Assembly (NCBI RefSeq): GCF_009930875.1
Contig: NZ_CP025249.1
Location: 2,604,001-2,668,000, forward strand
Direction: 5' to 3'
From: Actinomyces sp. 432
GTDB lineage: Bacteria; Actinomycetota; Actinomycetes; Actinomycetales; Actinomycetaceae
DNA length: 64,000 bases
The notes beneath the pieces are model-generated. The model saw nothing but the letters and a program-made list of their open reading frames with translations. It was not told the DNA's origin and did no database searches. Below, piece after piece: positions 1 through 64,000 of the stretch (its first letter is position 1; every line of letters starts with the position of its first letter). The translations under genes were made by a program, and so were the position numbers.

Positions 1-606
1 CTGGCGGAAGGTACGAAACTCGCTCGCGCCGTCGATACGGGCGGCCTCAAGCAGCTCGGTGGGAACGGCGTCGCGGGTGAACTGCCACATCAGGTACAGG
101 CCGAAGGGTGAGATCAGCGAGGGGATGATCACCGACCAGGGAGTGTTGGTCAGGCCCAGCTTGGCGAACATGAGGAAGGTCGGGACCGCGAGCGCGGTTC
201 CGGGGACCGCGACGGCGCCGATGACAATGGCGAATACGGCGTTCTTGCCGGGGAAGTCGAACTTGGCCAGGCCGTACCCGGCCAGCACCGAGAGCAGCAC
301 GGAGCCGCCGGCGCCCAGGACTACGTACATCAGCGTGTTCAGGAACCAGCGCACGAACTGGCCATCGTTATAGGTCAGCGTCTCGCGGATGTTGTCCCAC
401 AGGGCGAAGTCGTGCCCGAACCACAGCCCGAAGGTGGAGAAGAGGTCACCCTGGGTCTTGGTGGAGGAGATGAACAGCCACAGCAGCGGCAGGTAGGTGT
501 AGATCAGCATCAGGCCCATCACGAGCGTCAGCAGCCAGCTCTTGCGCGGGTTCTCGACGTTGTAGCCGCGGTGTGCAACGGCGGCGTTGGCGGTCTTCTT
601 GCTCAT
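1..606 (-). CDS. Carbohydrate ABC transporter permease, MalG type (partial, C-terminus beyond window)
   Basis: Inner-membrane permease of a CUT1-type sugar ABC importer. The start is the ATG at 606, three bases after the stop of the upstream permease gene, so the two form one operon. The visible 202 residues contain transmembrane segments near residues 26-46, 88-112 and 120-142. The cytoplasmic EAA loop that docks the ATPase has just begun at the window edge (EAARIDGASE). The protein runs off the left edge and about 70-80 residues are missing. The MalG-type half of these transporters usually pairs with a MalF-type protein, which is the neighbour. No binding protein is visible; it may lie downstream off-window. 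The substrate cannot be read from the permease. Confidence 0.93.
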   Translation of the reverse strand, partial: MSKKTANAAVAHRGYNVENPRKSWLLTLVMGLMLIYTYLPLLWLFISSTKTQGDLFSTFGLWFGHDFALWDNIRETLTYNDGQFVRWFLNTLMYVVLGAGGSVLLSVLAGYGLAKFDFPGKNAVFAIVIGAVAVPGTALAVPTFLMFAKLGLTNTPWSVIIPSLISPFGLYLMWQFTRDAVPTELLEAARIDGASEFRTFRQ

Positions 607-609
607 GGC

Positions 610-1539
610 TCAGTTCTCCCGGTTCCCGCGCAGCTGGACTAGGTAGGCCACCGCCATGGTGATCAGCCCCATGACGATGGCGACTGTGGCCGAGTAGTTG
701 TACTGCTGGCCCGCGAAGGACAGGTTGTAGGCGTAGTAGTTCGGCGTGTAGTAGGTGGTAATCGCGTTGGGTGCCAGGCTCTGGAGGATCGAGGGCTCGT
801 TGAACAGCTGGAACGAGCCGATGATCGAGAAGATCGTGGCGATTCCCAGGGCGCCGCGCAGGGCGGGAATCTTGATGGCGGTGATGATGCGCCACTCGCT
901 GGCGCCGTCAATGGCCGCAGCCTCGTACAGGCTGTGCGGGATGGTCTTCAGCGAGGAGTAGAAGATCAGCATGTTGTAGCCGACGAACTCCCAGGTGACG
1001 ATGTTGCCGATCGACACCAGGATCACGTTGGCGCCCAACGGATCGGGGATGCTGACGCCCAGCAGGTCGGACAGCGAGCCGACCAGCCCGAACCGGTTGC
1101 CGTAAATGAAGCCCCACATCAGGGCGGCGACCACCGCGGGGACTGCGTAGGGCATGAAGATGGAGATGCGGAAGAAGGCCGTGCCGTAAAGCTTCAGGGA
1201 GTCGATCGCCAGCGCGGCCAGTAGTGACAGGGTGAGCATGATCGGCACCTGGATGACCAGGAACAGGGCCACGCGGCGGAATGCCTCCCAGAACTGCGGG
1301 TCCGCCAGGAGCTGGGTGTAGTTGTCCAGGCCGACGAACTGGTTGCCGCCAACCATCCGCTTCTGGAACAGGCTCAGGTAGATCGAGTAGAGGATCGGCG
1401 CCAGGAAGACGAAGGCGAACACCGTCATGAAGGGGCCCACGAAGCCCCAGCCGGTCCAGCGGCGCTTCGGGCGCCGCTCGGGCACCGTTTTGTGTTGTGC
1501 GGCAGCGGGTGCGCCCGCCGGGACGGGAATCGCCGACAT
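610..1539 (-). CDS. Carbohydrate ABC transporter permease, MalF/UgpA type
   Basis: First gene of a sugar importer operon, partner of the MalG-type permease that follows after 3 bp. The chosen start is the ATG at 1539 (MSAIPVPAG), which has GGAAGGAC about six bases upstream; an upstream in-frame ATG at 1581 lacks a ribosome site. The 309-residue protein has a short cytoplasmic tail, about six membrane segments and the EAA loop (EAAAIDGASEWR) that contacts the ATPase. It is transcribed divergently from the LacI gene at 1709, and the 170-bp gap holds operator-like sequence, so LacI control is likely (inference). The imported sugar is unknown. Confidence 0.93.
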   Translation of the reverse strand: MSAIPVPAGAPAAAQHKTVPERRPKRRWTGWGFVGPFMTVFAFVFLAPILYSIYLSLFQKRMVGGNQFVGLDNYTQLLADPQFWEAFRRVALFLVIQVPIMLTLSLLAALAIDSLKLYGTAFFRISIFMPYAVPAVVAALMWGFIYGNRFGLVGSLSDLLGVSIPDPLGANVILVSIGNIVTWEFVGYNMLIFYSSLKTIPHSLYEAAAIDGASEWRIITAIKIPALRGALGIATIFSIIGSFQLFNEPSILQSLAPNAITTYYTPNYYAYNLSFAGQQYNYSATVAIVMGLITMAVAYLVQLRGNREN

Positions 1540-1618
1540 CCTTGTCCTTCCGTCTCTGCACTGAGGGGAGTTGAAGTGCACGTGAAATGTTTACGCCAAC
1601 AGCAGCAACTACGCGGAT

Positions 1619-1630
1619 GGTTGCGCAAAC
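1619..1630. promoter_or_regulatory. Candidate LacI-family operator
   Basis: GGTTGCGCAAAC contains the perfect palindrome TTGCGCAA, with the central CG typical of LacI-family operators. It lies between the divergent permease operon (start 1539) and lacI (start 1709). A second AT-rich TGTTAACG stretch follows at 1633-1640. Binding is inferred from position and symmetry only. Confidence 0.4.
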
Positions 1631-1708
1631 ATTGTTAACGAGTGTTAGCGTGGCACATCGTTAAGGCACTGTCAACACGGCCGCGGCCCACTGCGTCAGG
1701 AGGTTCCC

Positions 1709-2734
1709 ATGTCAGCCCGGCGTCGTCATCAGGTCTCCATGGCGGATGTCGCGCGGCTGGCCGGCGTCTCCGCACAGACGGTCTCACGCGTGTCCAACGG
1801 CTACCAGGGAGTAGTGCCCGAGACCCGCGAGCGGGTGGTAGCAGCCATGCGCGAGCTCGGTTACCGCCCCAATGCCGCCGCCCGCGCACTCAAGCGCGGC
1901 AGCTTCCACAACATCGGCGTCGTCATGTTCGACCTGACCGCCACGGGCAATACCTCCACCCTGGCCGCAATCTCCGAGTCCGCCTCGGCCCATGGGTACA
2001 CCGTCACCCTCATGGCCCCGCAAGCCCGCACCACCGCCTCGGTCTCAGGCGCCTTTGACCGCCTGCAGGAACTATTGGTCGATGGGGTCATCCTGGTGCT
2101 GGAGTCAATGCCTGAGGACTCCGAGACCGCCTCCTTGACGATCCCGGACGTCGAGCACCTGGTCGTGGTCGACTCCGCCCTGGGTCCCGATCACGCGGTG
2201 GTCGACACCGACCAGGCCGCCGGAACCCGTAGCGCCGTGGAGCATCTTCTGGCGCTCGGGCACGAGACGGTCCACCACATCACCGGTCCCGCCCACTCCT
2301 ACTCCGCGCAGCGCCGCGAGCGCGCCTGGCGCGAAGTGCTCTCAGAGGCCGGGCGGCGCGTGCCCGAGCCCGCGCACGGGGACTGGTCGGCCGGCTCCGG
2401 TTACCGCGCCGCCCGCACGCTGTTGGAGGACCCGACCTGTACCGCCGTATTCTGCGCGAACGACGAGATGTCGCTCGGTCTGCTGCACGCCGCGCAGGAC
2501 CTGGGCCGACGTGTCCCGGAGGACCTGTCCGTGGTGGGCTTTGACGACATCCCCCTGGCCGCCGACTTCGCTCCCCCACTGACCACGGTGCATCAGGACT
2601 TCACCGGCATGGGACGGGCCTGCATGGCCCGCCTGGTGCGAATGATGAGCACTGGCGTGGCCGAGACCGGCCAGGAGCTGGTGCCGACCTCGCTTGTGGT
2701 GCGCGCCTCCACGGCGCCTCCGCAGCGATCGTGA
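1709..2734 (+). CDS. LacI-family transcriptional regulator
   Basis: Sugar-responsive DNA-binding repressor. Residues about 9-56 form the classic LacI headpiece (MADVARLAGVSAQTVSRVSN, then the hinge-helix region with LGYRPNAAARAL). A periplasmic-binding-protein-like ligand domain fills the rest, and the 341-residue length is normal. The ATG at 1709 follows AGGAGG by five bases. The gene is divergent from the sugar permease operon ending at the window edge, so it probably controls that operon and itself through the palindrome at 1619-1630. The effector is not predictable from the sequence. Confidence 0.95.
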   Translation: MSARRRHQVSMADVARLAGVSAQTVSRVSNGYQGVVPETRERVVAAMRELGYRPNAAARALKRGSFHNIGVVMFDLTATGNTSTLAAISESASAHGYTVTLMAPQARTTASVSGAFDRLQELLVDGVILVLESMPEDSETASLTIPDVEHLVVVDSALGPDHAVVDTDQAAGTRSAVEHLLALGHETVHHITGPAHSYSAQRRERAWREVLSEAGRRVPEPAHGDWSAGSGYRAARTLLEDPTCTAVFCANDEMSLGLLHAAQDLGRRVPEDLSVVGFDDIPLAADFAPPLTTVHQDFTGMGRACMARLVRMMSTGVAETGQELVPTSLVVRASTAPPQRS

Positions 2735-2748
2735 AGCCGCGAGCGACC

Positions 2749-2834
2749 ACGGTCGGCCACACGGTCAGCCCCACGGCCCACCACGACCAGCCGCGATCAG
2801 CCCCATGAACGGCCATGATCAGCCGCGGTCGGCC
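2749..2834. repeat. Degenerate tandem array of 10-bp GCC-ended units, about one helical turn apart
   Basis: Downstream of lacI, related decamers start at 2749 (ACGGTCGGCC), 2761 (ACGGTCAGCC), 2783 (ACGACCAGCC), 2793 (GCGATCAGCC), 2815 (ATGATCAGCC) and 2825 (GCGGTCGGCC). Weaker copies fill the gaps, giving a mean period near 10.9 bp. The outer edges (GACCACGG at 2745 and CCGTGGTC at 2833) are inverted relative to each other. No open reading frame of merit covers it. Together with the inverted repeat at 2890-3029 it fills the 310-bp gap between two convergent genes. Function unknown. Confidence 0.55.
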
Positions 2835-2889
2835 GTGGTCGACGCTGAGACCGAGCCGACCACCTGCAACTCTCGCCCCGCATTCGGAA

Positions 2890-3029
2890 AAAGTGTCCAT
2901 CTCTCGCCACTTTGACCTGTTGGGGCTCCGCGGGCAGCCGCGCCCCTTCCTGTTTTCCCAGGTCAGCGGCCATGGCCGACGGTACGCGGTGACAAGCCGC
3001 GAACCAAAGTGGTGAGAGATGGACACTTT
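2890..3029. repeat. Paired 25-nt inverted repeat between convergent genes (type B, copy 1)
   Basis: The left arm occupies 2890-2914 and starts AAAGTGTCCATCTCTC. The right arm at 3005-3029 is its reverse complement with 24 of 25 positions matching. The loop is 90 nt. Each arm also carries an internal dyad (AAAGTG at one end, CACTTT at the other). The element sits between the stops of lacI (+) and mmsB (-). A second element with the same layout and the same AAAGTGTCCA arm start lies at 20236-20363. Possibilities are a bidirectional terminator or a protein-binding pair; the loop is too long for a simple intrinsic terminator. Confidence 0.75.
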
Positions 3030-3044
3030 CCCGGCCAATGTGCG

Positions 3045-4295
3045 TCAGGCGGTGCTACGGCGCTTGCCGACGATGTCCACCGCCACGGCAAGCACCAGCA
3101 CCAGGCCCTTGATGGCCTGCTGCCAGGCGGAGTCCACGGCCATGATGGACAGCCCCATGTTGAGCACGCCCATAATCAGCGCACCGATGATGGCGCCGGA
3201 CACCCGGCCCACGCCACCGGATACTGCGGCTCCGCCGATGTAGGCGGCAGCAATGGCGTCCATCTCATACAGGTTGCCGGCGGTGGAGACCGCCGCCCCG
3301 GCGCGCGAGGTGGTCACGATGGCTGCCAGCGAGGCCAGGAAGCCCATGTTCACGAACACCAGGAAGTCCACACGCCTGACGTTCACGCCGGACAGGCGGG
3401 CTGCCTTGAGGTTGCCGCCGACAGCGTATATGTGACGCCCAAACACGCTCTTGTTCATCACGAAGGAGTAGATGAGGATTACCGCGCCCACGATCACCAG
3501 GACGATCGGCGTACCGCCGGCGGAGTAGGCCAGCAGCATGGTGAAGAAGCCGATGGCGGCAGCAAATACGAGCAGGCGCGCCGCCACCACTCCGGCCGGG
3601 TCAACGGCTCGTCCTGCGGCACGATTGCGGCGCCTTGCCCGCAGCTGGGTGAGCACCAGTCCCGCAATGGCCAGCAGACCGATGAGGATGGTTACGCCGT
3701 CATAGTTCTTCAGGTATCCCAGCCAGGCGGGCAGCGAACCGTTGGCGATGCTGACAAATGCGGGCGGCAGCCCGGAGACGGTGCGCTGGACCAGGACCAC
3801 GGTGAGCCCGCGGAAGATGAGCATGCTACCCAGGGTCACGATGAAGGCGGGGATCTCCATGATCGCCACCCAGAAGCCCTGCCAGCAGCCGATGAGCAGG
3901 CCGATCACGATCGCCACCAGCACCGCCACCGGCCACGGCACCCCGGAGTTGACTACCAGCAGGCCGATGACGCCGCCCACGAATCCGACGATCGAACCGA
4001 CCGACAGGTCGATGTGCCGGGCGATGATGATCATGACCATGCCGACCGCCAGGATCATCACGTAGGCGTTCTGCTGGATGAGGCTGGCAACGTTGTTGGG
4101 CGCCAGCAGCAGCCCACCGGTCAGGACTTGGAAGAAGACGATGATCGCCACCAGCGCGGCCAGGATCCCGTACTGGCGCAGGTTGCGGCCAAGGGAATCG
4201 CGCAGCCTCGCCCCGGCAGTGGGCGTGCCCTGCCCGCGCCCGGAGGCGCGCTCAGCCCCGCGCTCCACGCTCGTAATGTCGGTTGGCTGGCTCAC
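3045..4295 (-). CDS. mmsB: Multiple-monosaccharide ABC transporter permease (MmsB/GguB family)
   Basis: Membrane component of a CUT2-type sugar importer. The protein has 416 residues and about ten hydrophobic segments, and is longer than RbsC. The extra length is a charged cytoplasmic insert near residues 180-205, as in the GguB/XylH group. It starts with GTG at 4295, overlapping the stop of the ATPase gene by 4 bp (GTGA), with GGAAGGAG upstream. It is the last gene of the chvE-mmsA-mmsB operon. The close ChvE match of the binding protein points to xylose, glucose or arabinose-like pentoses and hexoses; linkage to xylAB further right favours xylose (inference). Confidence 0.93.
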   Translation of the reverse strand: MSQPTDITSVERGAERASGRGQGTPTAGARLRDSLGRNLRQYGILAALVAIIVFFQVLTGGLLLAPNNVASLIQQNAYVMILAVGMVMIIIARHIDLSVGSIVGFVGGVIGLLVVNSGVPWPVAVLVAIVIGLLIGCWQGFWVAIMEIPAFIVTLGSMLIFRGLTVVLVQRTVSGLPPAFVSIANGSLPAWLGYLKNYDGVTILIGLLAIAGLVLTQLRARRRNRAAGRAVDPAGVVAARLLVFAAAIGFFTMLLAYSAGGTPIVLVIVGAVILIYSFVMNKSVFGRHIYAVGGNLKAARLSGVNVRRVDFLVFVNMGFLASLAAIVTTSRAGAAVSTAGNLYEMDAIAAAYIGGAAVSGGVGRVSGAIIGALIMGVLNMGLSIMAVDSAWQQAIKGLVLVLAVAVDIVGKRRSTA

Positions 4296-5932
4296 TGCCC
4301 CGCTCCTTCCTGTTCCGTGCTCGGCGCGGGCCCTTGGCCGGCGGCGTCCTTCTCAATGGTCATTAGCTTCATGAGGTTCTCCTGGGTGGCCTCGGCCCGG
4401 GGCATTTGCCCCGTAATCCGGCCTTGGCTCATCGTGTAGACGCGATCGCATATCCCCAGCAGCTCGGGAAGCTCGGAGGAGATGACGAGGATGGCCTTTC
4501 CGGAATCGGCCAGTTGGTTGATGATTTGGTAGATCTCGTATTTGGCTCCGACGTCGATGCCACGGGTCGGCTCGTCGAGGATGAGGACGTCGGGGTCTGA
4601 GAACATCCACTTGGCCAGGACGACCTTCTGCTGGTTGCCTCCGGACAGGGAGCCGACCGGGGTGGCGAGCGACTCCGTTTTGGTGCGCAGCTCGCGCCGG
4701 TAGCGCTCGGCCACCTCCTCCTCCGCGGCGTCGTCGACGATGCCGCGGGAGGAGACCTTGTTCAGGGCGGCGGCCGTGGTGTTGGTCTTGACGTCCTGGA
4801 TGAGGTTCAGGCCGAGTACCTTGCGGTCCTCGGTGACGTAGGCCAGGCCGTTGTCGATGGCCTGCCGCACGGTGGCGGTGGAGATCTCCTTGCCGTCCTT
4901 GTAGACGAGCCCGGAGATGTTGGTACCCCAGGAGCGCCCGAACAGGCTCATGGCCAGTTCCGTGCGGCCGGCCCCCATGAGCCCGGCGAGGCCGACGATC
5001 TCTCCGCGGCGCAGGCTCAGGGCGGCGTCGTCGACGACGGCGCGGGCGGTGTCGATGGGGTGGTGAGCGGTCCAGTGCTCGATCCGCAGCACCTCCTCCC
5101 CCACATGCGGAGTGTGCTCGGGGAAGCGACTGGACAGCTCGCGCCCCACCATGAGGCGGATGATCTCGTCCTCGCCGATGGTGCCTTCCCCGTGCAGCGG
5201 GGCCGTGCCGACGGTGCGGCCGTCACGGATGATGGTAGTACGGTCGGCGACGCCGGCCACCTCCGCCAGCTTGTGGGAGATCATCACCATGGTTATGCCG
5301 CGCTCCCGCAGCCCCCACATGAGGTCGAGCAGGTGGGCGGAGTCGTCGTCGTTGAGAGCGGCGGTGGGCTCGTCCAGGATGAGCAGGCGCACGTCCTTGG
5401 ACAGGGCCTTGGCGATCTCCACCAGCTGCTGCTGGCCGACGCCGAGGTCCGCCACGCGCGTCTGCGGGCGGATGTTCAGGCCGACTTCCCGCAGCAGTTC
5501 GGCGGCCGCCTCATTGGTCGCGTCCCAGTCGATGACGCCCCGGCGGGACTTCTCATTGCCCATGAAGATGTTCTCGGCCACGGACAGGTAGGGGCTGAGG
5601 GCCAGCTCCTGGTGGATGATGACGATGCCGACGGCCTCGGAGTCGCGGATGGAGCGGAACTGGCGGACCTCGCCGTCGTAGACGATGTCGCCGTCGTAGG
5701 TGCCGCGGGGCCACACCCCGGAGAGCACATTCATCAGGGTGGACTTGCCGGCGCCGTTTTCTCCGCAGATGGCCAGGATCTCACCGCGGCGGACCTCCAG
5801 GTTGACGTCGTCCAGGGCCTTGAAGTCGCCGAAGGGCTTGGTGATGTGCCGCATCTCGAGGATGATGTCCGCGGACGACGCTACTTCCTGCGCGGGCGCG
5901 GAGGCGCGCGGGTTCTTGGGGTCGGCCGCCAT
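4292..5932 (-). CDS. mmsA: Multiple-monosaccharide ABC transporter ATPase (MmsA/GguA family)
   Basis: Double-domain ATPase that powers the ChvE-dependent sugar importer. The N-terminal half has a full Walker A (GENGAGKST), a signature region and Walker B (LLILDEPTAAL). The C-terminal half has the degenerate Walker A typical of CUT2 ATPases (GLMGAGRTE) and a clear signature plus Walker B (LSGGNQQK, LILDEPTRGID). The 546-residue length is a little longer than the usual 500-510, with extra residues at both ends. The ATG at 5932 overlaps the chvE stop (TAATG), so translation is coupled. It operates at the inner face of the membrane with MmsB. Confidence 0.95.
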   Translation of the reverse strand: MAADPKNPRASAPAQEVASSADIILEMRHITKPFGDFKALDDVNLEVRRGEILAICGENGAGKSTLMNVLSGVWPRGTYDGDIVYDGEVRQFRSIRDSEAVGIVIIHQELALSPYLSVAENIFMGNEKSRRGVIDWDATNEAAAELLREVGLNIRPQTRVADLGVGQQQLVEIAKALSKDVRLLILDEPTAALNDDDSAHLLDLMWGLRERGITMVMISHKLAEVAGVADRTTIIRDGRTVGTAPLHGEGTIGEDEIIRLMVGRELSSRFPEHTPHVGEEVLRIEHWTAHHPIDTARAVVDDAALSLRRGEIVGLAGLMGAGRTELAMSLFGRSWGTNISGLVYKDGKEISTATVRQAIDNGLAYVTEDRKVLGLNLIQDVKTNTTAAALNKVSSRGIVDDAAEEEVAERYRRELRTKTESLATPVGSLSGGNQQKVVLAKWMFSDPDVLILDEPTRGIDVGAKYEIYQIINQLADSGKAILVISSELPELLGICDRVYTMSQGRITGQMPRAEATQENLMKLMTIEKDAAGQGPAPSTEQEGAGQ

Positions 5933-7056
5933 TACAGCCCCACCTCGCCGGCGGAGTAGTAGCCGGAGTCGACTAGGATCTCGCGGACGTTTCCGGCGTC
6001 TACGGTTACCGGGTCAAGCAGGTAGGAGGGCACTACCAGTTGGCCGTTGTCGTAGGACTCGGTGTCGTTGACCTCGACCTCCTGCCCCTGGGCGATCTGG
6101 TCGACCATGGTGGCGCAGCGTTCCCCGAGCAGGCGGGTATCCTTGAAGACCGTCATCGACTGGCGGCCCTTCACAATGTTCGCCACGTTGGCCTGGTCGG
6201 CGTCCTGGCCGGTGAGGACCGGCCAGTTGTCATCGTTGTACCCGGCGGACGCCAGGGCCTGGCCGATTCCCAGTGCAATGGCGTCATTAGGGGACAGGAT
6301 CACGTCGACGCGCCTGGTGGTGGAGTAGAAGGAGTTGAGCCGGTTCTCCATCTCCGACTGAGCGGTGGTGTTGGACCACGCCTGGATACCGATGGACTGC
6401 CAGTCGTCCACGCTGGAGGGCAGCTTGCCCGAGGGGCATACCAGCTTGCCCGACTCAATGTAGGGGCTCAGCACGTCCCAGGCGCCCTCGAAGAAGAAGC
6501 GGGCGTTGTTGTCATCCGGGGAGCCTGCGAAGGGCTCGAAGTTGAAGGGGCCGGAGGCGTTCTCCAGGTCGAGGGCGTCCACGATGTACTGCCCCTGCAT
6601 GGCACCGACGTTGTAGTTGTCGAAGGTGACGTAGTAGTCAACCGCCTCGGTATCGCGGATGAGACGGTCGTAGGCGATGATCTTGATCCCGAGTCCGGCG
6701 GCACTCTGCAGCACGGGCCCGAGCGCGGAGCCGTCGATGGAGCCGACGACGATCACCGCCGGGGACTTATTGATCATCGTCTGGATCTGGGAGTTCTGCT
6801 GCTCGACCTTGTTGTCGGCGAACTGGAGCTCGACGGTGTAGCCAAGGCCCTCAAGGAGAGACTTGAGGTTCTCACCGTCGCGACTCCAACGCTCCAGGTT
6901 CTTGGTCGGCATGGAGACGCCAATCAGGGCGCCATCGCCGCCGCCGACGTCGCCGTAGTAGTCGGCCGTTCGCTCCGCGGTGCACGCCGCCAGCAACACT
7001 GTCGCCGCCGCGACGGAGCCTCCCGCAATAAACGACCTGCGCGACAAATCCTGCAT
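5932..7056 (-). CDS. chvE: ChvE-type monosaccharide-binding lipoprotein, Tat-exported
   Basis: Extracellular sugar receptor feeding MmsA/MmsB. The signal has a twin-arginine motif (SRRSFIAGG, residues 5-13) followed by a lipobox (LLAAC, Cys25), so a folded lipoprotein exported by Tat is expected. The mature part matches the ChvE family closely, including the GVSMPTK start, VVGSIDGSALGPVL, KIIAYDRLI, FAGSPDDNNARFFF, LTGQDAD and DTESYDNGQLVVPSYLL. The ATG at 7056 has GAGGAGG five bases upstream. The upstream region holds TTAGTTGC (7103-7110); the TAGTTGC core recurs on the minus strand in the xylA/ROK-regulator gap (17801-17807), a weak hint of common control. Confidence 0.95.
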   Translation of the reverse strand: MQDLSRRSFIAGGSVAAATVLLAACTAERTADYYGDVGGGDGALIGVSMPTKNLERWSRDGENLKSLLEGLGYTVELQFADNKVEQQNSQIQTMINKSPAVIVVGSIDGSALGPVLQSAAGLGIKIIAYDRLIRDTEAVDYYVTFDNYNVGAMQGQYIVDALDLENASGPFNFEPFAGSPDDNNARFFFEGAWDVLSPYIESGKLVCPSGKLPSSVDDWQSIGIQAWSNTTAQSEMENRLNSFYSTTRRVDVILSPNDAIALGIGQALASAGYNDDNWPVLTGQDADQANVANIVKGRQSMTVFKDTRLLGERCATMVDQIAQGQEVEVNDTESYDNGQLVVPSYLLDPVTVDAGNVREILVDSGYYSAGEVGL

Positions 7057-7268
7057 TGAGGCCTCCTCGCCTCGGGGGTGGGGTATGGATCCTGCGATCC
7101 ATTTAGTTGCACGCTACCACTTATACGGTGTCGTGACAAGCGTGTGGCAGCGTTGCGCCTCCGCGCACCGCACCACCGCCGCGCGACACAGTCCTCACGG
7201 GACTCATTGCTGGGCACCAAACTGGGTAACATCCTGATGACACACCAACTACGACCGAGGAGTTTCTA

Positions 7269-7973
7269 GTGCGTCACTTTCCAGCTAAGCCCTCGCCTTG
7301 CCGCCGCGTAGTGACGTCCATGGCGGCGTTGCTGCTGGCGTGTGGGCCTTTGGTGGCGTGCTCCTCCGACTCGGACGACAACCCCTTGGGTATCGGTACC
7401 TTCGACCCCGAGGCAATGGCCTCGGCCAAGGCCTCGGAGTCGGCTGCTGCGGCGGCGGCGTCCGCCTCCGCCGCGGCCTCGGCGGAGGCTGCTGGTGTGG
7501 TGACGGCGGAGTCGCTGTCCACGGAGCGGCATGTGATCACATCGATCCCCGAGGACCTGGACGAGCCGCAGACCGAGGTCCTGAGGGCCTTCGTCCACTA
7601 CGACCAGGTCACCTGGAACATCTGGTTCACCCGCACCGGCATCGAGGACGCCCAACCCCTCATGACCGCGGAGGAGTACCAGGCGTTTACGGACTACTTT
7701 GAAGAAAACGCCGCAGGCAGGACCGACGGTACGGTGAGGGTCGCAGTGACCTCGGTGTACTTGACGGCGCCGGATGCTGTGCCGCCAAGAGCGATGGTCG
7801 AGGTCTGTGACGACCAGACCGACCTGGTCGACTATGACGCTGACGGCAATGACATCAGCGATCCCGAGACTCTGCAGGTGCGGCGCAATATCCGCGTCAC
7901 CATGGTGTACGAGGACGGCACCTGGAAGGAAGCCGCCGAGGAACGCCTGTCGATCAACGAGTGCACGGTGTGA
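7269..7973 (+). CDS. Lipoprotein with Ala/Ser-rich linker, copy 1 of a duplicated pair
   Basis: I do not recognise the family. The GTG at 7269 follows GAGGAG by seven bases. Residues 1-31 form a lipoprotein signal (LVAC, Cys31). A low-complexity Ala/Ser/Glu linker spans about residues 55-80. The remaining 150 residues form a compact domain with one Cys near DYDADGNDISD and one at the C-terminus (INECTV). The fold is reminiscent of small actinobacterial lipoproteins of the NTF2-like/Tim44 sort, but that is a guess. A paralog (with a frameshift) lies at 8762-9489, and both are followed by a member of a secreted-protein family. The sequence before both starts shares TCCTGATGAC, so promoter and gene were duplicated together. 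Confidence 0.8.
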   Translation: MRHFPAKPSPCRRVVTSMAALLLACGPLVACSSDSDDNPLGIGTFDPEAMASAKASESAAAAAASASAAASAEAAGVVTAESLSTERHVITSIPEDLDEPQTEVLRAFVHYDQVTWNIWFTRTGIEDAQPLMTAEEYQAFTDYFEENAAGRTDGTVRVAVTSVYLTAPDAVPPRAMVEVCDDQTDLVDYDADGNDISDPETLQVRRNIRVTMVYEDGTWKEAAEERLSINECTV

Positions 7974-7976
7974 ACC

Positions 7977-8517
7977 ATGCGACAGAGGTCTCGAAAGCTT
8001 TTCGCCGCCCTGAGCGCGGCACTCCTGCTGGTAACTCCACTCGTAACCGCAGCTCTAGCCTGGACCTTCGAGCTGGATGACGACGCTACTGGTACTTCGT
8101 CTTCTGGCTCGGTGGTGCAGGGTGGGGATGGTTCGGTGACGATGGCGGTCAGTGTGGAGTCTGTGTCGGCGGCTCCAGACGGGTCTGGTTCCGGTTCTGG
8201 TGGTGGGGCGGTGTCGTGGTCGCAGTCGGTGACCACCACGGTGCATCCGGTGTGCTGGTACACGCAGAGTAGTGCTGGCGCGGAGAAGGCGAAGTGGCTG
8301 GAGTCTCCGGATGGCGCCGCTGTTCGGCCTGTTCGGCCGCAATAACAACAACGACGACTCGGAGGGGCTGGAGGAGTAGAAGACGCGTTGCTCCGACTGT
8401 GGGTCCTGTGTGGACGGTGTCGAGGGCTACTGGTGCGTGGTGCCCTGTTCCTCGGAGCTGGTGGATGGTGGCGGCCTGCACGGCAAGTCCTGCATGAGGT
8501 CCCCTCGTCCTGCGTGA
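7977..8517 (+). pseudogene. Broken copy of the secreted protein encoded at 9493-10590
   Basis: The first 115 codons encode a signal peptide and a Ser/Gly-rich region that match the intact protein almost block for block (GGDGSVTMAVSVESVSAA, TTTVHPVCWYT, AKWLESPDGAA). An extra base near 8320 shifts the frame, and the shifted frame ends at 8345. Reading in the restored frame gives RNNNNDD and then an in-frame TAG at 8377-8379 where the paralog has Lys-Gln. Similarity continues to about 8455 and then stops, so some 200 C-terminal residues are missing. Three independent lesions make this real decay, not a sequencing slip. Confidence 0.85.
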
Positions 8518-8761
8518 GGCTCCCTCTTTTCGGGAGCACGGGCGCGGGCCCGACGCCCCATTTGGTTGGCCGACTAGTACGTTTGGCTTGACGGCAACGG
8601 CCCGGCAGGGGCGCCGGCGCTCACGCACAGGGACAGCGGAGGCGCTGAAGCCCGCCTCCGGCGGCCCCGGTCGGGTTGCGCACACGCCGGGGGCGTGCGA
8701 GGCTTTGTAACGTCCTGATGACGTTGCCCTTACGTTGGCCAGTACATGCGAGGAGCTGCCC

Positions 8762-9489
8762 ATGCATCATTTCCTGAGTTTCCCGACCGGCTCATCCGGG
8801 CTCGGCTCGTCCGGGCTACGCCGCACCGCTGCGGGTGCTGCGGCGCTGCTGCTGGCTTGCGCGCCGGTGGTTGCGTGCTCGCAGGACCCTGGCGGTGGTG
8901 CCTCGGGGGTGCCGGCCTATGATCCGGAGGCGGCTGCCTCGGCCAGGGCCTCGGAGTCGGCCGCAGCGGCCCAGGCATCTGCGTCGGCCGCGGCTTCTGC
9001 GGAGGCTGCTGGTGTGGTGACGGCGGAGTCGCTGTCCACCGACCGCTACGAAGTCACCTCCATACCCGAGGACCTGGATGAGCAGCAGACCGAGGTGCTC
9101 AAGGCCTTCGTCAACTACGACCAGGTGACCTGGGACATCTGGTTCACCGGCACCGGCGTAGAAAACGCCGAACCACTCACCACACCCGAGGCGTATCAGA
9201 ACCTCAAAGATCACTACGATCCCATTGCGGGGAGACAGTCAGTGGTGGTTTGCGTATAGCAATCATCTCTATAGCTGTTACTGCCCCCGATCTGGCCAGC
9301 ACGCAGGCTGAAGTAAGGGTCTGTAGCGATCAGGCAGACCTGACTTCATATGACGCATCGGGAACGGAGAATACCGATCCCGAAACACTTCAAGGGCGCT
9401 ACGAAAGAATCGTGACACTCGTCTATGAGGAGGCAACGTGGCGTACTGCCGACGAACGAACGCTCTCCACAAACGAGTGCTGGGTCTGA
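8762..9489 (+). CDS. Lipoprotein, copy 2 of the duplicated pair (apparent one-base frameshift)
   Basis: Paralog of the lipoprotein at 7269. The ATG at 8762 (MHHFLSF) follows GAGGAG. The signal ends in VVAC, then comes the same Ala/Ser linker and the same domain start (LSTDRYEVTSIPEDLDEQQTEVL is cognate to copy 1). The frame breaks at a run of four G at 9229-9232; frame 1 stops at 9257-9259. Adding one G there rejoins it to the C-terminal part at 9250-9489, which aligns with copy 1 through TDPETLQ and ends NECWV. The downstream part is well preserved, so the lesion is recent or a consensus error. Function unknown. Confidence 0.75.
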
Positions 9490-9492
9490 ATC

Positions 9493-10590
9493 ATGGCGAC
9501 CAGTCAAAATAACGGCAAGCTCGCCACCGTAATGGTTGTCTCACTTCTGCTTTCCCTTCTGTTGAGTCCTGATGCACCTTCGTATGCCGCAGGAGTTGGA
9601 GGGCGAAATAGCGTTGGTTCGTCTTCTGCTGCTTCTGGTTCGGTGTCTGCTGGCGGGGATGGTTCGGTGACGATAGCGGTCAGTGTGGAGTCCGTGTCGG
9701 CGGCTGCGGATGGCTCAGCTGGTTCCGGTGGTGGCGCTACGGCGTGGTCGCAGTCGGTGACCACCACGGTGCATCCGGTGTGCTGGTACACGCGGGGCAT
9801 GTCGGGCGCAGAGACCGCGAAGTGGCTGGAGTCTCCGGATGGCGCCGCGTACGACCTGTTCCACCGCAATAACAACAACGACGACCCGGAGGGGCTGGAG
9901 AAGCAGAAGGCGCGTTACTCCGGCTATGAGTCGTATGCGGACGATGAGGAGGGCTACTGGTATGTGGCAACCTGCTCCTCGGCATACATGGCCGACGACG
10001 ACCCGCGCGACTTCTACGACGTGGTTCAGGACTACGTGGCTTCTCATCCGCCGGTGTGGGTGCCCGCGGGCCAGGCACCCCCAGAACCGGTGATCGATGG
10101 GGCGACGTTGGCGCGGGCGGCGTGGGATGCGGTGACGATTCCTACGGCGACGATCGGCTACAACCCCATGGTCGGGGACATGCAGGCCACGATCGTGGGT
10201 TGGGACACCTGGATCTGGGCCACCGGCGACACCCCCAAAGAAGTGACTGTCACCGCCACCGCCGGACCCGTGACCGCCACCATCACCGCAACCGCCTCCA
10301 TGCTCACCCTTCAGCCCAAGGACGGGGTCGCCAAGTGCACCGGCTTCGGCATCCCCTGGAGTGAGGACAACGACGCCAAGGGCACCGACTGCAAGATCGT
10401 GTTCAACCGGTCCAGTGCGCACTTCAAGGACAGCGTGACCCCAGTGGATGTGAAGGTGTCCTACGCGATCTCCTACACCGCCACCGACGGCGCTTCGGGC
10501 ACCATGGACACCCACACCACCAGCACGACCACCACCATCCCGGTAGCCGAGATCCAGACGCTCAACACCAGACCCACCACCGAACCATGA
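9493..10590 (+). CDS. Secreted protein of unknown function, intact member of the duplicated pair
   Basis: The ATG at 9493 lies 3 bp after the preceding lipoprotein gene, so the two are co-transcribed. Residues 1-33 form a signal peptide ending near SYAAG. A Ser/Gly-rich segment follows, then a domain beginning VHPVCWYT, a charged region (RNNNNDDPEG), and a C-terminal beta-rich, Thr-rich part with paired cysteines (AKCTGFG and TDCKIVF). No membrane anchor or sortase motif is present, so the protein is probably released or held by the lipoprotein partner. I do not recognise the family. A decayed copy sits at 7977. Confidence 0.8.
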   Translation: MATSQNNGKLATVMVVSLLLSLLLSPDAPSYAAGVGGRNSVGSSSAASGSVSAGGDGSVTIAVSVESVSAAADGSAGSGGGATAWSQSVTTTVHPVCWYTRGMSGAETAKWLESPDGAAYDLFHRNNNNDDPEGLEKQKARYSGYESYADDEEGYWYVATCSSAYMADDDPRDFYDVVQDYVASHPPVWVPAGQAPPEPVIDGATLARAAWDAVTIPTATIGYNPMVGDMQATIVGWDTWIWATGDTPKEVTVTATAGPVTATITATASMLTLQPKDGVAKCTGFGIPWSEDNDAKGTDCKIVFNRSSAHFKDSVTPVDVKVSYAISYTATDGASGTMDTHTTSTTTTIPVAEIQTLNTRPTTEP

Positions 10591-10680
10591 GATAGGGCCC
10601 ACTTAGGTCAGGCATACACTCGCAGCTACCCCGGAACATCCAATACAACTGTTCGATCTACGAACCTGAAGGAGTATCAA

Positions 10681-11022
10681 ATGGTCGCCAACCTGAAGCG
10701 CCAAGCGCTTGAGCGCCTGAGCGAGCACGCGTCAAGAAAGAACGGAGAACTTGGATTCTCCACGAACTCACCGTTCCTAGACCTGTCGCCCTGGGTGCGT
10801 TCGCCGGGGCAGAAGTACAGTTCGGCCATCAATTCGTCCGACACCTGGACGGGCCCGCTGGCGAACACCTCCGCCGAAGACACCGAGACCGACATTGACG
10901 CGGTCGACAAGATTTTCAGCGATCTGTTGGACGCGATAAACGCGGAGAAAAACTCGCTGCTTGAAGACATCGACGAAACCGACACCGACGCGTATTGGCC
11001 ATACAAGAGCCAACAGCAATAA
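10681..11022 (+). CDS. Small acidic protein of unknown function
   Basis: 113 residues, with ATG at 10681 after AAGGAG. There is no signal peptide. The second half is strongly acidic and predicted helical (TETDIDAVDKIFSDLLDAINAEKNS), ending in YWPYKSQQQ. Size, helicity and position directly before a large protein with a WXG100-like N-terminus resemble small partners of type VII secretion substrates, but no WXG motif is seen and no ESX machinery is in the window. Treat as a hypothetical cytoplasmic or secreted partner of the next gene. Confidence 0.7.
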   Translation: MVANLKRQALERLSEHASRKNGELGFSTNSPFLDLSPWVRSPGQKYSSAINSSDTWTGPLANTSAEDTETDIDAVDKIFSDLLDAINAEKNSLLEDIDETDTDAYWPYKSQQQ

Positions 11023-11068
11023 CAGCACTGCCGGTAACCGGGAAATCAGGGAGAAAGGCCCGCACACT

Positions 11069-13156
11069 ATGGCTGTATTGTATTTGAATCCGGACAAGTT
11101 GGCAACCGCAATCCAGGATCTGCGCGACTTCGCCGACGATTGCTCTTCCGCCATAACCAGCATAAACAACAAATGCACAGACGAGCATAACCCCATCGAT
11201 ATTACCGACTTCCGAGTCAGCGCCAACAACGCAATCGGCGCCGTCAACGCCAGGGCCGACCAACTGGCGAAGGCCAAAGACGCGATCGTGGCGGTCAACG
11301 ACTCCGGCGTCGGCAGTATGACCGCCGACGGGGGCATCAGCTGTGAAGTCCCGGACGGCACCGCCATCAACACTGTTGCGGACTTGACGGCCTGGTCGCA
11401 TGCCACTATTGACGCCCACGATCTGCAAGCCATTATCGACGGCTCGCCTGGTTCTCAATCCAATGGTCGCACCTATGACCAGGTCATCGCAGCCATACGG
11501 GAGCGCTCTGGCGATCCCGCCTATGCGGCCGCACTGGTTAACGCACTCGGCCCGGAAAATCTCACCAGCCTGCCGCTAGAGGTCCAGGAGCACTACACCG
11601 TCAGCGATGACACAGGCAAGCATGACCTGAAGCCGCAGGCCGGCACGGAGCTGGCTGAGCTGCTTGGCACTGTGCTGGCCTCGGCCTCGAATACGTGGGA
11701 CAACCAGACCTGCGAGTCTATGGCAACCACCATCAAGGAGTCCGTTGATGACAATGGCGAGTGGGGGCGCATTACCGTACTGAACGCCATGCTCGGCGGA
11801 CACGACGCCGACTCCAACCATGTCAATGATCTGGAGTTCAACAGCGCCTTCCTCACTGCCCTGGCAAACAGCCTAGACGACATCGACTGGAACGCCATCA
11901 AATCCCGCGCAGAACGCGCCACGGACCCCAACACCGACGGCTACACCGCCCGCTACGACAAGAAGGACCTGGGCCCTTACCTCGACGGCCAGTCCTTCGA
12001 TCCCCTCGCCGGCGTACTGGACGCCATGGGCAACAACCCCAAAGCCGCCCTCGACTATCTGGCCAAGGCCTCCGAGAGCGGCGACGGGGCTGACATGACA
12101 CTAGTGGAGGAGCTGTCCAAGCGCGGCTGGGATGAGCAGGGATTCGCCGGCTTCGCCGCAGCCTTGGCCGCCGCCTCCAGCCAACGTCCCTCAGATGACC
12201 CGACCACACGCAAGCGCGCCGACAACGTGGCCGGATACGGCATCCATTATCTGGTCGCCAACACAGATGAGGAAATCTACAACGACGACGCAAAGGCCCG
12301 CATCGCCCTGCTCCTGGCCAACTGCCCCGCAGAATTGACAACGGCATGGAACGGTGACTCAGCCCTGACTGACCCAAATACACATGACCGATTCCCGGCC
12401 GCCACGGCCGCGGATCTTAATGCCCTGGGATACCGGGTCGCCGACTCCTGCGACGCAACCGCAACCATAGCCGCCCAACTCGCACAATATGCCCACGACC
12501 GAGCACAACAAGACACGGCCAATCACGCCGGTGACCCCGATACACAAATCGCTGACATCAACACAGCATACGATGAGGCGACCGTGGCTGCAGGATATCT
12601 TGCGGGGCTTGCGGACAAGAAGGCAAACGACATCAACTCCAAAGCCCAGAATACGGCGGACAACCACAGTGAGGCCGCCAAGACCGCGCTCAGCGTGCTC
12701 AGCACGGTCGCCGGTGCCGGATTCGGCGCAGTTGGCGGGCCTCCAACCATGGTCGCCGGCGCGTCCACCGGATACTCTGTAGCCGCTACACTGCTGGCAC
12801 CCGTGGTGGAGTACGACGCCGCCCAGGTCGATTCCGCCGCTCCAAGCGGAATGGACAAGGGCCTGCGGGCAGCCGCCATTCAGGATGCGGCTAATGCGGG
12901 GCTGCTGAACCCCGAGGACTACACCATCACCGGGGACAGCAGTAAGACCTACACCTGGATCGTCACCAACCCCGACGGCACCCACACCATCGACCTATCA
13001 AAAGCCGACGACCCCACCATGGCCCCAGGCGAGGTCTCCGCATGGGTACGAATGGTGGAAGCAGCCACCGGAGACTACGTGTTCAATGACATCACCAACG
13101 ACTTCAACGGCAGTTACACGTCTGGCTATGACAAGGGGAGCAAGTACGGTGGCTGA
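11069..13156 (+). CDS. Large protein with helical N-terminus, DUF6571-like
   Basis: 695 residues, starting at the ATG at 11069 with AGAAAGG ten bases upstream. There is no signal peptide. Residues 1-95 look like an Esx/WXG100-type helical hairpin (YLNPDKLATAIQDLRDFADD...). The middle is a long helical array containing DPAYAAALVNALGPENL and WDNQTCESMATTIKES, followed by a hydrophobic Gly/Ala stretch (VLSTVAGAGFGAVGGPP, about residues 545-575). The C-terminal 90 residues (AIQDAANAGLL...EDYTITGDSS) are nearly identical to those of the next gene. The layout matches actinobacterial DUF6571-type proteins from memory; that assignment is tentative. Export by a type VII system elsewhere is possible. 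Confidence 0.75.
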   Translation: MAVLYLNPDKLATAIQDLRDFADDCSSAITSINNKCTDEHNPIDITDFRVSANNAIGAVNARADQLAKAKDAIVAVNDSGVGSMTADGGISCEVPDGTAINTVADLTAWSHATIDAHDLQAIIDGSPGSQSNGRTYDQVIAAIRERSGDPAYAAALVNALGPENLTSLPLEVQEHYTVSDDTGKHDLKPQAGTELAELLGTVLASASNTWDNQTCESMATTIKESVDDNGEWGRITVLNAMLGGHDADSNHVNDLEFNSAFLTALANSLDDIDWNAIKSRAERATDPNTDGYTARYDKKDLGPYLDGQSFDPLAGVLDAMGNNPKAALDYLAKASESGDGADMTLVEELSKRGWDEQGFAGFAAALAAASSQRPSDDPTTRKRADNVAGYGIHYLVANTDEEIYNDDAKARIALLLANCPAELTTAWNGDSALTDPNTHDRFPAATAADLNALGYRVADSCDATATIAAQLAQYAHDRAQQDTANHAGDPDTQIADINTAYDEATVAAGYLAGLADKKANDINSKAQNTADNHSEAAKTALSVLSTVAGAGFGAVGGPPTMVAGASTGYSVAATLLAPVVEYDAAQVDSAAPSGMDKGLRAAAIQDAANAGLLNPEDYTITGDSSKTYTWIVTNPDGTHTIDLSKADDPTMAPGEVSAWVRMVEAATGDYVFNDITNDFNGSYTSGYDKGSKYGG

Positions 13157-14963
13157 CTCACGCGTGGTGGCTAGGCTGTGTCAGCCCGGGTGGGGTCCTG
13201 GGCACCGTCTCCGTCTTGGGGTGTCCGCGGCGGTGTTGGCTGTTGGGCTAGTGCTGTCGGGGTGTGCTGCCGGCACGGGCGCGGTGACGGGGGCGTCTGG
13301 GACTTCCGTCTCCGCTGATGCCGCGGACATGGTTTCCTCTGGTGGGCGGGCGGCGCAGGAGCTCTCGGACGCGGCCCGCGGCGCCGGCACCGGGGGTGTC
13401 GGGGTGGGGGACCTGGTTCAGGCCGCCGCCCCGCATGCCGGCGATCCGGTGTGGGCCAATGACTTCATCACCGCCCTGGGGCCAGGCAACCTGGCCGGCC
13501 TTCCCCTGGCCGGCGCCGTACCCGACGGCCAGGCACTCGCCCACCTGCTCGGCCGGATCCTCGCGACGGCATCCACCACCTGGGACGAAGAAACCTGTGA
13601 ATCCATGGCCACGACTATCAAGGAGTCCGTCGATGGCAAGGGCGAGTGGGGGCGCATCACCGCCCTCAACGCGATCTTGACGGCCCCCACCAGCACGCAA
13701 GCCGACACCACCGCCACCCAGCCAGTCGGCACCGCCGGCGGTAAGGAGGCCGGCAGCGCCACAGGTGCTGAAAGCGGCTTCGCCCCCGGGTTCCTGACCG
13801 CCCTGGCCGACGAGCTGGCGGGCATAGACCCCGCCACGATCCACCGCTACCGCGGCTACGCCAACACCAGCTACCCCGACCTGACACACTTCGGCAAACG
13901 GGCCATCGGCGGCTACCTGACCGGCTACTCCTTCGACCCCCTGACCGGAGTACTGGAAGCCATCGCCGCACACCCCCAAACCGCCCTGGACTACCTCACC
14001 AACACCGCCGATCTGTCGCGCTTCGACCAGCTGTCCCAGCGCCAGTGGGACCAGGCCGGCCTAGCCGCCTACACCACCGCCATCGCCGCAGCCACAACCC
14101 TGCGCACCAGCACCAACACCGATGTCCGGCACCGGGCCGACCAGCTCGCCGGCCAAGCCATAACGTATCTGGCCACCAGCACCGCCGAGGACCAGTACAC
14201 CCCCGCCACCGAGACCGCCATCGCCAACCTGCTGGCCAACAGCCCCGCCGAGGTCACCTGCGCCTTGAACCAGGACAACCTCTACAAGTCCTGGAGCACC
14301 TCCACCTGCGACTACGGAGACATCTGGTTCGAACGCCAGCCCTCCATCTACGAACCCGTCGACCCCACCCCAATCACCACCCTGGCCTGGCGCATCACCG
14401 ACACCCCCGAAACCACCAGCACCATCGCCAACGCCCTAGCCCGTCACGCACACACCCAAGCACAAACCAACCTCACCAACACCACCAGCCCCACACCCGG
14501 CACCATCAATGATGACTATGACCCTAGAGTCGACGCCATCAACATCCCCTACCAACGAGCCGTCTACGCCATCAGCTACCTCGCCGGCCTCACCGAGAAC
14601 AAAACTGCCACCAGCACCTACAACCACGCCCTCATCACCGGCCACACCACAGACGAAAACCAACTATTCGCCATGGCCATCCAGGACGCCGCGAACGCCG
14701 ACCTGCTGGACCCCGAGGACTACACCATCACCGGGGACAGCAGTAAGACCTACACCTGGATCGTCACCAGACCCGACGGCACCTACACCATCGACCTATC
14801 AAAAGCCGACGACCCCACCATGGCCCCGGGTGAGATGTCAGCATGGGTACGAATGGTGGAAGCAGCTACCGGAGACTACGTGTTCAAAGACATCACCGAC
14901 GACTTCGGCAACGGCTACATGCATGGTCACCGATCCGGGAGCGCTTACGCTGCGGAGTCATGA
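13149..14963 (+). CDS. Large lipoprotein, paralog of the preceding protein
   Basis: 604 residues. The GTG at 13149 overlaps the preceding stop by 8 bp and has AAGGGGAG upstream. Residues 1-39 are a lipoprotein signal (VLSGC, Cys39) that replaces the helical N-terminus of the upstream paralog. The cores share DPVWANDFITALGPGNL, WDEETCESMATTIKES, WGRITALNAIL and FDPLTGVLEAI. The last 90 residues are almost identical to those of the upstream protein at DNA level too. The pair therefore looks like a cytoplasmic or secreted form and a membrane-anchored form of one domain. Function unknown; surface recognition or a toxin/immunity-like pairing would be speculation. Confidence 0.78.
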   Translation: MADSRVVARLCQPGWGPGHRLRLGVSAAVLAVGLVLSGCAAGTGAVTGASGTSVSADAADMVSSGGRAAQELSDAARGAGTGGVGVGDLVQAAAPHAGDPVWANDFITALGPGNLAGLPLAGAVPDGQALAHLLGRILATASTTWDEETCESMATTIKESVDGKGEWGRITALNAILTAPTSTQADTTATQPVGTAGGKEAGSATGAESGFAPGFLTALADELAGIDPATIHRYRGYANTSYPDLTHFGKRAIGGYLTGYSFDPLTGVLEAIAAHPQTALDYLTNTADLSRFDQLSQRQWDQAGLAAYTTAIAAATTLRTSTNTDVRHRADQLAGQAITYLATSTAEDQYTPATETAIANLLANSPAEVTCALNQDNLYKSWSTSTCDYGDIWFERQPSIYEPVDPTPITTLAWRITDTPETTSTIANALARHAHTQAQTNLTNTTSPTPGTINDDYDPRVDAINIPYQRAVYAISYLAGLTENKTATSTYNHALITGHTTDENQLFAMAIQDAANADLLDPEDYTITGDSSKTYTWIVTRPDGTYTIDLSKADDPTMAPGEMSAWVRMVEAATGDYVFKDITDDFGNGYMHGHRSGSAYAAES

Positions 14964-15006
14964 CTGCTCAGGCCCGCATAAGCCAAGAGGCTGTCATTCC
15001 GACCGT

Positions 15007-16485
15007 TCAATCGCCCCGCTGCGATTCCGCCACAATGGCCGCAGCGGCATCATAGGCGGCGCGCACCTCGGGCTGAGGCGCGGCGGTCAGGTGCTCAACC
15101 GGGCCGAGTTCCCACGTGGGCGGCTCCTCGCCCCCGGCGAGCACCCAGGCGGCCTGCTTGGCGGCGCCGTTGGCTACGTACTCGCCGGGCTCGGGCACGT
15201 CCACCGGGACGCCGAGCACGGCCGGGGCGAGCTCACGCGCACAGGCCCACTTCACTCCCCCGCCCACGAGCGTGACGGCGTCGACCTCGACCCCCTGGCC
15301 GCGCACCGCATCCATGCCGGCCCCCATCAGGCACAGCAGCCCCTCGACGGCGGCGCGCGCATAGTTCGCGGGAGTCAGCGAAGTCAGCGTCATGCCGGTG
15401 AGCATGCCAGTGGCCTCAGGCAGGTTCGGGGTGCGCTCCCCCTCCAGGTACGGCACGTGCACCAGCCCGGCGGCACCCGGCTCGGCAGACAATGCGAGCC
15501 GGTCGAACTCGTCGTACGAGACTCCCAGCACCTGCTTGGCGGCATCCAGGATGCGGGCGGCGTTCAGCGTGCAGGCCAGCGGCAGGAAGGCGCCGGTGGC
15601 GTCGGCAAAACCGGTGACCAGCCCGGAGGCGTCGTGAGTGGGAGTTGCCGAGACCGCGGCAACCACGCCGGAGGTACCCAGGGACACGCTGGTAGCGCCC
15701 GGGCGCAGGCCGAGTCCGAGGGCGGCGCCGGCATTGTCGCCGCAGCCGGGACCGAGCACCAGGTGGCTCAGATCCCGCTGGCCGCCAGACGGCGCGGTGA
15801 AGACCCCGCCGCGGCCGGCCTCCTCGTGTGGGCCGACTACGCGCGGCAATACGATACCTGCGACCTCGCCCTCACTACGGTGCAAGGCGAGCGCGAGCAG
15901 GTCGCGGCGATAGCTGTTGGCCACGGAGTCGAAGTAGCCCGTGCCCGAGGCGTCCGAGCGGTCGGTGACCAGGGTGTCCAGCGAGGTGGCGCCGGACAGC
16001 TTCCAGGTGAGCCAGTCGTGCGGCAGGCAGATGGCTGCGATGCGGGCGGCATTCTCGGGCTCGTGGTCGGCCAGCCAGCGCAGCTTGGTGATGGTCAGGG
16101 AGGCCACGAGCACCGAGCCGACGGCGTCGGCCCAGGCCTTGGCCCCGGCCGCCTCATCGCCGTCGCCAAGCTCACGGATCAGGTCGCGGGCGGCGCCGGC
16201 GCTGCGGGTGTCGTTCCACAGGAGAGCGGGGCGGATCACCTCACCGTCGGCGTCGAGCACCACCATGCCGTGCTGCTGGCCGCCCACGCTCAGGGCGGCG
16301 ACGTCGTCAAGCCCGCCGACGGCGTCGATCACCTCATTGAGCGCGGCCCACCAGTGGTCCGGGTGGACCTCGGAGCCGTCCGGGTGCGAGGCCTTCGCCT
16401 CACGGACCAAGGCGCCGGTGGCGGCGTCACGGACAACTAGCTTGCAGGACTGCGTCGAGGAGTCGACGCCGGCGACCAGAGGCAT
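15007..16485 (-). CDS. xylB: Xylulokinase
   Basis: ATP-dependent phosphorylation of D-xylulose to xylulose 5-phosphate, cytoplasmic. It is a FGGY-family kinase with the N-terminal [10 protein letters not shown] phosphate loop, the [14 protein letters not shown] and LLWNDTRS motifs, the [28 protein letters not shown] xylulokinase block (around residues 155-178), and the C-terminal adenosine motif TLVGGGVKW. The length of 492 is normal. The ATG at 16485 follows GGAAGGA. It is transcribed with xylA, which ends 101 bp upstream. Confidence 0.96.
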
Positions 16486-16586
16486 GAATTTCCTTCCGCG
16501 TTGAAGGCCGGCCGTGGACGGTTGCCCAGCCCACGGCCGACCACTGATTGATCTTCGGATTCGGTTGGATTGTGTACGAGCGGCGG

Positions 16587-17768
16587 TCAGCTGATCAGGT
16601 GCTGAACGGCCTTCTCGTGCAAGTTGACGAAGTGGTAGTCGCGGGCTGCGGCCGCCTCGGCGTCGAAGTCCTCGTAGGCGCTGCGGTCGGCGAGCAGGTC
16701 GGCGATCGTCTCCCCCTCGGCCAGGGTCGGCTCGGCCAGCTCATAAATCCCGGACAGCTTCAGGGCCTCCTGTACCTCCGGGTCGGCGCGGAAGGCGCGG
16801 GCCTTGTCCGCCAGCTGGATGAACATCTCCATATTGGCGGCCGCGGACTCCCACACGCCCTCAATGCCGTCGGTGCGGGAGGGCTTGTAGTCGAAGTGGA
16901 TCGGCCCGTCGTAGCGGGGGCCGCCGCTGGGGAAGCCGTTGACCAGCAGGTCCACGGTGAAGAAGGCACTGAGCAGGTCGCCGTGCCCGAAGACCAGGTC
17001 CTGGTCATACTTCAGGCCCTTCTGGCCGTTGAGGTCGATGTGGAAGAGCTTGCCGGCGTTCAGCGCCTGCGCCAGGGCGTGGGTGTAGTTCAGGCCCGCC
17101 ATCTGCTCGTGGCCCACCTCGGGGTTCAGGCCGACAATGTCACCGTTGTCCAGCTCGGCGATCAGCGCCAGGGCGTGGCCGACGGTGGGCAGGAAGATGT
17201 CACCGCGGGGCTCGTTCGGCTTCGGCTCCAGGCCGATGCGCAGGTTGTAGCCCTGGTCCTTGATGTACTGGGCGACCGTGTCCAGGCCCTCCTTGTAGCG
17301 GTCGAAGACGGCGCCCAGGTCCTTGGAGGAGTCGTACTCAGCACCCTCGCGGCCACCCCACATGACGAACGTGGTGGCGCCGAGCTCGGCCGCCAGGTCC
17401 ACGTTGCGCAGGATCTTGCGCAGGCCGAAGCGGCGGATGGAGCGGTCGTTGTTGGTCAGGCCACCGTCCTTGAAGATCGGGTGGGTGAAGGTATTGGTGG
17501 TGACCATCTCGATGGTCAGGCCCGTGGCGTCCACCGTGTCCTTGAGCTTACTGACGATCTTCGCCCGCTCGGCGTCAGTGGCATCGAAGGGGAAGACGTC
17601 ATTGTCGTGGAAAGTTATGCCCCAGGCGCCAAGTTCGGCGAGCTTCTCGGCATACTCCCAGGGCTTGAGCGCGGTGCGGGTGGTGTCCCCAAAGGGGTCG
17701 GCCGCCAGCCAGCCGACGGTCCACAGGCCGAATGAGAACTTGTCTTCCTTGGTGGGCTTACGAACCAT
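16587..17768 (-). CDS. xylA: Xylose isomerase (class I)
   Basis: Interconverts D-xylose and D-xylulose; cytoplasmic, needs divalent metal. The 393-residue sequence is of the short actinobacterial type. Metal and substrate residues lie in [40 protein letters not shown] and [16 protein letters not shown]. The ATG at 17768 has GAGGAGG four bases upstream; an earlier in-frame codon at 17804 is not used. It is divergent from the ROK regulator, 67 bp away, which is the expected controller. Confidence 0.97.
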
Positions 17769-17835
17769 GGTTCCTCCTCGAGCCGGATTTGTTCGCTGAC
17801 GCAACTATGGCACAGCCGTGCGGTATGGTCAAGGC

Positions 17836-19086
17836 GTGTCTCGAGCCAACACGACGTCGGAGTCGCCCCCCTCCCTCACCTCCCGCACCCAAGCGCCGGC
17901 CGCGCCTATCTCGGCCCGGCAGTCCAGCTTGCGCACCGCCAACCTCGCGCTGCTGGCCGGCCACGTGTTCGCCGCTCCCGAGCCCGTCTCGCGCGCCGAC
18001 GTCGCCGCCGCAACCGGCATGACCCGCTCCACCGCCTCACGGCTGGCCGATGACCTCGTCGCTGCCGGCATCCTCACCGAGCTGGACCCGTCGCCCGCAT
18101 CCGGCCCCGGCCGGCCGGCCGTGCCACTGGCGCCCGCTCGGGGCACCTTTGTGGCCGTCGGCCTGGAAGTGAATGTCTCGCGCATAGCGGTGCGGGCGAT
18201 AGACCTGTCAGGCCAGGTACTGGCCGAACGAGTGGTGCTGGATTACCTGGAGGCCTCCGACCCGGCGCGGGTGCTCCCCCGCCTGGCGGAGCTGGCCACG
18301 GATGTGTTGGCCCTCGACGCCGTAAGGCATGCGCGCAAGGTTGGTGCAGCGATCGCACTACCCGGACTGGTTTCGCACGAGACCCTGCTGCGCGCCCCCA
18401 ACCTGGGGTGGGAGCGGATCGATCCGCGGCGATACCTGGCGGCGGCGCTCGAAGCCGACGGCCTGGTGCTGCGCCTGGGCAATGAGGCGAATTTCGGTGC
18501 CCTCACCGCGGGCCGCACCCGCCCCGCAGCACCTCATTCAGACCCGTCTTACATTTACCTCTCCGGCGAGAACGGCATCGGAGCCGGGATCGTGCGCGAC
18601 GGGCAAGTCATGTTGGGCGCTTCAGGATTCGCCGGGGAGATCGGCCATATTCAGGTTGATCCCACCGGGCCACTGTGCACCTGCGGCAACCGCGGCTGCG
18701 TGGAGCGCTACGCGGGGCGCCGTCTTATTCTGGCTGCCGCTGGCCTTGACGAGGCCGCGGCGCCGGAAGAGCTGGTAACCGCATGGGAGGCCGCAGTTCC
18801 CGCCGCGCGGCATGCCGTCACCCGGGCCGCGCAGGCGCTCGGCGTCGGGCTGAGCGCCGCCATCAACGTCCTGGACATCCCCACCGTGATCCTGGGCGGG
18901 CACCTCGCCCCGCTGGCCGAGATACTGCGCCCCGAATTGGAGGCGGAGCTACGGCAGCGCGTGCTTTCATCCCGGTGGTCCGTACCCCAGGTGATCACGA
19001 CCTCCCAGGACCAGACGCCGGCCGTAACCGGCGCGGCCTGGTCGCTGCTGGAGGAGGTTGTCGCCGACCCCGCGACCTGGATCTGA
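17836..19086 (+). CDS. ROK-family transcriptional regulator, probable xylose repressor
   Basis: N-terminal winged helix (residues about 20-80, with EPVSRADVAAATGMTRSTAS) fused to a ROK sugar-kinase-like domain. The zinc motif CTCGNRGCVERYAG is intact, as is GFAGEIGH, but the glucokinase phosphate loop is weak, as in XylR/NagC-type repressors. The start is uncertain: GTG at 17836 lacks a Shine-Dalgarno site but follows TATGGT by six bases, fitting a leaderless transcript; GTG at 17818 is the alternative. It is divergent from xylA, and the gap includes GCAACTA (17801-17807), also found upstream of chvE, so regulation of both xylose operons is plausible. Confidence 0.9.
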   Translation: MSRANTTSESPPSLTSRTQAPAAPISARQSSLRTANLALLAGHVFAAPEPVSRADVAAATGMTRSTASRLADDLVAAGILTELDPSPASGPGRPAVPLAPARGTFVAVGLEVNVSRIAVRAIDLSGQVLAERVVLDYLEASDPARVLPRLAELATDVLALDAVRHARKVGAAIALPGLVSHETLLRAPNLGWERIDPRRYLAAALEADGLVLRLGNEANFGALTAGRTRPAAPHSDPSYIYLSGENGIGAGIVRDGQVMLGASGFAGEIGHIQVDPTGPLCTCGNRGCVERYAGRRLILAAAGLDEAAAPEELVTAWEAAVPAARHAVTRAAQALGVGLSAAINVLDIPTVILGGHLAPLAEILRPELEAELRQRVLSSRWSVPQVITTSQDQTPAVTGAAWSLLEEVVADPATWI

Positions 19087-19194
19087 CCATCCGGCTCCTC
19101 TACCCCAACAGCCCCCTCCCCGCACCGAGACCGGCACTAGTTACGTACCGAGATCGGCAGATATGGCGCACGAGCCGCCCGTAGGATTGCCCAC

Positions 19195-20151
19195 GTGGGC
19201 GAGGACGGCACGCGGGGCGACGTCGAGCTGCTGCTGCGGGTGGCGCGCATGTACTACGAGCAGCACCTCACCCAGGCCGACATCGCCCGCGAGATCGGCT
19301 ATTCGCGCCCCAGTGTCTCGCGCCTGCTAAACCGCGCCCGCGAGCAGGGCATCGTGCACATCACCATCTCCCACCCCTTGGAGCACATCCTCTCGGTGGA
19401 GAAGCGCCTGCGCGAGAGACTGCCGCTCAGGGCAGTCCGAGTCGCAGAGGTCAACGGGACCGACGTGATCGGTGCCGTCGGACAGGCCGCCGCCGAGCTG
19501 CTAATCGACTCGGTCGCAAACGGGCAGGTCGTCGCCGTCGGCAACGGGCGCTCCATCCAGGCCGCCGCCCAGCGCATCCCGCAGATCCCGCGAGTGGACT
19601 GCACCATAGTCCAACTGCTCGGCTCGATCCCCGGCGGCCTGCCCTCCTGGGGCCGGGATGCGCCGACCATCTGCACCCGCATCGCCAGCCAGCTGGGCGC
19701 GAAGGTGTCCCGCATGCCGGTGCCACTGATCGTCGACAATCCCTCACTGCTGCGGCCACTCATGCGCGAGGAGAAGGTGGCCACCACCCTGGCACTGGCA
19801 GCCCGTGCAGATGTGGCACTCGTCGGCGTGGCCGGGGTGGAGGCGAAGGGCGCGGGCAACATCCTGGCCGAGTACCTCACCCCGGACGTGCGCGAGGCCA
19901 TTCGTACGGGTGGAGCGGTGGGGCACATCCTTGACCACCATTACGACGCCGCCGGAAACCCCGTTCCCACTCCGCTGACACCGCGCACCCTGGCGCTACC
20001 GCTGGACGAGCTGCGGCGCATCCCGCTGGTCATTGGAGCGGCCGGCGGTGAGGACAAGGTGGAGGCGATCGTCGGCGCCATCCGGGGCGGCATCCTGAGC
20101 GCGTTGGCCACCGACTACCAGACCGCCCTGTCAATCCTCGACATGCTCTGA
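19195..20151 (+). CDS. SorC/DeoR-type sugar-binding transcriptional regulator
   Basis: The helix-turn-helix lies at residues 10-55 (ARMYYEQHLTQADIAREIGY, then SRPSVSRLLNRA). A SorC-type effector domain follows with GNGRSIQAAA, SWGRDAPTICTRIA and the C-terminal GGEDKVEAIVGAIRGGILSALATD typical of the family. At 318 residues it is normal in size. GTG at 19195 has no Shine-Dalgarno site but TAGGAT seven bases upstream, consistent with leaderless initiation. The target is unknown; the PTS/aldolase operon 3 kb further on, with TGAAC/GTTCA dyads in its promoter region, is a candidate. Confidence 0.92.
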   Translation: MGEDGTRGDVELLLRVARMYYEQHLTQADIAREIGYSRPSVSRLLNRAREQGIVHITISHPLEHILSVEKRLRERLPLRAVRVAEVNGTDVIGAVGQAAAELLIDSVANGQVVAVGNGRSIQAAAQRIPQIPRVDCTIVQLLGSIPGGLPSWGRDAPTICTRIASQLGAKVSRMPVPLIVDNPSLLRPLMREEKVATTLALAARADVALVGVAGVEAKGAGNILAEYLTPDVREAIRTGGAVGHILDHHYDAAGNPVPTPLTPRTLALPLDELRRIPLVIGAAGGEDKVEAIVGAIRGGILSALATDYQTALSILDML

Positions 20152-20235
20152 ACGGTGAAGTCTCCCCCGTTCAACCGGGTCGGTAAGGTCGCTCTTCGCG
20201 TTTGAGGGTGTGGTGGCGGGGTTGACGGGCCGGGG

Positions 20236-20363
20236 AAAGTGTCCAGATTCGGGACAAACGGTGTTCCGGCGCGCGATGCCACCTGCCAGAGCCGCATGGT
20301 TCCAACGACTCCGAGGACGCCTGTTTGCGCGGGCTGCGCGTTTGTCCCGAATCTGGACAGTTT
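20236..20363. repeat. Paired 25-nt inverted repeat between convergent genes (type B, copy 2)
   Basis: The left arm at 20236-20260 starts AAAGTGTCCAGATTCGGGAC. The right arm at 20339-20363 is its reverse complement with 24 of 25 matches. The loop is 78 nt. Each arm contains the smaller dyad TGTCC...GGACA. The layout, arm length and first ten arm bases equal those of the element at 2890-3029, while loop sequences are unrelated. It again separates genes pointing toward each other (SorC regulator and the AlbA_2 protein). Confidence 0.75.
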
Positions 20364-20905
20364 TGACCGTAGTACGCCGACCAGCCTGACCGCGACGACG
20401 CCCTACAGCACCTCAACCCTGACCGCAGGCACGCCTGCACCATCCGCCACCAACAGCCGCATCCAGCAAGGCAACCGAACCAACACCCCCACACCTTAAG
20501 AGCCCCGAAACCAGTCATGCCACGGGGCGATGGATGTCGCAGGCCGGTGGGATGATGGCGGGGCCTCCACGGCGCAACCCCGGATCAACGCAGAAGTCTC
20601 TGCCGGGGAGTGTGCACCGAGAGGAGGTGGGCTCTGGGCATGTCGAAGAACCGGAAGCGCTGACGTCACCGGGCCAAGGCGCAAACGGGGATGAAGAGTA
20701 AGCAAAAGGCCCAGATCTGGCGGACGGCCATTGAAACTGTTCCGCCGATGATCTGGGCCCTTGCGGCTCTGCTCAGCGTCCTACTAGGCCGCTGAGATCA
20801 ACATCCCGGATGTCTCCGGGGAGTCGGGCGGTTACCGCCGCTCGGCTCCCCACAATGGTCTCACAAGCCATCGGCGCCAGCCTTCTTCACCGGCCGCCGC
20901 CCCCG
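20364..20905. other. Intergenic stretch with a hairpin and a doubtful short reading frame
   Basis: No convincing protein gene. Imperfect hairpin arms lie at 20708-20724 and 20741-20759 (GGCCCAGATC pairs with GATCTGGGCC, GGCGGA with TCCGCC); this may end transcription from either side. On the plus strand GAGAGGAGG at 20619 precedes ATG at 20640, which opens MSKNRKR and then a TGA. The same frame continues from ATG at 20691 to 20795, encoding 34 residues with one hydrophobic segment (VPPMIWALAALLSVLLG). Whether this is a tiny membrane protein or chance reading through the hairpin cannot be told. Confidence 0.4.
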
Positions 20906-21856
20906 CTAATCCGTTTCCGCCTGCGGAACCGCGGCACGCTTGCGGTGGTAGAGCAGGTAGGCACCCACGCGGGCGCGCAGGCTCGGGCGCACTTCCTGCG
21001 GCCAGCGGCGGGCGACGTAGGAGACGGCGTCATCCACCTCCAGCCGCTGCGTGGAATTGCCCACGCGGACCCATAGTTCGGTACCGCCATTGCCCTTGGG
21101 GCCCTTGAGGTACACGGGCACGGGCGAGGGCGGCACCGTCACCCGGCATACCTCACCGGCCCCGTCCGCGGCCGCCGCGAAGTCCAGACGCGGCAGCGCC
21201 GCGGCGTTCGTCCCCAACCGCACTCGCCACAGGCTGCGCAGGAAGAGCTCGAAGCGGTCGGCGTCGGGTTGACGCAGGGTGGCGTAGTCCGGGTCCAGGC
21301 CGATCAGCCGCCCGTCGTCGTCGACGCCCAGCAGCAGGGTCCCGCCCCGGGAGTTGAGGAAGGCGGCCACGGTCTTGGCCACAACCGTCTCCATGGCGTC
21401 GTCGCGCTTGCCGGTGTGCATGTTGACTCGGGCGGAGGATTTCAGCTCCAGACGCTCCGACTCGCCCCGCCGGGCCACCTCGGCGATCGGGTCCAACGGC
21501 GGCTCGTGCTGGATGCGGGTTATGACCAGCGCGGTCAGTCCCACCACGATCACGGCGACGACGACGGCGGAGGCCAGCATCCGCGGCGCCCATAAGTAGT
21601 CCTCGTTGAACAGCCACGCGCCCCCGGCGAACCCGGCCCACAGCCCGATCAGAGCGGTGAGGGTGGCGGTGGATGTGGAGATACGTGCCCGCCGCCGCAC
21701 CAGGTGGGAGGCGAAACGGCCGGCCAGGTAGGCCACGAGCAGCGCCGCCGGCTGAATAAGGACGGCGAACAGTAGCACCGGGCTGCGCGGCGCCGGTGGG
21801 AGTGCGGTGGAGTTGAGCGGCAGGACGCTAAGCAGGCCTGTGAACGAGACGGGCAT
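20906..21856 (-). CDS. Membrane protein with cytoplasmic AlbA_2 (Schlafen-like) domain
   Basis: 316 residues. The N-terminal part has about three membrane segments (residues about 25-48, 62-82 and 92-113). A cytoplasmic domain of AlbA_2/divergent-AAA type follows: RGESERLELKSSARVN, the TVAAFLNSRGGTLLLGVDDDGRLIGLDPDY core, and ELWVRVGNSTQRL near the end. This domain is found in Schlafen-related proteins and many bacterial proteins of uncertain role. The ATG at 21856 has no clear ribosome site; TACGCT lies eight bases upstream. It is followed by no partner gene. Biochemical role unknown. Confidence 0.85.
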   Translation of the reverse strand: MPVSFTGLLSVLPLNSTALPPAPRSPVLLFAVLIQPAALLVAYLAGRFASHLVRRRARISTSTATLTALIGLWAGFAGGAWLFNEDYLWAPRMLASAVVVAVIVVGLTALVITRIQHEPPLDPIAEVARRGESERLELKSSARVNMHTGKRDDAMETVVAKTVAAFLNSRGGTLLLGVDDDGRLIGLDPDYATLRQPDADRFELFLRSLWRVRLGTNAAALPRLDFAAAADGAGEVCRVTVPPSPVPVYLKGPKGNGGTELWVRVGNSTQRLEVDDAVSYVARRWPQEVRPSLRARVGAYLLYHRKRAAVPQAETD

Positions 21857-21881
21857 GGTGCCCCAGCGTAGGGCAGTACGC

Positions 21882-22940
21882 TCAGCCGCAATCCCGCAGG
21901 TGCCGAGCCAGCAACGTCAGGTCGGCGGGACTCAACCGGTCCGCGGCGTTCAGGTGGTGCCAGAACGGGTACGGCAAGCCGGTTGCGCTGACCTGTTCCA
22001 GCCGCTCCATCTCCTCAGCAGTGAGCACCAAGTCGGCAGCACCGAGATTCTGCTGCAACTGCTGCTCATTGCGGGCCCCCACGATCACCGAGGTGACCGC
22101 CGGCTTGGCCAGAACGTAGGCAAGAGCCACCTGACTGGGTGCGACGCCGTGCCCGTCGGCGATCGCCACGAGTTCCTCGACGATGTCGTAGAGGACTTCG
22201 ACGTCATACACCGGCGGCTCGTCCCAGCCCTCCACGTGGCGGCTGCCGGCGGGCGCGTCGACTCCGCGGCGGTACTTGCCGGTCAGCAGCCCGCCTGCCA
22301 GCGGGCTCCACACCAGGATGCCTATGCCCTGGTCCACCGCGGCGGGTACGATCTCGTGCTCGATATCCCGGGTCTGTACGGAGTAGTGCACCTGGTTGCT
22401 GACGAACGGGGTCAGGCCGTGACGGTCGGCGGTCCACAGGGACTTCATCATGTGCCAGGCCGCATAGTTGGAGCAGCCGATGTAGCGCACCTTGCCCGCG
22501 TGCACCAGATCGTCCAGGGCGGTAAGCGTCTCCTCCAGGGGCGTGACCCCGTCCCACTCGTGCACCTGGTAGAGGTCGATGTGGTCAGTGCCCAGGCGGC
22601 GCAGGCTCGCCTCCACGCTGCGCATGATGTGGTGCCGGGAAAGGCCGGCGTCATTGGGGCCCTCCCCCATGGGCATCCGCACCTTGGTGGCGATCAGGAC
22701 GTCCTCGCGGTCCGCGCCGAGCGCCTTGCCGAGGATCTCCTCGGACAGTCCGGCGGAGTACATGTCGGCGGTGTCGAAGAGGTTCACTCCGGCGTCGCGT
22801 GCGATGTCGATTTGCCGACGCGCTCCGTCCACATCAATCTGACCCACCGTGCGCGCGAACCCGGTGCCGCCAAAACCCATGGTGCCCAGGGTGATGGTCG
22901 AGACCCGTAGGCCGCTTTTGCCAAGCTGTCTGTATTCCAT
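21882..22940 (-). CDS. Aldo/keto reductase
   Basis: NAD(P)H-dependent reductase with the TIM-barrel AKR pattern. It shows GKSGLRVSTITLGTMGFGG at the N-terminus, the catalytic Asp/Tyr region FDTADMYSAGLSEEILGKAL, the Lys in IATKVRM, HHIMRSVEASLRRLGTDHID, and the C-terminal nucleotide-binding VIVGARNEQQL. The start is taken as ATG at 22940 (MEYRQLGKSG); the 49 codons upstream are poor and overlap the dhaL end. No Shine-Dalgarno sequence is present, but TACCGT lies seven bases upstream, suggesting a leaderless message. It faces the same way as dhaL, 76 bp downstream of it. A role in reducing an aldehyde or ketose of the PTS pathway is possible, not shown. Confidence 0.93.
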   Translation of the reverse strand: MEYRQLGKSGLRVSTITLGTMGFGGTGFARTVGQIDVDGARRQIDIARDAGVNLFDTADMYSAGLSEEILGKALGADREDVLIATKVRMPMGEGPNDAGLSRHHIMRSVEASLRRLGTDHIDLYQVHEWDGVTPLEETLTALDDLVHAGKVRYIGCSNYAAWHMMKSLWTADRHGLTPFVSNQVHYSVQTRDIEHEIVPAAVDQGIGILVWSPLAGGLLTGKYRRGVDAPAGSRHVEGWDEPPVYDVEVLYDIVEELVAIADGHGVAPSQVALAYVLAKPAVTSVIVGARNEQQLQQNLGAADLVLTAEEMERLEQVSATGLPYPFWHHLNAADRLSPADLTLLARHLRDCG

Positions 22941-23016
22941 GACACATACGGTACGACTCGATCTGCGGGGGCGGAAGGGGCTCTCGGCACCTCCCACCCC
23001 CGCGGATCCGCGACCC

Positions 23017-23649
23017 TCAGGCCGCCCAGGCGGCCAGCCCCTCGAAGATGAGGCGGCCGACGACGGAGCCGCCGTCGAGCACCCCAATGCTGCGAGAGGC
23101 GGAGTATGCGGCGCGTCCGTGCACGGCCTCCATCTCCCGGGTGGACTCCGATCCCTGGGCGGCCGCCTCGGCGGCGCGCCGCAGCAGCTCGCTCAAAGCG
23201 GTCTCACCTCCGGCGACGGCGCCCTCGGTGAGCGCCGTCGTCCCGGGCACGAGCGCGTCCAGGATGGTCTTCTCCCCCGGCTTGGACTCGGCCTTGTCCA
23301 TGATGGCCTCCACGCCCGCCTGCAGGGCCTGCGCGGCAGTGACGACGTCGGCCTCGGTCTTGCCGCGCAGCGCTCGTGCCATACCCATCATCCCGAAGCT
23401 GAGGATGGTTCCCAGTGACGACGGCGCCGCGCCGTTGAAGGCCTTGGCCGCCCCGCGCAGGAGCTGCCCGAGGTCGGTCTGCTCCTGGGCGGCCAGGTAC
23501 TCGGCCAGTGCCCGGAAGCCGTCGTCCATGGAGATGCCCAGGTCTCCGTCCCCACTGACCTGGTCCAGGGATACCAGGTAGTTCCGGTTGGCGGTCATCA
23601 GGGCGCTGATTTCACCGGCGATTGCCGCAAGTGACTCACGGTTCAGCAT
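23017..23649 (-). CDS. dhaL: Dihydroxyacetone-kinase-type nucleotide-binding subunit (DhaL family)
   Basis: Phosphotransfer subunit that works with DhaK. The Mg/ADP site is visible as SGDGDLGISMDDGF (Asp triad). The helical barrel ends with GRAAYSASRSIGVLDGGSVVG. ATG at 23649 follows GTGAGG and lies 7 bp after the dhaK stop; the upstream in-frame codon at 23670 would overlap dhaK. The 210 residues are standard. No DhaM phosphocarrier is seen nearby, so whether the phosphate comes from ATP or from PEP via PTS is open. Confidence 0.92.
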   Translation of the reverse strand: MLNRESLAAIAGEISALMTANRNYLVSLDQVSGDGDLGISMDDGFRALAEYLAAQEQTDLGQLLRGAAKAFNGAAPSSLGTILSFGMMGMARALRGKTEADVVTAAQALQAGVEAIMDKAESKPGEKTILDALVPGTTALTEGAVAGGETALSELLRRAAEAAAQGSESTREMEAVHGRAAYSASRSIGVLDGGSVVGRLIFEGLAAWAA

Positions 23650-23656
23650 GTGGGCC

Positions 23657-24664
23657 TCACTTGTTCGCATTGGTGTAGAAGGGCGTGGTGGCCGGGGCGC
23701 GCAGCAGTTCCTTCAGCTCGGCGTCGAGCTTGAACACGGACACTGACAGCCCCGCCATCTCCATGGAGGTGGCGAACTCGCCCACATGGGGCATGACTAC
23801 CGTGACTCCGCGTTCGGCCAGCAGGGCGTGCACGGAGCGGTACACGATTAGTTGTTCCTCCAGCGGTGTGCCACCCAGGCCATTGATCATCACCGAGACC
23901 TCGTCCCCGGCGGCCAGCGGCAGGTCCGCCTCGATGGTCTCCAGGATGAGGCGGGCGATCTCCTCGGCGGTCATCATGGGGCGCACCTCGATGCCGGCCT
24001 CCCCGTGGATGCCCATGCCGATCTCGATCTGCCCCTCCTGGATGGTGAAGGTCGGCTCACCGACCTTGGGGACAATGCACGGGGACAGTGCCACCCCCAT
24101 GGTGCGGATGTTGTCCAGGGCGCGGGCGGTGACGGCGGTGACCTCGTCGAGTGTCATCATCTTCTCGGCGGCGGCCCCGGCGATCTTGAACGCGTAGACC
24201 AGCCCGGCCACGCCCCGCCGCTTGTCGGCGCGCTCCTTCGGAGAGCTGGCGACGTCGTCGCGGCCGAGCAGCTGCCGGGTCTCGATATCGTCGAACTCGA
24301 CGTCCTCGCAGGCCATGCGGAAGTTGAAGACGTCGCCGTTGTAGTTGCCGTACAGGCACAGGACGCCGGCGCCGCGGTCGCAGGCGCGGATCATGTCGGC
24401 CATCTTCTCGGCGGCCGGTGAGGCGAAGACCTCCCCGACGGCGCATCCGTCAAGCATGCCCTGCCCGACGTAGCCGAGGAACAGGGGCAGGTGCCCGCTG
24501 CCGCCGGCGGTGACGACGCCGACCTTGCCCTCCGGCGCCGGGTAGCGTGAGACGAGCACCCGGAAGTCGCCGTCGAGCAGGGCGACACGGTCGCCGTAGG
24601 CCGCTTCGATGCCCTCCATGGTGTCGCGGACGAAGCTGTCCGCGCTGTTGAGTATCTTCTTCAT
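23657..24664 (-). CDS. dhaK: Divergent dihydroxyacetone-kinase substrate subunit (DhaK family)
   Basis: Substrate-binding subunit of a ketose kinase. The His that forms the hemiaminal with the substrate is present (GMGIHGEAGIE, His220). The N-terminal GGSGHLPLFLGYVG keeps the GSGH motif but lacks the EPAH that follows it in true dihydroxyacetone kinases, and NYNGD replaces the usual NYTGD. These changes suggest a substrate other than plain dihydroxyacetone, such as a tetrulose or a phosphorylated ketose (inference from known DhaK-like tetrulose kinases). ATG at 24664 has GGGAGG six bases upstream. It lies 29 bp after the aldolase gene, in the same operon. Confidence 0.9.
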   Translation of the reverse strand: MKKILNSADSFVRDTMEGIEAAYGDRVALLDGDFRVLVSRYPAPEGKVGVVTAGGSGHLPLFLGYVGQGMLDGCAVGEVFASPAAEKMADMIRACDRGAGVLCLYGNYNGDVFNFRMACEDVEFDDIETRQLLGRDDVASSPKERADKRRGVAGLVYAFKIAGAAAEKMMTLDEVTAVTARALDNIRTMGVALSPCIVPKVGEPTFTIQEGQIEIGMGIHGEAGIEVRPMMTAEEIARLILETIEADLPLAAGDEVSVMINGLGGTPLEEQLIVYRSVHALLAERGVTVVMPHVGEFATSMEMAGLSVSVFKLDAELKELLRAPATTPFYTNANK

Positions 24665-24693
24665 GCTTGCCTCCCAGAGTTCTACGTGCCGTC

Positions 24694-25365
24694 TCAGTGC
24701 TGGTTGGGGAAGGTGATCTCCGCCGGATACGCCCACTTCTGGAGCTCCTCGGTGGCGAAGGACTCGGGCTCGACGCCGCCGTTGGCCGTGAGCGCCTGGT
24801 GGTAGAGCTGGGCGAGCTCCTCGATGTAGGCGGCCTTGAGGTAGGCCTCGTACAGGTTGCGGGAGTCGACGGCGACGGCGCCGTGCTTCTCCAGCAGCAC
24901 GCAGTCGGCCTCGCGCACGGCCTGACGCACCGAGGCGGCCAGCTCGGGGGTGCCGGGGCGGCCGTACGGGGCCACGGGAATGCGCGCCCGGCTCAGCCCC
25001 AGGTTGGCGACCTCGTAGACGATGGCGGGGATCGGCTTGTTCAGCAGCGCGAAGGAGGTGGCGTAGGCCGAGTGGGTGTGCACGATGGCCACCAGCTCGG
25101 GACGCTCCTTGTAGATCTCCAGGTGCATGAGCACCTCGCTGGTGGGTCGCAGGCCGGATTCGTTCTCGACGACGTGGGCGTCGAGGTCCATGACCACCAC
25201 GTCGCGCGGGGTCAAAAGGTCACGGTCCAGGGAAGTGGGCGAGGCGACCAGCAGGCCGGTTTCGGCGTCGCGGATGGAGAAGTTGCCGGACTTGTGCTTG
25301 CACAGCCCGTCGTGTTGCGCCCGCTTGGCGATCTCGCACAGTTCCTTCTTCAGGGTTTCAAGCAT
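24694..25365 (-). CDS. Class II aldolase/epimerase family protein (FucA/AraD-like)
   Basis: Zinc-dependent cytoplasmic enzyme of the L-fuculose-phosphate aldolase / L-ribulose-phosphate 4-epimerase family. Seen: KSGNFSIRDAETGLLVASPTS substrate loop (about residues 25-45), the metal motif HTHSAYAT, and LLEKHGAVAVD with the third His. The Glu for aldol cleavage cannot be assigned by eye. At 223 residues it is of normal length. It sits between the PTS IIC gene (92 bp upstream) and dhaK, so it probably cleaves or epimerises the phosphorylated product of the transporter. The precise reaction is unknown. Confidence 0.9.
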   Translation of the reverse strand: MLETLKKELCEIAKRAQHDGLCKHKSGNFSIRDAETGLLVASPTSLDRDLLTPRDVVVMDLDAHVVENESGLRPTSEVLMHLEIYKERPELVAIVHTHSAYATSFALLNKPIPAIVYEVANLGLSRARIPVAPYGRPGTPELAASVRQAVREADCVLLEKHGAVAVDSRNLYEAYLKAAYIEELAQLYHQALTANGGVEPESFATEELQKWAYPAEITFPNQH

Positions 25366-25456
25366 GAGTGTTCTACTTTCTGGTTTCGATGGATTCTCGG
25401 GTGTTGATCAGGGCCGCGGCGGCGGTGGGTCACCGCCGTCGCCTGGGTCAGTCACC

Positions 25457-26833
25457 TCAGACGGTGACTCCGGCCTCGACGGCGGCCGCGCGCGCCTCGT
25501 TGCGCTCCTTGATCAGGCTGCGCGAGTACGCCGCGAAGCAGACCAGCCAGGCCACGAAGATGACCAGCGGGATGAAGTTCCCGTCGAGGACTTGCATGAG
25601 GTGGGACAGCGCGTAGGTGAAGATGGGCGCGTCGATGGAGGAGTTGGAGATCATCTGCCCGGCGGACAGCTCCACCGCCCTGGTGGAGTTGGCCAACTCG
25701 GTCATGAACGGGGCGAAGGCGGTGCCCACCCACAGGAACACGGGCGCGAAGATCGTGCACTGGATGAGCATCCGGATGATGTTGCCCTTGCTGGCGAAGT
25801 AGGCCGCCACCGCGATGCAGATGTTGATGATGCCCGCAAAGGGGAGAATGCCGTTGCCGGGCAGGAAGAAGGCGTAGGCGAGGGTCACCGGGATGGTCCA
25901 GATCACGGCGATCCAGATCTCATTGGCGCCGCCGAGGAAGGGCCAGTCAAGCCCGACGAACAGCTGCCGGTCGTTGAAGCGCTTGCGCATGTACTCGGAG
26001 ATGGCGTTCGAGATCGGCTCGAGCGCCTGCATGAAGTACTTGGAGATGACCGGAAACAGGGTCAGCGCCGTCGCGGCCTGAATGCCGAGCGTCAAAATGG
26101 CGGCGACGTCAAACCGGGCGAGGACGCCGAACAGGATGCCGAGGATGAAGCCCAGCACGTGGTTCTCGGCGAAGATGCCGAGCTTGTCGCGCAGGTCGGC
26201 GGCGTTGAACGAGCGGTCGAGCCCGGGGATCTTGCGCAGCAGCCAGTCGATCGGGTACATGGGGGCGGCCAGGAACACCATGCGGTGAGTGATCGTCACG
26301 CCCGGAATGCCGGTCATGGTTTCCACCCGGTGCTGGTGGAAGTCCGCGGTCTTCAGCTCGAAGACCACCTGAATGGCCGCGATGACAAATGCCAGCCACA
26401 CCATTCCGGTTATGTAGTACACGGCGACGGCGGTGAAGATCTTGCCCCACACGTTCCACAGGTCCGCGTTGAAGGTCTCGGTCTGCTTCAGCAGGATCAG
26501 CACGATGTTGATGCCGATCACCAGTGGGAACATCAGGAAGGCGTAGGGCCACGACCAGGAGATCGTGGACATCGTCGTCCACCCGCCGTCGGTGATGGGC
26601 AGGTCCACGCCGATGGTGTCCGACATGGCCTGAGCGGCCGGCGTGATCGCCTCGGTCATGTAGCTGATGAGCATGGTCATGCCGGAGAAGGCCACGCCCA
26701 GGGTGATGCCCGCGGAGATGGCGTCCTTCACCTTCATCCGGACGATCAGACCGGCGATGATGATGATTATGGGGACGAAGATGGCGGCCCCGAGCGAGAG
26801 CAGGAAGTTGACGGAGTCCTGAAGGATTTGCAT
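25457..26833 (-). CDS. PTS transporter subunit IIC, galactitol (Gat) type
   Basis: Membrane channel of a phosphoenolpyruvate-dependent sugar or polyol importer. The 458 residues carry about ten hydrophobic stretches. Family features include the N-terminal SLGAAIFVPIIIIIAGLIVRMK, ITHRMVFLAAPMYPIDWLLRKIPG and the GLDWPFLGGANEIWIAV region. ATG at 26833 lies 1 bp before the stop of the IIB gene, so the two are translationally coupled. The galactitol class also moves arabitol, ribitol and other substrates, so the name does not fix the sugar. Confidence 0.92.
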   Translation of the reverse strand: MQILQDSVNFLLSLGAAIFVPIIIIIAGLIVRMKVKDAISAGITLGVAFSGMTMLISYMTEAITPAAQAMSDTIGVDLPITDGGWTTMSTISWSWPYAFLMFPLVIGINIVLILLKQTETFNADLWNVWGKIFTAVAVYYITGMVWLAFVIAAIQVVFELKTADFHQHRVETMTGIPGVTITHRMVFLAAPMYPIDWLLRKIPGLDRSFNAADLRDKLGIFAENHVLGFILGILFGVLARFDVAAILTLGIQAATALTLFPVISKYFMQALEPISNAISEYMRKRFNDRQLFVGLDWPFLGGANEIWIAVIWTIPVTLAYAFFLPGNGILPFAGIINICIAVAAYFASKGNIIRMLIQCTIFAPVFLWVGTAFAPFMTELANSTRAVELSAGQMISNSSIDAPIFTYALSHLMQVLDGNFIPLVIFVAWLVCFAAYSRSLIKERNEARAAAVEAGVTV

Positions 26834-26834
26834 G

Positions 26835-27128
26835 TCAGTTGCTCCCGGAGGACTTAATGGCCTCGATCAGCTTGGCCAGCTCCTGGTCCTGCCCCATGCC
26901 GGTCAGGAACGCGATCCCGTTAATGACGGGGACGGAGCGGGGCTTGTTCTCCCGCACGATGGTGATGTAGGCGGCGGCGTCGGCCAGGTGGCGGTCGACG
27001 GACTTCAGGTCGACGGCCTGGACGTCGGCGTCGACCTTCGCCTCCTTCAGTAGGCGGCTGACCTTGCTGGCAACCGTCTGGGATGTGGCGACGCCGCTGC
27101 CGCAGGCGACTACTACTTTTGCGGTCAT
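26835..27128 (-). CDS. PTS subunit IIB, galactitol type
   Basis: Cytoplasmic phosphocarrier that receives phosphate from IIA and passes it to the incoming substrate. The 97-residue protein has the phosphorylated cysteine in the N-terminal loop VVACGSGVATS (Cys9). ATG at 27128 follows AAGGAGAACCC. It lies between IIA (50 bp upstream) and IIC (1 bp downstream). Confidence 0.93.
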   Translation of the reverse strand: MTAKVVVACGSGVATSQTVASKVSRLLKEAKVDADVQAVDLKSVDRHLADAAAYITIVRENKPRSVPVINGIAFLTGMGQDQELAKLIEAIKSSGSN

Positions 27129-27178
27129 GGTGGGTTCTCCTTGTGAGTGGGTGGGTGCGGGGTGTGGGTGTTTCCGGC

Positions 27179-27652
27179 TCAGGCGGCCTCGATGCCGGAC
27201 ATGCCGGAAAGCACCCGGTAGTACTCGTCCGGGGTCTGCGCCGCGCTCAGCTGCTCCATGAAGGCCGGGTCCTGGAAGGCCTGCAGCATGATTTGCAGTA
27301 CCTCCACGTGGCGGTCCTCCTGCACGAAGCCGAGGACGAAGATGAAGCGAACCGGGTGGACGACGTCGTCGTTGCCCATCTCCCGCCAGTCAATCGGCCT
27401 GGCCAGGCGCACCGAGGCGATGAAGGGCTTGACGATGTGTTCGACGTCGGAGTGGGGGATGGCAACCGCCTCCGGCATGGTTGGGAGCGCGGTCGGGTAC
27501 TTGCGCTCGCGTTCCACCAGCGCCTCATGGAAGGTTTCCCGAATGTAGCCCGCGCGCAGGAGCTCCGCCGAGATCCGTTCGAAGAACTCCTGCTGGTCAT
27601 TCACCTCCCAGTCGAGGCGGATCAGGTCGGGCTTGAGCAGATCCAGCTGCAT
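27179..27652 (-). CDS. PTS subunit IIA, mannitol/fructose fold (Gat type)
   Basis: Phosphocarrier that takes phosphate from HPr. The active His lies in EAVAIPHSDVEHI. Two starts are possible: ATG at 27661 directly abuts the AAGGAG ribosome site, whereas ATG at 27652 (MQLDLLKPDLI) has it nine bases upstream and gives 157 residues, the usual size. The second is chosen. It is the first gene of the operon IIA-IIB-IIC-aldolase-dhaK-dhaL. Confidence 0.92.
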   Translation of the reverse strand: MQLDLLKPDLIRLDWEVNDQQEFFERISAELLRAGYIRETFHEALVERERKYPTALPTMPEAVAIPHSDVEHIVKPFIASVRLARPIDWREMGNDDVVHPVRFIFVLGFVQEDRHVEVLQIMLQAFQDPAFMEQLSAAQTPDEYYRVLSGMSGIEAA

Positions 27653-27689
27653 CGCTGCCATCTCCTTGCGTCTCGTCTTCGAGTACCAG

Positions 27690-27709
27690 GGTCCGGACGA
27701 GGTCCGGAC
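27690..27709. promoter_or_regulatory. Directly repeated GGTCCGGAC before the PTS operon
   Basis: GGTCCGGAC occurs at 27690-27698 and again at 27701-27709, 11 bp apart; each contains the palindrome TCCGGA. The pair lies about 40 bp upstream of the IIA start, where an operator or the 5' leader is expected. The bound protein is unknown. Confidence 0.35.
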
Positions 27710-27863
27710 ACCTCGGGAAACTAGCGGCAAGTGCCCGCAGAAAACACCCCTTCGGCGAGCATATGTTCACCAATGGGCTATCAGATCTGCGCGCCCAGTC
27801 GGCGATATGGCGCCAACTACCAGGCGATTTCCCGGTCGCACCGGCGCGCATTCACATCCGTCT

Positions 27864-27879
27864 ATGAACATTCGTTCAT
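27864..27879. promoter_or_regulatory. Perfect dyad ATGAAC-N4-GTTCAT, candidate operator
   Basis: ATGAACATTCGTTCAT has two perfect 6-bp half sites. A weaker version with the same core (GAGCATATGTTCAC) lies at 27757-27770, about 105 bp nearer the PTS operon. TGAAC/GTTCA half sites are common in DeoR- and SorC-type operators. Position suggests control of the PTS operon, possibly by the SorC protein encoded at 19195 (inference). Confidence 0.4.
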
Positions 27880-28410
27880 CACCCTATCGGCTCGGCGTAG
27901 CGCCAGGCGCGGCCCCGGCAGCACCGGGGACGGCAGCGCCCGGCCTCACGCCCGCCCGCAGGGGCCCGGGCGGCGGCGCACTCGGGCCGCGCAGGACCTC
28001 ACACCCGCACCGCTCGCCCGGCGCCGGCGCGCACCTCCACGGCACCCTTGATGCCCACCCGCCGGACCACCACCTACCGCCGTTTGTCTTTTCGAGATAC
28101 ATTTATCGCGTGCAAGCTCTCATGCACGTTCATCCCCCCCCGCGCACCAGCTCCGCGGCAGGCGCCATGCGGCGGCGCTCCGGCTCCGCCCAGCGCAGCC
28201 GCGCCCGTGGCGGCGCTGGCGCACGCACCTGTGTGCTCCGCTTCGTCTTGCCCGGCGGGCCGCTCGCGTGGATGATGCATCCAGCTTCCGCAGCGTGCGC
28301 GCTCACCGACCGGGCGCACGCTGGCACCAGCGCCTGCACTGCAGGCAACTCCGCAGACCGCTAGACAACCAATCAGACGACCGACCAGACGATCAACAAA
28401 GGAGCTGCCC
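27880..28410. other. Intergenic leader between PTS operon and transketolase
   Basis: No protein gene is supported here. The stretch includes CGTGCA (28109-28114) and TGCACG (28123-28128) separated by eight bases, within a locally AT-richer segment (TTCGAGATACATTTATCG) that could carry the transketolase promoter. A similar CGTGCA/TGCACG pair lies before glpF at 55402-55424. A run of eight or nine C at 28133 marks a low-quality-prone site. Confidence 0.35.
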
Positions 28411-30495
28411 ATGAGCACCGAGCCCCTCGAGCTCACCGACCTGGACCTCAAGGCCATTAACGTCGCCAAGGCGCTGGCCGCCGACGCCGTGGAGGCGGCG
28501 GGCTCTGGTCACCCCGGCACGCCAATCTCGCTGGCACCAGTGGCCCACCTGCTCTACCAGTACGAGCTGCGCCACGACCCCGCCGACCCGAACTGGCTGG
28601 GCCGCGACCGCTTCGTCCTGTCCGCCGGGCACGCCTCCCTGCTGCAGTACTGCCAGCTGTTCCTGACCGGCTACGGCATCCCTATGGAGGGCTTCACCCA
28701 CTTCCGCTCCCCCGCCGGCCTGCCCGGGCACCCCGAGTTCGGATACACCCCCGGGGTTGAGACCACCACCGGCCCGCTGGGCGCGGGCTTTTCCAATGCC
28801 GTCGGCCTGGCCATCGCGGCCCGCCGCGAGCACGGCCTGTTCGAGCCGGACGCCGCCGACGGCGCCTCCCTGTTCGACCACTTCGTGTACACGATCATGG
28901 GCGACGGCTGCATGCAGGAGGGCGTCGCCTCCGAGGCCGCCTCTCTGGCCGGCACCCTGCAGCTGGGCAACCTGATCGCCATCTATGACGACAACGACAT
29001 CTCCATCGAGGGCGACACCGATATCTCCTTCACCGAGGACCCCTCCAAGCGCTTCGAGGCCTACGGCTGGCAGGTGCTCGACGTCGACTGGAAGGCCGGC
29101 GGCGCCTACCACGAGGACCTGCAGGCCCTGCACGAGGCGCTGGTGGCGGCGCGTGCGGAGACCAAGCGCCCAACGATGATCCGCCTGCACACGATCATCG
29201 CCTGGCCCTCCCCCACCAAGCAGGGCTCGGAGGACTCTCACGGCGCCAAGCTCGGCTCCGAGGAGGTCGCCGGGCTGAAGACCGCCCTGGGGCTGGACCC
29301 GCAGGCATCCTTCCAGCTGCCCGACGACGTTCTTGCCTTCACCCGCTCGCACGCCGCCGAGCGCGCCGCGGCCGAGCGCGCCGACTGGGACGCCCGCTTC
29401 GCCGCCTGGCAGCAGGCCGCCCCCGAGCGGGCCGCCCTGCTGGAGCGGCTACAGGCAGGCAAGCTGGATGCGGGCCTGGACGCCGCACTGCCGGTGTGGG
29501 AGGTGGGTGACGCCCTGGCCACGCGTGCGGCCTCCGGCAAGACGCTCACGGCCCTGGCGCCGGTGGCCCCGGAGCTGTGGGGCGGGTCCGCGGACCTGGC
29601 CGGCTCCAACAACACCACCATGGCCGGGGAGCCCTCCTTCCTGCCCGCCGACCTGGCTCGTTCCGACGGTGACGGCCCCTACGGGCGCACCCTGCACTTC
29701 GGCATCCGCGAGCACGCCATGGGCGGGATTCTCAACGGCATCGCACTGGACCGTCTGACCCGCCCGTACGGGGGCACCTTCATGGTGTTCTCCGACTACA
29801 TGCGCCCGGCCGTGCGCCTGGCGGCGCTGATGGGCCTGGGGTCCATCTTCGTGTGGACGCACGACTCCATCGGCGTGGGCGAGGACGGCCCCACCCACCA
29901 GCCGATTGAGCACCTGGCCGCGCTGCGCGCCATCCCGGGCCTGGCGGTGGTCCGTCCCGCTGACGCCAATGAGACGGCGGCCGCGTGGGCGGAGATCCTG
30001 CGCCGCCCGGAGGGCCCGGCCGGAATCGTGCTGTCCCGGCAGAACCTGACCGTCCACGCTGATGCCGAGACCGCCCGCGCCGGTGTGCACCGCGGCGCTT
30101 ACGTGCTGGCCGAGGCCACGGATGCTGCTGGCACCGAGGTCTCCTCCGCGGTGGTGCTGGTCGCCACCGGCTCCGAGGTGGGCGTGGCCATGGACGCCCG
30201 CGAGGTGCTGCAGGCCGAGGGCACGCCCACCCGCGTGGTCTCCGCCCCCTGCCTGGAGTGGTTCGCCCAGCAGGACGAGGCCTACCGGGCCTCGGTGCTG
30301 CCCGAGGCGGGCGTGCGGGTGTCCATCGAGGCCGGCTCGGCCATGGGCTGGCGCGAGATTGTTGGCGACGACGGCCTGATCGTCTCCCTGGACCGCTTCG
30401 GCGCCTCCGCGCCCGGCACGCAGCTGTTCAAGGAGTACGGCTTCACCGGCGAGGCGGTAGCGGCGCGGGTGCGCGAGGCCCTGGCCCGAGCCTGA
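28411..30495 (+). CDS. tkt: Transketolase
   Basis: Thiamine-diphosphate enzyme that moves two-carbon units between ketose and aldose phosphates. The 694 residues contain the N-terminal GSGHPGTPISLAP, the TPP motif from GDGCMQEGV to the Asn pair (YDDNDISIEGD), and the pyrimidine-domain block THDSIGVGEDGPTHQP. ATG at 28411 follows AAAGGAG. It stands alone, not with transaldolase or glucose-6-phosphate dehydrogenase, and is divergent from the PTS/aldolase/DhaKL operon, so it may serve that pathway or xylulose 5-phosphate use. Confidence 0.96.
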   Translation: MSTEPLELTDLDLKAINVAKALAADAVEAAGSGHPGTPISLAPVAHLLYQYELRHDPADPNWLGRDRFVLSAGHASLLQYCQLFLTGYGIPMEGFTHFRSPAGLPGHPEFGYTPGVETTTGPLGAGFSNAVGLAIAARREHGLFEPDAADGASLFDHFVYTIMGDGCMQEGVASEAASLAGTLQLGNLIAIYDDNDISIEGDTDISFTEDPSKRFEAYGWQVLDVDWKAGGAYHEDLQALHEALVAARAETKRPTMIRLHTIIAWPSPTKQGSEDSHGAKLGSEEVAGLKTALGLDPQASFQLPDDVLAFTRSHAAERAAAERADWDARFAAWQQAAPERAALLERLQAGKLDAGLDAALPVWEVGDALATRAASGKTLTALAPVAPELWGGSADLAGSNNTTMAGEPSFLPADLARSDGDGPYGRTLHFGIREHAMGGILNGIALDRLTRPYGGTFMVFSDYMRPAVRLAALMGLGSIFVWTHDSIGVGEDGPTHQPIEHLAALRAIPGLAVVRPADANETAAAWAEILRRPEGPAGIVLSRQNLTVHADAETARAGVHRGAYVLAEATDAAGTEVSSAVVLVATGSEVGVAMDAREVLQAEGTPTRVVSAPCLEWFAQQDEAYRASVLPEAGVRVSIEAGSAMGWREIVGDDGLIVSLDRFGASAPGTQLFKEYGFTGEAVAARVREALARA

Positions 30496-30605
30496 CAGGC
30501 CGGCCACTACAGCGCGGGCGGACCACCTTAACGGGTTGTCCGCCCGCGCCTGATTATCAACTCAGCTCGCCCACGCCCGGTCGGCGTGTTCGTCCCACCG
30601 ACAGG

Positions 30606-30732
30606 CCCAGACACCACGAGTCGCGTTCCACGACCCCCGGGAAGTTCCACGACCTTGGTGTGCTTTCCACGACCACCCCGGGGTCGTGCAACAAGCACAA
30701 AGGTCGTGCAACAAGCACCAGGGACGTGGAAC
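30606..30732. repeat. Convergent phased array, type A copy 1 (GTTCCACGACC sites)
   Basis: Direct-orientation sites start at 30625 (GTTCCACGACC), 30644 (same) and 30664 (TTTCCACGACC), with a weak one before them (CCACGAG at 30614). Inverted sites end at 30692 (GGTCGTGCAAC), 30712 (GGTCGTGCAAC) and 30732 (GGACGTGGAAC). Spacing is 19-20 bp throughout, so all sites lie on about the same helix face, and the two halves point toward each other. A shared tail (GCAACCCCCAACCGCGGGCA) follows. The copy at 33678-33784 is in the same orientation on the far side of the surface-protein gene. Confidence 0.85.
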
Positions 30733-30880
30733 GCAACCCCCAACCGCGGGCACGCGCCGGGCGCTGCGGCCTGGTGGGCCCAGGGGCTCGGCGTGAGCAC
30801 GCGCCGCACGCTCATTCGCGGCGCGCTTCTAGCGATTTGGCGTAATTACGCGGAAAACGCATCAACCGGTGAACGGTACA

Positions 30881-30927
30881 GTCGGCTCCCATGTGCGGCG
30901 ACCCTCGCGGCGCACATGGGAGCCGAC
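30881..30927. terminator. Strong hairpin downstream of transketolase
   Basis: GTCGGCTCCCATGTGC (30881-30896) pairs perfectly with GCACATGGGAGCCGAC (30912-30927), and the loop has a further GCGA/TCGC pairing. The stem of 16 bp is very stable. It lies about 390 bp after tkt and 330 bp from the end of the convergent surface-protein gene. No U-tract follows, so terminator is a tentative label. Confidence 0.45.
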
Positions 30928-31166
30928 CAACCTCCGCCGACCTGAAACCAAAAACGTTGAAATACCAGGCAAAAGCCGTAGGTCGGCTGGATCGGCGGGG
31001 TGGTTTAGCGTGCGCCGCGCCCGGGATGACTCACCCGGCATGCCCCTAACTACCCGCCGGCCATCCACCGACCAGCGCCATCACCCACCCACACACGCAC
31101 ACCCGAGTTCACCCACACACCCCCAAACCGGAAGAGCCCGCGATGTCGGACAACAAATATAGAGGA
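30928..31166. other. Intergenic stretch without supported genes
   Basis: Low-complexity sequence, including a run rich in CACCCACACACGCACACCC near 31083-31115. No reading frame has both a ribosome site and plausible composition. I see no RNA gene. Confidence 0.4.
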
Positions 31167-31221
31167 GCCCCGGTCCTCCCATGCGGTCTCACGTTTGCGC
31201 GACCGTATGGAGGACCGGGGC
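31167..31221 (-). terminator. Probable intrinsic terminator of the surface-protein gene
   Basis: GCCCCGGTCCTCC (31167-31179) pairs with GGAGGACCGGGGC (31209-31221), and the inner parts (GCGGTC and GACCGT) extend the stem with a bulge. On the minus strand the hairpin begins about 40 bp after the stop at 31262 and is followed by TCCTCTATATTTGTTG, which is T-rich for this genome. Confidence 0.7.
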
Positions 31222-31261
31222 AGTCCGGTTACCGCCCTAATGGTGCGGCGACCGGATGAGG

Positions 31262-33511
31262 TCAGTCAGTGACGCTTCTGCGGCTGCGGTGCAGGAGCAG
31301 GCCCGAGAAGACCAGGCCCGCCGCCAGCATGGTTGCCGCGGTGCCCGCGAAGCCAGTCTTGGCCAGGCTCTTGGAGGAGCCGGCGGACTTGGCGCCGGTT
31401 GTTGAAGCGGCCTCCGCACCGGGATCCGTTGACCCGGTGGACGGCTGCGTGGCCACAGAACCGGAACCAGACGAGTCGTCCCCACCAGGAGCACCAGTAC
31501 CACCTGCGGACGGACCCGCGGAAGGCTGCCCGGCGGAGCCGCCACCGGCGTTGCTCGTGGGAGCGGCGGAGAGGTCGGTGCCGGGGTCCGAGGTGCCGCC
31601 GGTCGACGCATCTGTAGGCGCGGCGCTCGGCCCAGCCGACGGGTCATCGGACGGCGCCTCGGGACCGGCCGACGGGGTATCCGTGGGCTCGTCGCCCTGC
31701 TCCGAGGTCGGCTCAGTGGACGGCTGCTCCGAGGGCTCAGCACCGGGGCCACCGGTCGGGTCCGTGCTGGGCTCGGCGGATGGGTTGGTTGACGGCTCAT
31801 CCGTAGGCTCGTCCGAGGGCTCTACGGAAGGATCACCCGATGGGTCTTCGGAGGGCGTGGCAGGACCGGTGGATGGCTCACCAGACGGGTTGCTTCCCGG
31901 CGCCGCGGTCGGATCGGTCGACGGCTGGCCTGTAGGCTCAGCACTCGGCTCGGTCGTGGGACCTGTGGACGGCTCTACCGACGGCTCGACGGACGGCTCC
32001 ACAGTGGGCTCCGAGGAAGGCTCAGCACCCGGCTCCGTCGTGGGGTCATCGCCCGGCTCAGGATCGGTCGCGTAGAAGCCACCCACGGCGCTCCCAGAAC
32101 CAGAAGGCACCTCGGCGGTGGTCTCATAGACTACGCCGTTGACGGTGAGGCGACTAGTTTGGGATGCTCCACCCTTCGAATAGTAGCCAACAGAGCACCA
32201 GTCGCCGGGACCTTCCACAGCAAATGCAAGGCTCCCACCGCGATCATTTTGATCATAGGCGGCATCGGGGTAGTAGTATCCTTTATTGAACTCGTTATCT
32301 GACGACTCAAGCTCCCACGAGCCACCCTTAGAACAGACTGGACCTAGAAGGTAGTCACAAAACAAACCGGTATCCTTGTCGCACAGCCCTAAGATCTCAT
32401 AAGAGCTAGCCCCACTAATATGAAAGTTCCAAATACCTACACGGTAACCTTCATCACCTTGGGGCTCAGGGTCGATCCTCCCAGATATCCCTGCGACGAG
32501 TTGCAGATCCGAACCTGATTCGTACTCAATCACGAATTCAGCGTCACCCACATCTATCCTCGAGGTTCTTTTAACAGATCCCTCTTCGCCATCCACGAAT
32601 GGCGTGTTAACGAATACCTTGAGAAGCCCATTACTGAGATAATCATATTCCTCAGCGCTCTCATTCAGCACGCACGACAATAAGACGTCACGATAGAAAC
32701 CCTCAGTGTTTCTATCGCTACTCTCACAGTGCCCTACCACGACGCCATTCGCGTCCGTAAGATCGAAGTCATAAGACCACCCATATCCGTAGTCTCCTCG
32801 GGCGGTCTCACCCGCGTGCCATGTCATGCCATCCGTAAGCCGAATCTGGAGCTGGTCGCCCGCACGGGGGCTGACAGCCTCCCAAGAAATCGTTAGCTCC
32901 AGATCTGAGAGCGAATCCGTTGTCGGAACCGCTGCCTGGACGCCGGTGACGGTGATGTTGTTGCGGCCGTTCTGGCCTGCCACGGTGGGCGGGGCCGGGT
33001 TCTCGGTGGGCGCGCCGACCTGGCGGGCCGCGGTTGCCGCCTGCGCCTGCGGGTGTGCCACCTCATCGCCGGCCTGCGCTGACACACCCGCTGCGTCGGG
33101 ATCCTGCTCCGCGGCGTCCTCAGCGTCAGCGGGCTCGCCAGCGGCAGCATCATCCGACTCCGTCAGGACCGCATCAGCATCGGCGTCGGCGTCGGGGACT
33201 CCAACAGCCTGAGGCGCCTGCTGCTCTACCGCGGAATCGTCTGCGGCCTCAGGCGCGACGGGAGCCGACTCAGACGCATCATCCGACTGCGTCAAGCCTG
33301 CGCCCTCGGCGTCCTGGGCTCCTGCGGCCTGCGCCTCATCATCGGGCACCTCGGCCGCTACTGCTACAGCAGTATCCGCAGTCTCGCTGGTTCCGGCGTC
33401 GTCGCCGGGATCAGAGGCAAGGGCCGGGGCGGTCAGGCCACCCAGCCCCAAGAAGAGAGAGAGAGAGAGAGAGAGTAAGAGTGCTCTCCGTCTCCTAGGA
33501 ACGGGGATCAT
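31262..33511 (-). CDS. Sortase-anchored surface protein with Pro/Ser/Thr/Glu stalk and phase-variable signal peptide tract
   Basis: 749 residues from ATG at 33511 (AAAGG eight bases upstream); the 98 codons before it run through a repeat array and are rejected. Order: signal peptide whose core is encoded by an (AG)11 tract; an acidic Ala-rich segment (about residues 30-165); a beta-rich, Cys-containing domain (about 175-465) starting [11 protein letters not shown] that resembles Ig-like adhesin domains; a long stalk of PST/PTD/EPS repeats; then SLAKTG, a hydrophobic helix and an RSRRSVTD tail. LAxTG is the signal used by actinobacterial class E-type sortases. The beta domain (about 32150-32910) is clearly lower in G+C than its surroundings. 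The ligand is unknown. Confidence 0.9.
33454..33475 (-). repeat. (AG)11 dinucleotide tract inside the signal peptide coding region
   Basis: Eleven uninterrupted AG units (CT on the coding strand) encode the Leu-Ser run LSLSLSL, starting 36 bases after the ATG of the surface protein. Gain or loss of one unit shifts the frame before the signal peptide is complete and would switch the protein off. Uninterrupted dinucleotide runs of this length in coding sequence are classic slipped-strand phase-variation tracts. Confidence 0.9.
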
Positions 33512-33677
33512 CGGTTGTACCTTTCTGGGAGACGGCGCGGGAAGCAGCCCGAACCACGAGCACCCTCCCAACACCGGTACGATGACGACTGAAAACAGCC
33601 GCGCATACATGGTCCCTGACCCCGCGATTGGTGTCAACACGTTAACGATTAACTGTACGTTACCTGTGCCGAAGCCA

Positions 33678-33784
33678 ACACCACGACCCCCGGCGATGTT
33701 CCACGACCCCGGGAAGTTCCACGACCTTGGTGTGCTTTCCACGACCACCCCGGGGTCGTGCAACAAGCACCAAGGTCGTGGAAC
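33678..33784. repeat. Convergent phased array, type A copy 2
   Basis: Direct-orientation sites begin at 33678 (weak, CCACGACC core), 33698, 33716 and 33736 (GTTCCACGACC or TTTCCACGACC). Inverted sites end at 33764 (GGTCGTGCAAC) and 33784 (GGTCGTGGAAC). Spacing is 18-20 bp. About 57 bp around the symmetry centre are identical to copy 1 at 30641-30698, and the tail also matches. Copy 2 has one fewer inverted unit, so units have been gained or lost. It lies between the surface-protein promoter and the end of the siderophore ATPase gene. Confidence 0.85.
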
Positions 33785-33832
33785 GCAACCCCCAACCGCG
33801 GGCACGCGCCGAGCGCCGCCGGTGCGCCGCGC

Positions 33833-34585
33833 CTAGAAGCAGGCGAGCGGCCCCGCCGGGCCCGCGATCACCTGGATGGGGGTGCCGAAGACGGCGGTGA
33901 GCACGTCGTCGCGCATGATCTCCGCCGGCGGGCCGAAGCGGAACACGCTCCCGTCCTTCAGGGCGCAGATGCGGTCGGCGTAGCGGGCCGCGAAGTTGAT
34001 GTCGTGCAGGACGATCAGCACGGTACGGCCGAACTCCCGGGCGGCGCGCTCCAGGTGGTTCATCATCTCCACGCTGTGGGCGATGTCCAGGTTGTTCAGG
34101 GGCTCGTCCAGCAGCACGTAGTCGGTCTCCTGGCACAGCACCATGGCCACGTAGGCGCGCTGCCGCTGCCCGCCGGACAGCTCGTCCAGGTGGCGCCCCT
34201 CCAACTCGCCCAGGCCGAAGAAGTCGATGTAGCGGGAGATGATGCGCTCGTCGTCGGCCGTGAGCCGCCCACGGGAGTAGGGGAAGCGGCCGAAGCCCAC
34301 CAGCTGGCGCACGGTCAGCCGGGTGATGAAGTGATTCTCCTGCCGCAGGATGGACAGCACCCGCGCCAGGTCCGCCGACTTGGTGGAGGAAACGTCCAGC
34401 CCGGCCACGCGCACCGCGCCCTCGTCGATCCCCAGCAGGCGCCCCACCATGGTCAGCAGCGTGGACTTGCCCGCCCCGTTGGGTCCGATGAAGGCGGTGA
34501 TGCCGCCCGCGGGCAGCTCCAGGCTGACCGGGCCGATGGCGACCTCGGAGTTGTAGACCTTGCGCACTTCGTCCAGCTCGATCAC
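33833..34585 (-). CDS. Iron-siderophore ABC transporter ATPase (FepC type)
   Basis: Cytoplasmic ATPase driving siderophore uptake. The 250 residues show Walker A GPNGAGKST, Q-loop SILRQENHFI, signature LSGGQRQRAYVAM, Walker B DYVLLDEPLNNLD and the switch His in VLHDINFAARYADR. GTG at 34585 overlaps the upstream permease stop (GTGA) and has AAAGGGG upstream. Last gene of the operon that begins with the binding protein at 37795. Confidence 0.95.
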   Translation of the reverse strand: MIELDEVRKVYNSEVAIGPVSLELPAGGITAFIGPNGAGKSTLLTMVGRLLGIDEGAVRVAGLDVSSTKSADLARVLSILRQENHFITRLTVRQLVGFGRFPYSRGRLTADDERIISRYIDFFGLGELEGRHLDELSGGQRQRAYVAMVLCQETDYVLLDEPLNNLDIAHSVEMMNHLERAAREFGRTVLIVLHDINFAARYADRICALKDGSVFRFGPPAEIMRDDVLTAVFGTPIQVIAGPAGPLACF

Positions 34586-35739
34586 AGGCGCCCCTTTCTG
34601 AGTACGACGGCGAGGAACACCGAGCCGCCCACCAGCTCGATGATGATGGAGACGACGCCCTGGGCGTAGAACACGTGGCGCATGATGAAGTAGGCACCCG
34701 TGAGCACGAGCAGTCCCAGGCTGGCGGCCATGGGGAACAGGTAGCGGTGGTCGTAGGTGCCCGAAAGCTGGTAGGACAGGGTCGCCACCAGGAAGCCGAG
34801 GAAGGTCATGGGGCCGACCAGTGCCGTCGAGGTGGCCATGAGCACCGAGACCAGCACCAGCACGCCGATGGTGGCGCGGGTGTGGCTCAGGCCCAGGCCG
34901 GTGGCCGTGTCCCGCCCCAGCGCGATCACGTTGAGCCGACGCGAGCAGAGCATCAGGGCCGCGCTCGCCGCGAGCGCCAGGGGGATGGCGATCGGGTAGT
35001 ACTCGGGAGCGGCGTTGGCGATGGAGCCGAACAGCCGGGCCGAGAGCAGGTCGAACTCGCTGGGGGTGAGCAGGCGCTGCATGAAGGTGGTGACGCTGCC
35101 CAGCGCGGAGCCGATGACGATGCCGATCAGCAGCATCGAGTACAGGTTGCGCGCGCCGCCGGTCAGCAGCCAGGAGTACAGCAGCAGGGACAGCCCCACC
35201 ATGAGCGCCAGCCGCAGGGCGAACATGGGGGCGGTGCGGGTGGCGGTCAGGCCGGTGGCCCCGAAGAAGAAGATGGTGGCGGTCTGGATGGCCCGATACA
35301 GGGACTCGAATCCCATGATCGACGGCGTGATGACGCGGTTGCCGGTGGCGGTCTGGAAGGCGATGGTGGCCATGGCCTGGCATACGGCTACCACGATCAT
35401 GGCGACGACGGCGTCCAGGCGCCGCTCGGCGATCAGCCAGAAGCCGCGGGTCCCCGGCGCCATCGGGTTCCTCCACACCAGCAGGCCGACGGCGAAGCAG
35501 ACGGCCAGGCCGGTCACCCCCAGGTAGGTCAGCCACCAGCGACGGCGGGCGGCGGGCGTGGCGAAGGCGCCCGAGCGGCGGGCAGCGGGACTGCTCGTGG
35601 CCGCGCTGGGATCGGTGGGGGCGCCCGGTGTCGCGCCCGTGCCGGCGGGGGCGCCCCGTGTCTCGCCACCCGCGGGGTGGCCAGTGACCGGAGCGGCAGT
35701 GACCGACGTCGTCGGCGCCGCGGAGGCTTCGGGGCTCAT
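34582..35739 (-). CDS. Iron-siderophore ABC transporter permease, FecCD family (second)
   Basis: 385 residues. A long Ala/Pro/Thr/Gly-rich N-terminal tail of about 65 residues precedes the membrane part, which is unusual. The transmembrane core has about nine helices with FecCD landmarks such as TGNRVITPSIMGFESLYRAIQ, LIGIVIGSALGSVTTFMQR and LVGPMTFLGFLVATLSY. It overlaps the preceding permease by 4 bp and the ATPase by 4 bp, so the three are coupled. Confidence 0.93.
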   Translation of the reverse strand: MSPEASAAPTTSVTAAPVTGHPAGGETRGAPAGTGATPGAPTDPSAATSSPAARRSGAFATPAARRRWWLTYLGVTGLAVCFAVGLLVWRNPMAPGTRGFWLIAERRLDAVVAMIVVAVCQAMATIAFQTATGNRVITPSIMGFESLYRAIQTATIFFFGATGLTATRTAPMFALRLALMVGLSLLLYSWLLTGGARNLYSMLLIGIVIGSALGSVTTFMQRLLTPSEFDLLSARLFGSIANAAPEYYPIAIPLALAASAALMLCSRRLNVIALGRDTATGLGLSHTRATIGVLVLVSVLMATSTALVGPMTFLGFLVATLSYQLSGTYDHRYLFPMAASLGLLVLTGAYFIMRHVFYAQGVVSIIIELVGGSVFLAVVLRKGRL

Positions 35740-36650
35740 GCTCCTCCCCTCCCGGTCTGGCGGATGATCAAGGCGATGAACACCGCGGCCCCCACCAGGC
35801 CCAGCACCACAGCCACCGGAATCTCAAAGGGGGCGATGATGGTGCGGGCCAGCAGGTCGCAGGCGGTGACGAGCCCGATGCCCACCAGGCACACCCAGGG
35901 CAGGTTGGAGCGCAGGTCGTCCCCGCGGTGCATGGACACCAGGTTGGGGACGATCAGCCCCAGAAAGGGCAGCGAGCCGACCACCACGGTGACGGTGCCG
36001 GTGGCCACGGCCACCAGAGCGGTGCCGATCAGCACGGTGCGCCGGTAGTCGACGCCGATGTTGGTGGCCACGTCCTGCCCCAGGCCGACGGCGGTGAGGC
36101 GGTCGGCGTAGTGGAAGATCGCGGCCACGACCCCCACCACGATCCACAGCACCTCGTACTGGCCCCGGTACACCGAGGTGAAGCTGCCCTGGAACCACAC
36201 CCCCAGGGACTGCAGCATGTCGGTCTGCAGGGCGAACAAGGTGGACACGGCGCTGACCACCGCCCCCAGCATCATGCCGATGATCGGCACCAGCAGGGAG
36301 GAGCGCAGGGAGACCCGCCGCAGCAGCAGGAAGAACACCGTGGTGCCCAGGAACGCGGCCACCACCGCGCCGGCCATACGCCCCAGCACGCTGGCGCGCG
36401 GGAAGAGCACCATGACCGCCAGCAGGCCCAGCCCGGCCCACTCGGTGGTGCCGGTAGTGGTCGGCTCCACGAAGCGGTTCTGGGTGATCAGCTGCATCAC
36501 CAGGCCGGACATGCTCATGGCCGCCCCGGCCAGCACCAGCGCCAGCGTGCGCGGGACGCGGACATTGCGGAACATCTCCCAGCCGTCCGCGTGGGACAGG
36601 ATCGAGTACTGGCCGGTGGCCAGGCTCAGGCCCAGCAGAACCACCACCAC
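35736..36650 (-). CDS. Iron-siderophore ABC transporter permease, FecCD family (first); start unresolved
   Basis: The visible 304 residues match FecCD permeases (VRVPRTLALVLAGAAMSMSGLVMQ, LVPIIGMMLGAVVSAV, GSLPFLGLIVPNL). The first available start codon is GTG at 36650, which falls inside what should be the first membrane helix and has no ribosome site. The same frame stays open upstream to the binding-protein stop, encoding a plausible continuation (TREPLVSRGLAVG), but contains no ATG, GTG or TTG. Either a CTG codon, ribosome re-entry after the stop at 36758, or a small sequence error explains this. Confidence 0.88.
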   Translation of the reverse strand: MVVVLLGLSLATGQYSILSHADGWEMFRNVRVPRTLALVLAGAAMSMSGLVMQLITQNRFVEPTTTGTTEWAGLGLLAVMVLFPRASVLGRMAGAVVAAFLGTTVFFLLLRRVSLRSSLLVPIIGMMLGAVVSAVSTLFALQTDMLQSLGVWFQGSFTSVYRGQYEVLWIVVGVVAAIFHYADRLTAVGLGQDVATNIGVDYRRTVLIGTALVAVATGTVTVVVGSLPFLGLIVPNLVSMHRGDDLRSNLPWVCLVGIGLVTACDLLARTIIAPFEIPVAVVLGLVGAAVFIALIIRQTGRGGA

Positions 36651-36757
36651 TACCAGCCCGACCGCGAGCCCCCGGCTGACCAGGGGCTCGCGGGTGCGGG
36701 CGGCGGCGTCAGTAGCGCGGCCAGCCGGTGCGTCCGACCTAGAGAGCTGCCGAGTGC

Positions 36758-37795
36758 TCAGTTCTGTGCACCTTCGAAGGCGTCGGCAATCGAGTTGAGG
36801 ATCTCCGTGTAGGTGATGATCGACTCGTTGGTGTAGGTGTCCTCCGGGGCGTAGACGATCTGCCCGGCGCCGACCGCGGTGACGTTCTGCAGCGCGGCGT
36901 TGCCGGCGATCACATCCGCGGCGGGCGTGTAATTGGCGTCATCCGCGGAAATGGCCGCGTCGCGGTCCATGACGAAGATCCAGTCCGGGTTGGACTCGGC
37001 GATCTGCTCCACGGAGACGTCGTCTCCCTGGTGGTCATCGGTGGAGCCCTGAACCTCAAGGGCGGGCTCCAGCTCGAGCAGGTCGAACAGTGGTCCCCAG
37101 GTGCGTCCGGTGGTGGGGCCGGAGTAGCCGATCTCCCCGCCGGAGACGATCACCGCCATGACCTTCGAGGAGCCGTCGTAGGCGTTCTTGGCGCGCTCCA
37201 GGGCAGTGTCGAAATCAGTTATGAGCGCCTCGGCCTCGGTCTCCTTGCCGAAGACCTGCCCCAGGGCGGTCACCTGGCGCTTGAGCTCGGCGTCGAAGGA
37301 CTCACCGTCACGGGGCTCAAGGTCCAGTAGGGCGGCGTCCGGGGTGAGCTCCGCAATGGAGTCGTACTGGTCGGCGAAGCGCTGGCCGATGATCACCAGG
37401 TCCGGCTCCGCCGCGACCAGGGCCTCCAGGTCGGGCTCGCGGTGGTTGCCCATGTCGGCGACGTCGTCGCTGTCATAGGCGGTGATCGAGGAGGGGATGA
37501 GCTGCTTGGGAGCGGCCACCAGGGGCACTCCCCACTCGGCCAGCACCTCGAAGGTGCGGTTATCGGTCGAGGCGGCCCGCTGCACGGGCAGGGCGATCTC
37601 CACGCTGCCGTGGTTGTCGTCGATGGTGACCGCCGTTGGCTGGGCGGAGGCCTGCGAGGTTGCAACCGTTGCGGCGCCGTCGGCTGCGGCGGTGGAGCTG
37701 GAGGTGGATGCGGTGTCCGTGGATCCGGAGCAGCCTGCCAGCGCCAGGCTGACAGTCGCAGACAGGGCCAGGAGCACGGGGAGTTTGCGAGACAT
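36758..37795 (-). CDS. Siderophore-binding lipoprotein (FatB/CeuE type)
   Basis: Receptor of the siderophore importer. Lipobox LALAGC (Cys22) with a Ser/Thr/Ala linker after it. The mature part has the periplasmic-binding TroA-like fold used for ferric siderophores (VVIGQRFADQ-like segment LVIIGQRFADQYDSI, ELTPDAALLDL, GRTWGPLFDLL, PDWIFVMDRDAA), and is closest by eye to CeuE/FatB/YclQ proteins. ATG at 37795 is first in the operon, about 70 bp downstream of overlapping iron boxes, so derepression under iron limitation is expected. Confidence 0.93.
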   Translation of the reverse strand: MSRKLPVLLALSATVSLALAGCSGSTDTASTSSSTAAADGAATVATSQASAQPTAVTIDDNHGSVEIALPVQRAASTDNRTFEVLAEWGVPLVAAPKQLIPSSITAYDSDDVADMGNHREPDLEALVAAEPDLVIIGQRFADQYDSIAELTPDAALLDLEPRDGESFDAELKRQVTALGQVFGKETEAEALITDFDTALERAKNAYDGSSKVMAVIVSGGEIGYSGPTTGRTWGPLFDLLELEPALEVQGSTDDHQGDDVSVEQIAESNPDWIFVMDRDAAISADDANYTPAADVIAGNAALQNVTAVGAGQIVYAPEDTYTNESIITYTEILNSIADAFEGAQN

Positions 37796-37864
37796 GTGTT
37801 CCTTCGGGATGGTAGGGCTCGCGCGGAACGGCCCACGCGAGTGGTGCAGGCAACCTTCACCAAC

Positions 37865-37898
37865 TTAGGTCAGGTTCACCTACGTGAGGCTAACCTAC
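37865..37898 (-). promoter_or_regulatory. Two overlapping DtxR/IdeR iron boxes
   Basis: TTAGGTCAGGTTCACCTAC (37865-37883) matches the DtxR/IdeR consensus TTAGGTTAGGCTAACCTAA at 15 of 19 positions. CTACGTGAGGCTAACCTAC (37880-37898) matches at 14. They overlap by four bases, which fits the double-dimer binding known for this regulator family. They lie 70-103 bp before the binding-protein start. Confidence 0.8.
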
Positions 37899-37987
37899 GC
37901 TGCACCCGAGGTGCTTCACAAGCGCTTGGCGTCGCGGGAACGGCGGAAGTCACGCGCCAAGCGCGGTCTATGCGGCGAGAGCCCGGC

Positions 37988-39205
37988 TCACCGCGCCGAG
38001 CCGGAGGCAGTGGCACTCGCCGACGCGCTGGCCGCAGCCGTCGCCATTGCCCTACTGGCATCAATGGCTGCAACGATGTCCGGCACGTGGTTCTCGCAGC
38101 ACCAAGGCAGTGACAGCGGGGAGGCCGCCGCCAGGCTCATGGCGGCAGCCTCGTCGGCGACGAACAGGGCCGTGCCGTCAGCAACGGCCGGGATCTCGGC
38201 CAGCCGGTCGTCCGCCTGGACGGCTTCGACGGCGGCGTCGCCGTCCACCTGAGCCCACAACAGATCCGCATCCAGCTGCCCGGCCTCGCTGAGCGGGTAG
38301 TCCACGGAAACCGCTCCCGCAACCCCCTCCACCGCCTGAATGGCAGGCGCGGGGGCCAGGCCCAGCTGCCGCAGCACCTGCGAACGCGTGTCAACCTCGG
38401 TGAACACGGTTATCGACGGGCCGCCCGCATCGAGTGCGACCGCCGCGTAGGCGGCACCCGAAAGGGAAGGATTCAGGGTGCGTGCGGTGGTCAGTACGTC
38501 CGTGGTGGTGTTGACCAGGGCTTCTGCGGCGGCGGAACGCCCCAGCGCCCTGCCGACGGCGACGGTCACCGCCTCCCACGAGACCTCGTAGGCAGAGGCG
38601 TCGGCCGGGTACGCCAGAGTGGGGGCGACGGCGGACAGGCGCGCGTATTCATCCTCGCTCATGCCCGAGTGCACACCGAGGATCAGGTCGGGCCCAAGCG
38701 CGGCGACCGCATCGGCGTCGACGTCGTGCACTGTGGCGTACAGCGCGGGCGCGGCGGCGGTGTCCCAGCCGGCGCCCAGCGCTTCAAGACCCGCGGTGGT
38801 CCAGGGGTAGGCCTCCTCGCCGTCGGCGCCCGCAGTGACGGCGGGCATACCAATGGGGACCACGCCGAGGGAGATGACCACATCGGCGTCGACGGTGGAT
38901 ATGGCCACGATACGGGTCGGCTCGGCCGCGATCGTGGTGGAGCCGTAGGTGTGGGCGATGGTGATGGGGAAGGACTCGGTGGCGCCCTGCGAGGCGTTGC
39001 CCGCGGCGGCGGACGGGCCCGCAGTGCTGCCGCCGCCGGAGGCGCAGGCCGCCAGCAGTGCGGCGGCGCCCGCGGCGGCGGCGCCGACCAGGAGGCCGCG
39101 ACGGCTCAGCCGGCGGGTACCGGTGCGGGCGGCGGAACCGGTGCGGCGCCGATCGGCGCCTCGGGCGAGGTCGGTAGAACCGGTGGAATCGACGGAATCG
39201 GCCAA
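37988..39205 (-). CDS. Second siderophore-binding lipoprotein, Tat-exported
   Basis: 405 residues from a TTG start at 39205, with GAAGGGAAG upstream. The signal carries a twin-arginine motif (RRLSRRGLLVG) and lipobox LLAAC. The fold is that of iron-siderophore binding proteins (AEPTRIVAISTVDADVVISLGVVPIGMP, LGPDLILGVHSGMSEDEYARLS). It lacks its own permease; it precedes the importer operon by 190 bp and may share that permease with the other receptor, widening substrate range (inference). The C-terminus is Ala/Ser-rich. Confidence 0.9.
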   Translation of the reverse strand: MADSVDSTGSTDLARGADRRRTGSAARTGTRRLSRRGLLVGAAAAGAAALLAACASGGGSTAGPSAAAGNASQGATESFPITIAHTYGSTTIAAEPTRIVAISTVDADVVISLGVVPIGMPAVTAGADGEEAYPWTTAGLEALGAGWDTAAAPALYATVHDVDADAVAALGPDLILGVHSGMSEDEYARLSAVAPTLAYPADASAYEVSWEAVTVAVGRALGRSAAAEALVNTTTDVLTTARTLNPSLSGAAYAAVALDAGGPSITVFTEVDTRSQVLRQLGLAPAPAIQAVEGVAGAVSVDYPLSEAGQLDADLLWAQVDGDAAVEAVQADDRLAEIPAVADGTALFVADEAAAMSLAAASPLSLPWCCENHVPDIVAAIDASRAMATAAASASASATASGSAR

Positions 39206-39639
39206 AGAAGTGCTTCCCTTCGGTCGGCGGCCCCGGCGCCGGGCGCCCGGGCCTCGGTCGGGGGCATTTTCCTATGTGAGGAGGCCGCGCGGCAAGGTTG
39301 CCCGCGCTTCGCGGGGACCGAGTACGCGCCCGCATGCCTGCGTGCAACGAGGGGCGTTGCGCACGGGAGCAGCATCACTGGCCTCGGGCCGCGAGAGCAC
39401 TTACGCGTACTTTCGCGGGAAACCGGGTGCACCCGAGCCTGCTCGGACGGCTCTTGCGCGACGCCGACTCTGCAGCGCGGGCATGCATCGCGGGCTGCGA
39501 CCGACGCCACCCTCCACGTCCACAAACCATAAGATCCTGATAACGAATCACACACTTTTCGCGCGCCCCTACCCCTTGTACCGTCTGACGCCGCGGCGAA
39601 ATACTGGAGCGGCACGCACCCCGAATCAGGAGCCGCCTC
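39206..39639. other. Intergenic region between divergent genes; no gene seen
   Basis: Holds the leaders of the Tat lipoprotein gene (minus) and the small membrane protein (plus). TTTTCCTATGTGAGGAGG at 39267-39284 recalls an iron box only weakly. AATACTGGAGCGGC before the 39640 start is repeated before the paralog at 40404. Reading frames here have no ribosome sites worth crediting. Confidence 0.4.
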
Positions 39640-40290
39640 ATGGCCAAGAACACCGGTAAGAACGAACCCACACCCCACTCCAAGTTCCACTGGTTGCTCA
39701 TCACACTGGCGGTAATCCTGGGCATACCAGGCGTGATCGGGATCTACATATGGATCTCCAACCACATCGTGAGCTCGGTACGGATTCCCGTCATCCTGCT
39801 GATCTTCCCGCTATTGCTCTTCATCGCCATTGCAGGCGTCATCGACGACGCCATCATCGAAAAGGCCCCGCAGCTGGTGCGGAACAAGGACCGGTACCTG
39901 CTGGCCCAGAAGCTCGGGCACGACCCCATCACCGGGGCGCCCCTGGGGCCACCCCTCAACGTCGGCGGCTACGCCCCGGCACAGGGCAGCGGCATCCCCG
40001 GCACAGCGCCGTATGGTCCCGGCCCGCAGTCACAGGACCAGGCGGGTATGACGCCCCAATCGGGATACGGGCAGGCTCCGGCCAACCAGGCAGTGCAGGG
40101 ATACGGACAGATGCCGGCGGGCTCACAACCCGCTGCGCCCGGTTACCTATACGGCCAGACCATGCCGGCACAGCCGGACGGCCAGGGGCAGGCGGGTCAG
40201 GGCCACCCGGGTCAGGGATACGGGCAGTCCGCGCCGCAGGGGCAGCCGGAGGCGTATGGTCCCTATGGCTACGGCGCCCCCACGGCGTAG
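39640..40290 (+). CDS. Membrane protein with Gln/Gly/Pro-rich tail, paralog 1
   Basis: 216 residues of unknown function. Two membrane segments (about residues 18-40 and 48-70) are followed by a charged segment with LAQKLGHDPITGAPLGPP, then a long low-complexity tail rich in Gln, Gly, Pro and Tyr (GYGQ-type repeats). The ATG at 39640 follows AGGAG. The neighbour at 40404 is a paralog sharing the membrane layout and GHDPITGAP. The tail is probably cytoplasmic and disordered. Confidence 0.8.
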   Translation: MAKNTGKNEPTPHSKFHWLLITLAVILGIPGVIGIYIWISNHIVSSVRIPVILLIFPLLLFIAIAGVIDDAIIEKAPQLVRNKDRYLLAQKLGHDPITGAPLGPPLNVGGYAPAQGSGIPGTAPYGPGPQSQDQAGMTPQSGYGQAPANQAVQGYGQMPAGSQPAAPGYLYGQTMPAQPDGQGQAGQGHPGQGYGQSAPQGQPEAYGPYGYGAPTA

Positions 40291-40403
40291 GTGGCGGCCC
40301 CGAAGCAGACGGGTAGTAGTCCCCAGGCAACGCCATTGCCGCGTGACGAGATCGCGACCAATACTGGGGCAGTAACCGATGTCCCGCACTCAGGAGCCTC
40401 CTC

Positions 40404-40892
40404 GTGGCCGCAAACCAGTCGACACAAGTCCCGCCCCGCTCTAAGTACTTCGGCCTGATGTTCTTCCTCGCATGCGTCCTCGGGATTGCGGCGGCGTTCG
40501 GCATGTACGCATGGATTTCCAGCCAGGCAACCCACCCGACACGCATACGCGTGATGGTCCTGATGATCCCCTTCACCATCATGCTGTACGCCGTCACGTA
40601 CATCGATAAGCAGATCCTCGCCAAGTACCCTCACCTGGTTGGGGCGAAGTACCGCGAGCGGCTCGCCGCAGAGCTTGGGCACGACCCGATTACCGGCGCC
40701 CCATACCCGCCACTTTATGAATCCGGATCGGCGAATCCGCAGCCCGATGCGCAGGGCTACGGGCAGGTACCCGCATACGGCGCTACGCCTCAGGCGCCAG
40801 GCCAGGGCACGGGCCAGGCCCCAGCAGCCAACGCGTACGGTTCATACGGTTCATACGGGAACACCTCCGGCAACCACCCGGCCACGCACTGA
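40404..40892 (+). CDS. Membrane protein with Gln/Gly/Pro-rich tail, paralog 2
   Basis: 162 residues from GTG at 40404 (AGGAG upstream). Two membrane segments (about 14-36 and 45-63), then YRERLAAELGHDPITGAPYPP and a shorter GYGQVPAYG-type tail. It is a tandem duplicate of the preceding gene, including the leader: AATACTGG followed after 25-35 bases by TCAGGAGCC occurs before both starts. Function unknown. Confidence 0.8.
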   Translation: MAANQSTQVPPRSKYFGLMFFLACVLGIAAAFGMYAWISSQATHPTRIRVMVLMIPFTIMLYAVTYIDKQILAKYPHLVGAKYRERLAAELGHDPITGAPYPPLYESGSANPQPDAQGYGQVPAYGATPQAPGQGTGQAPAANAYGSYGSYGNTSGNHPATH

Positions 40893-41260
40893 GCAACGGC
40901 GGCGCTTCCGCCTGGCTGCACGCGAACCACGCCGCGCGCTACCGCCCGCCAGGTCGCCGGGATGGTGTCTGACGGCCTTCCAGCAACTGCTCGGCCGCCG
41001 CGCGCGTCGCACCCGGTGCCTTCTCCTTGCGCTACCCGGACGCCGTCGAAATGAATCGCCTCTGAGCGCCGGGGCAGCTCCTCACTGTCCCACTTAATAC
41101 GTCGTTGGCGCAGGCACCTGGGTGCTTCCTAGCGATCGCCGCTTCCGTCTGCATTGACGATCCACTCCCCCACGTCGCCTCGGCCCGCAACTGCCCACGG
41201 CAGTTCCAGATGACGCACCGAACCACGTTTGCGGCGCCCGAGGCGGGTCTCGTCGAACCG
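40893..41260. other. Intergenic stretch, nothing supported
   Basis: Mixed-composition DNA with only short frames on either strand lacking ribosome sites. No repeats or strong hairpins seen. Confidence 0.4.
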
Positions 41261-41289
41261 TTGACAGCCCGGCGTCCGGCGCCTACCCT
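41261..41289 (+). promoter_or_regulatory. Sigma70-type promoter, TTGACA-17-TACCCT
   Basis: A perfect -35 hexamer TTGACA at 41261-41266 is followed after exactly 17 bases by TACCCT at 41284-41289. A ribosome site (GAGGAG) and ATG at 41340 follow, so the promoter serves the decayed gene there. Confidence 0.6.
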
Positions 41290-41339
41290 GCGAACTCGCA
41301 GCGCTGCATTTTTCTTGCGTCCGCGCAGAGGAGTCCCTG

Positions 41340-41767
41340 ATGAGTAACTTCAAGCACCCACTGGGCAGAAGTGTATTCGTTTCGTTCGCGCATTCACCGC
41401 TTCGCTGACCCTGACGGGAGAGCGAGCGTTGCTAACAGCGAAGGAATCAGATGAGATGTGCGCGAACGACGTACGGGAGACGCTCACTTCCGTCCCACCC
41501 TTCACCAACGACGCGTCTGCAGACCCTCAACCGCACCACCAAACACGAACAAGCCCATCACCAAGCGCTCCTCGCCAAGGCGCCCGGCAGCTGTCGGCAC
41601 CTCGCGCCCCAAGCACGAAGAACCGGTTTGGCCGCCATTTCGCAGGTTCGCCTTTCGCCGGAACGTGGAACCTTGAGCGTTCCCACCCAACCGATCGACG
41701 CACTGGAGCTACGGCATCACTAAGTATCGCTGTAACTGGACCAACCCGAACGAGCTGTGAAAAGTGA
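41340..41767 (+). pseudogene. Remnant of a lipoprotein or secreted-protein gene
   Basis: ATG at 41340 with GAGGAG upstream opens MSNFKHPLGRSVFVSF, the charged start of a signal peptide, but stops at 41408. A +1 shift near 41388 continues as AFTASLTLTGERALLT, signal-like and ending where a lipobox Cys would be expected. That frame runs to 41767, but its composition is poor and all three frames compete. Another fragment (YGITKYRCNWTNPNEL) near 41709 looks like a real C-terminus in a third frame. Several lesions are needed, so decay is likely. Confidence 0.45.
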
Positions 41768-41772
41768 TCAAC

Positions 41773-42210
41773 ATGGGAGAAGACAACCGCCGGGCACGTG
41801 GACGCCATCCGATGGTTCCTCTGTGGGCTGCGCTCATGGTGGGGCTGGCGGTGGTGGCGGCCCTTCACCTCCTGTATGCCTACATCTACGTGATTGGGCC
41901 CGCGCAGCAGGATAAAGAGCTCACCCTCAAGGAACTGCTGACCGGCCCCGATTACTCGCACCAGTTGGTCTCCTCACCACAAGACCTTACAGCCGAGCAG
42001 TGCCCGGGCGCCTCGGGGTGCATTGAGGCGTGGCGTACGGACCAGGCCGACTATTTCCGCTTCTCCTCCGCGTCCGCGGCGAGTGCTTGGGCGCAGCAGG
42101 CAGGCCCCAAGTCCTGCCATTCCGGGTATCGGGTCGTAGTGAACCGTGGGGTGACCACCCTGGATGGTTGGGCAGCTACCTGCGGACTCATTGAGGTTGA
42201 GAACAGCTAA
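41773..42210 (+). CDS. Small single-pass membrane protein of unknown function
   Basis: 145 residues from ATG at 41773 (GTG at 41764 is an alternative). A basic start (NRRARGRHP) is followed by one membrane helix (about residues 14-38), then an extracellular domain with four cysteines (EQCPGASGCIEAW, KSCHSG, ATCGLIE) that could form two disulfides. I do not recognise a family. It follows the decayed gene directly. Confidence 0.7.
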   Translation: MGEDNRRARGRHPMVPLWAALMVGLAVVAALHLLYAYIYVIGPAQQDKELTLKELLTGPDYSHQLVSSPQDLTAEQCPGASGCIEAWRTDQADYFRFSSASAASAWAQQAGPKSCHSGYRVVVNRGVTTLDGWAATCGLIEVENS

Positions 42211-42375
42211 GGGAGTCTTCCGTTGTGGGGTGGCGGGCTAATGGTGGGCGTGCACCCACATCGCCGTTTGCGCGCGCGTTCCGCTAGGTACGGTACGTGG
42301 CGCGATGGGCGCTCGGGGCGGGAGATGTGGCCGTAAGTCTCAAAGGGACATCGCGGATCACGGCGGACCGGGTGC

Positions 42376-42571
42376 GACGGTTCGCGCTTTCCGGCAACGG
42401 CTCGTCTGTTCCGACGAACGATTCGCTACTTCCAGCGACGGTTCGTACGCTCTGGCCGGCGGTCCGCATGCCCAGGTTGACAGTTCGTACATTCTCACGA
42501 CGGTTCGTATGTTCTGGTCGGCGGTCCGTACTCCGGCGCGACGGTTCGTACCTGGTGGTGACGGTTCGTAC
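42376..42571. repeat. Convergent phased array, type C copy 1, left half (10 units)
   Basis: Ten 12-bp sites related to GACGGTTCGTAC begin at 42376, 42396, 42417, 42437, 42458, 42479, 42499, 42520, 42540 and 42560. The spacing is 20 or 21 bp every time (mean 20.4). Best copies: 42437, 42540, 42560; variant GGCGGTCCGTAC at 42520. The right half lies beyond the IS element at 44050-44203. The period is not a multiple of three, so this is not a coding repeat. Confidence 0.9.
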
Positions 42572-42582
42572 TGTAGGGGTAC

Positions 42583-44038
42583 TGTGATGTCTCATGACTT
42601 CTGGGACTGTTGGATCTCATGACATCTGGGAGTGTCAGAAGTCGTGAGATTCTGGGAGGCCCTGGGTGGGGTTGGGTTGGGGGATGGGCTATGCAGTTTC
42701 GCCGTTCAAGCGTCAGCGCATCATTGAGTTCGACTCGCGGGTTGCGGGTGTGAGCGTGGAGGAGTTCTGCCGGCAGGTGGGGGTCTCGAAGTCCTCGTTC
42801 TACCGGATCCGTAAGCGGGCCAAGCAGGAGGGGCCGGGGGCGGCGCTGGTCGCCCGTTCCAGGGCGCCGCTGCACCCGGCGCGCCGTTGGGATGAGCGGG
42901 TTGATGAGCGTATCGCCCAGGTACGCCGGGAGCTGGTTGCCGACGGGAAGGATGCGGGTCCGTGGTCGGTGTGGTGGGTGCTGTCCGGGGCGGGGGCAAA
43001 CCCGGCCCCGTCGCGGGCGACTATTGCCAGGCGCATGCGGGCCATGGGGCTGGTGGTCCCGGCGCCACGCAAGCGCCCGCGGGTGTCTTTCAAGCGGTTC
43101 ACGCGTACCAGCGCTAACGAGCTGTGGCAGCTGGACGGTATCGAGTGGAGTATCCAGGGGCGTGCGGTGACCATCTACCAGGTCATCGATGACTGCTCCA
43201 GGGTGCTGGTGGCGCTCAAGGCGGCCTGGGGCGGGGAGACGCATGAGGCCACACGCCAGATCCTGTCCGAGGCGTTCGACTCCTGGGGGCGGCCCGCAGC
43301 CATCCTGACCGACAACGGCAGGGCCTTCAACACTCACCGCACCACCGGATTCGGGCGGACAGAGAGGTGGCTGGCCAGCCTGGGGATCCGTCCGATCAGC
43401 GGCGCCATCGGTCACCCACAGACCCAGGGCAAGGTCGAAAGCTCCCATAAGCCCCTCCAGCTGTGGCTGGCAGCGCACCCCTACACCACCCTGGAGGACC
43501 TAAACGCCGGACTGGTGCACTTCACCGCCTACTACAACACCGAGCGCCAGCACCAGGGGCTGGGAATATCCATAACCCCCATACGCGTGTGGCACCAGGT
43601 CCCCCGGGCCCTGCCCAATCCCTCCCCAATCAACCTTGACGCGCTATCCGGGCCTGTGCCGCTGAGCCTGCCGCAGGCTGCCAGCACCGACCCCACCATC
43701 ACCAGCAGACAGTCCCTGAGCAACGGGACCGTGACCTACAAAGGCCGCATCATCTACGTCGGATCCTTCATGGCCGGCCAGACAATCGAGTTCCGCCAGT
43801 ACCCCACCCGCCTGGACCTCTACGACCAGGCCGGAACACACTTCGCCGCGATCCCCTGGCCCCAGCCCACCCAGGCCCAGACCCACAGCCGGGCCACCAT
43901 CAACGCTTCCAAACCACCCAACAGAATCATCAGCAGGCCACCCCGCTCACCCCGCTCCCAACCGTCCCAAAACCCATGAGACTCAACCGTCCCAGAAGTC
44001 ATGAGACTCAACCGTCCCAGAAGTGTGGAGACAGCACA
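42583..44038 (+). mobile_element. IS481-family insertion sequence, intact, with 15-bp target duplication
   Basis: The 1456-bp element starts TGTGATGTCTC at 42583 and ends GAGACAGCACA at 44038. The ends are inverted relative to each other for about 50 bp with mismatches. GTACTGTAGGGGTAC flanks it on both sides (42568-42582 and 44039-44053), a 15-bp target duplication. Inside the ends, copies of TCTCATGACTTCTGGGAC (left) and GTCCCAGAAGTCATGAGA (right) are repeated at about 25-bp steps, likely multiple transposase sites. TGT ends and long duplications fit IS481. Perfect flanks and an intact transposase indicate a recent insertion. Confidence 0.93.
42666..43979 (+). CDS. IS481-family DDE transposase
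   Basis: 437 residues from GTG at 42666 (GGAGG six bases upstream; ATG at 42684 is an alternative). An N-terminal helix-turn-helix (VSVEEFCRQVGVSKSSFYRIR) is followed by the rve integrase core. The catalytic triad is visible as LDGIEW, LTDNGRAF and QGKVESSH, then YYNTERQHQGLG. The C-terminal 100 residues have a small beta domain (VTYKGRIIYVGS) and a basic tail. All motifs are intact, so it should be active. Confidence 0.95.
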   Translation: MGLGWGMGYAVSPFKRQRIIEFDSRVAGVSVEEFCRQVGVSKSSFYRIRKRAKQEGPGAALVARSRAPLHPARRWDERVDERIAQVRRELVADGKDAGPWSVWWVLSGAGANPAPSRATIARRMRAMGLVVPAPRKRPRVSFKRFTRTSANELWQLDGIEWSIQGRAVTIYQVIDDCSRVLVALKAAWGGETHEATRQILSEAFDSWGRPAAILTDNGRAFNTHRTTGFGRTERWLASLGIRPISGAIGHPQTQGKVESSHKPLQLWLAAHPYTTLEDLNAGLVHFTAYYNTERQHQGLGISITPIRVWHQVPRALPNPSPINLDALSGPVPLSLPQAASTDPTITSRQSLSNGTVTYKGRIIYVGSFMAGQTIEFRQYPTRLDLYDQAGTHFAAIPWPQPTQAQTHSRATINASKPPNRIISRPPRSPRSQPSQNP

Positions 44039-44049
44039 GTACTGTAGGG

Positions 44050-44203
44050 GTACGTAGCGTCACCGAAAGGTACGAACCGTCGACCAGAACGTACGAACCG
44101 TCGCGAGAACGTACGAGCCGTCATGCGAAGTGCCGAAGCGTCACCGAAAGGTACGAAGCGTTGATGCGAAGTGACGAACCGTCGCGGGAAGTGCCGAAGC
44201 GTC
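44050..44203. repeat. Convergent phased array, type C copy 1, right half (8 units)
   Basis: Inverted sites related to GTACGAACCGTC end at 44061, 44081, 44102, 44122, 44142, 44162, 44183 and 44203, again 20-21 bp apart. Removing the IS and one target copy joins GACGGTTCGTAC to GTACGTAGCGTC through seven bases, the exact symmetry centre of the array. The outer 74 bp (44130-44203) are about 90% identical to 60617-60690. Confidence 0.9.
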
Positions 44204-44430
44204 ACGCGGGGCGCACCAGCGCGCACGACCAGCCCGGTCCCCGCCCCTCGCGGCACCGCACGACCCCGCCGACCCGAGCACGGCCACCACACCGCAGCCC
44301 CAGCCCGAACCTCCACACCCGCAAACCCGAAGAGGCGGACAAGCATGGTCCAGGCGTTAAGGCTCGCGGGCGGCGTCGGCGAGTCCTAACGCCCCGAATT
44401 CGTGTCAGTGCCGGTCGGTAGCCTGCACCC
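44204..44430. other. Spacer between array and radA
   Basis: C-rich sequence. ACCTCCACACCCGCAAACCCGA near 44310 resembles a stretch after the other type C array (near 60745), so the repeat may extend further in degenerate form. TAGCCT six bases before the radA ATG could be a -10 box for a leaderless message. Confidence 0.35.
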
Positions 44431-45851
44431 ATGACCACCACGAAGTCAGTCAGGGCGCGCACCTCCTACGTGTGCACCGAATGCGGCTGGACCAGCCCTA
44501 AATGGCTCGGACAGTGCCGTGAGTGCCGCGCCTGGGGAACGCTGGAGGAATTCGTAGAGTCGGCTCCGGGTGGAGTCGGTTCCCCCGGACGCGTTCCCGC
44601 GGTGGCGACGGCCGTCCGCCCCGCCGCCTCCGCCCGCCCCATCGCGGAGGTGAGCGCGGACGAGGCCCGCGCCCGCTCCACCGGCGTGGGTGAGCTAGAC
44701 CGGGTATTGGGCGGCGGCGTCGTGCCCGGGGCAGTGGTGCTGCTGGCCGGAGAGCCCGGCGTCGGTAAGTCCACGCTGCTGCTGGACGTTGCAGCCAAGG
44801 CGGCCGCCGCCTCCCGCGAGCGCGGGCAGGGGCCGGTGCTGTATGTGACCGGGGAGGAATCAGCCAGCCAGGTGCGGCTGCGTGCCGAGCGCATCGGCGC
44901 CATCGATCCAGCGCTGCTGCTAGCGGCCGAGACCGAGCTCGGGGCGCTGCTCGGGCACGTGCGGGACGCCACCCCGTCCCTGCTGATCGTCGACTCGATT
45001 CAGACCATCGCCTCCGCCCAAGTAGAGGGCGGAGCGGGCGGGGTCACCCAGGTGCGGGCGGTGACGAGCGCCCTCATCCAGGTGGCCAAGGAGCGCGCCA
45101 TTCCGGTGCTGCTGGTCGGGCACGTGACCAAGGACGGCGGCATCGCGGGGCCGCGGGTGCTGGAGCACCTGGTAGACGTCGTCTGCCAGTTCGAGGGCGA
45201 CCGCCACGCCCGGCTCCGGCTGCTGCGGGCGGTGAAGAACCGCTATGGCCCCACCGATGAGGTCGGCTGCTTTGACCTGGGCGAGCGCGGCATTGTCGGC
45301 CTGGCCGACCCCTCGGGCCTGTTCCTGTCGGCGGCGCGCAGCGAGGTGCCGGGCACATGCGCCACGGTGACGCTAGAAGGGCGCCGCCCCATGCCGGTGG
45401 AGATCCAGGCGCTGGTGGCCGGAACCGCCGCAGGCTCGCCACGCCGCACCACCTCCGGGGTGGACCACTCCCGGGTGGCGATGGCGCTGGCAGTACTGGC
45501 GGCGCGCCTGCGGCTGGATACGTCGAGTACGGACGTGTACGTGTCCACCGTGGGCGGGGCGCGGGCGGTCGAGCCGGCCACGGACCTGGCGGTGGCGATC
45601 GCGGTCGTGTCCGCCGCCCGGAACCTGCCCACTCCCCCGGGCTGGTGGCCTTCGGGGAAGTGGGGCTGACCGGGGAGGTGCGCGCCACCGTGGGCGTGCA
45701 GCGGCGGCTGGCGGAGGCGGCACGTCTCGGCTTCGACCGGGCTATTGTGCCCCTGGCAGGCTCCCAGGAGCTGCGGGGCGTCGACGGCGTCCACATCCTT
45801 CCGGTGGCGCATCTCAGTGAGGCCGTCGGAGCCGCCCTGCCACGCAGCTGA
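44431..45851 (+). CDS. radA: DNA repair protein RadA (apparent one-base frameshift near the C-terminus)
   Basis: Recombination helicase/ATPase that aids branch migration with RecA. Seen in order: zinc finger (CTECGWTSPKWLGQCREC), Walker A (GEPGVGKST), LLIVDSIQTI, the RadA motif KNRYGPTDEVGCF, and a Lon-like C-terminal domain. The frame closes at 45669, but the expected continuation (GLVAFGEVGLTGEVRATVG...) is perfect in another frame to 45851. Adding one C to the run of five C at 45634-45638 restores the family sequence. The protein downstream is fully conserved, so consensus error or a very recent event is likely. Confidence 0.92.
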
Positions 45852-46009
45852 GACCACCAGCCGGGCGGGGCCGCTTGCAGGATGCAAGTGGTGCCGCGCT
45901 CAGCGCGACCTGTGTCACGGCGGCTGGCCGCCCCGGCGGTTAGCATGATGCGGCACCGGTCCGGCGCCTGCACCAGTGGGCGCGCCCGGACCATTCTCAG
46001 GAGAGACCC

Positions 46010-47080
46010 ATGACCGACACCCCAGCCAACCTGCTGCGCGAGACGCTCGCGCTCGTCGCCCCCGGCACCGTCCTGCGCGACGGGCTGGAGCGCATTCTGC
46101 GGGGGCGCACCGGGGCGATCATCGTGCTCGGCTTCGACGAGACGGTAGAGGCGATCTCCTCGGGCGGCTTCCGGCTGGACGTCGAGCTGACCGCCGCCCA
46201 GCTGCGCGAGCTGGCCAAGATGGACGGCGCCGTGATCGTGGACCGCGCCAATAACCGCATCCGCCGCGCCAACGTGCAGCTGCTGCCCAACGCCTCCATC
46301 GAGACCGCCGAGGCGGGCATGCGCCACCGCACCGCCGAGCGCGTCGCGCGTCAGACCGGGCACCCGGTGATCTCGGTGAGCCAGTCGATGCGAATCATCT
46401 CCCTGTACGTGGACGGGCGCCGGCACGTGATCGAGCCGAGCGAGGCGATCCTGGCGCGCGCCAACCAGGCACTGGCCACCCTGGAGCGCTACAAGGCGCG
46501 GCTGGACAAGATCTCCGGCGGCCTGGACGCCCTGGAGATTGAGGACCTGGTCACGGTCCGCGATGTCACCGCCGTACTACAGCTCCTGGAAATGGTGAGT
46601 CGCATCGGCTCCGACATCGACGGCTACGTGGTCGAGCTGGGCACCGACGGGCGGCTGCTCGCCCTGCAGGTGGAGGAGCTGACCCGCGGGCTCATGGCCG
46701 AGCGCGACTTCCTACTGACCGACTACCTGCCACAGGGGCTGGACACCACCACGGTGGACGCACGCCTGAAATGGGTGGGCTCCCCCGCCCTGCTGGACCT
46801 GGCCATGGTGGCCCGCTCCATGGGCCTCGGCGGCGCCGACGGGCAGGACCTGGACGCCGCCGTCTCACCCCGGGGGCTGCGGATCCTCGCCAAGATTCCA
46901 CGACTACCGCTAGTCACGGCGCGCGCCGTGGTAGACAACTGGGGCTCGCTGCAGGCCGTGCTGGGGGCAACCGTGGAGGAGCTGCAGGCGATCGACGGCG
47001 TCAGCGCGCGCCAGGCCCGCACCCTGCGCGACGGCCTGTCCCGCCTGGCCGAGGTATCCATCGCCGACCGCTACGCGTGA
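46010..47080 (+). CDS. disA: DNA integrity scanning diadenylate cyclase
   Basis: Makes cyclic di-AMP from two ATP and scans DNA for branched structures. The diadenylate cyclase domain has the DGA motif (AKMDGAVIVD) and the RHRTAERVARQTG motif. A linker and a C-terminal helix-hairpin-helix DNA-binding region follow (IDGVSARQARTLRDGLSRL). The length of 356 is standard. ATG at 46010 follows AGGAGAG. radA-disA adjacency is typical of actinobacteria; RadA is known to restrain DisA activity. Confidence 0.96.
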   Translation: MTDTPANLLRETLALVAPGTVLRDGLERILRGRTGAIIVLGFDETVEAISSGGFRLDVELTAAQLRELAKMDGAVIVDRANNRIRRANVQLLPNASIETAEAGMRHRTAERVARQTGHPVISVSQSMRIISLYVDGRRHVIEPSEAILARANQALATLERYKARLDKISGGLDALEIEDLVTVRDVTAVLQLLEMVSRIGSDIDGYVVELGTDGRLLALQVEELTRGLMAERDFLLTDYLPQGLDTTTVDARLKWVGSPALLDLAMVARSMGLGGADGQDLDAAVSPRGLRILAKIPRLPLVTARAVVDNWGSLQAVLGATVEELQAIDGVSARQARTLRDGLSRLAEVSIADRYA

Positions 47081-47208
47081 GCGCGCGGTGCGCCTCAGCA
47101 CCGAAGCGGATACCCATGCTCACCCATGCTGCCGGCGCCTGCTGCGGCCAGTCACCAACCTGAGCGCCCACCCCGCCCCAGGGCGTACCGATAAGCCAGG
47201 AGCACCGG

Positions 47209-48462
47209 TCATTCGATAACGAAGACACGGTCCTCGGTCAGGTCGGCACCGTCCAGCTGGATGCGTACCCGGTAAGTACCTGCGGAGGCAGCGTCTCCGG
47301 CTGCGGACGCAGGCGCCTGCCCCGCAGCGTCCTCCGCATCCTGCGCGTCCTCCGCATCCTGCGCGTCCTGCGTCTCCTGCGCCTCTCCGCTCGCGGCGCC
47401 GTCGCTGCCCTCGGCAGTCGCCTCGGCCGTAGCGGTCTCGGTAGCCTCCGCAGATGCCTCGCCCGTAGCCGCATCGGTAGCCGTCGGCGTCGCGGTGCCT
47501 GACGCCGTGGCGGCGGGAGCGCACTGCGACGAGGCCACATTGCCGTCCCAGATGATGGTGGCGTCTGCGGCATCGCCCGGAGCCACAAGCAGGCGCCGGC
47601 TAGTGGGGGTGAAGGGGCAGGCCGTCGACTGCCAGACCGTCTGCTCCCCAGAGGTGATGAGGGCGCCGACGTGCTCACCACCCAGGTCCAGCAGGCAGGC
47701 CTCTGAGCCGTTGTTGTTGACCGTCACGTTCAGCGTCATGGAACTACCGCTGGCAATCGAGTCCGGCGACGTGAACGTGACGTCCAGGTCGCCCGCGGCA
47801 CAGTCCCCGGGGATGGCGTAGGTAGTGGCCACATGCGCGGCAGCGGCATCGTCCTGCGCCCGGATCGTGTTACGGGCCCAGACGGCAGCAGACAGAATTC
47901 CGCCGGAGATCCCGGCCAGCAGCGCAACGCCGATCAGCAGTGCCACCAGGCGGCGCAGCCAGTAGCGCGGCCGCTGCGGACGAGCCTGGCGACGACTGTC
48001 GGCAAGCCTGCTCCCCCGGCCCCGCCCACCCGGGTATCCAGCACCCGGCCTTGCTGCGGAGCGATTACCCCTGCCACGGCCGCCCCGCTCTAACGGGCTG
48101 CCGACGCCGGAGCGCGAGCGCGCCGCCGAGCGGGCGGTCTGCCCTCGGCCGGTGCGGGCCGTGCGCGCAGGGCGGGCGCCCGGACGACCATCCTGGGTGG
48201 TCACGGTGCGCTGCGCACGCGCCCGCCCGCGAGGCGCCTGCCTGGAGGCTGCGGGGGAGGAACCGGAACGGGAACCACCACTAGGCGTTCCTGAGCGGCC
48301 ACTGCCCGAGCGGGGCGGCCTGGCACCGGAGGACCTGGAACCACTGCCTGCAGACGGCGTCCGCCTGGCACCTCCGGAGCGGCCGGACCGAGCGCGACCT
48401 CCCGTGCCGCGGCCGCGACCGCCGCCGCGGGAGCCGTCGCCCCTGTTCCGTCCCTGCGCCAT
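47209..48462 (-). CDS. Membrane protein with Arg/Gly/Ser-rich cytoplasmic region
   Basis: 417 residues. Residues 1-165 are a basic, disordered Arg/Gly/Ser/Pro-rich segment with many RGR and SGSR repeats, likely cytoplasmic and nucleic-acid or lipid interacting. One membrane helix (about 172-194) follows. The outer domain has two cysteine pairs (IPGDCAAGDLDVTF, SEACLLDLGGEH) and is beta-rich, like DUF4232-type domains. A linker of Ala/Thr and QDAEDA repeats precedes a final beta unit (YRVRIQLDGADLTEDRVFVIE). There is no Shine-Dalgarno; TACAGT seven bases before ATG suggests leaderless translation. It converges on disA. Function unknown. Confidence 0.8.
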   Translation of the reverse strand: MAQGRNRGDGSRGGGRGRGTGGRARSGRSGGARRTPSAGSGSRSSGARPPRSGSGRSGTPSGGSRSGSSPAASRQAPRGRARAQRTVTTQDGRPGARPARTARTGRGQTARSAARSRSGVGSPLERGGRGRGNRSAARPGAGYPGGRGRGSRLADSRRQARPQRPRYWLRRLVALLIGVALLAGISGGILSAAVWARNTIRAQDDAAAAHVATTYAIPGDCAAGDLDVTFTSPDSIASGSSMTLNVTVNNNGSEACLLDLGGEHVGALITSGEQTVWQSTACPFTPTSRRLLVAPGDAADATIIWDGNVASSQCAPAATASGTATPTATDAATGEASAEATETATAEATAEGSDGAASGEAQETQDAQDAEDAQDAEDAAGQAPASAAGDAASAGTYRVRIQLDGADLTEDRVFVIE

Positions 48463-48632
48463 AAGGCCGACTGTACCGGCGCCAGCCCCTCTCCCCGGTC
48501 ACCGCCCCGCCCGGCGCGGCCGCACTGCGACCCCAGTAACCTCCGGCGGGAGGGCCCGCCGCCTGAACGCGAGCGACATCCCCCGCCTCCCCGTACAGCT
48601 CACCTCACCGAGCAGTTCCTGCGGGCGTCCCC

Positions 48633-49355
48633 TCAGTCGTCCAGCTCCAGCAGCATGCGGGTATTGCCCAGGGTGTTGGGCTTGGCGCGGGCCAGGTCGA
48701 GGAACTCGGCGACGCCGTCGTCGTGGCTGCGCAGCATCTCCACGAAGATGTCCGTGCCCACGGGGGTGCCCTGAATCTCCTTGAACCCGTGGGCGGCGAA
48801 GAAGTCAACCTCGAAGGTCAGGCAGAACACGCGCCGCAGGCCCAGGGCCCGGGCACGGTCCAGCAGGTTGTTCAAGATCGCGTGGCCGACGCCGTGGTGC
48901 AGGTGGTCGCGGCGCACCGCCAGCGTGCGCACCTCCGCGATGTCATCCCACATGACGTGCAGGGCGCCGCAGCCGATCAGGCCGGACTCCTGCGCACCGT
49001 CGAGCCTGCCCGCTCCCTCCGCGACGGTGAACTCCTGGATGTCCTCGAAGTAGTTGATCAGGTCCTTGCCGATCAGGATGCGCCGCTCCGCGTACGGGCG
49101 CACGAGTTCAGCGATGGCACGCGCATCGGCGGGACGCGCCGGGCGCAGCACGGTACGGAAGGCGGCGTCCTTGAAACGCTCGGGCAGCCGAGTGGTGAGG
49201 TCGGGCGCGGCCACGGGCACCGGCTGTGATGGCGCCGACGGCGCCGCGGGCGGCCGCGCCGCCGGGCCGCCGCCCGCACCCGCCTCCAACCCGCTCGTGC
49301 CGCGTGGCTCACCGCGGTCGGCGCTGGACGTGTTGCGCATGCGGCCCATAGTCAC
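48633..49355 (-). CDS. argA: Amino-acid (glutamate) N-acetyltransferase, ArgA-type GNAT
   Basis: First step of arginine synthesis, acetylation of glutamate, cytoplasmic. The core matches the short mycobacterial type: LRPARPADARAIAELVRPYA, LIGCGALHVMWDDIAEVRTL, the acetyl-CoA loop HHGVGHAILNNLLDRA, FEVDFFAAHGF and the terminal VAEFLDLARAKPNTLGNTRMLLEL. A 60-residue Ala/Pro-rich N-terminal extension is unusual. GTG at 49355 has AAGGAG four bases upstream; ATG at 49349 is the alternative. The start overlaps the end of the SorC gene by about 45 bp, so the two may be co-translated. Confidence 0.9.
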   Translation of the reverse strand: MTMGRMRNTSSADRGEPRGTSGLEAGAGGGPAARPPAAPSAPSQPVPVAAPDLTTRLPERFKDAAFRTVLRPARPADARAIAELVRPYAERRILIGKDLINYFEDIQEFTVAEGAGRLDGAQESGLIGCGALHVMWDDIAEVRTLAVRRDHLHHGVGHAILNNLLDRARALGLRRVFCLTFEVDFFAAHGFKEIQGTPVGTDIFVEMLRSHDDGVAEFLDLARAKPNTLGNTRMLLELDD

Positions 49356-50337
49356 GCTTCTCCTTCCGTGCGGCCAGTGCCAGCACTGCGCGTGCGGTCG
49401 CGTCATCAACCACCAGGTCGGTGGCCACGCGCGCCCGCAGCGCCGCCAGCAGGGCGCGCGCCTTGCCGACACCCGCCACCACACACAGTCTGCGGGGAAT
49501 TCGCGACAGCTGCGCCGGGGTCGGGCCGGTGGCCCGCCCATTGAGGGCGACATCACGCCAGGTACCGTCCTGGCGCAGCATGACGGTGCACACGTCACCG
49601 ACGACGCCGTCGAGCCGCAGCAGCTCCCGGTCCTTCTCCGTCAGGTGCCCGCCGCTGTACACCTGGCTGGGCAGCGCCGCATTGGGGTCCAGTGAGCCGA
49701 CGCCGAATACCGCCAGGGTGGCGCGGTCCGCCAGTGCGAGCACGCGCCGCACCGAGCGCTCGGACCACATGGCCTCACGGGTGGCGGCGTGATCGAAGAA
49801 CGCCGGCACCGGAAAGGCCACTGCCCGCGCGCCAAGCCGTTCAGCGAAATCGGCCAGCACCTCCCCCACATTGGGGCCGTCCCCCTCGGGGGCCGTGGCG
49901 CCGTTTAGTTGCACGACCGTCAGTCCCGGCACGCGCCGCCGGGGCAGCGCGGCACACACCTCCGACATGGTGGTGCCCCAGGCCGTTCCCAGCACCCCGT
50001 TCTCCGGGGCGAGCATCGCCAATTCCTCCGCCGCCACGGCGGCAACCTGCTCCAAGCGGTGAATCTCCGTGGTGCCCTCGCGCACCGGCACGATTCGGGC
50101 GGAGACACCAAAGGTGTCCCGCAGGGCCGCCTCCAGCGTGCCGGCACCCCCTGGGGCGGTCAGGGTGATACGGACAATGCCGTCGGCGCGCGCCCGCGCC
50201 AGCAGCCGCGAGACCGTGGAACGCGACACGCCCAGGTGGCGGGCGATTACGTCCATGGTCTCCCCCTGCACGTAATACATCGAGGCCGCCTCGTAGCAGC
50301 GCCCCAGGGAAATCGGGCCCGCGGCCCCAGATGTCAT
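49309..50337 (-). CDS. SorC-family transcriptional regulator
   Basis: 342 residues. Helix-turn-helix at about 15-55 (YVQGETMDVIARHLGVSRST), then the sugar-binding SorC domain (VLGTAWGTTMSEVCAALP, VVQLNGATAP, FAVFGVGSLDP-like LAVFGVGSL, ARALLAALRARVATDLVVDD). ATG at 50337 follows GAGAGGGG. It lies next to the glycerol genes (glpC ends 145 bp upstream), so glycerol or glycerol phosphate metabolism is the likely target (inference). TGTGCGATAATGTGCA on the minus strand near 50380-50400 may be its own control site. Confidence 0.9.
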   Translation of the reverse strand: MTSGAAGPISLGRCYEAASMYYVQGETMDVIARHLGVSRSTVSRLLARARADGIVRITLTAPGGAGTLEAALRDTFGVSARIVPVREGTTEIHRLEQVAAVAAEELAMLAPENGVLGTAWGTTMSEVCAALPRRRVPGLTVVQLNGATAPEGDGPNVGEVLADFAERLGARAVAFPVPAFFDHAATREAMWSERSVRRVLALADRATLAVFGVGSLDPNAALPSQVYSGGHLTEKDRELLRLDGVVGDVCTVMLRQDGTWRDVALNGRATGPTPAQLSRIPRRLCVVAGVGKARALLAALRARVATDLVVDDATARAVLALAARKEKRDYGPHAQHVQRRPR

Positions 50338-50481
50338 GCTCGCCCCTCTCCGGGAAGACCCCGCACATTCACCCATTAGTGCTGCACATTATCGCACACG
50401 GGCTCCGGCCCGCACAGTTGCGTGGTTCCGCCGCGCCCCCGCAGGGCGCTACGGAACCACGCACCTGTGCCCGGCCGACGG

Positions 50482-51849
50482 CTACGCCCGGGAGCCACGC
50501 TCCGGCTTAGGCTCGATGCCGGCCAGGCGGGACAGGCCGTAGGCGGCGTGCAGCACCCAGATCGGGTGGACCGTCTTGACGCCGCTGGACTGCTCGATCT
50601 GCCAGCGGCAGGTCTCGGTGTCGCACACGGCCAGGTTCGGGTTGACCTCGCGCACGATGTCGAACAGGGGCCCTCCGACCGCCTGGGCGATGTCGTACTT
50701 CTCCTTCTTCAGCCCGTAGGTGCCGGCTATGCCGCAGCAGGCCCGGCCGGACTCGACCACGTGGAAGCCCGGCACCAGTTCCATGAGCTCGATCGCCGGC
50801 ATACCCATGTTCTGCCCCTTGAGCTGGCAGGGGGCGTGGTAGGCGACCGTGGCGTCGATGCGGCGGAACTGGTGCGGCAGCTCACCGGCATCGTCCAGGT
50901 CACGCAGGAACTCCGACAGCTCCACGGTCCGCGGGGAGACATCAGCGAGGGCCTCGGCCTCCACACCCATGATCTCGTGGGCCTCGTGCTTGAGCATGCC
51001 GGCGCAGGAGCCGGAGGAGGACACGATCGTCAGGTCCTTCCCGGCGGCTGCCAGCTGCTCACACAGCTTGACCACGTTGGCCGAGGCCTGCCCGTACAGG
51101 CCGTTGGACTGGGCGGCCAGGCCGCAGCAGCCCTGCTTGGGCACGATCACCTCATAGCCGATGTGCTCAAGCACCTCGATGGCGCGCTTGGAGGTCTCCA
51201 CCTCGAAGTAGCCGCCGGCACAGCCGTGGAAGAACACGACCGGCCCGCGCGAGCCGGCCGGCACCAGCGTGTGCTCCCGCTTGGTGCGACGGCGCAGCCA
51301 GCCGGCCAGTGACTGCGGCTGCGCGTGCGGCATGGGGGCGTCGCGGTGCACGCCGACCGTCTTCTCCATGACCACACGGATGGGCTTGTTGGCCAGGGCG
51401 GCGTTGGCCAGCGGCGCGATGGGGGTCATCACCTTGCCCATGAGGGTGGTCTGCGTGATCAGCCGGTCGCGCACGGGCACGGCACTGTTCTGCGCGCGCA
51501 TGACGGCGCGGGCCTGGTTGTTCAGCTCCGCGATCTTCACTCCCTGCGGGCACACCCTGGTGCAGGTGCCGCAGGAGGAGCAGTAGTCGATGGAGTGGTC
51601 CACGCTCTGACCGTTGCGGTAGCGCTCGGCCTGCGGGCCGACGAACTTCGGCCCGGGGAAGAGCTCGGTGACCTCCATGACCGGACACATCGTCTCGCAG
51701 ATGGTGCACTTGACGCAGCGGTCCAGGCTGGCGCGGGCCAGCGAGTGGGCAGCGGTCTCGACGGCGGCGGCGCCGCTCCTCACGCGCTCCCCACCCTTGC
51801 CGGGCAGCGGCAGGTCCCAACGCTGGGCCAGGGTGTCGACGTCGAACAT
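50482..51849 (-). CDS. glpC: Anaerobic glycerol-3-phosphate dehydrogenase subunit C
   Basis: Membrane-associated electron-transfer subunit that passes electrons from GlpAB to quinone. Two [4Fe-4S] clusters (CVKCTICETMCPV and CSSCGTCTRVCPQ), then two CCG domains (KQGCCGLAAQ and ACCGIAGTYGLKK). 455 residues, a little longer than in E. coli. ATG at 51849 shares one base with the glpB stop (TGATG). Confidence 0.95.
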   Translation of the reverse strand: MFDVDTLAQRWDLPLPGKGGERVRSGAAAVETAAHSLARASLDRCVKCTICETMCPVMEVTELFPGPKFVGPQAERYRNGQSVDHSIDYCSSCGTCTRVCPQGVKIAELNNQARAVMRAQNSAVPVRDRLITQTTLMGKVMTPIAPLANAALANKPIRVVMEKTVGVHRDAPMPHAQPQSLAGWLRRRTKREHTLVPAGSRGPVVFFHGCAGGYFEVETSKRAIEVLEHIGYEVIVPKQGCCGLAAQSNGLYGQASANVVKLCEQLAAAGKDLTIVSSSGSCAGMLKHEAHEIMGVEAEALADVSPRTVELSEFLRDLDDAGELPHQFRRIDATVAYHAPCQLKGQNMGMPAIELMELVPGFHVVESGRACCGIAGTYGLKKEKYDIAQAVGGPLFDIVREVNPNLAVCDTETCRWQIEQSSGVKTVHPIWVLHAAYGLSRLAGIEPKPERGSRA

Positions 51850-53335
51850 CAGTCCTGCTCCTTGCTCTTCGCGGGCCCGGTGGCCCGTCCGGTTGCGGCG
51901 TCCGCCTCCAGGGCGGCGGTGTTGTTGGAAGGTGAGTGCCCCAGCTCAGCCATGACGGCATCGCAGGCGGCCTCGGCCGAGCCCAGCGCTATGCCCTCCC
52001 CGGACTTCTCACTCCAGCGCACCGCACCGGCCAGCACCCCGCCGGCGGCGTGGACTCCCGCCAGAGCCGCAGTCCCATCGGGGCCCAGCGGCCGCATCTG
52101 CGCATCGACCGCTACCCCGACGCGGAACAGACCCTGCGGGGAGCCCCAGTAGTCGCGGTGGATCAGGTGGCGCAGGTTCTCCTCGCCGTCGGCGCCGGCT
52201 CCGGCCAGCGGCAGGCCCAGCACCGTGTCGGTGACCCGCCCGTAGGAGTCCATGGTCAGGGCCCCGGACTCGAAGCCGCCCGCAGCCAGGACGAAGGCGG
52301 CGGCGCGGTGCTCGCGGGGACGTCCGGCAGCAGCACTGGTGACCGACACCAGCCGACCGCGCTCCACGCGCGCATCCACGACCCGCGCGCCCATGACCAC
52401 GCGCACGCGCTCGGCGGAGGCGAGCCGGTCCAGCCGGTGCTCCAGGCGCAGTCCGGGTACCGACGGCGGCACCAGGGGAATCTCCCCGACGGGCGCGCCC
52501 AGGCGCGCGGCAAGCTCCTGGAAGACACCCGGGTGGTCCAGCCCGAGCACGGCCGGCAGCAGCACGGTCTCACCGTCGCGCACCTTGCCGGCCAGCAGCC
52601 GCACCAGCTGCTCAACCCCGGCGGGCTCATCCAGGGCGCGGGCGTGCCCGACGGCATTAGTGTCGTTCTCGCCCGCGCGGGCCTCGAAGTCGACCGTGAG
52701 GGCGCGCGCCTGCACGCGACCGCCCCCGGCAGCTCGGCGCGGTTCAGGTTCCCGGCCACCATGTCTGCGGTGAGGTCCTTGAGCCGGGCCAGGCCGACGA
52801 CCAGGTAGCGGCCGCCGTCGCGCAGCACGGATGCCTCCATGGAGGGCTGGACCAGCAGCGTGGGGCGCACGGCCCCCAGCGCAGTGGGCAGCCACAGGTT
52901 CACGGGCCCCTCACCGCTGCTCGCGGTGGCACCGTCTTCACCCGTGCCGGTACCGCCGGCAGTCCCGTCCGGCCGGGCGGTGAGCAGCTCGGGGCCGACC
53001 AGCGCGGCGAAGCGGTCCACGCCGGCCGCGGTGGCCCGCCGACCGATCACCCGGTAGGGGTGCCCCTCGGGCAGCAGGTCGGAGGCGTCGATGGCCGCGT
53101 AGGGGTGGGTGATACTGCGGCGCGCGGAGCGTGCCTCCACGTCCGCGCCGGCCCCGGGGCCGGCCGGACCGGCGGCACCGCCGAGCCGCCCCAGCACGTC
53201 AATGGTTCCCGGGGACAGGGCCAGTCCGCCCATGCCCTTGGTGACCAGGGTGACGTCGGCTCCGGCCCGCCGTAGCCGCAGGGCCGCGGCGTAGCCGGCG
53301 ATTCCGGCACCGATGACAACGACGTCGCTGCTCAT
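51849..53335 (-). CDS. glpB: Anaerobic glycerol-3-phosphate dehydrogenase subunit B (apparent one-base frameshift)
   Basis: FAD/FMN-type flavoprotein subunit. ATG at 53335 overlaps the glpA stop (ATGA). The N-terminal dinucleotide fold VVVIGAGIAGYAAALRLRRAG is followed by GGLALSPGTIDVLG and NLWLPTALGAVRPT. The frame breaks at a run of five C (plus strand 52723-52727, five G in sense); one more G joins LNRAELPG to GRVQARALTVDFEARA and restores an uninterrupted protein to 51849. The second part contains LAAGGFESGALTMDSYGRV and AGGVLAGAVRW, fully conserved. Consensus error is the simplest reading. Confidence 0.88.
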
Positions 53336-55073
53336 GCGCGCGCCTCCTGCTTGCCTGAGGTGGCGGCGCGCTTGGCGCCGGCCGGGGCCGCTGCGGCGAG
53401 CCGGGGCGCGCCGGCCAGGGCGGCCAGGGCCCGGGCCAGTTCCTCGGGCTGCTGCTCGCCGTCCTCGGCGTTCTCGATCGGGGTGGCCGCGGCGGCTGGA
53501 GGGGGCGCGGCCGGCAGGTCCTCGACGTCCAGGCTCCCCTGCAGCATCCAGAAGTCCAGTGCCGCCTCGCGCACCTGCTCGCCGTGCAGGATCGGCCACA
53601 GCCCGATCCAGCGGTGCCGCAGGAAGGTGCGTAGCAGCTCCGTGGCCGCCGCGGCGTCGGCCCGGCCCTGGCAGGCCTGCACGCCGGCTACCCGGGCGGC
53701 ACAGAACCCTCCTTGGCACGGCCCCATGCCGATGCGCAGCTGGCGGCGCAGGTCGTCGAAGGACGCGTCGGGCTGCTCTTCCATCAGGTCCGTGAGCATC
53801 TTGCGGGTGACCAGCTCGCACTCGCAGATGACCTGGTTGTCCAGCCGGTCCTGCTCGCGGTCGGCCAGGCGGTGGGTGACGCGGTAGTTGCGTCCGTGCT
53901 CGGAGCCGGGAACCGCCTCGGTGTCGGTGGTGCAGGGACGGTCCGTGCCCAGCTCGGCGCATACGGCGTCGACGGTGTTCTTGGCCATCAGCCGGTAGGT
54001 GGTGAGCTTGCCTCCGGCCACGGTGATCAGGCCGGCCAGGCCCTCGGCCTCGCTGTGGCGCAGCACGGTCATGCCGCGGCTCATGTGGCGGGTGTCGGTG
54101 CCGGCCACGCGCTTGTCGCGCACCAGCGGGCGAGCGCCCGCCCACGCGTGCACCAGGCGCGCCTGCCGGAAGCCGGGGATGAGTACCTCGCCGGCGTCGA
54201 GCATCTGGGCGACCTCTTCGCGGGGAATCGGAATATGGTCGGGATCGGGGATGCGGCTGTCGGTGGTGCCGATGATGGACACCGTGTGGTCGGGGACGAG
54301 GATGTCGCCGTCGGCGGGGTAGACGCAGCGATTGATGACGTGGTTCACGACGCGGTGATTGACGGCGATCATGATGCCGGCGCCTGCCACGATCTCCACC
54401 GCCTCCGAGCCGGCCATCGCGGCCAGGCGCCCGCCCCAGGGACCGGCGGCGTTGACGACCATGGCGCAGGAGATGGTCAGGTCCTCGCCGGTCTTGAGCC
54501 CGTGGGCGCGCACGGCGACGACGCGCCGGTCGCCTCCCTCACCCTCAACCACCAGGCCGGTGACCTCGTGGTAGGTCAGCACCTGCGCGCCGTGGGCACG
54601 GGCCGAGCGGGCGGCGCCCCACACCATCTGCCAGCCGTCCACGGCGGCGTCGTTCACTGCGAAGGCGCGCTTGATGCCCGGGTTCAGCCGCGGCTCCATC
54701 CGCAGCGCCTCGGACAGGCTCAGCTCCTCACAGGCGACGCCGGTGGCCTGCGCGCCGATGAGGAACTGGTCGGAGAAGTCCAGGTCGTCCTCGGGGGTGA
54801 CGACGAACATGCCACCCGTGCGCTCGATGGCGTCGGCGTGGATGCGGGAGACGATGGCGTTCTCCTCGGCGCACTCGCGCGCGGACCTGGGGTCGGACAC
54901 GACGTAGCGGCCCCGGAGTGCAGCAGCCCGTGGAAGCGGCCCGAGGTGCCCTGGGCCAGGTCGGCGCGCTCCAGGAGCACCACGCTCATGCCGCGCATGG
55001 CGGCATCCCGCGCGACGCCGACGCCGGTGGCTCCGCCGCCGACGACGACCACGTCGGCAGTCATGGCTCTCAC
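53332..55073 (-). CDS. glpA: Anaerobic glycerol-3-phosphate dehydrogenase subunit A (apparent one-base frameshift)
   Basis: FAD subunit that oxidises glycerol 3-phosphate to dihydroxyacetone phosphate. GTG at 55073 has GAGGAGG six bases upstream (ATG at 55064 alternative). The FAD fold [21 protein letters not shown] reads correctly to LLHSGA. The frame then shifts near 54909-54914 (GGCCCC on the plus strand) and resumes as [20 protein letters not shown]. One added base restores it. The C-terminal half carries the BFD-like iron-sulfur motif ([21 protein letters not shown]) typical of GlpA. First gene of glpABC. Confidence 0.9.
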
Positions 55074-55474
55074 TGGGGACCTCCTCGTCCGTCTTGTCCA
55101 GGCGGTTGCCTTGACTCATACCTGTGCGGCGCGTTCCTGCCCGCGCCCGGCTTCATGCCTACACGCCTCCGAGAGCTCGTGCACGCCTGGTGCGCAAACG
55201 TTCACCTCCAGACACGATTCTTCGCACCTATTCCCTGGCGCGATCACCCAAAAGAGGACTTATCCCCGGAATTCAGAGGATTCTCCGACTTAGCCACGCC
55301 TAATTGGCACGTAACAGAGCCGACGCCGGGGTGCGAGCACCCGTGTGACCTCGAGTACTTTCGGACCTGTTCGGGCGCGGCCAGGACTGCGCCCGTTCCT
55401 TCGTGCAATGCGAACGGCTGCACGCCGCTCGCCCTACGCATCGAGCACGCTGTCGTGCAGAAAGTGAGCAGGCC
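55074..55474. promoter_or_regulatory. Divergent control region glpABC / glpFK
   Basis: No gene. CGTGCA (55402-55407) and TGCACG (55419-55424) form a dyad with an 11-base spacer, and further GTGCA elements occur at 55178 and 55454. These could bind the SorC regulator encoded at 50337 (inference). Promoters for both operons must lie here; AT-richer GACTTAGCCACGCCTAATTG at 55287-55306 is one candidate. Confidence 0.4.
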
Positions 55475-56209
55475 ATGAGTCTCGCCCAGATCTTCCTCTC
55501 GGAGTTCTTCGGGACGTTAATCCTCATCCTCTTCGGTGCCGGCGTCTGCGCCGCCGTCAACCTCCCCAAGTCCAAGGCGCAAGGATCCGGCTGGATCGTC
55601 ATCGCCTTCGGCTGGGGCCTGGCGGTATTCATGGGCGTCTACGCCGCCTACGCCACCGGCGGCCACCTGAACCCGGCAGTCACCATCGGCCTGGCCGTGG
55701 CCGGCAAGGACCTGGCGGCGGGTGTCCCTGCCACCGCCGCGAACATCTGCATCTACATCCTCGCCCAGATGCTGGGCGCCATCGTCGGCGCCGTGTGCGC
55801 CTGGCTTGCCTACAAGAAGCACTTCGATGAGGAGGCGCCCGCGGACGCCAAGCTCGGCTGCTTCTCAACCGGCCCCGGCATCCGCTCCTACGGCTGGAAC
55901 GTAGTCACCGAGGCCATCGCCACCTTCACCCTGGTCGCCTGGGTCATCTACAACGGCAAGTCCCCCTCGGAGCTGGGCCCGCTGGCCGTGGCCTTCGTGA
56001 TCGTGGCCATCGGCCTGTCGCTCGGTGGCCCCACCGGCTACGCCATCAACCCCGCCCGCGACCTGGGCCCGCGCATCGCCTACGCAATCCTGCCGATCCG
56101 CGGCAAGGGCTCAGCTGACTGGGCCTACGCCTGGGTGCCGGTAGTCGGCCCCCTCATCGGCGCCGTCGTCGCCGGGCTGCTGATCCCCAACATGGCCGGG
56201 CTGTTCTGA
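55475..56209 (+). CDS. glpF: Glycerol uptake facilitator (aquaglyceroporin)
   Basis: MIP-family channel for passive glycerol entry. 244 residues, six membrane helices and both half-helix motifs (GGHLNPAVTIG and INPARDLGPR), with the Asp after the second NPAR typical of glycerol facilitators. ATG at 55475 (MSLAQIFLSEF) is preceded by a weak GAGCAGG. It is followed by glpK after 57 bp, one operon. Confidence 0.96.
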   Translation: MSLAQIFLSEFFGTLILILFGAGVCAAVNLPKSKAQGSGWIVIAFGWGLAVFMGVYAAYATGGHLNPAVTIGLAVAGKDLAAGVPATAANICIYILAQMLGAIVGAVCAWLAYKKHFDEEAPADAKLGCFSTGPGIRSYGWNVVTEAIATFTLVAWVIYNGKSPSELGPLAVAFVIVAIGLSLGGPTGYAINPARDLGPRIAYAILPIRGKGSADWAYAWVPVVGPLIGAVVAGLLIPNMAGLF

Positions 56210-56266
56210 CGCCCGCGCCGCCGTCACAACGAAGTGAAACCGAGAAGTGAACAGAAAGGACTGTCC

Positions 56267-57805
<1,539 letters not shown>

Positions 57806-57880
57806 GCGCCGACGTCGGGACCGCCCCGTGAGGCCCCACGGGCCACGCATCCCGGCCCGACGCGCGCGCCCCGAGACCGG

Positions 57881-57915
57881 CTGGGGCCCGGCACCACTGC
57901 GGTGCCGGGCCCCAG
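57881..57915 (+). terminator. Perfect 15-bp hairpin after glpK
   Basis: CTGGGGCCCGGCACC (57881-57895), loop ACTGC, GGTGCCGGGCCCCAG (57901-57915). A perfect 15-bp GC-rich stem 75 bp after the glpK stop. There is no U-run, as is common for actinobacterial terminators. Confidence 0.75.
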
Positions 57916-58073
57916 CGCCTACCCGGCAGCAGGCGGTGCCGAATAAGGTTTCCCAACCTTCATGTGACGAGAGCGATTTGATGTGATAATTCAGTGGTCG
58001 CTGTCGTCTCGCGGCCTCACCACGAAGCCGGCGGACTTCGGCACCGTCGTCGCCACCCCTCCCGGAACAGCTC

Positions 58074-59750
58074 ATGACACTCACAGCTCCACTGCTCGCC
58101 ACGGCCTTCACGCCCTCGACGACCGCCGTCGGCGGCAATGTCTTCCTCACCGCGATCATCGGACTGCTGCCGCTGATCGCGTTCTTCGTACTCATGGGGG
58201 CCTTCAAGGTCGCCACGCACTGGTGCGCGATCATCGCCCTGGCACTGTCCGCCGTGATCGCCGTCGTCGCCTTCCACATGCCGGTGGGAATGACGGCACT
58301 ATCGGCCACGCAAGGCCTGGCCATGGGCTTCGTCCCCATCATCTACATCATCATCGCCGCCGTCTGGCTGTACAACCTGACCGAGACCTCCGGCCGCAGC
58401 CAGGACCTCAAGGCCGTGTTCAACGCCATCGGCAAGGGCGACCAGCGCGCCCAGGCCCTGATCGTCGCCTTCTGCTTCTGCGGCCTGCTGGAGGGCCTGG
58501 CCGGCTTCGGCGCCCCGGTAGCCATCACCGCCGCCATGCTGGTGACGCTGGGGGTGCCCAAGCTCAAGGCGGCGATCGCCACCATCGTGGGCAACGGCAT
58601 CTACGTCGGCTTCGGCGCCATGTCCATCCCGGTGACCACCGCCGGGAACCTCGGCGGCCAGGACCCGGTGTCCGTCGCGCAGAACATGGGCCACCTGACC
58701 TCGCTTATCTGCCTGCTGGTTCCCTTCCTGCTGCTGTTCATCCTCGACGGTGCCCGTGGGGTGCGCCAGCTGTGGCCGCTGGCACTGGTAGCCGGGATCG
58801 CGGCCGGCATCGGCCACTTCACTACCCCGAGCCTCTCCTACGAGCTGACCTCGGTGGTGGGCGCCCTGCTGGCCTTTGCCGCCTGCTACCTGTTCCTGCT
58901 GGCCTGGACGCCAAGCACGCCCAGCGAGTACCACTCAGAAATCGCTGCCGCAGACAAGCCCGACCGTGAGCGCGTCATCCTGGCGCTGCTGCCCTACGTG
59001 CTGGTGGTGGTCATCATCGCCATCACCAAGCTGTGGAAGCTCGGCGTGGACCTGTCCGCCGTCCTGTCCGGCACCGACATCAAGATCCAGTGGCCGGGCG
59101 TGTACGGCAACCTGCTCACCGCCGACGGTGAGGCCTCCACCTCCGCCATCTACAACCTGCAGACGCTATCCAACCCGGGCACCTGGATCCTGCTTACGGC
59201 GGTGATCGTCTGCATCGTCTACGGCACCCGCTCCTCGGGGGGACGCTTCCAGACCTCCATCGGCGCCATGTTCGCAGTACTGCCGCGCACCATCTACACC
59301 CTGCGCATGTCCATCCTCACCATCGCCTCCGTGATGGCGCTGGCCTACGTCATGAACTTCTCCGGCCAGACCACGGCTGTCGGTGCCGCCCTGGCCACCA
59401 CCGGTGCCGCCTTCGCCTTCCTCTCCCCCGTGCTCGGCTGGATCGGCACGGCGGTGGCGGGCTCGGCCACCAGCGCCGGGGCACTGTTCGCCAACCTGCA
59501 GGCCACCGCCGCCGCGCAGGCAAACCTGGACCCGCGCATCCTGCTGGCCGCCAACACCATCGGCGGTGGCCTGGGCAAGATCGTCTCCCCGCAGAACCTG
59601 GCGGTGGTCACCACCGCCGTGGACGCCCCCGGCACCGACGCGGAGATCCTCAAGAAGGCCGCCCCCTACTCCCTCGGCCTGCTGCTGGTGCTGTGCTGCC
59701 TGGTGCTGGCCGCCTCCCAGGGCTGGCTGGGCGCCTACATGCCTGCGTGA
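58074..59750 (+). CDS. lldP: L-lactate permease (LctP family)
   Basis: Membrane transporter importing L-lactate (some members also glycolate) with protons. 558 residues, about 13 hydrophobic segments. Family landmarks include GLLEGLAGFGAPVAITAAMLV and the C-terminal LSPVLGWIGTAVAGSATSAGALFANLQ and NTIGGGLGKIVSPQNLAV. ATG at 58074 is preceded only by CCCGGAAC. It is co-oriented with lutABC, which would oxidise the imported lactate. Confidence 0.95.
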   Translation: MTLTAPLLATAFTPSTTAVGGNVFLTAIIGLLPLIAFFVLMGAFKVATHWCAIIALALSAVIAVVAFHMPVGMTALSATQGLAMGFVPIIYIIIAAVWLYNLTETSGRSQDLKAVFNAIGKGDQRAQALIVAFCFCGLLEGLAGFGAPVAITAAMLVTLGVPKLKAAIATIVGNGIYVGFGAMSIPVTTAGNLGGQDPVSVAQNMGHLTSLICLLVPFLLLFILDGARGVRQLWPLALVAGIAAGIGHFTTPSLSYELTSVVGALLAFAACYLFLLAWTPSTPSEYHSEIAAADKPDRERVILALLPYVLVVVIIAITKLWKLGVDLSAVLSGTDIKIQWPGVYGNLLTADGEASTSAIYNLQTLSNPGTWILLTAVIVCIVYGTRSSGGRFQTSIGAMFAVLPRTIYTLRMSILTIASVMALAYVMNFSGQTTAVGAALATTGAAFAFLSPVLGWIGTAVAGSATSAGALFANLQATAAAQANLDPRILLAANTIGGGLGKIVSPQNLAVVTTAVDAPGTDAEILKKAAPYSLGLLLVLCCLVLAASQGWLGAYMPA

Positions 59751-59884
59751 CGGTGGCGCCGGCGAGGTCGACCGGGGGCCGTTTGTCGGATACGGCCGCT
59801 TCCTCCCCGGTAACTCCGCGTTCGCGGTGGCCTCGGGAGGTGGGGGCCGTAGCCGGGCTCCCATGGTCGTACTCGGGCTGGCGG

Positions 59885-60463
59885 GTGTGCGGCCGACTCC
59901 CGAGGTGCGGACTTCTCAGCGCACTGGCTGTCTGCATGGCTCTTCTTCTTGCAGCCTGCTCGGTTACTCCTCTCCTGGGTCGGGACGCCCAGCCGGACAG
60001 CACGCAGGATGCGCGCTTCGCCGAATTCACGCAGTACGTTCCCGACCCACTGACCGTCCAGACCTCCCTGGACTCGGTCACCAGCCGTATGCCGGCCATG
60101 GGCGCCACAGGCGTGCACTTCGTCGGGCAGTACCGGGTCAACAAGGGCGAGTGGCCGCTGCCGGAACCCGATCGCCCCTACTGGTTCCACGCCGTCGTCG
60201 AAGTCGACCAGCCCACCAGCCGGGCTTTGGGCGACGCCGCGACTACCACGCCCGACCTGCTGCCGCCGATCCACCCCGACCTGCACCAGTACGTCCCCCA
60301 GGACTGCACCTTCGTCACCATCCCGGAGTCCGACGCGAACCGGATTCTTGACACCGAGAACGCCGACCTCGTGGGCGGCTCGGAGCGGTTCACCGTGGAT
60401 GAGCTGGCACTGTCCACCGACTGCGACCTCGTCGTCATGGTCGGCACCGGGCACTACTCCTGA
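59885..60463 (+). CDS. Lipoprotein of unknown function
   Basis: About 192 residues from GTG at 59885, the best start available (no clear ribosome site; an upstream in-frame GTG near 59838 is an alternative). The signal ends in ALLLAACSV (lipobox LLAAC). The mature part is mixed alpha/beta with GVHFVGQYRVNKGEWPLPEPDRPYW and one further Cys pair (PQDCTFVTIPESDANRIL, STDCDLVVMVGTGHYS). I do not recognise the family. Confidence 0.7.
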   Translation: MCGRLPRCGLLSALAVCMALLLAACSVTPLLGRDAQPDSTQDARFAEFTQYVPDPLTVQTSLDSVTSRMPAMGATGVHFVGQYRVNKGEWPLPEPDRPYWFHAVVEVDQPTSRALGDAATTTPDLLPPIHPDLHQYVPQDCTFVTIPESDANRILDTENADLVGGSERFTVDELALSTDCDLVVMVGTGHYS

Positions 60464-60537
60464 CGGCGTAACACCATGCTCAAGGCGGGGCTCGTAGTGG
60501 GGTGGCATTCCCGTAGGGGTCCCTTAAGCGGCGGGAA

Positions 60538-60690
60538 GACGCTTCGTACCCTGACCCGACGGTTCGTACTTTCCGGTGGACGCTTCGTACCCCGAGCCGA
60601 CGGTTCGTACCCTAAAGTGCCGAACCGTCACCGCAAGGTACGAAGCGCTGATGCGAAGTGCCGAAGCGTCGGCGGAAGTGCCGAAGCGTC
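60538..60690. repeat. Convergent phased array, type C copy 2 (4 + 4 units, uninterrupted)
   Basis: Direct sites begin at 60538 (GACGCTTCGTAC), 60558 (GACGGTTCGTAC), 60579 (GACGCTTCGTAC) and 60599 (GACGGTTCGTAC), alternating C and G at position 5. Inverted sites end at 60629 (GTGCCGAACCGTC), 60649 (GTACGAAGCGCT), 60670 and 60690 (GTGCCGAAGCGTC). All steps are 20 or 21 bp. This is the undisturbed form of the array that the IS element splits at 42583. It lies between two genes on the plus strand. Confidence 0.92.
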
Positions 60691-61037
60691 GTCGCCGGGT
60701 GGCCAACCGCAAGCAGCCGCACGCCCCGGACACCACCCCGGCCTCCACGTCCGCATCCTCGAACCGGAGGAGTCAGCCGATGACATTGTCGACCGCACGC
60801 GGCAACAGGTGAGGAAAACCGAAGGCCGGAGTTGCGGAATGTGACCCGCAACGCGCCCGCAGCGGTGCCCGAGGAGGCCCCCCACCACCCCGAACTACCC
60901 CCACTTTTCCGCGAGATTTCAGCCTTCAACCAGAGAGTTTGAAGGTGCTCGCACACACCGGTGGAGACCTTCCCGCCGCCGTCCTAACCTGGTCACGGTT
61001 ACGCCAATGCATCTCGTGGAGGAAAGGACCTCACACC
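60691..61037. other. Spacer between array and lutA
   Basis: No supported gene. GGAGGAG at 60768 followed by ATG at 60780 opens only ten codons. CCTCCACGTCCGCATCCTCGA near 60745 resembles sequence after the other type C array. The lutA promoter must lie in the last 150 bases; nothing clear. Confidence 0.35.
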
Positions 61038-61838
61038 GTGCGCGTCGCACTATTCGCCACGTGTCTGGCAGACACGATGTTCCCCCAGGCCGCACAGGCC
61101 ACCGTCAGTATTCTCGAGCGGCTCGGCCACGAGGTGGTCTTCCCCCAGGGGCAGGCCTGCTGCGGCCAGATGCACGCCAACACCGGCTACTTCAAGCAGG
61201 CCGCCTCCATCGTCGCCAACCACGTCAAGACCTTCGAGCCGGTCCTGGACGGGGAGTGGGACGCCGTCGTCGTCCCCTCCGGGTCCTGCGCGGGCGCCGC
61301 CCGGCACGAGCAGCGCCTGGTGGCTGAGCACGTGGGCGACTCCTCCCTGGTTAAGCGCGTGGACGCGCTGAGCAACTACACCTACGACATCTCCGAGTTC
61401 CTCATTGACGTGCTCGGACTGGAGGACGTAGGCGCCTACTTTCCGCACACGGTCACCTACCACCCCACCTGCCACTCCATGCGGGTGGCGCACGTGGGGG
61501 ACCGCCCCTACCGGCTGCTGCGCGCAGTCGAGGGCCTGACCCTCATCGAGCTTCCCGATGAGAAGGTCTGCTGCGGATTCGGCGGCACCTTCTCCATCAA
61601 GAACTCCGACACCTCCACCGCCATGGTGGCGGACAAGGCCGCCAACGTCATGTCCACCGGCGCCGAGGTGCTGTGCACCGGTGACTACTCCTGCCTGATG
61701 AACATCGGCGGTGCCCTGTCCCGCGTCAACTCCGGCGTGCGCGTAATGCACCTGGCGGAGATCCTCGCCTCCACCAAGGAGGCCCCCTTTGAAGGCCACG
61801 CCTCCTTCCAGCCCAGCAACGACCAGGTGAGGTTGTGA
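61038..61838 (+). CDS. lutA: L-lactate oxidation complex protein LutA (CCG-domain Fe-S subunit)
   Basis: Subunit of the LutABC complex that oxidises L-lactate to pyruvate. Two CCG motifs (QACCGQMHANTGY and KVCCGFGGTFSIK) bind iron-sulfur centres; also HPTCHSMR and GDYSCLMNIGG. GTG at 61038 follows GGAGGAAAGG. 266 residues, slightly longer than the usual 240 owing to a C-terminal tail (FEGHASFQPSND). It overlaps lutB by 4 bp. Confidence 0.94.
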   Translation: MRVALFATCLADTMFPQAAQATVSILERLGHEVVFPQGQACCGQMHANTGYFKQAASIVANHVKTFEPVLDGEWDAVVVPSGSCAGAARHEQRLVAEHVGDSSLVKRVDALSNYTYDISEFLIDVLGLEDVGAYFPHTVTYHPTCHSMRVAHVGDRPYRLLRAVEGLTLIELPDEKVCCGFGGTFSIKNSDTSTAMVADKAANVMSTGAEVLCTGDYSCLMNIGGALSRVNSGVRVMHLAEILASTKEAPFEGHASFQPSNDQVRL

Positions 61839-63439
61839 CGACTCAAATGACCCAGACATTTCTAGGCATGCCCGCCTCCGCCCCCGACGAGCAGCCCCAC
61901 ACCGGCGGCTGGCGCACCAACGTCGAGGTCCCGCAGGACACGCTGCGCTGGGGCCACACCTTCCCCGAGGGAGCACACAAGACCCTTGCCAACACCCAGA
62001 TGCGCCGCAACCTGGGCCACGCCACGCGCACCATCCGCAACAAGCGGCAAATGCGCGTGGACGAGATGCCGGACTGGGAGGACCTGCGCAACGCGGCGGA
62101 GGCCGTCAAGTTCGAGGTCGCCTCCCGCCTGCCCGAGCTGCTGGAGCAGTTCGAGGCGAATGTGACCGCCAACGGCGGCATCGTCCACTGGGCGCGCGAC
62201 GCCGCGGAAGCCAACCGGATCGTCGCCGACATCATCAAGTCCAAGGGCGTGGACGACGTCGTCAAGGTCAAGTCCATGGCCACCCAGGAGACCAACCTCA
62301 ACGAGTACCTGGCAGACGAGGGCATCACCGCCCACGAGACCGACCTGGCGGAGATGATCGTCCAGCTCGCCGACGACATGCCCTCCCACATCGTGGTCCC
62401 GGCGATCCACCGCAACCGCTCCGAGGTGCGCGGTATCTTCCTGGACCGCATGGGGGACGCGCCCGAGGACCTGTCGGACCAGCCCGAGGAGCTCGCCGGG
62501 GCCGCCCGCGCCCACCTGCGCCGCAAGTTCCTGCACGCCTCCGTGGCCGTCTCCGGCACCAACATGGGCATCGCCGAGACCGGCACCGTCTCCATCTTCG
62601 AGTCCGAGGGCAACGGCCGCATGTGCCTGACCCTGCCGGACACGCTGATCACGCTGATGGGCATCGAGAAGCTGGTACCGCGCTACCAGGATGCGGAGAT
62701 CTTCACCCAGCTGCTGCCGCGCTCCGCCACCGGCGAGCGCATGAACCCCTACACCTCCATGTGGACGGGTGTCACCCCCGGCGACGGCCCCCAGGAGTTC
62801 CATCTGATCCTCATGGACAACGGCCGCACGAAGGTACTCACCGACCCGATCGGCAGGCAGGCACTGGCCTGCATCCGCTGCGGCTCGTGCATGAACATCT
62901 GCCCCGTCTACCAGCACACCGGCGGGCACGCCTACGGCTCGGTCTACCCCGGCCCGATCGGCTCAATCCTCACCCCCCAGCTCACGCAGGGGCTCGACGA
63001 CGACGATCCGGTCCACACCCTGCCCTTCGCCTCCTCCCTGTGCGGGGCCTGCGCGGAGGTGTGCCCGGTCAAGATCGACATCCCCACCATCCTGATTCAC
63101 CTGCGGGCCCGCAGCGTGGACGTCAAGCGCCGCCTGGTGCCGGACATGTGGGACGTGGCCATGAACACCACCGGCCCGCTCATGTCCAGCGGAAAGGCCT
63201 GGCTGGCGGCCACCGAGGGGGTCAAGGCCACCCGCCTGCTCGGGAAGGACGGCAGGATCGGCGCCCTGCCCTTCCCCGCCTCCCTGTGGACGCGCTCGCG
63301 CGACCTGCCCGTCGCCCCCAAGGAGTCGCTGCGGCACTGGTGGAAGCGCACCCACCCCGAGGGCATCACTCCTGCCCGCCCGGCAACCGACGCCGCAGCT
63401 GACGCCACCGCCCAGCCCACCACCGAGGAGAACCGCTGA
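61835..63439 (+). CDS. lutB: L-lactate oxidation complex protein LutB
   Basis: Iron-sulfur electron-transfer subunit. An N-terminal LUD domain (VKVKSMATQETNLNEYL, SVAVSGTNMGIAETGT) is followed by two ferredoxin-type clusters (CIRCGSCMNICPVYQH and CGACAEVCPVKID) and a C-terminal tail of about 60 residues rich in Ala/Pro. 534 residues, longer than the usual 470-490 at both ends. GTG at 61835 overlaps the lutA stop; its own stop overlaps lutC. Confidence 0.95.
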   Translation: MTTQMTQTFLGMPASAPDEQPHTGGWRTNVEVPQDTLRWGHTFPEGAHKTLANTQMRRNLGHATRTIRNKRQMRVDEMPDWEDLRNAAEAVKFEVASRLPELLEQFEANVTANGGIVHWARDAAEANRIVADIIKSKGVDDVVKVKSMATQETNLNEYLADEGITAHETDLAEMIVQLADDMPSHIVVPAIHRNRSEVRGIFLDRMGDAPEDLSDQPEELAGAARAHLRRKFLHASVAVSGTNMGIAETGTVSIFESEGNGRMCLTLPDTLITLMGIEKLVPRYQDAEIFTQLLPRSATGERMNPYTSMWTGVTPGDGPQEFHLILMDNGRTKVLTDPIGRQALACIRCGSCMNICPVYQHTGGHAYGSVYPGPIGSILTPQLTQGLDDDDPVHTLPFASSLCGACAEVCPVKIDIPTILIHLRARSVDVKRRLVPDMWDVAMNTTGPLMSSGKAWLAATEGVKATRLLGKDGRIGALPFPASLWTRSRDLPVAPKESLRHWWKRTHPEGITPARPATDAAADATAQPTTEENR

Positions 63440-64000
63440 TGGACGCCAAGACCGCTATTCTCGCCCGCGCCCGTGAAGCGATCTCCCGCTCGCAGCAGGG
63501 TCGGCCCGTGCGGGAGGTCCCCCGCAACTACATTCGCGTCGGCGCCGACGCCCCCGGCTCGGAACCGGTGGTCGCGGACATGGCCGAGAAGCTCGAGGAC
63601 TACTCCGCCAAGGTCGTGCGCGCCCCCAAGGATGCCGCCATCCTGGACGCCATTGACGAGCTGCTCGGGGATGCGCGCAGCGTCGTCGTCCCTGCCGGGC
63701 TGCCGCAGGCCTATAAGGACGCGGCCGCACGCGGCGGGCGCACGGTGCGCGAGGACTCCCGCGAGCAGCCGATCCCTACCCTCGAGCTGGACCAGCTCGA
63801 TGCCGTGGTCACCTGCTCCCGCGTGGGCATCTCCCTGTCCGGCACAATCTGCCTGGACGGGGAGCCCGACCAGGGTCGGCGTGCCATCACGCTTGTTCCA
63901 GACAAGCATGTAGTCGTCCTGGAGCGGGAAATGATCATGCCGACGGTGCCGCAGGCGGTGGAGGTGCTCGGGCAGCACCCGACCCGCCCCACCACCTGGA
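63439..64000 (+). CDS. lutC: L-lactate oxidation complex protein LutC (partial at window end)
   Basis: LUD-domain subunit, the third member of lutABC. ATG at 63439 shares one base with the lutB stop (TGATG). 187 codons are visible, with the conserved end region beginning (LDAVVTCSRVGISLSGTICLDG, DKHVVVLE). The frame remains open at 64000; only the last 20-40 residues should be missing. Confidence 0.93.
   Translation, partial: MDAKTAILARAREAISRSQQGRPVREVPRNYIRVGADAPGSEPVVADMAEKLEDYSAKVVRAPKDAAILDAIDELLGDARSVVVPAGLPQAYKDAAARGGRTVREDSREQPIPTLELDQLDAVVTCSRVGISLSGTICLDGEPDQGRRAITLVPDKHVVVLEREMIMPTVPQAVEVLGQHPTRPTTW

Follow-up and report, generated by a model that had tools for sequence, protein, structure and literature searches.

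The locus and its array of facing sites

The array described here lies in a 64-kb window of the 3.14-Mb genome of Actinomyces sp. 432, the window being the whole stretch of DNA that was analysed (64,000 nucleotides, in which a window coordinate equals the genome coordinate minus 2604000). It occupies the gap between a called gene and a lutA-like gene (Table 1), and the surrounding region (56234-63439) contains genes for glycerol kinase, a lactate permease and lactate oxidation (lutB). The lutB gene, at 61835-63439, is a TIGR00273 match, and the gene ahead of it is presumably lutA, a name that we take from its position. The upstream neighbour, queried as a longer ORF (59693-60463), has no match in Pfam or NCBIfam. 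A second array, at ~42.4-44.2 kb, is split by an insertion sequence (IS).

Table 1. Coordinates of the two arrays, the neighbouring genes and the insertion sequence in the window.
Feature	Position	Strand	Remarks
Second array, left half, several diverged sites	42418..42582	+	ends in 15-bp target duplication 42568-42582
IS481-like insertion sequence, 1456 bp, TGT...ACA ends	42583..44038	+	at the centre of the second array
Transposase ORF, 437 aa	42666..43979	+	Pfam rve; NCBIfam IS481 199.9 bits, cut-off 224
Second array, right half	44039..44203	-	begins with 15-bp target duplication 44039-44053
Upstream neighbour, called gene, 176 codons	59936..60463	+	stop 75 bp short of the array
Left half, four sites GACGNTTCGTAC	60538..60610	+	starts 60538, 60558, 60579, 60599
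7-bp centre between innermost 12-bp sites	60611..60617	.	13 bases from TTCG core to CGAA core
Right half, four inverted sites	60618..60690	-	ends 60629, 60649, 60670, 60690; core GACGNTTCG
Downstream neighbour, lutA-like	61038..61838	+	precedes lutB

Site mapping of the window recovers the eight sites at the positions given by an earlier, sequence-only reading of this DNA, four in one orientation followed by four inverted ones, and the flip that it placed in the middle is borne out. The array is 153 bp long and its sites advance in steps of 20-21-20 bp, then 30 bp across the centre, then 20-21-20 bp. The identity of the two halves holds in part: both share the core GACGNTTCG, but the full site GACG[C/G]TTCGTAC is absent from the right half, where three of the four sites read GACG[C/G]TTCGGCA (i.e. 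GACGNTTCG and then GGCA) and the fourth, whose end is at 60649, has two mismatches (GCGCTTCGTACC).

The pattern GACG.TTCG has 17 matches on both strands of the window, every one of them in this array or in the second one; 100 first-order Markov resamplings gave a mean of 2.84 and at most 8. Genome-wide, a two-site pattern is matched 57+57 times and the reversed control pattern 1+2 times.

Copies, spacing and conservation

The genome contains at least 27 arrays (60 pieces among the matches listed by a similarity search, then grouped), 26 of them from the grouped matches and one being the second array of the window. They were found by similarity alone, without a spacing rule. None overlaps a script-called gene, which agrees with the earlier exclusion of a coding repeat. 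Each unit consists of the core GACGNTTCG and a weakly conserved spacer, and within genomes there are near-identical, lineage-specific subfamilies.

Among the 561 same-strand steps of 116 non-redundant arrays from this and other genomes, 491 measure 20 or 21 bp; a further 54 are 40-42 bp and eight are 61-62 bp, which are missing sites on the same grid, and eight have other values. Over two steps the distance is mostly 41 bp (253 cases), then 40 bp (29) and 42 bp (four), an architecture of four helix turns per 41 bp with 20.4-bp steps. The centre step is 30 bp in 54 of 100 arrays and 50 bp in 43. These spacing counts are partly selected, as many loci were fetched by patterns demanding steps of 20-22 bp, and they are non-independent since arrays share ancestry. 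Sites per half vary from 2 to 9 or more (nine consecutive sites in one half of L119, from genome G024); the inner sites hold the grid and the outer ones have diverged, the centre being fixed and the outer ends variable. Copies elsewhere in this and related genomes retain both the spacing and the central flip, and the proposal that periodic sites lie on one helix face gains support from the 20-21 bp steps. A CRISPR was rejected, as it had been before, on the grounds that orientation flips and that the 8-9-bp spacers recur between copies.

Orthologous placement in another species is seen for at least nine of the 27 arrays (flank matches, judged by eye). Between orthologous arrays the 8-base core differs at 48 of 1944 positions (2.5%), the rest of the unit at 398 of 2856 (13.9%) and the flanks at 2169 of 11754 (18.5%). 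The sample comprises four orthologous sets with 15 sequences, in which sites were defined in a third sequence and two others compared; positions are counted repeatedly and the sequences are related, hence no p-value is attached. The core is least divergent in each set taken separately (0, 1.4, 4.8 and 6.6%). Because the core changes far less than the rest of the unit and the flanks, selection can be said to act on the sites.

Compared with three orthologues, the window array has its centre in reverse orientation, and other orthologous arrays differ by entire units or halves, which points to recombination of the copies with one another. Upstream of lutA, genomes G025 and G028 have no array, and their intergenic sequence there does not align. 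At another locus, beside genes that we take to be folD and glyA, two arrays flank an ORF (L118:3147-4510; also L109, L163, L238, L239 and L240), which in L118 has no Pfam match; the stretch between the arrays is 1.37 kb long. In the present genome one array occupies this place and matches both of the flanking ones, as if these had recombined and deleted the ORF.

Seven of 49 Actinomyces genomes have at least 34 matches each to the two-site pattern in its GACGNTTCG form, and five others have one or two, the same as the control. At family level a three-site pattern matches nine of 213 genomes, namely the same seven and two with a single match. Among named genomes, 39 of 41 matching stretches come from Actinomyces glycerinitolerans, A. 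succiniciruminis, A. ruminis and A. ruminicola. Two of the 41 stretches, from metagenome-assembled genomes (MAGs), were rejected as members: L147, labelled Tannerella, which carries a direct 20-bp tandem array, CCATGACTTCTGACGATTCG (L147:1600-1780), and which we assume from the style of its isolate name to be of termite-gut origin, and L149, a Micrococcales MAG contig with a short palindrome.

A smaller, two-plus-two form with the core TCGTA and the same spacing (TCGTA N15 TCG N13 CGA N15 TACGA, at most one mismatch) is found in 22 of the 49 Actinomyces genomes, in four of these once only, and the control has none. Without mismatches, this pattern occurs in six of the order's 396 genomes; genus g43, of another family, accounts for three of these. 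A 4+3 array of a different unit, GTTGAYCTCGT every 20 bp, is present at L277:1480-1620 (G027); a motif-blind scan of 11 loci recovered it again and gave nothing convincing elsewhere. Phage and plasmid records yielded no match to the array, and six stretches of viral contigs fit the three-site pattern, none of them with a two-sided array of this kind (by eye).

Gene ends, folding and the insertion sequence

The 27 arrays of this genome lie in 10 convergent, 14 tandem and 3 divergent gaps, compared with 6 convergent, 33 tandem and 20 divergent among the other gaps of more than 150 bp in the same stretches. Convergent gaps are therefore favoured over divergent ones (Fisher p 0.002), which answers the earlier proposal to map copies against gene ends; the tandem share (14/27) is no larger than that of the other gaps (33/59), and many arrays are hundreds of bp away from the nearest gene end. 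The 38 two-plus-two elements examined elsewhere show the same preference: 14 are in convergent, 17 in tandem and 4 in divergent gaps, two lie at an edge and one falls within a called gene, compared with 5 convergent, 8 tandem and 9 divergent gaps that are free of the element (convergent versus divergent, p 0.029). Of those in convergent or tandem gaps, 29 of 31 lie within 70 bp of a stop codon. A conserved two-plus-two element containing TATATTA lies ahead of a gene that is presumably hemC in four species (L271, L272, L283 and L284, near 1500); it directly precedes the gene in G018, G020 and G040 (L271, L272 and L284), and the gene call in G039 (L283) gives a divergent gap.

The convergent bias, together with a length of ~150 bp, a symmetrical centre and two phased arms, would also suit a site that DNA gyrase prefers, at the downstream ends of transcription units, as is reported for BIME-2. 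According to the excerpts of PMC6379681 drawn on here, the gyrase motif covers 130 bp, with a central part and two periodic arms of phased 10-bp G/C variation, and is enriched downstream of highly transcribed operons and in BIME-2. On that account length and place are alike, whereas the conserved core is found only here. The A/T autocorrelation, calculated for the window array alone, exceeds 0.2 at lags 20 and 41 but not at 10, and a degenerate G/C phase would leave the conserved 8-base core and its change between species unexplained. We regard gyrase targeting as improbable.

Transcribed, the array strand has a strong predicted fold (-89.7 kcal/mol, z -5.96 versus shuffles; z -4.04 when folded as DNA). 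As a folding prediction this bears out the earlier suggestion of a long RNA hairpin; that mirrored bases are kept complementary is less clear in the array clade. Any inverted array would fold so; if pairing were selected, the spacers and the free core base should match within a copy. In genus g43 spacer pairing is indeed higher within copies than between them (0.915 versus 0.785, reached by 0 of 5000 permutations; 11 of 25 copies), and in G003 and G004 it is weakly so (28 of 2000 permutations; all 10 copies). In four other genomes the within-copy value is not above the between-copy value, being reached by 473 (G010, of the array clade), 618 (G006), 1280 (G012) and 2000 (G001) of 2000 permutations; 28 of 30 copies were used for G001, 11 of 12 for G006, 9 of 11 for G010, 8 of 8 for G012 and 0 of 4 for G018, and apart from G018 the omitted copies consist of near-doubles and a single copy with a mismatch. 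At mirrored sites the free core base is matched in 48 of 55 pairs at rank 1 (48.3 in shuffles), 39 of 94 at rank 2 (33.2), 63 of 79 at rank 3 (58.4, 37 of 2000 shuffles) and 38 of 49 at rank 4 (34.1, 67 of 2000), by shuffles that make no correction for the relatedness of copies. Mirrored bases are at most weakly matched in the array clade and are matched in g43.

An element acting as RNA, in the form of a long 3'-end hairpin that ends transcription both ways or protects the mRNA end, would account for the fold, for the closeness of two-plus-two elements to stop codons and for the matched spacers of g43 and of G003 and G004. It is nonetheless unlikely, given that spacer pairing is no higher within copies in the other four genomes, that the free core base is not clearly matched and that the core letters are conserved, which pairing alone would not require. 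Rfam likewise offers no family for it, with nothing at gathering level in the 64-kb window and, in eight other loci, only two tRNAs above the gathering score and five matches below it. The conserved letters and the helical phase would fit a reading as double-stranded DNA better than one as RNA.

The transposase of the insertion sequence scores under the NCBIfam cut-off for IS481, yet this is the best of five models. In this genome six near-identical copies of the element are inserted in arrays, five of them centrally and the sixth (L025) one unit away. Three of these copies have identical 15-bp flanks and two have flanks with a single-base difference; in L024 the flanks are inverted, suggestive of later rearrangement. 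Relatives at 61% identity occur in G021 (four copies) and G001 (one), with a broken copy in G045, and in these genomes, which have no GACGNTTCG arrays, they sit at the centre of two-plus-two elements (by eye). Four of the five intact G021 and G001 copies are flanked by a 15-bp repeat and the fifth (L198) by one of 14 bp with one mismatch; the flanks of the broken copy repeat 15 bp with one mismatch. Altogether 11 of the 12 copies with both ends, from four species, occupy the centre, and all seven single ends at contig edges (G010 and G041) lie 23 bases from an inner site, a distance shared with the window copy.

More distant relatives, at 44% identity or less (L184, L185, L195 and L188), are not clearly within such elements; adjoining one of them, the 44%-identical transposase copy of G047, a 22-bp direct repeat occurs twice (L185:2729-2790). 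The ends of the IS481-like element itself (42583-44038) carry repeats of ~25 bp, of the type ATGACTTCTGGGACGGTTGAGTCTC (by eye). Since four of the seven array genomes (G024, G025, G028 and G029) have no match to the transposase at E 1e-30, the arrays do not rely on this element.

The arrays might themselves be MITE-like selfish elements, moved in trans by a putative transposase whose binding repeats are the sites. The near-identical subfamilies within genomes would be in keeping with this, and the 21-bp unit slightly resembles, by eye, the 25-bp repeats at the IS481-like ends. We consider it quite unlikely, however: the fixed point of an array is its centre and not its outer ends, the number of sites per half varies, the arrays show no target duplication and the two genomes without the lutA array no clean empty site, and a third of the arrays or more are orthologously placed in another species. 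Being bounded by TGT...ACA ends of its own and a 15-bp duplication, the IS481-like element is an insert, and an IS21 transposase had no match at E 1e-20 in the seven array genomes.

Interpretation and comparison with known systems

The element is real, conserved and repeated; it is of a REP-like kind and has a two-turn architecture of unusual strictness. With moderate confidence we read it as a dispersed intergenic REP/BIME-like repeat family with its own plan, whose sites are read as double-stranded DNA by a putative protein. Because the sites are about two helix turns apart and far less changed than their surroundings, a protein probably binds them, and the platform for a DNA-binding protein proposed by the sequence-only reading remains the best reading. 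The sites, whose conserved core is GACGNTTCG here and TCGTA in other species, face each other over a fixed centre and would be bound on one helix face by a sequence-specific protein, which would load outward from the inner pair of sites, close to where transcription units end. The symmetrical, non-coding centre would in turn serve the insertion sequence as a safe target.

A more far-reaching possibility, put forward tentatively, is a chromosomal protein-binding code at dozens of intergenic places in Actinomyces and a second genus, in which the architecture (20.4-bp steps and a fixed centre) stays the same and the site sequence varies between species, as if protein and sites co-evolve, and which might serve as a landmark of the nucleoid or of transcription ends. 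If a protein does bind, the 27 or more natural copies, together with species of the same architecture and other sites, would form a system for finding it, and the co-evolution of a DNA-binding protein with its sites could be followed. It would also be a REP-like family whose host genomes show no match to the known REP transposase, and the IS481-like element would join those that land in such repeats. Among the papers listed by literature searches, chiefly from open-access journals, none names such an element in its title or abstract opening.

Plasmid iterons and parC/parS-type partition arrays are short protein-binding repeats at about two-turn spacing. The present family differs from them in its dispersed chromosomal copies, at least 27 in number, and in its central flip; the neighbouring genes were called by script and are mostly unnamed, so that a rep or par gene may stand beside some copy.

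The insertion sequence shares with the IS481 family its TGT...ACA ends, an integrase-type core and the 15-bp duplication, family duplications being of 2-15 bp in the part of PMC10045372 cited here, and differs in its HMM score below the NCBIfam cut-off and in its strong target preference. Like the REP-targeting insertion sequences (IS1397, IS621, ISPsy8, ISPpu9 and others) in the portion of PMC1525189 referred to, it occupies one fixed point of a repeated palindrome. That survey, in which the word IS481 is absent, names the IS3, IS110, IS4, IS256 and IS5 families; the element here is IS481-like and its target is the centre of a multi-site array.

The sequence-only reading recognised no named element with this plan. 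This does not stand as far as genomic habits are concerned, which match those of REP/BIME: dispersed copies, gene 3' ends, species-specific subfamilies and use as an IS target. As described in PMC3733652, whose main text lacks the string 'Actino', REP/BIME are inverted units scattered between genes, often as two facing units of different type, found mainly in convergent or tandem gaps near gene ends and forming species-specific families. Measured against that description, including its GTAG and CGTC super-families, the many dispersed intergenic copies and the 3'-end bias, with convergent favoured over divergent gaps, are the same here. The differences are that the core recurs at fixed 20-21-bp steps, with nine or more sites in some halves, and that the unit has no 8-9-bp stem of its own (profile judged by eye), its inverted partner being another unit across the centre. 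A REP unit, by contrast, is a 20-40-bp hairpin in its own right, with an unpaired GTAG or CGTC tag. The units here do end in CGTC on the opposite strand, without a REP-type stem. The RAYT transposase (Y1, PF01797), which goes with the GTAG type, matched in 0 of 49 genomes, and in 5 of 14 for the control. Full membership in REP/BIME was rejected, since the self-paired tagged unit and the RAYT transposase are both missing. Although not classed as a member, the array resembles, by analogy, a REP-type landmark in its working.
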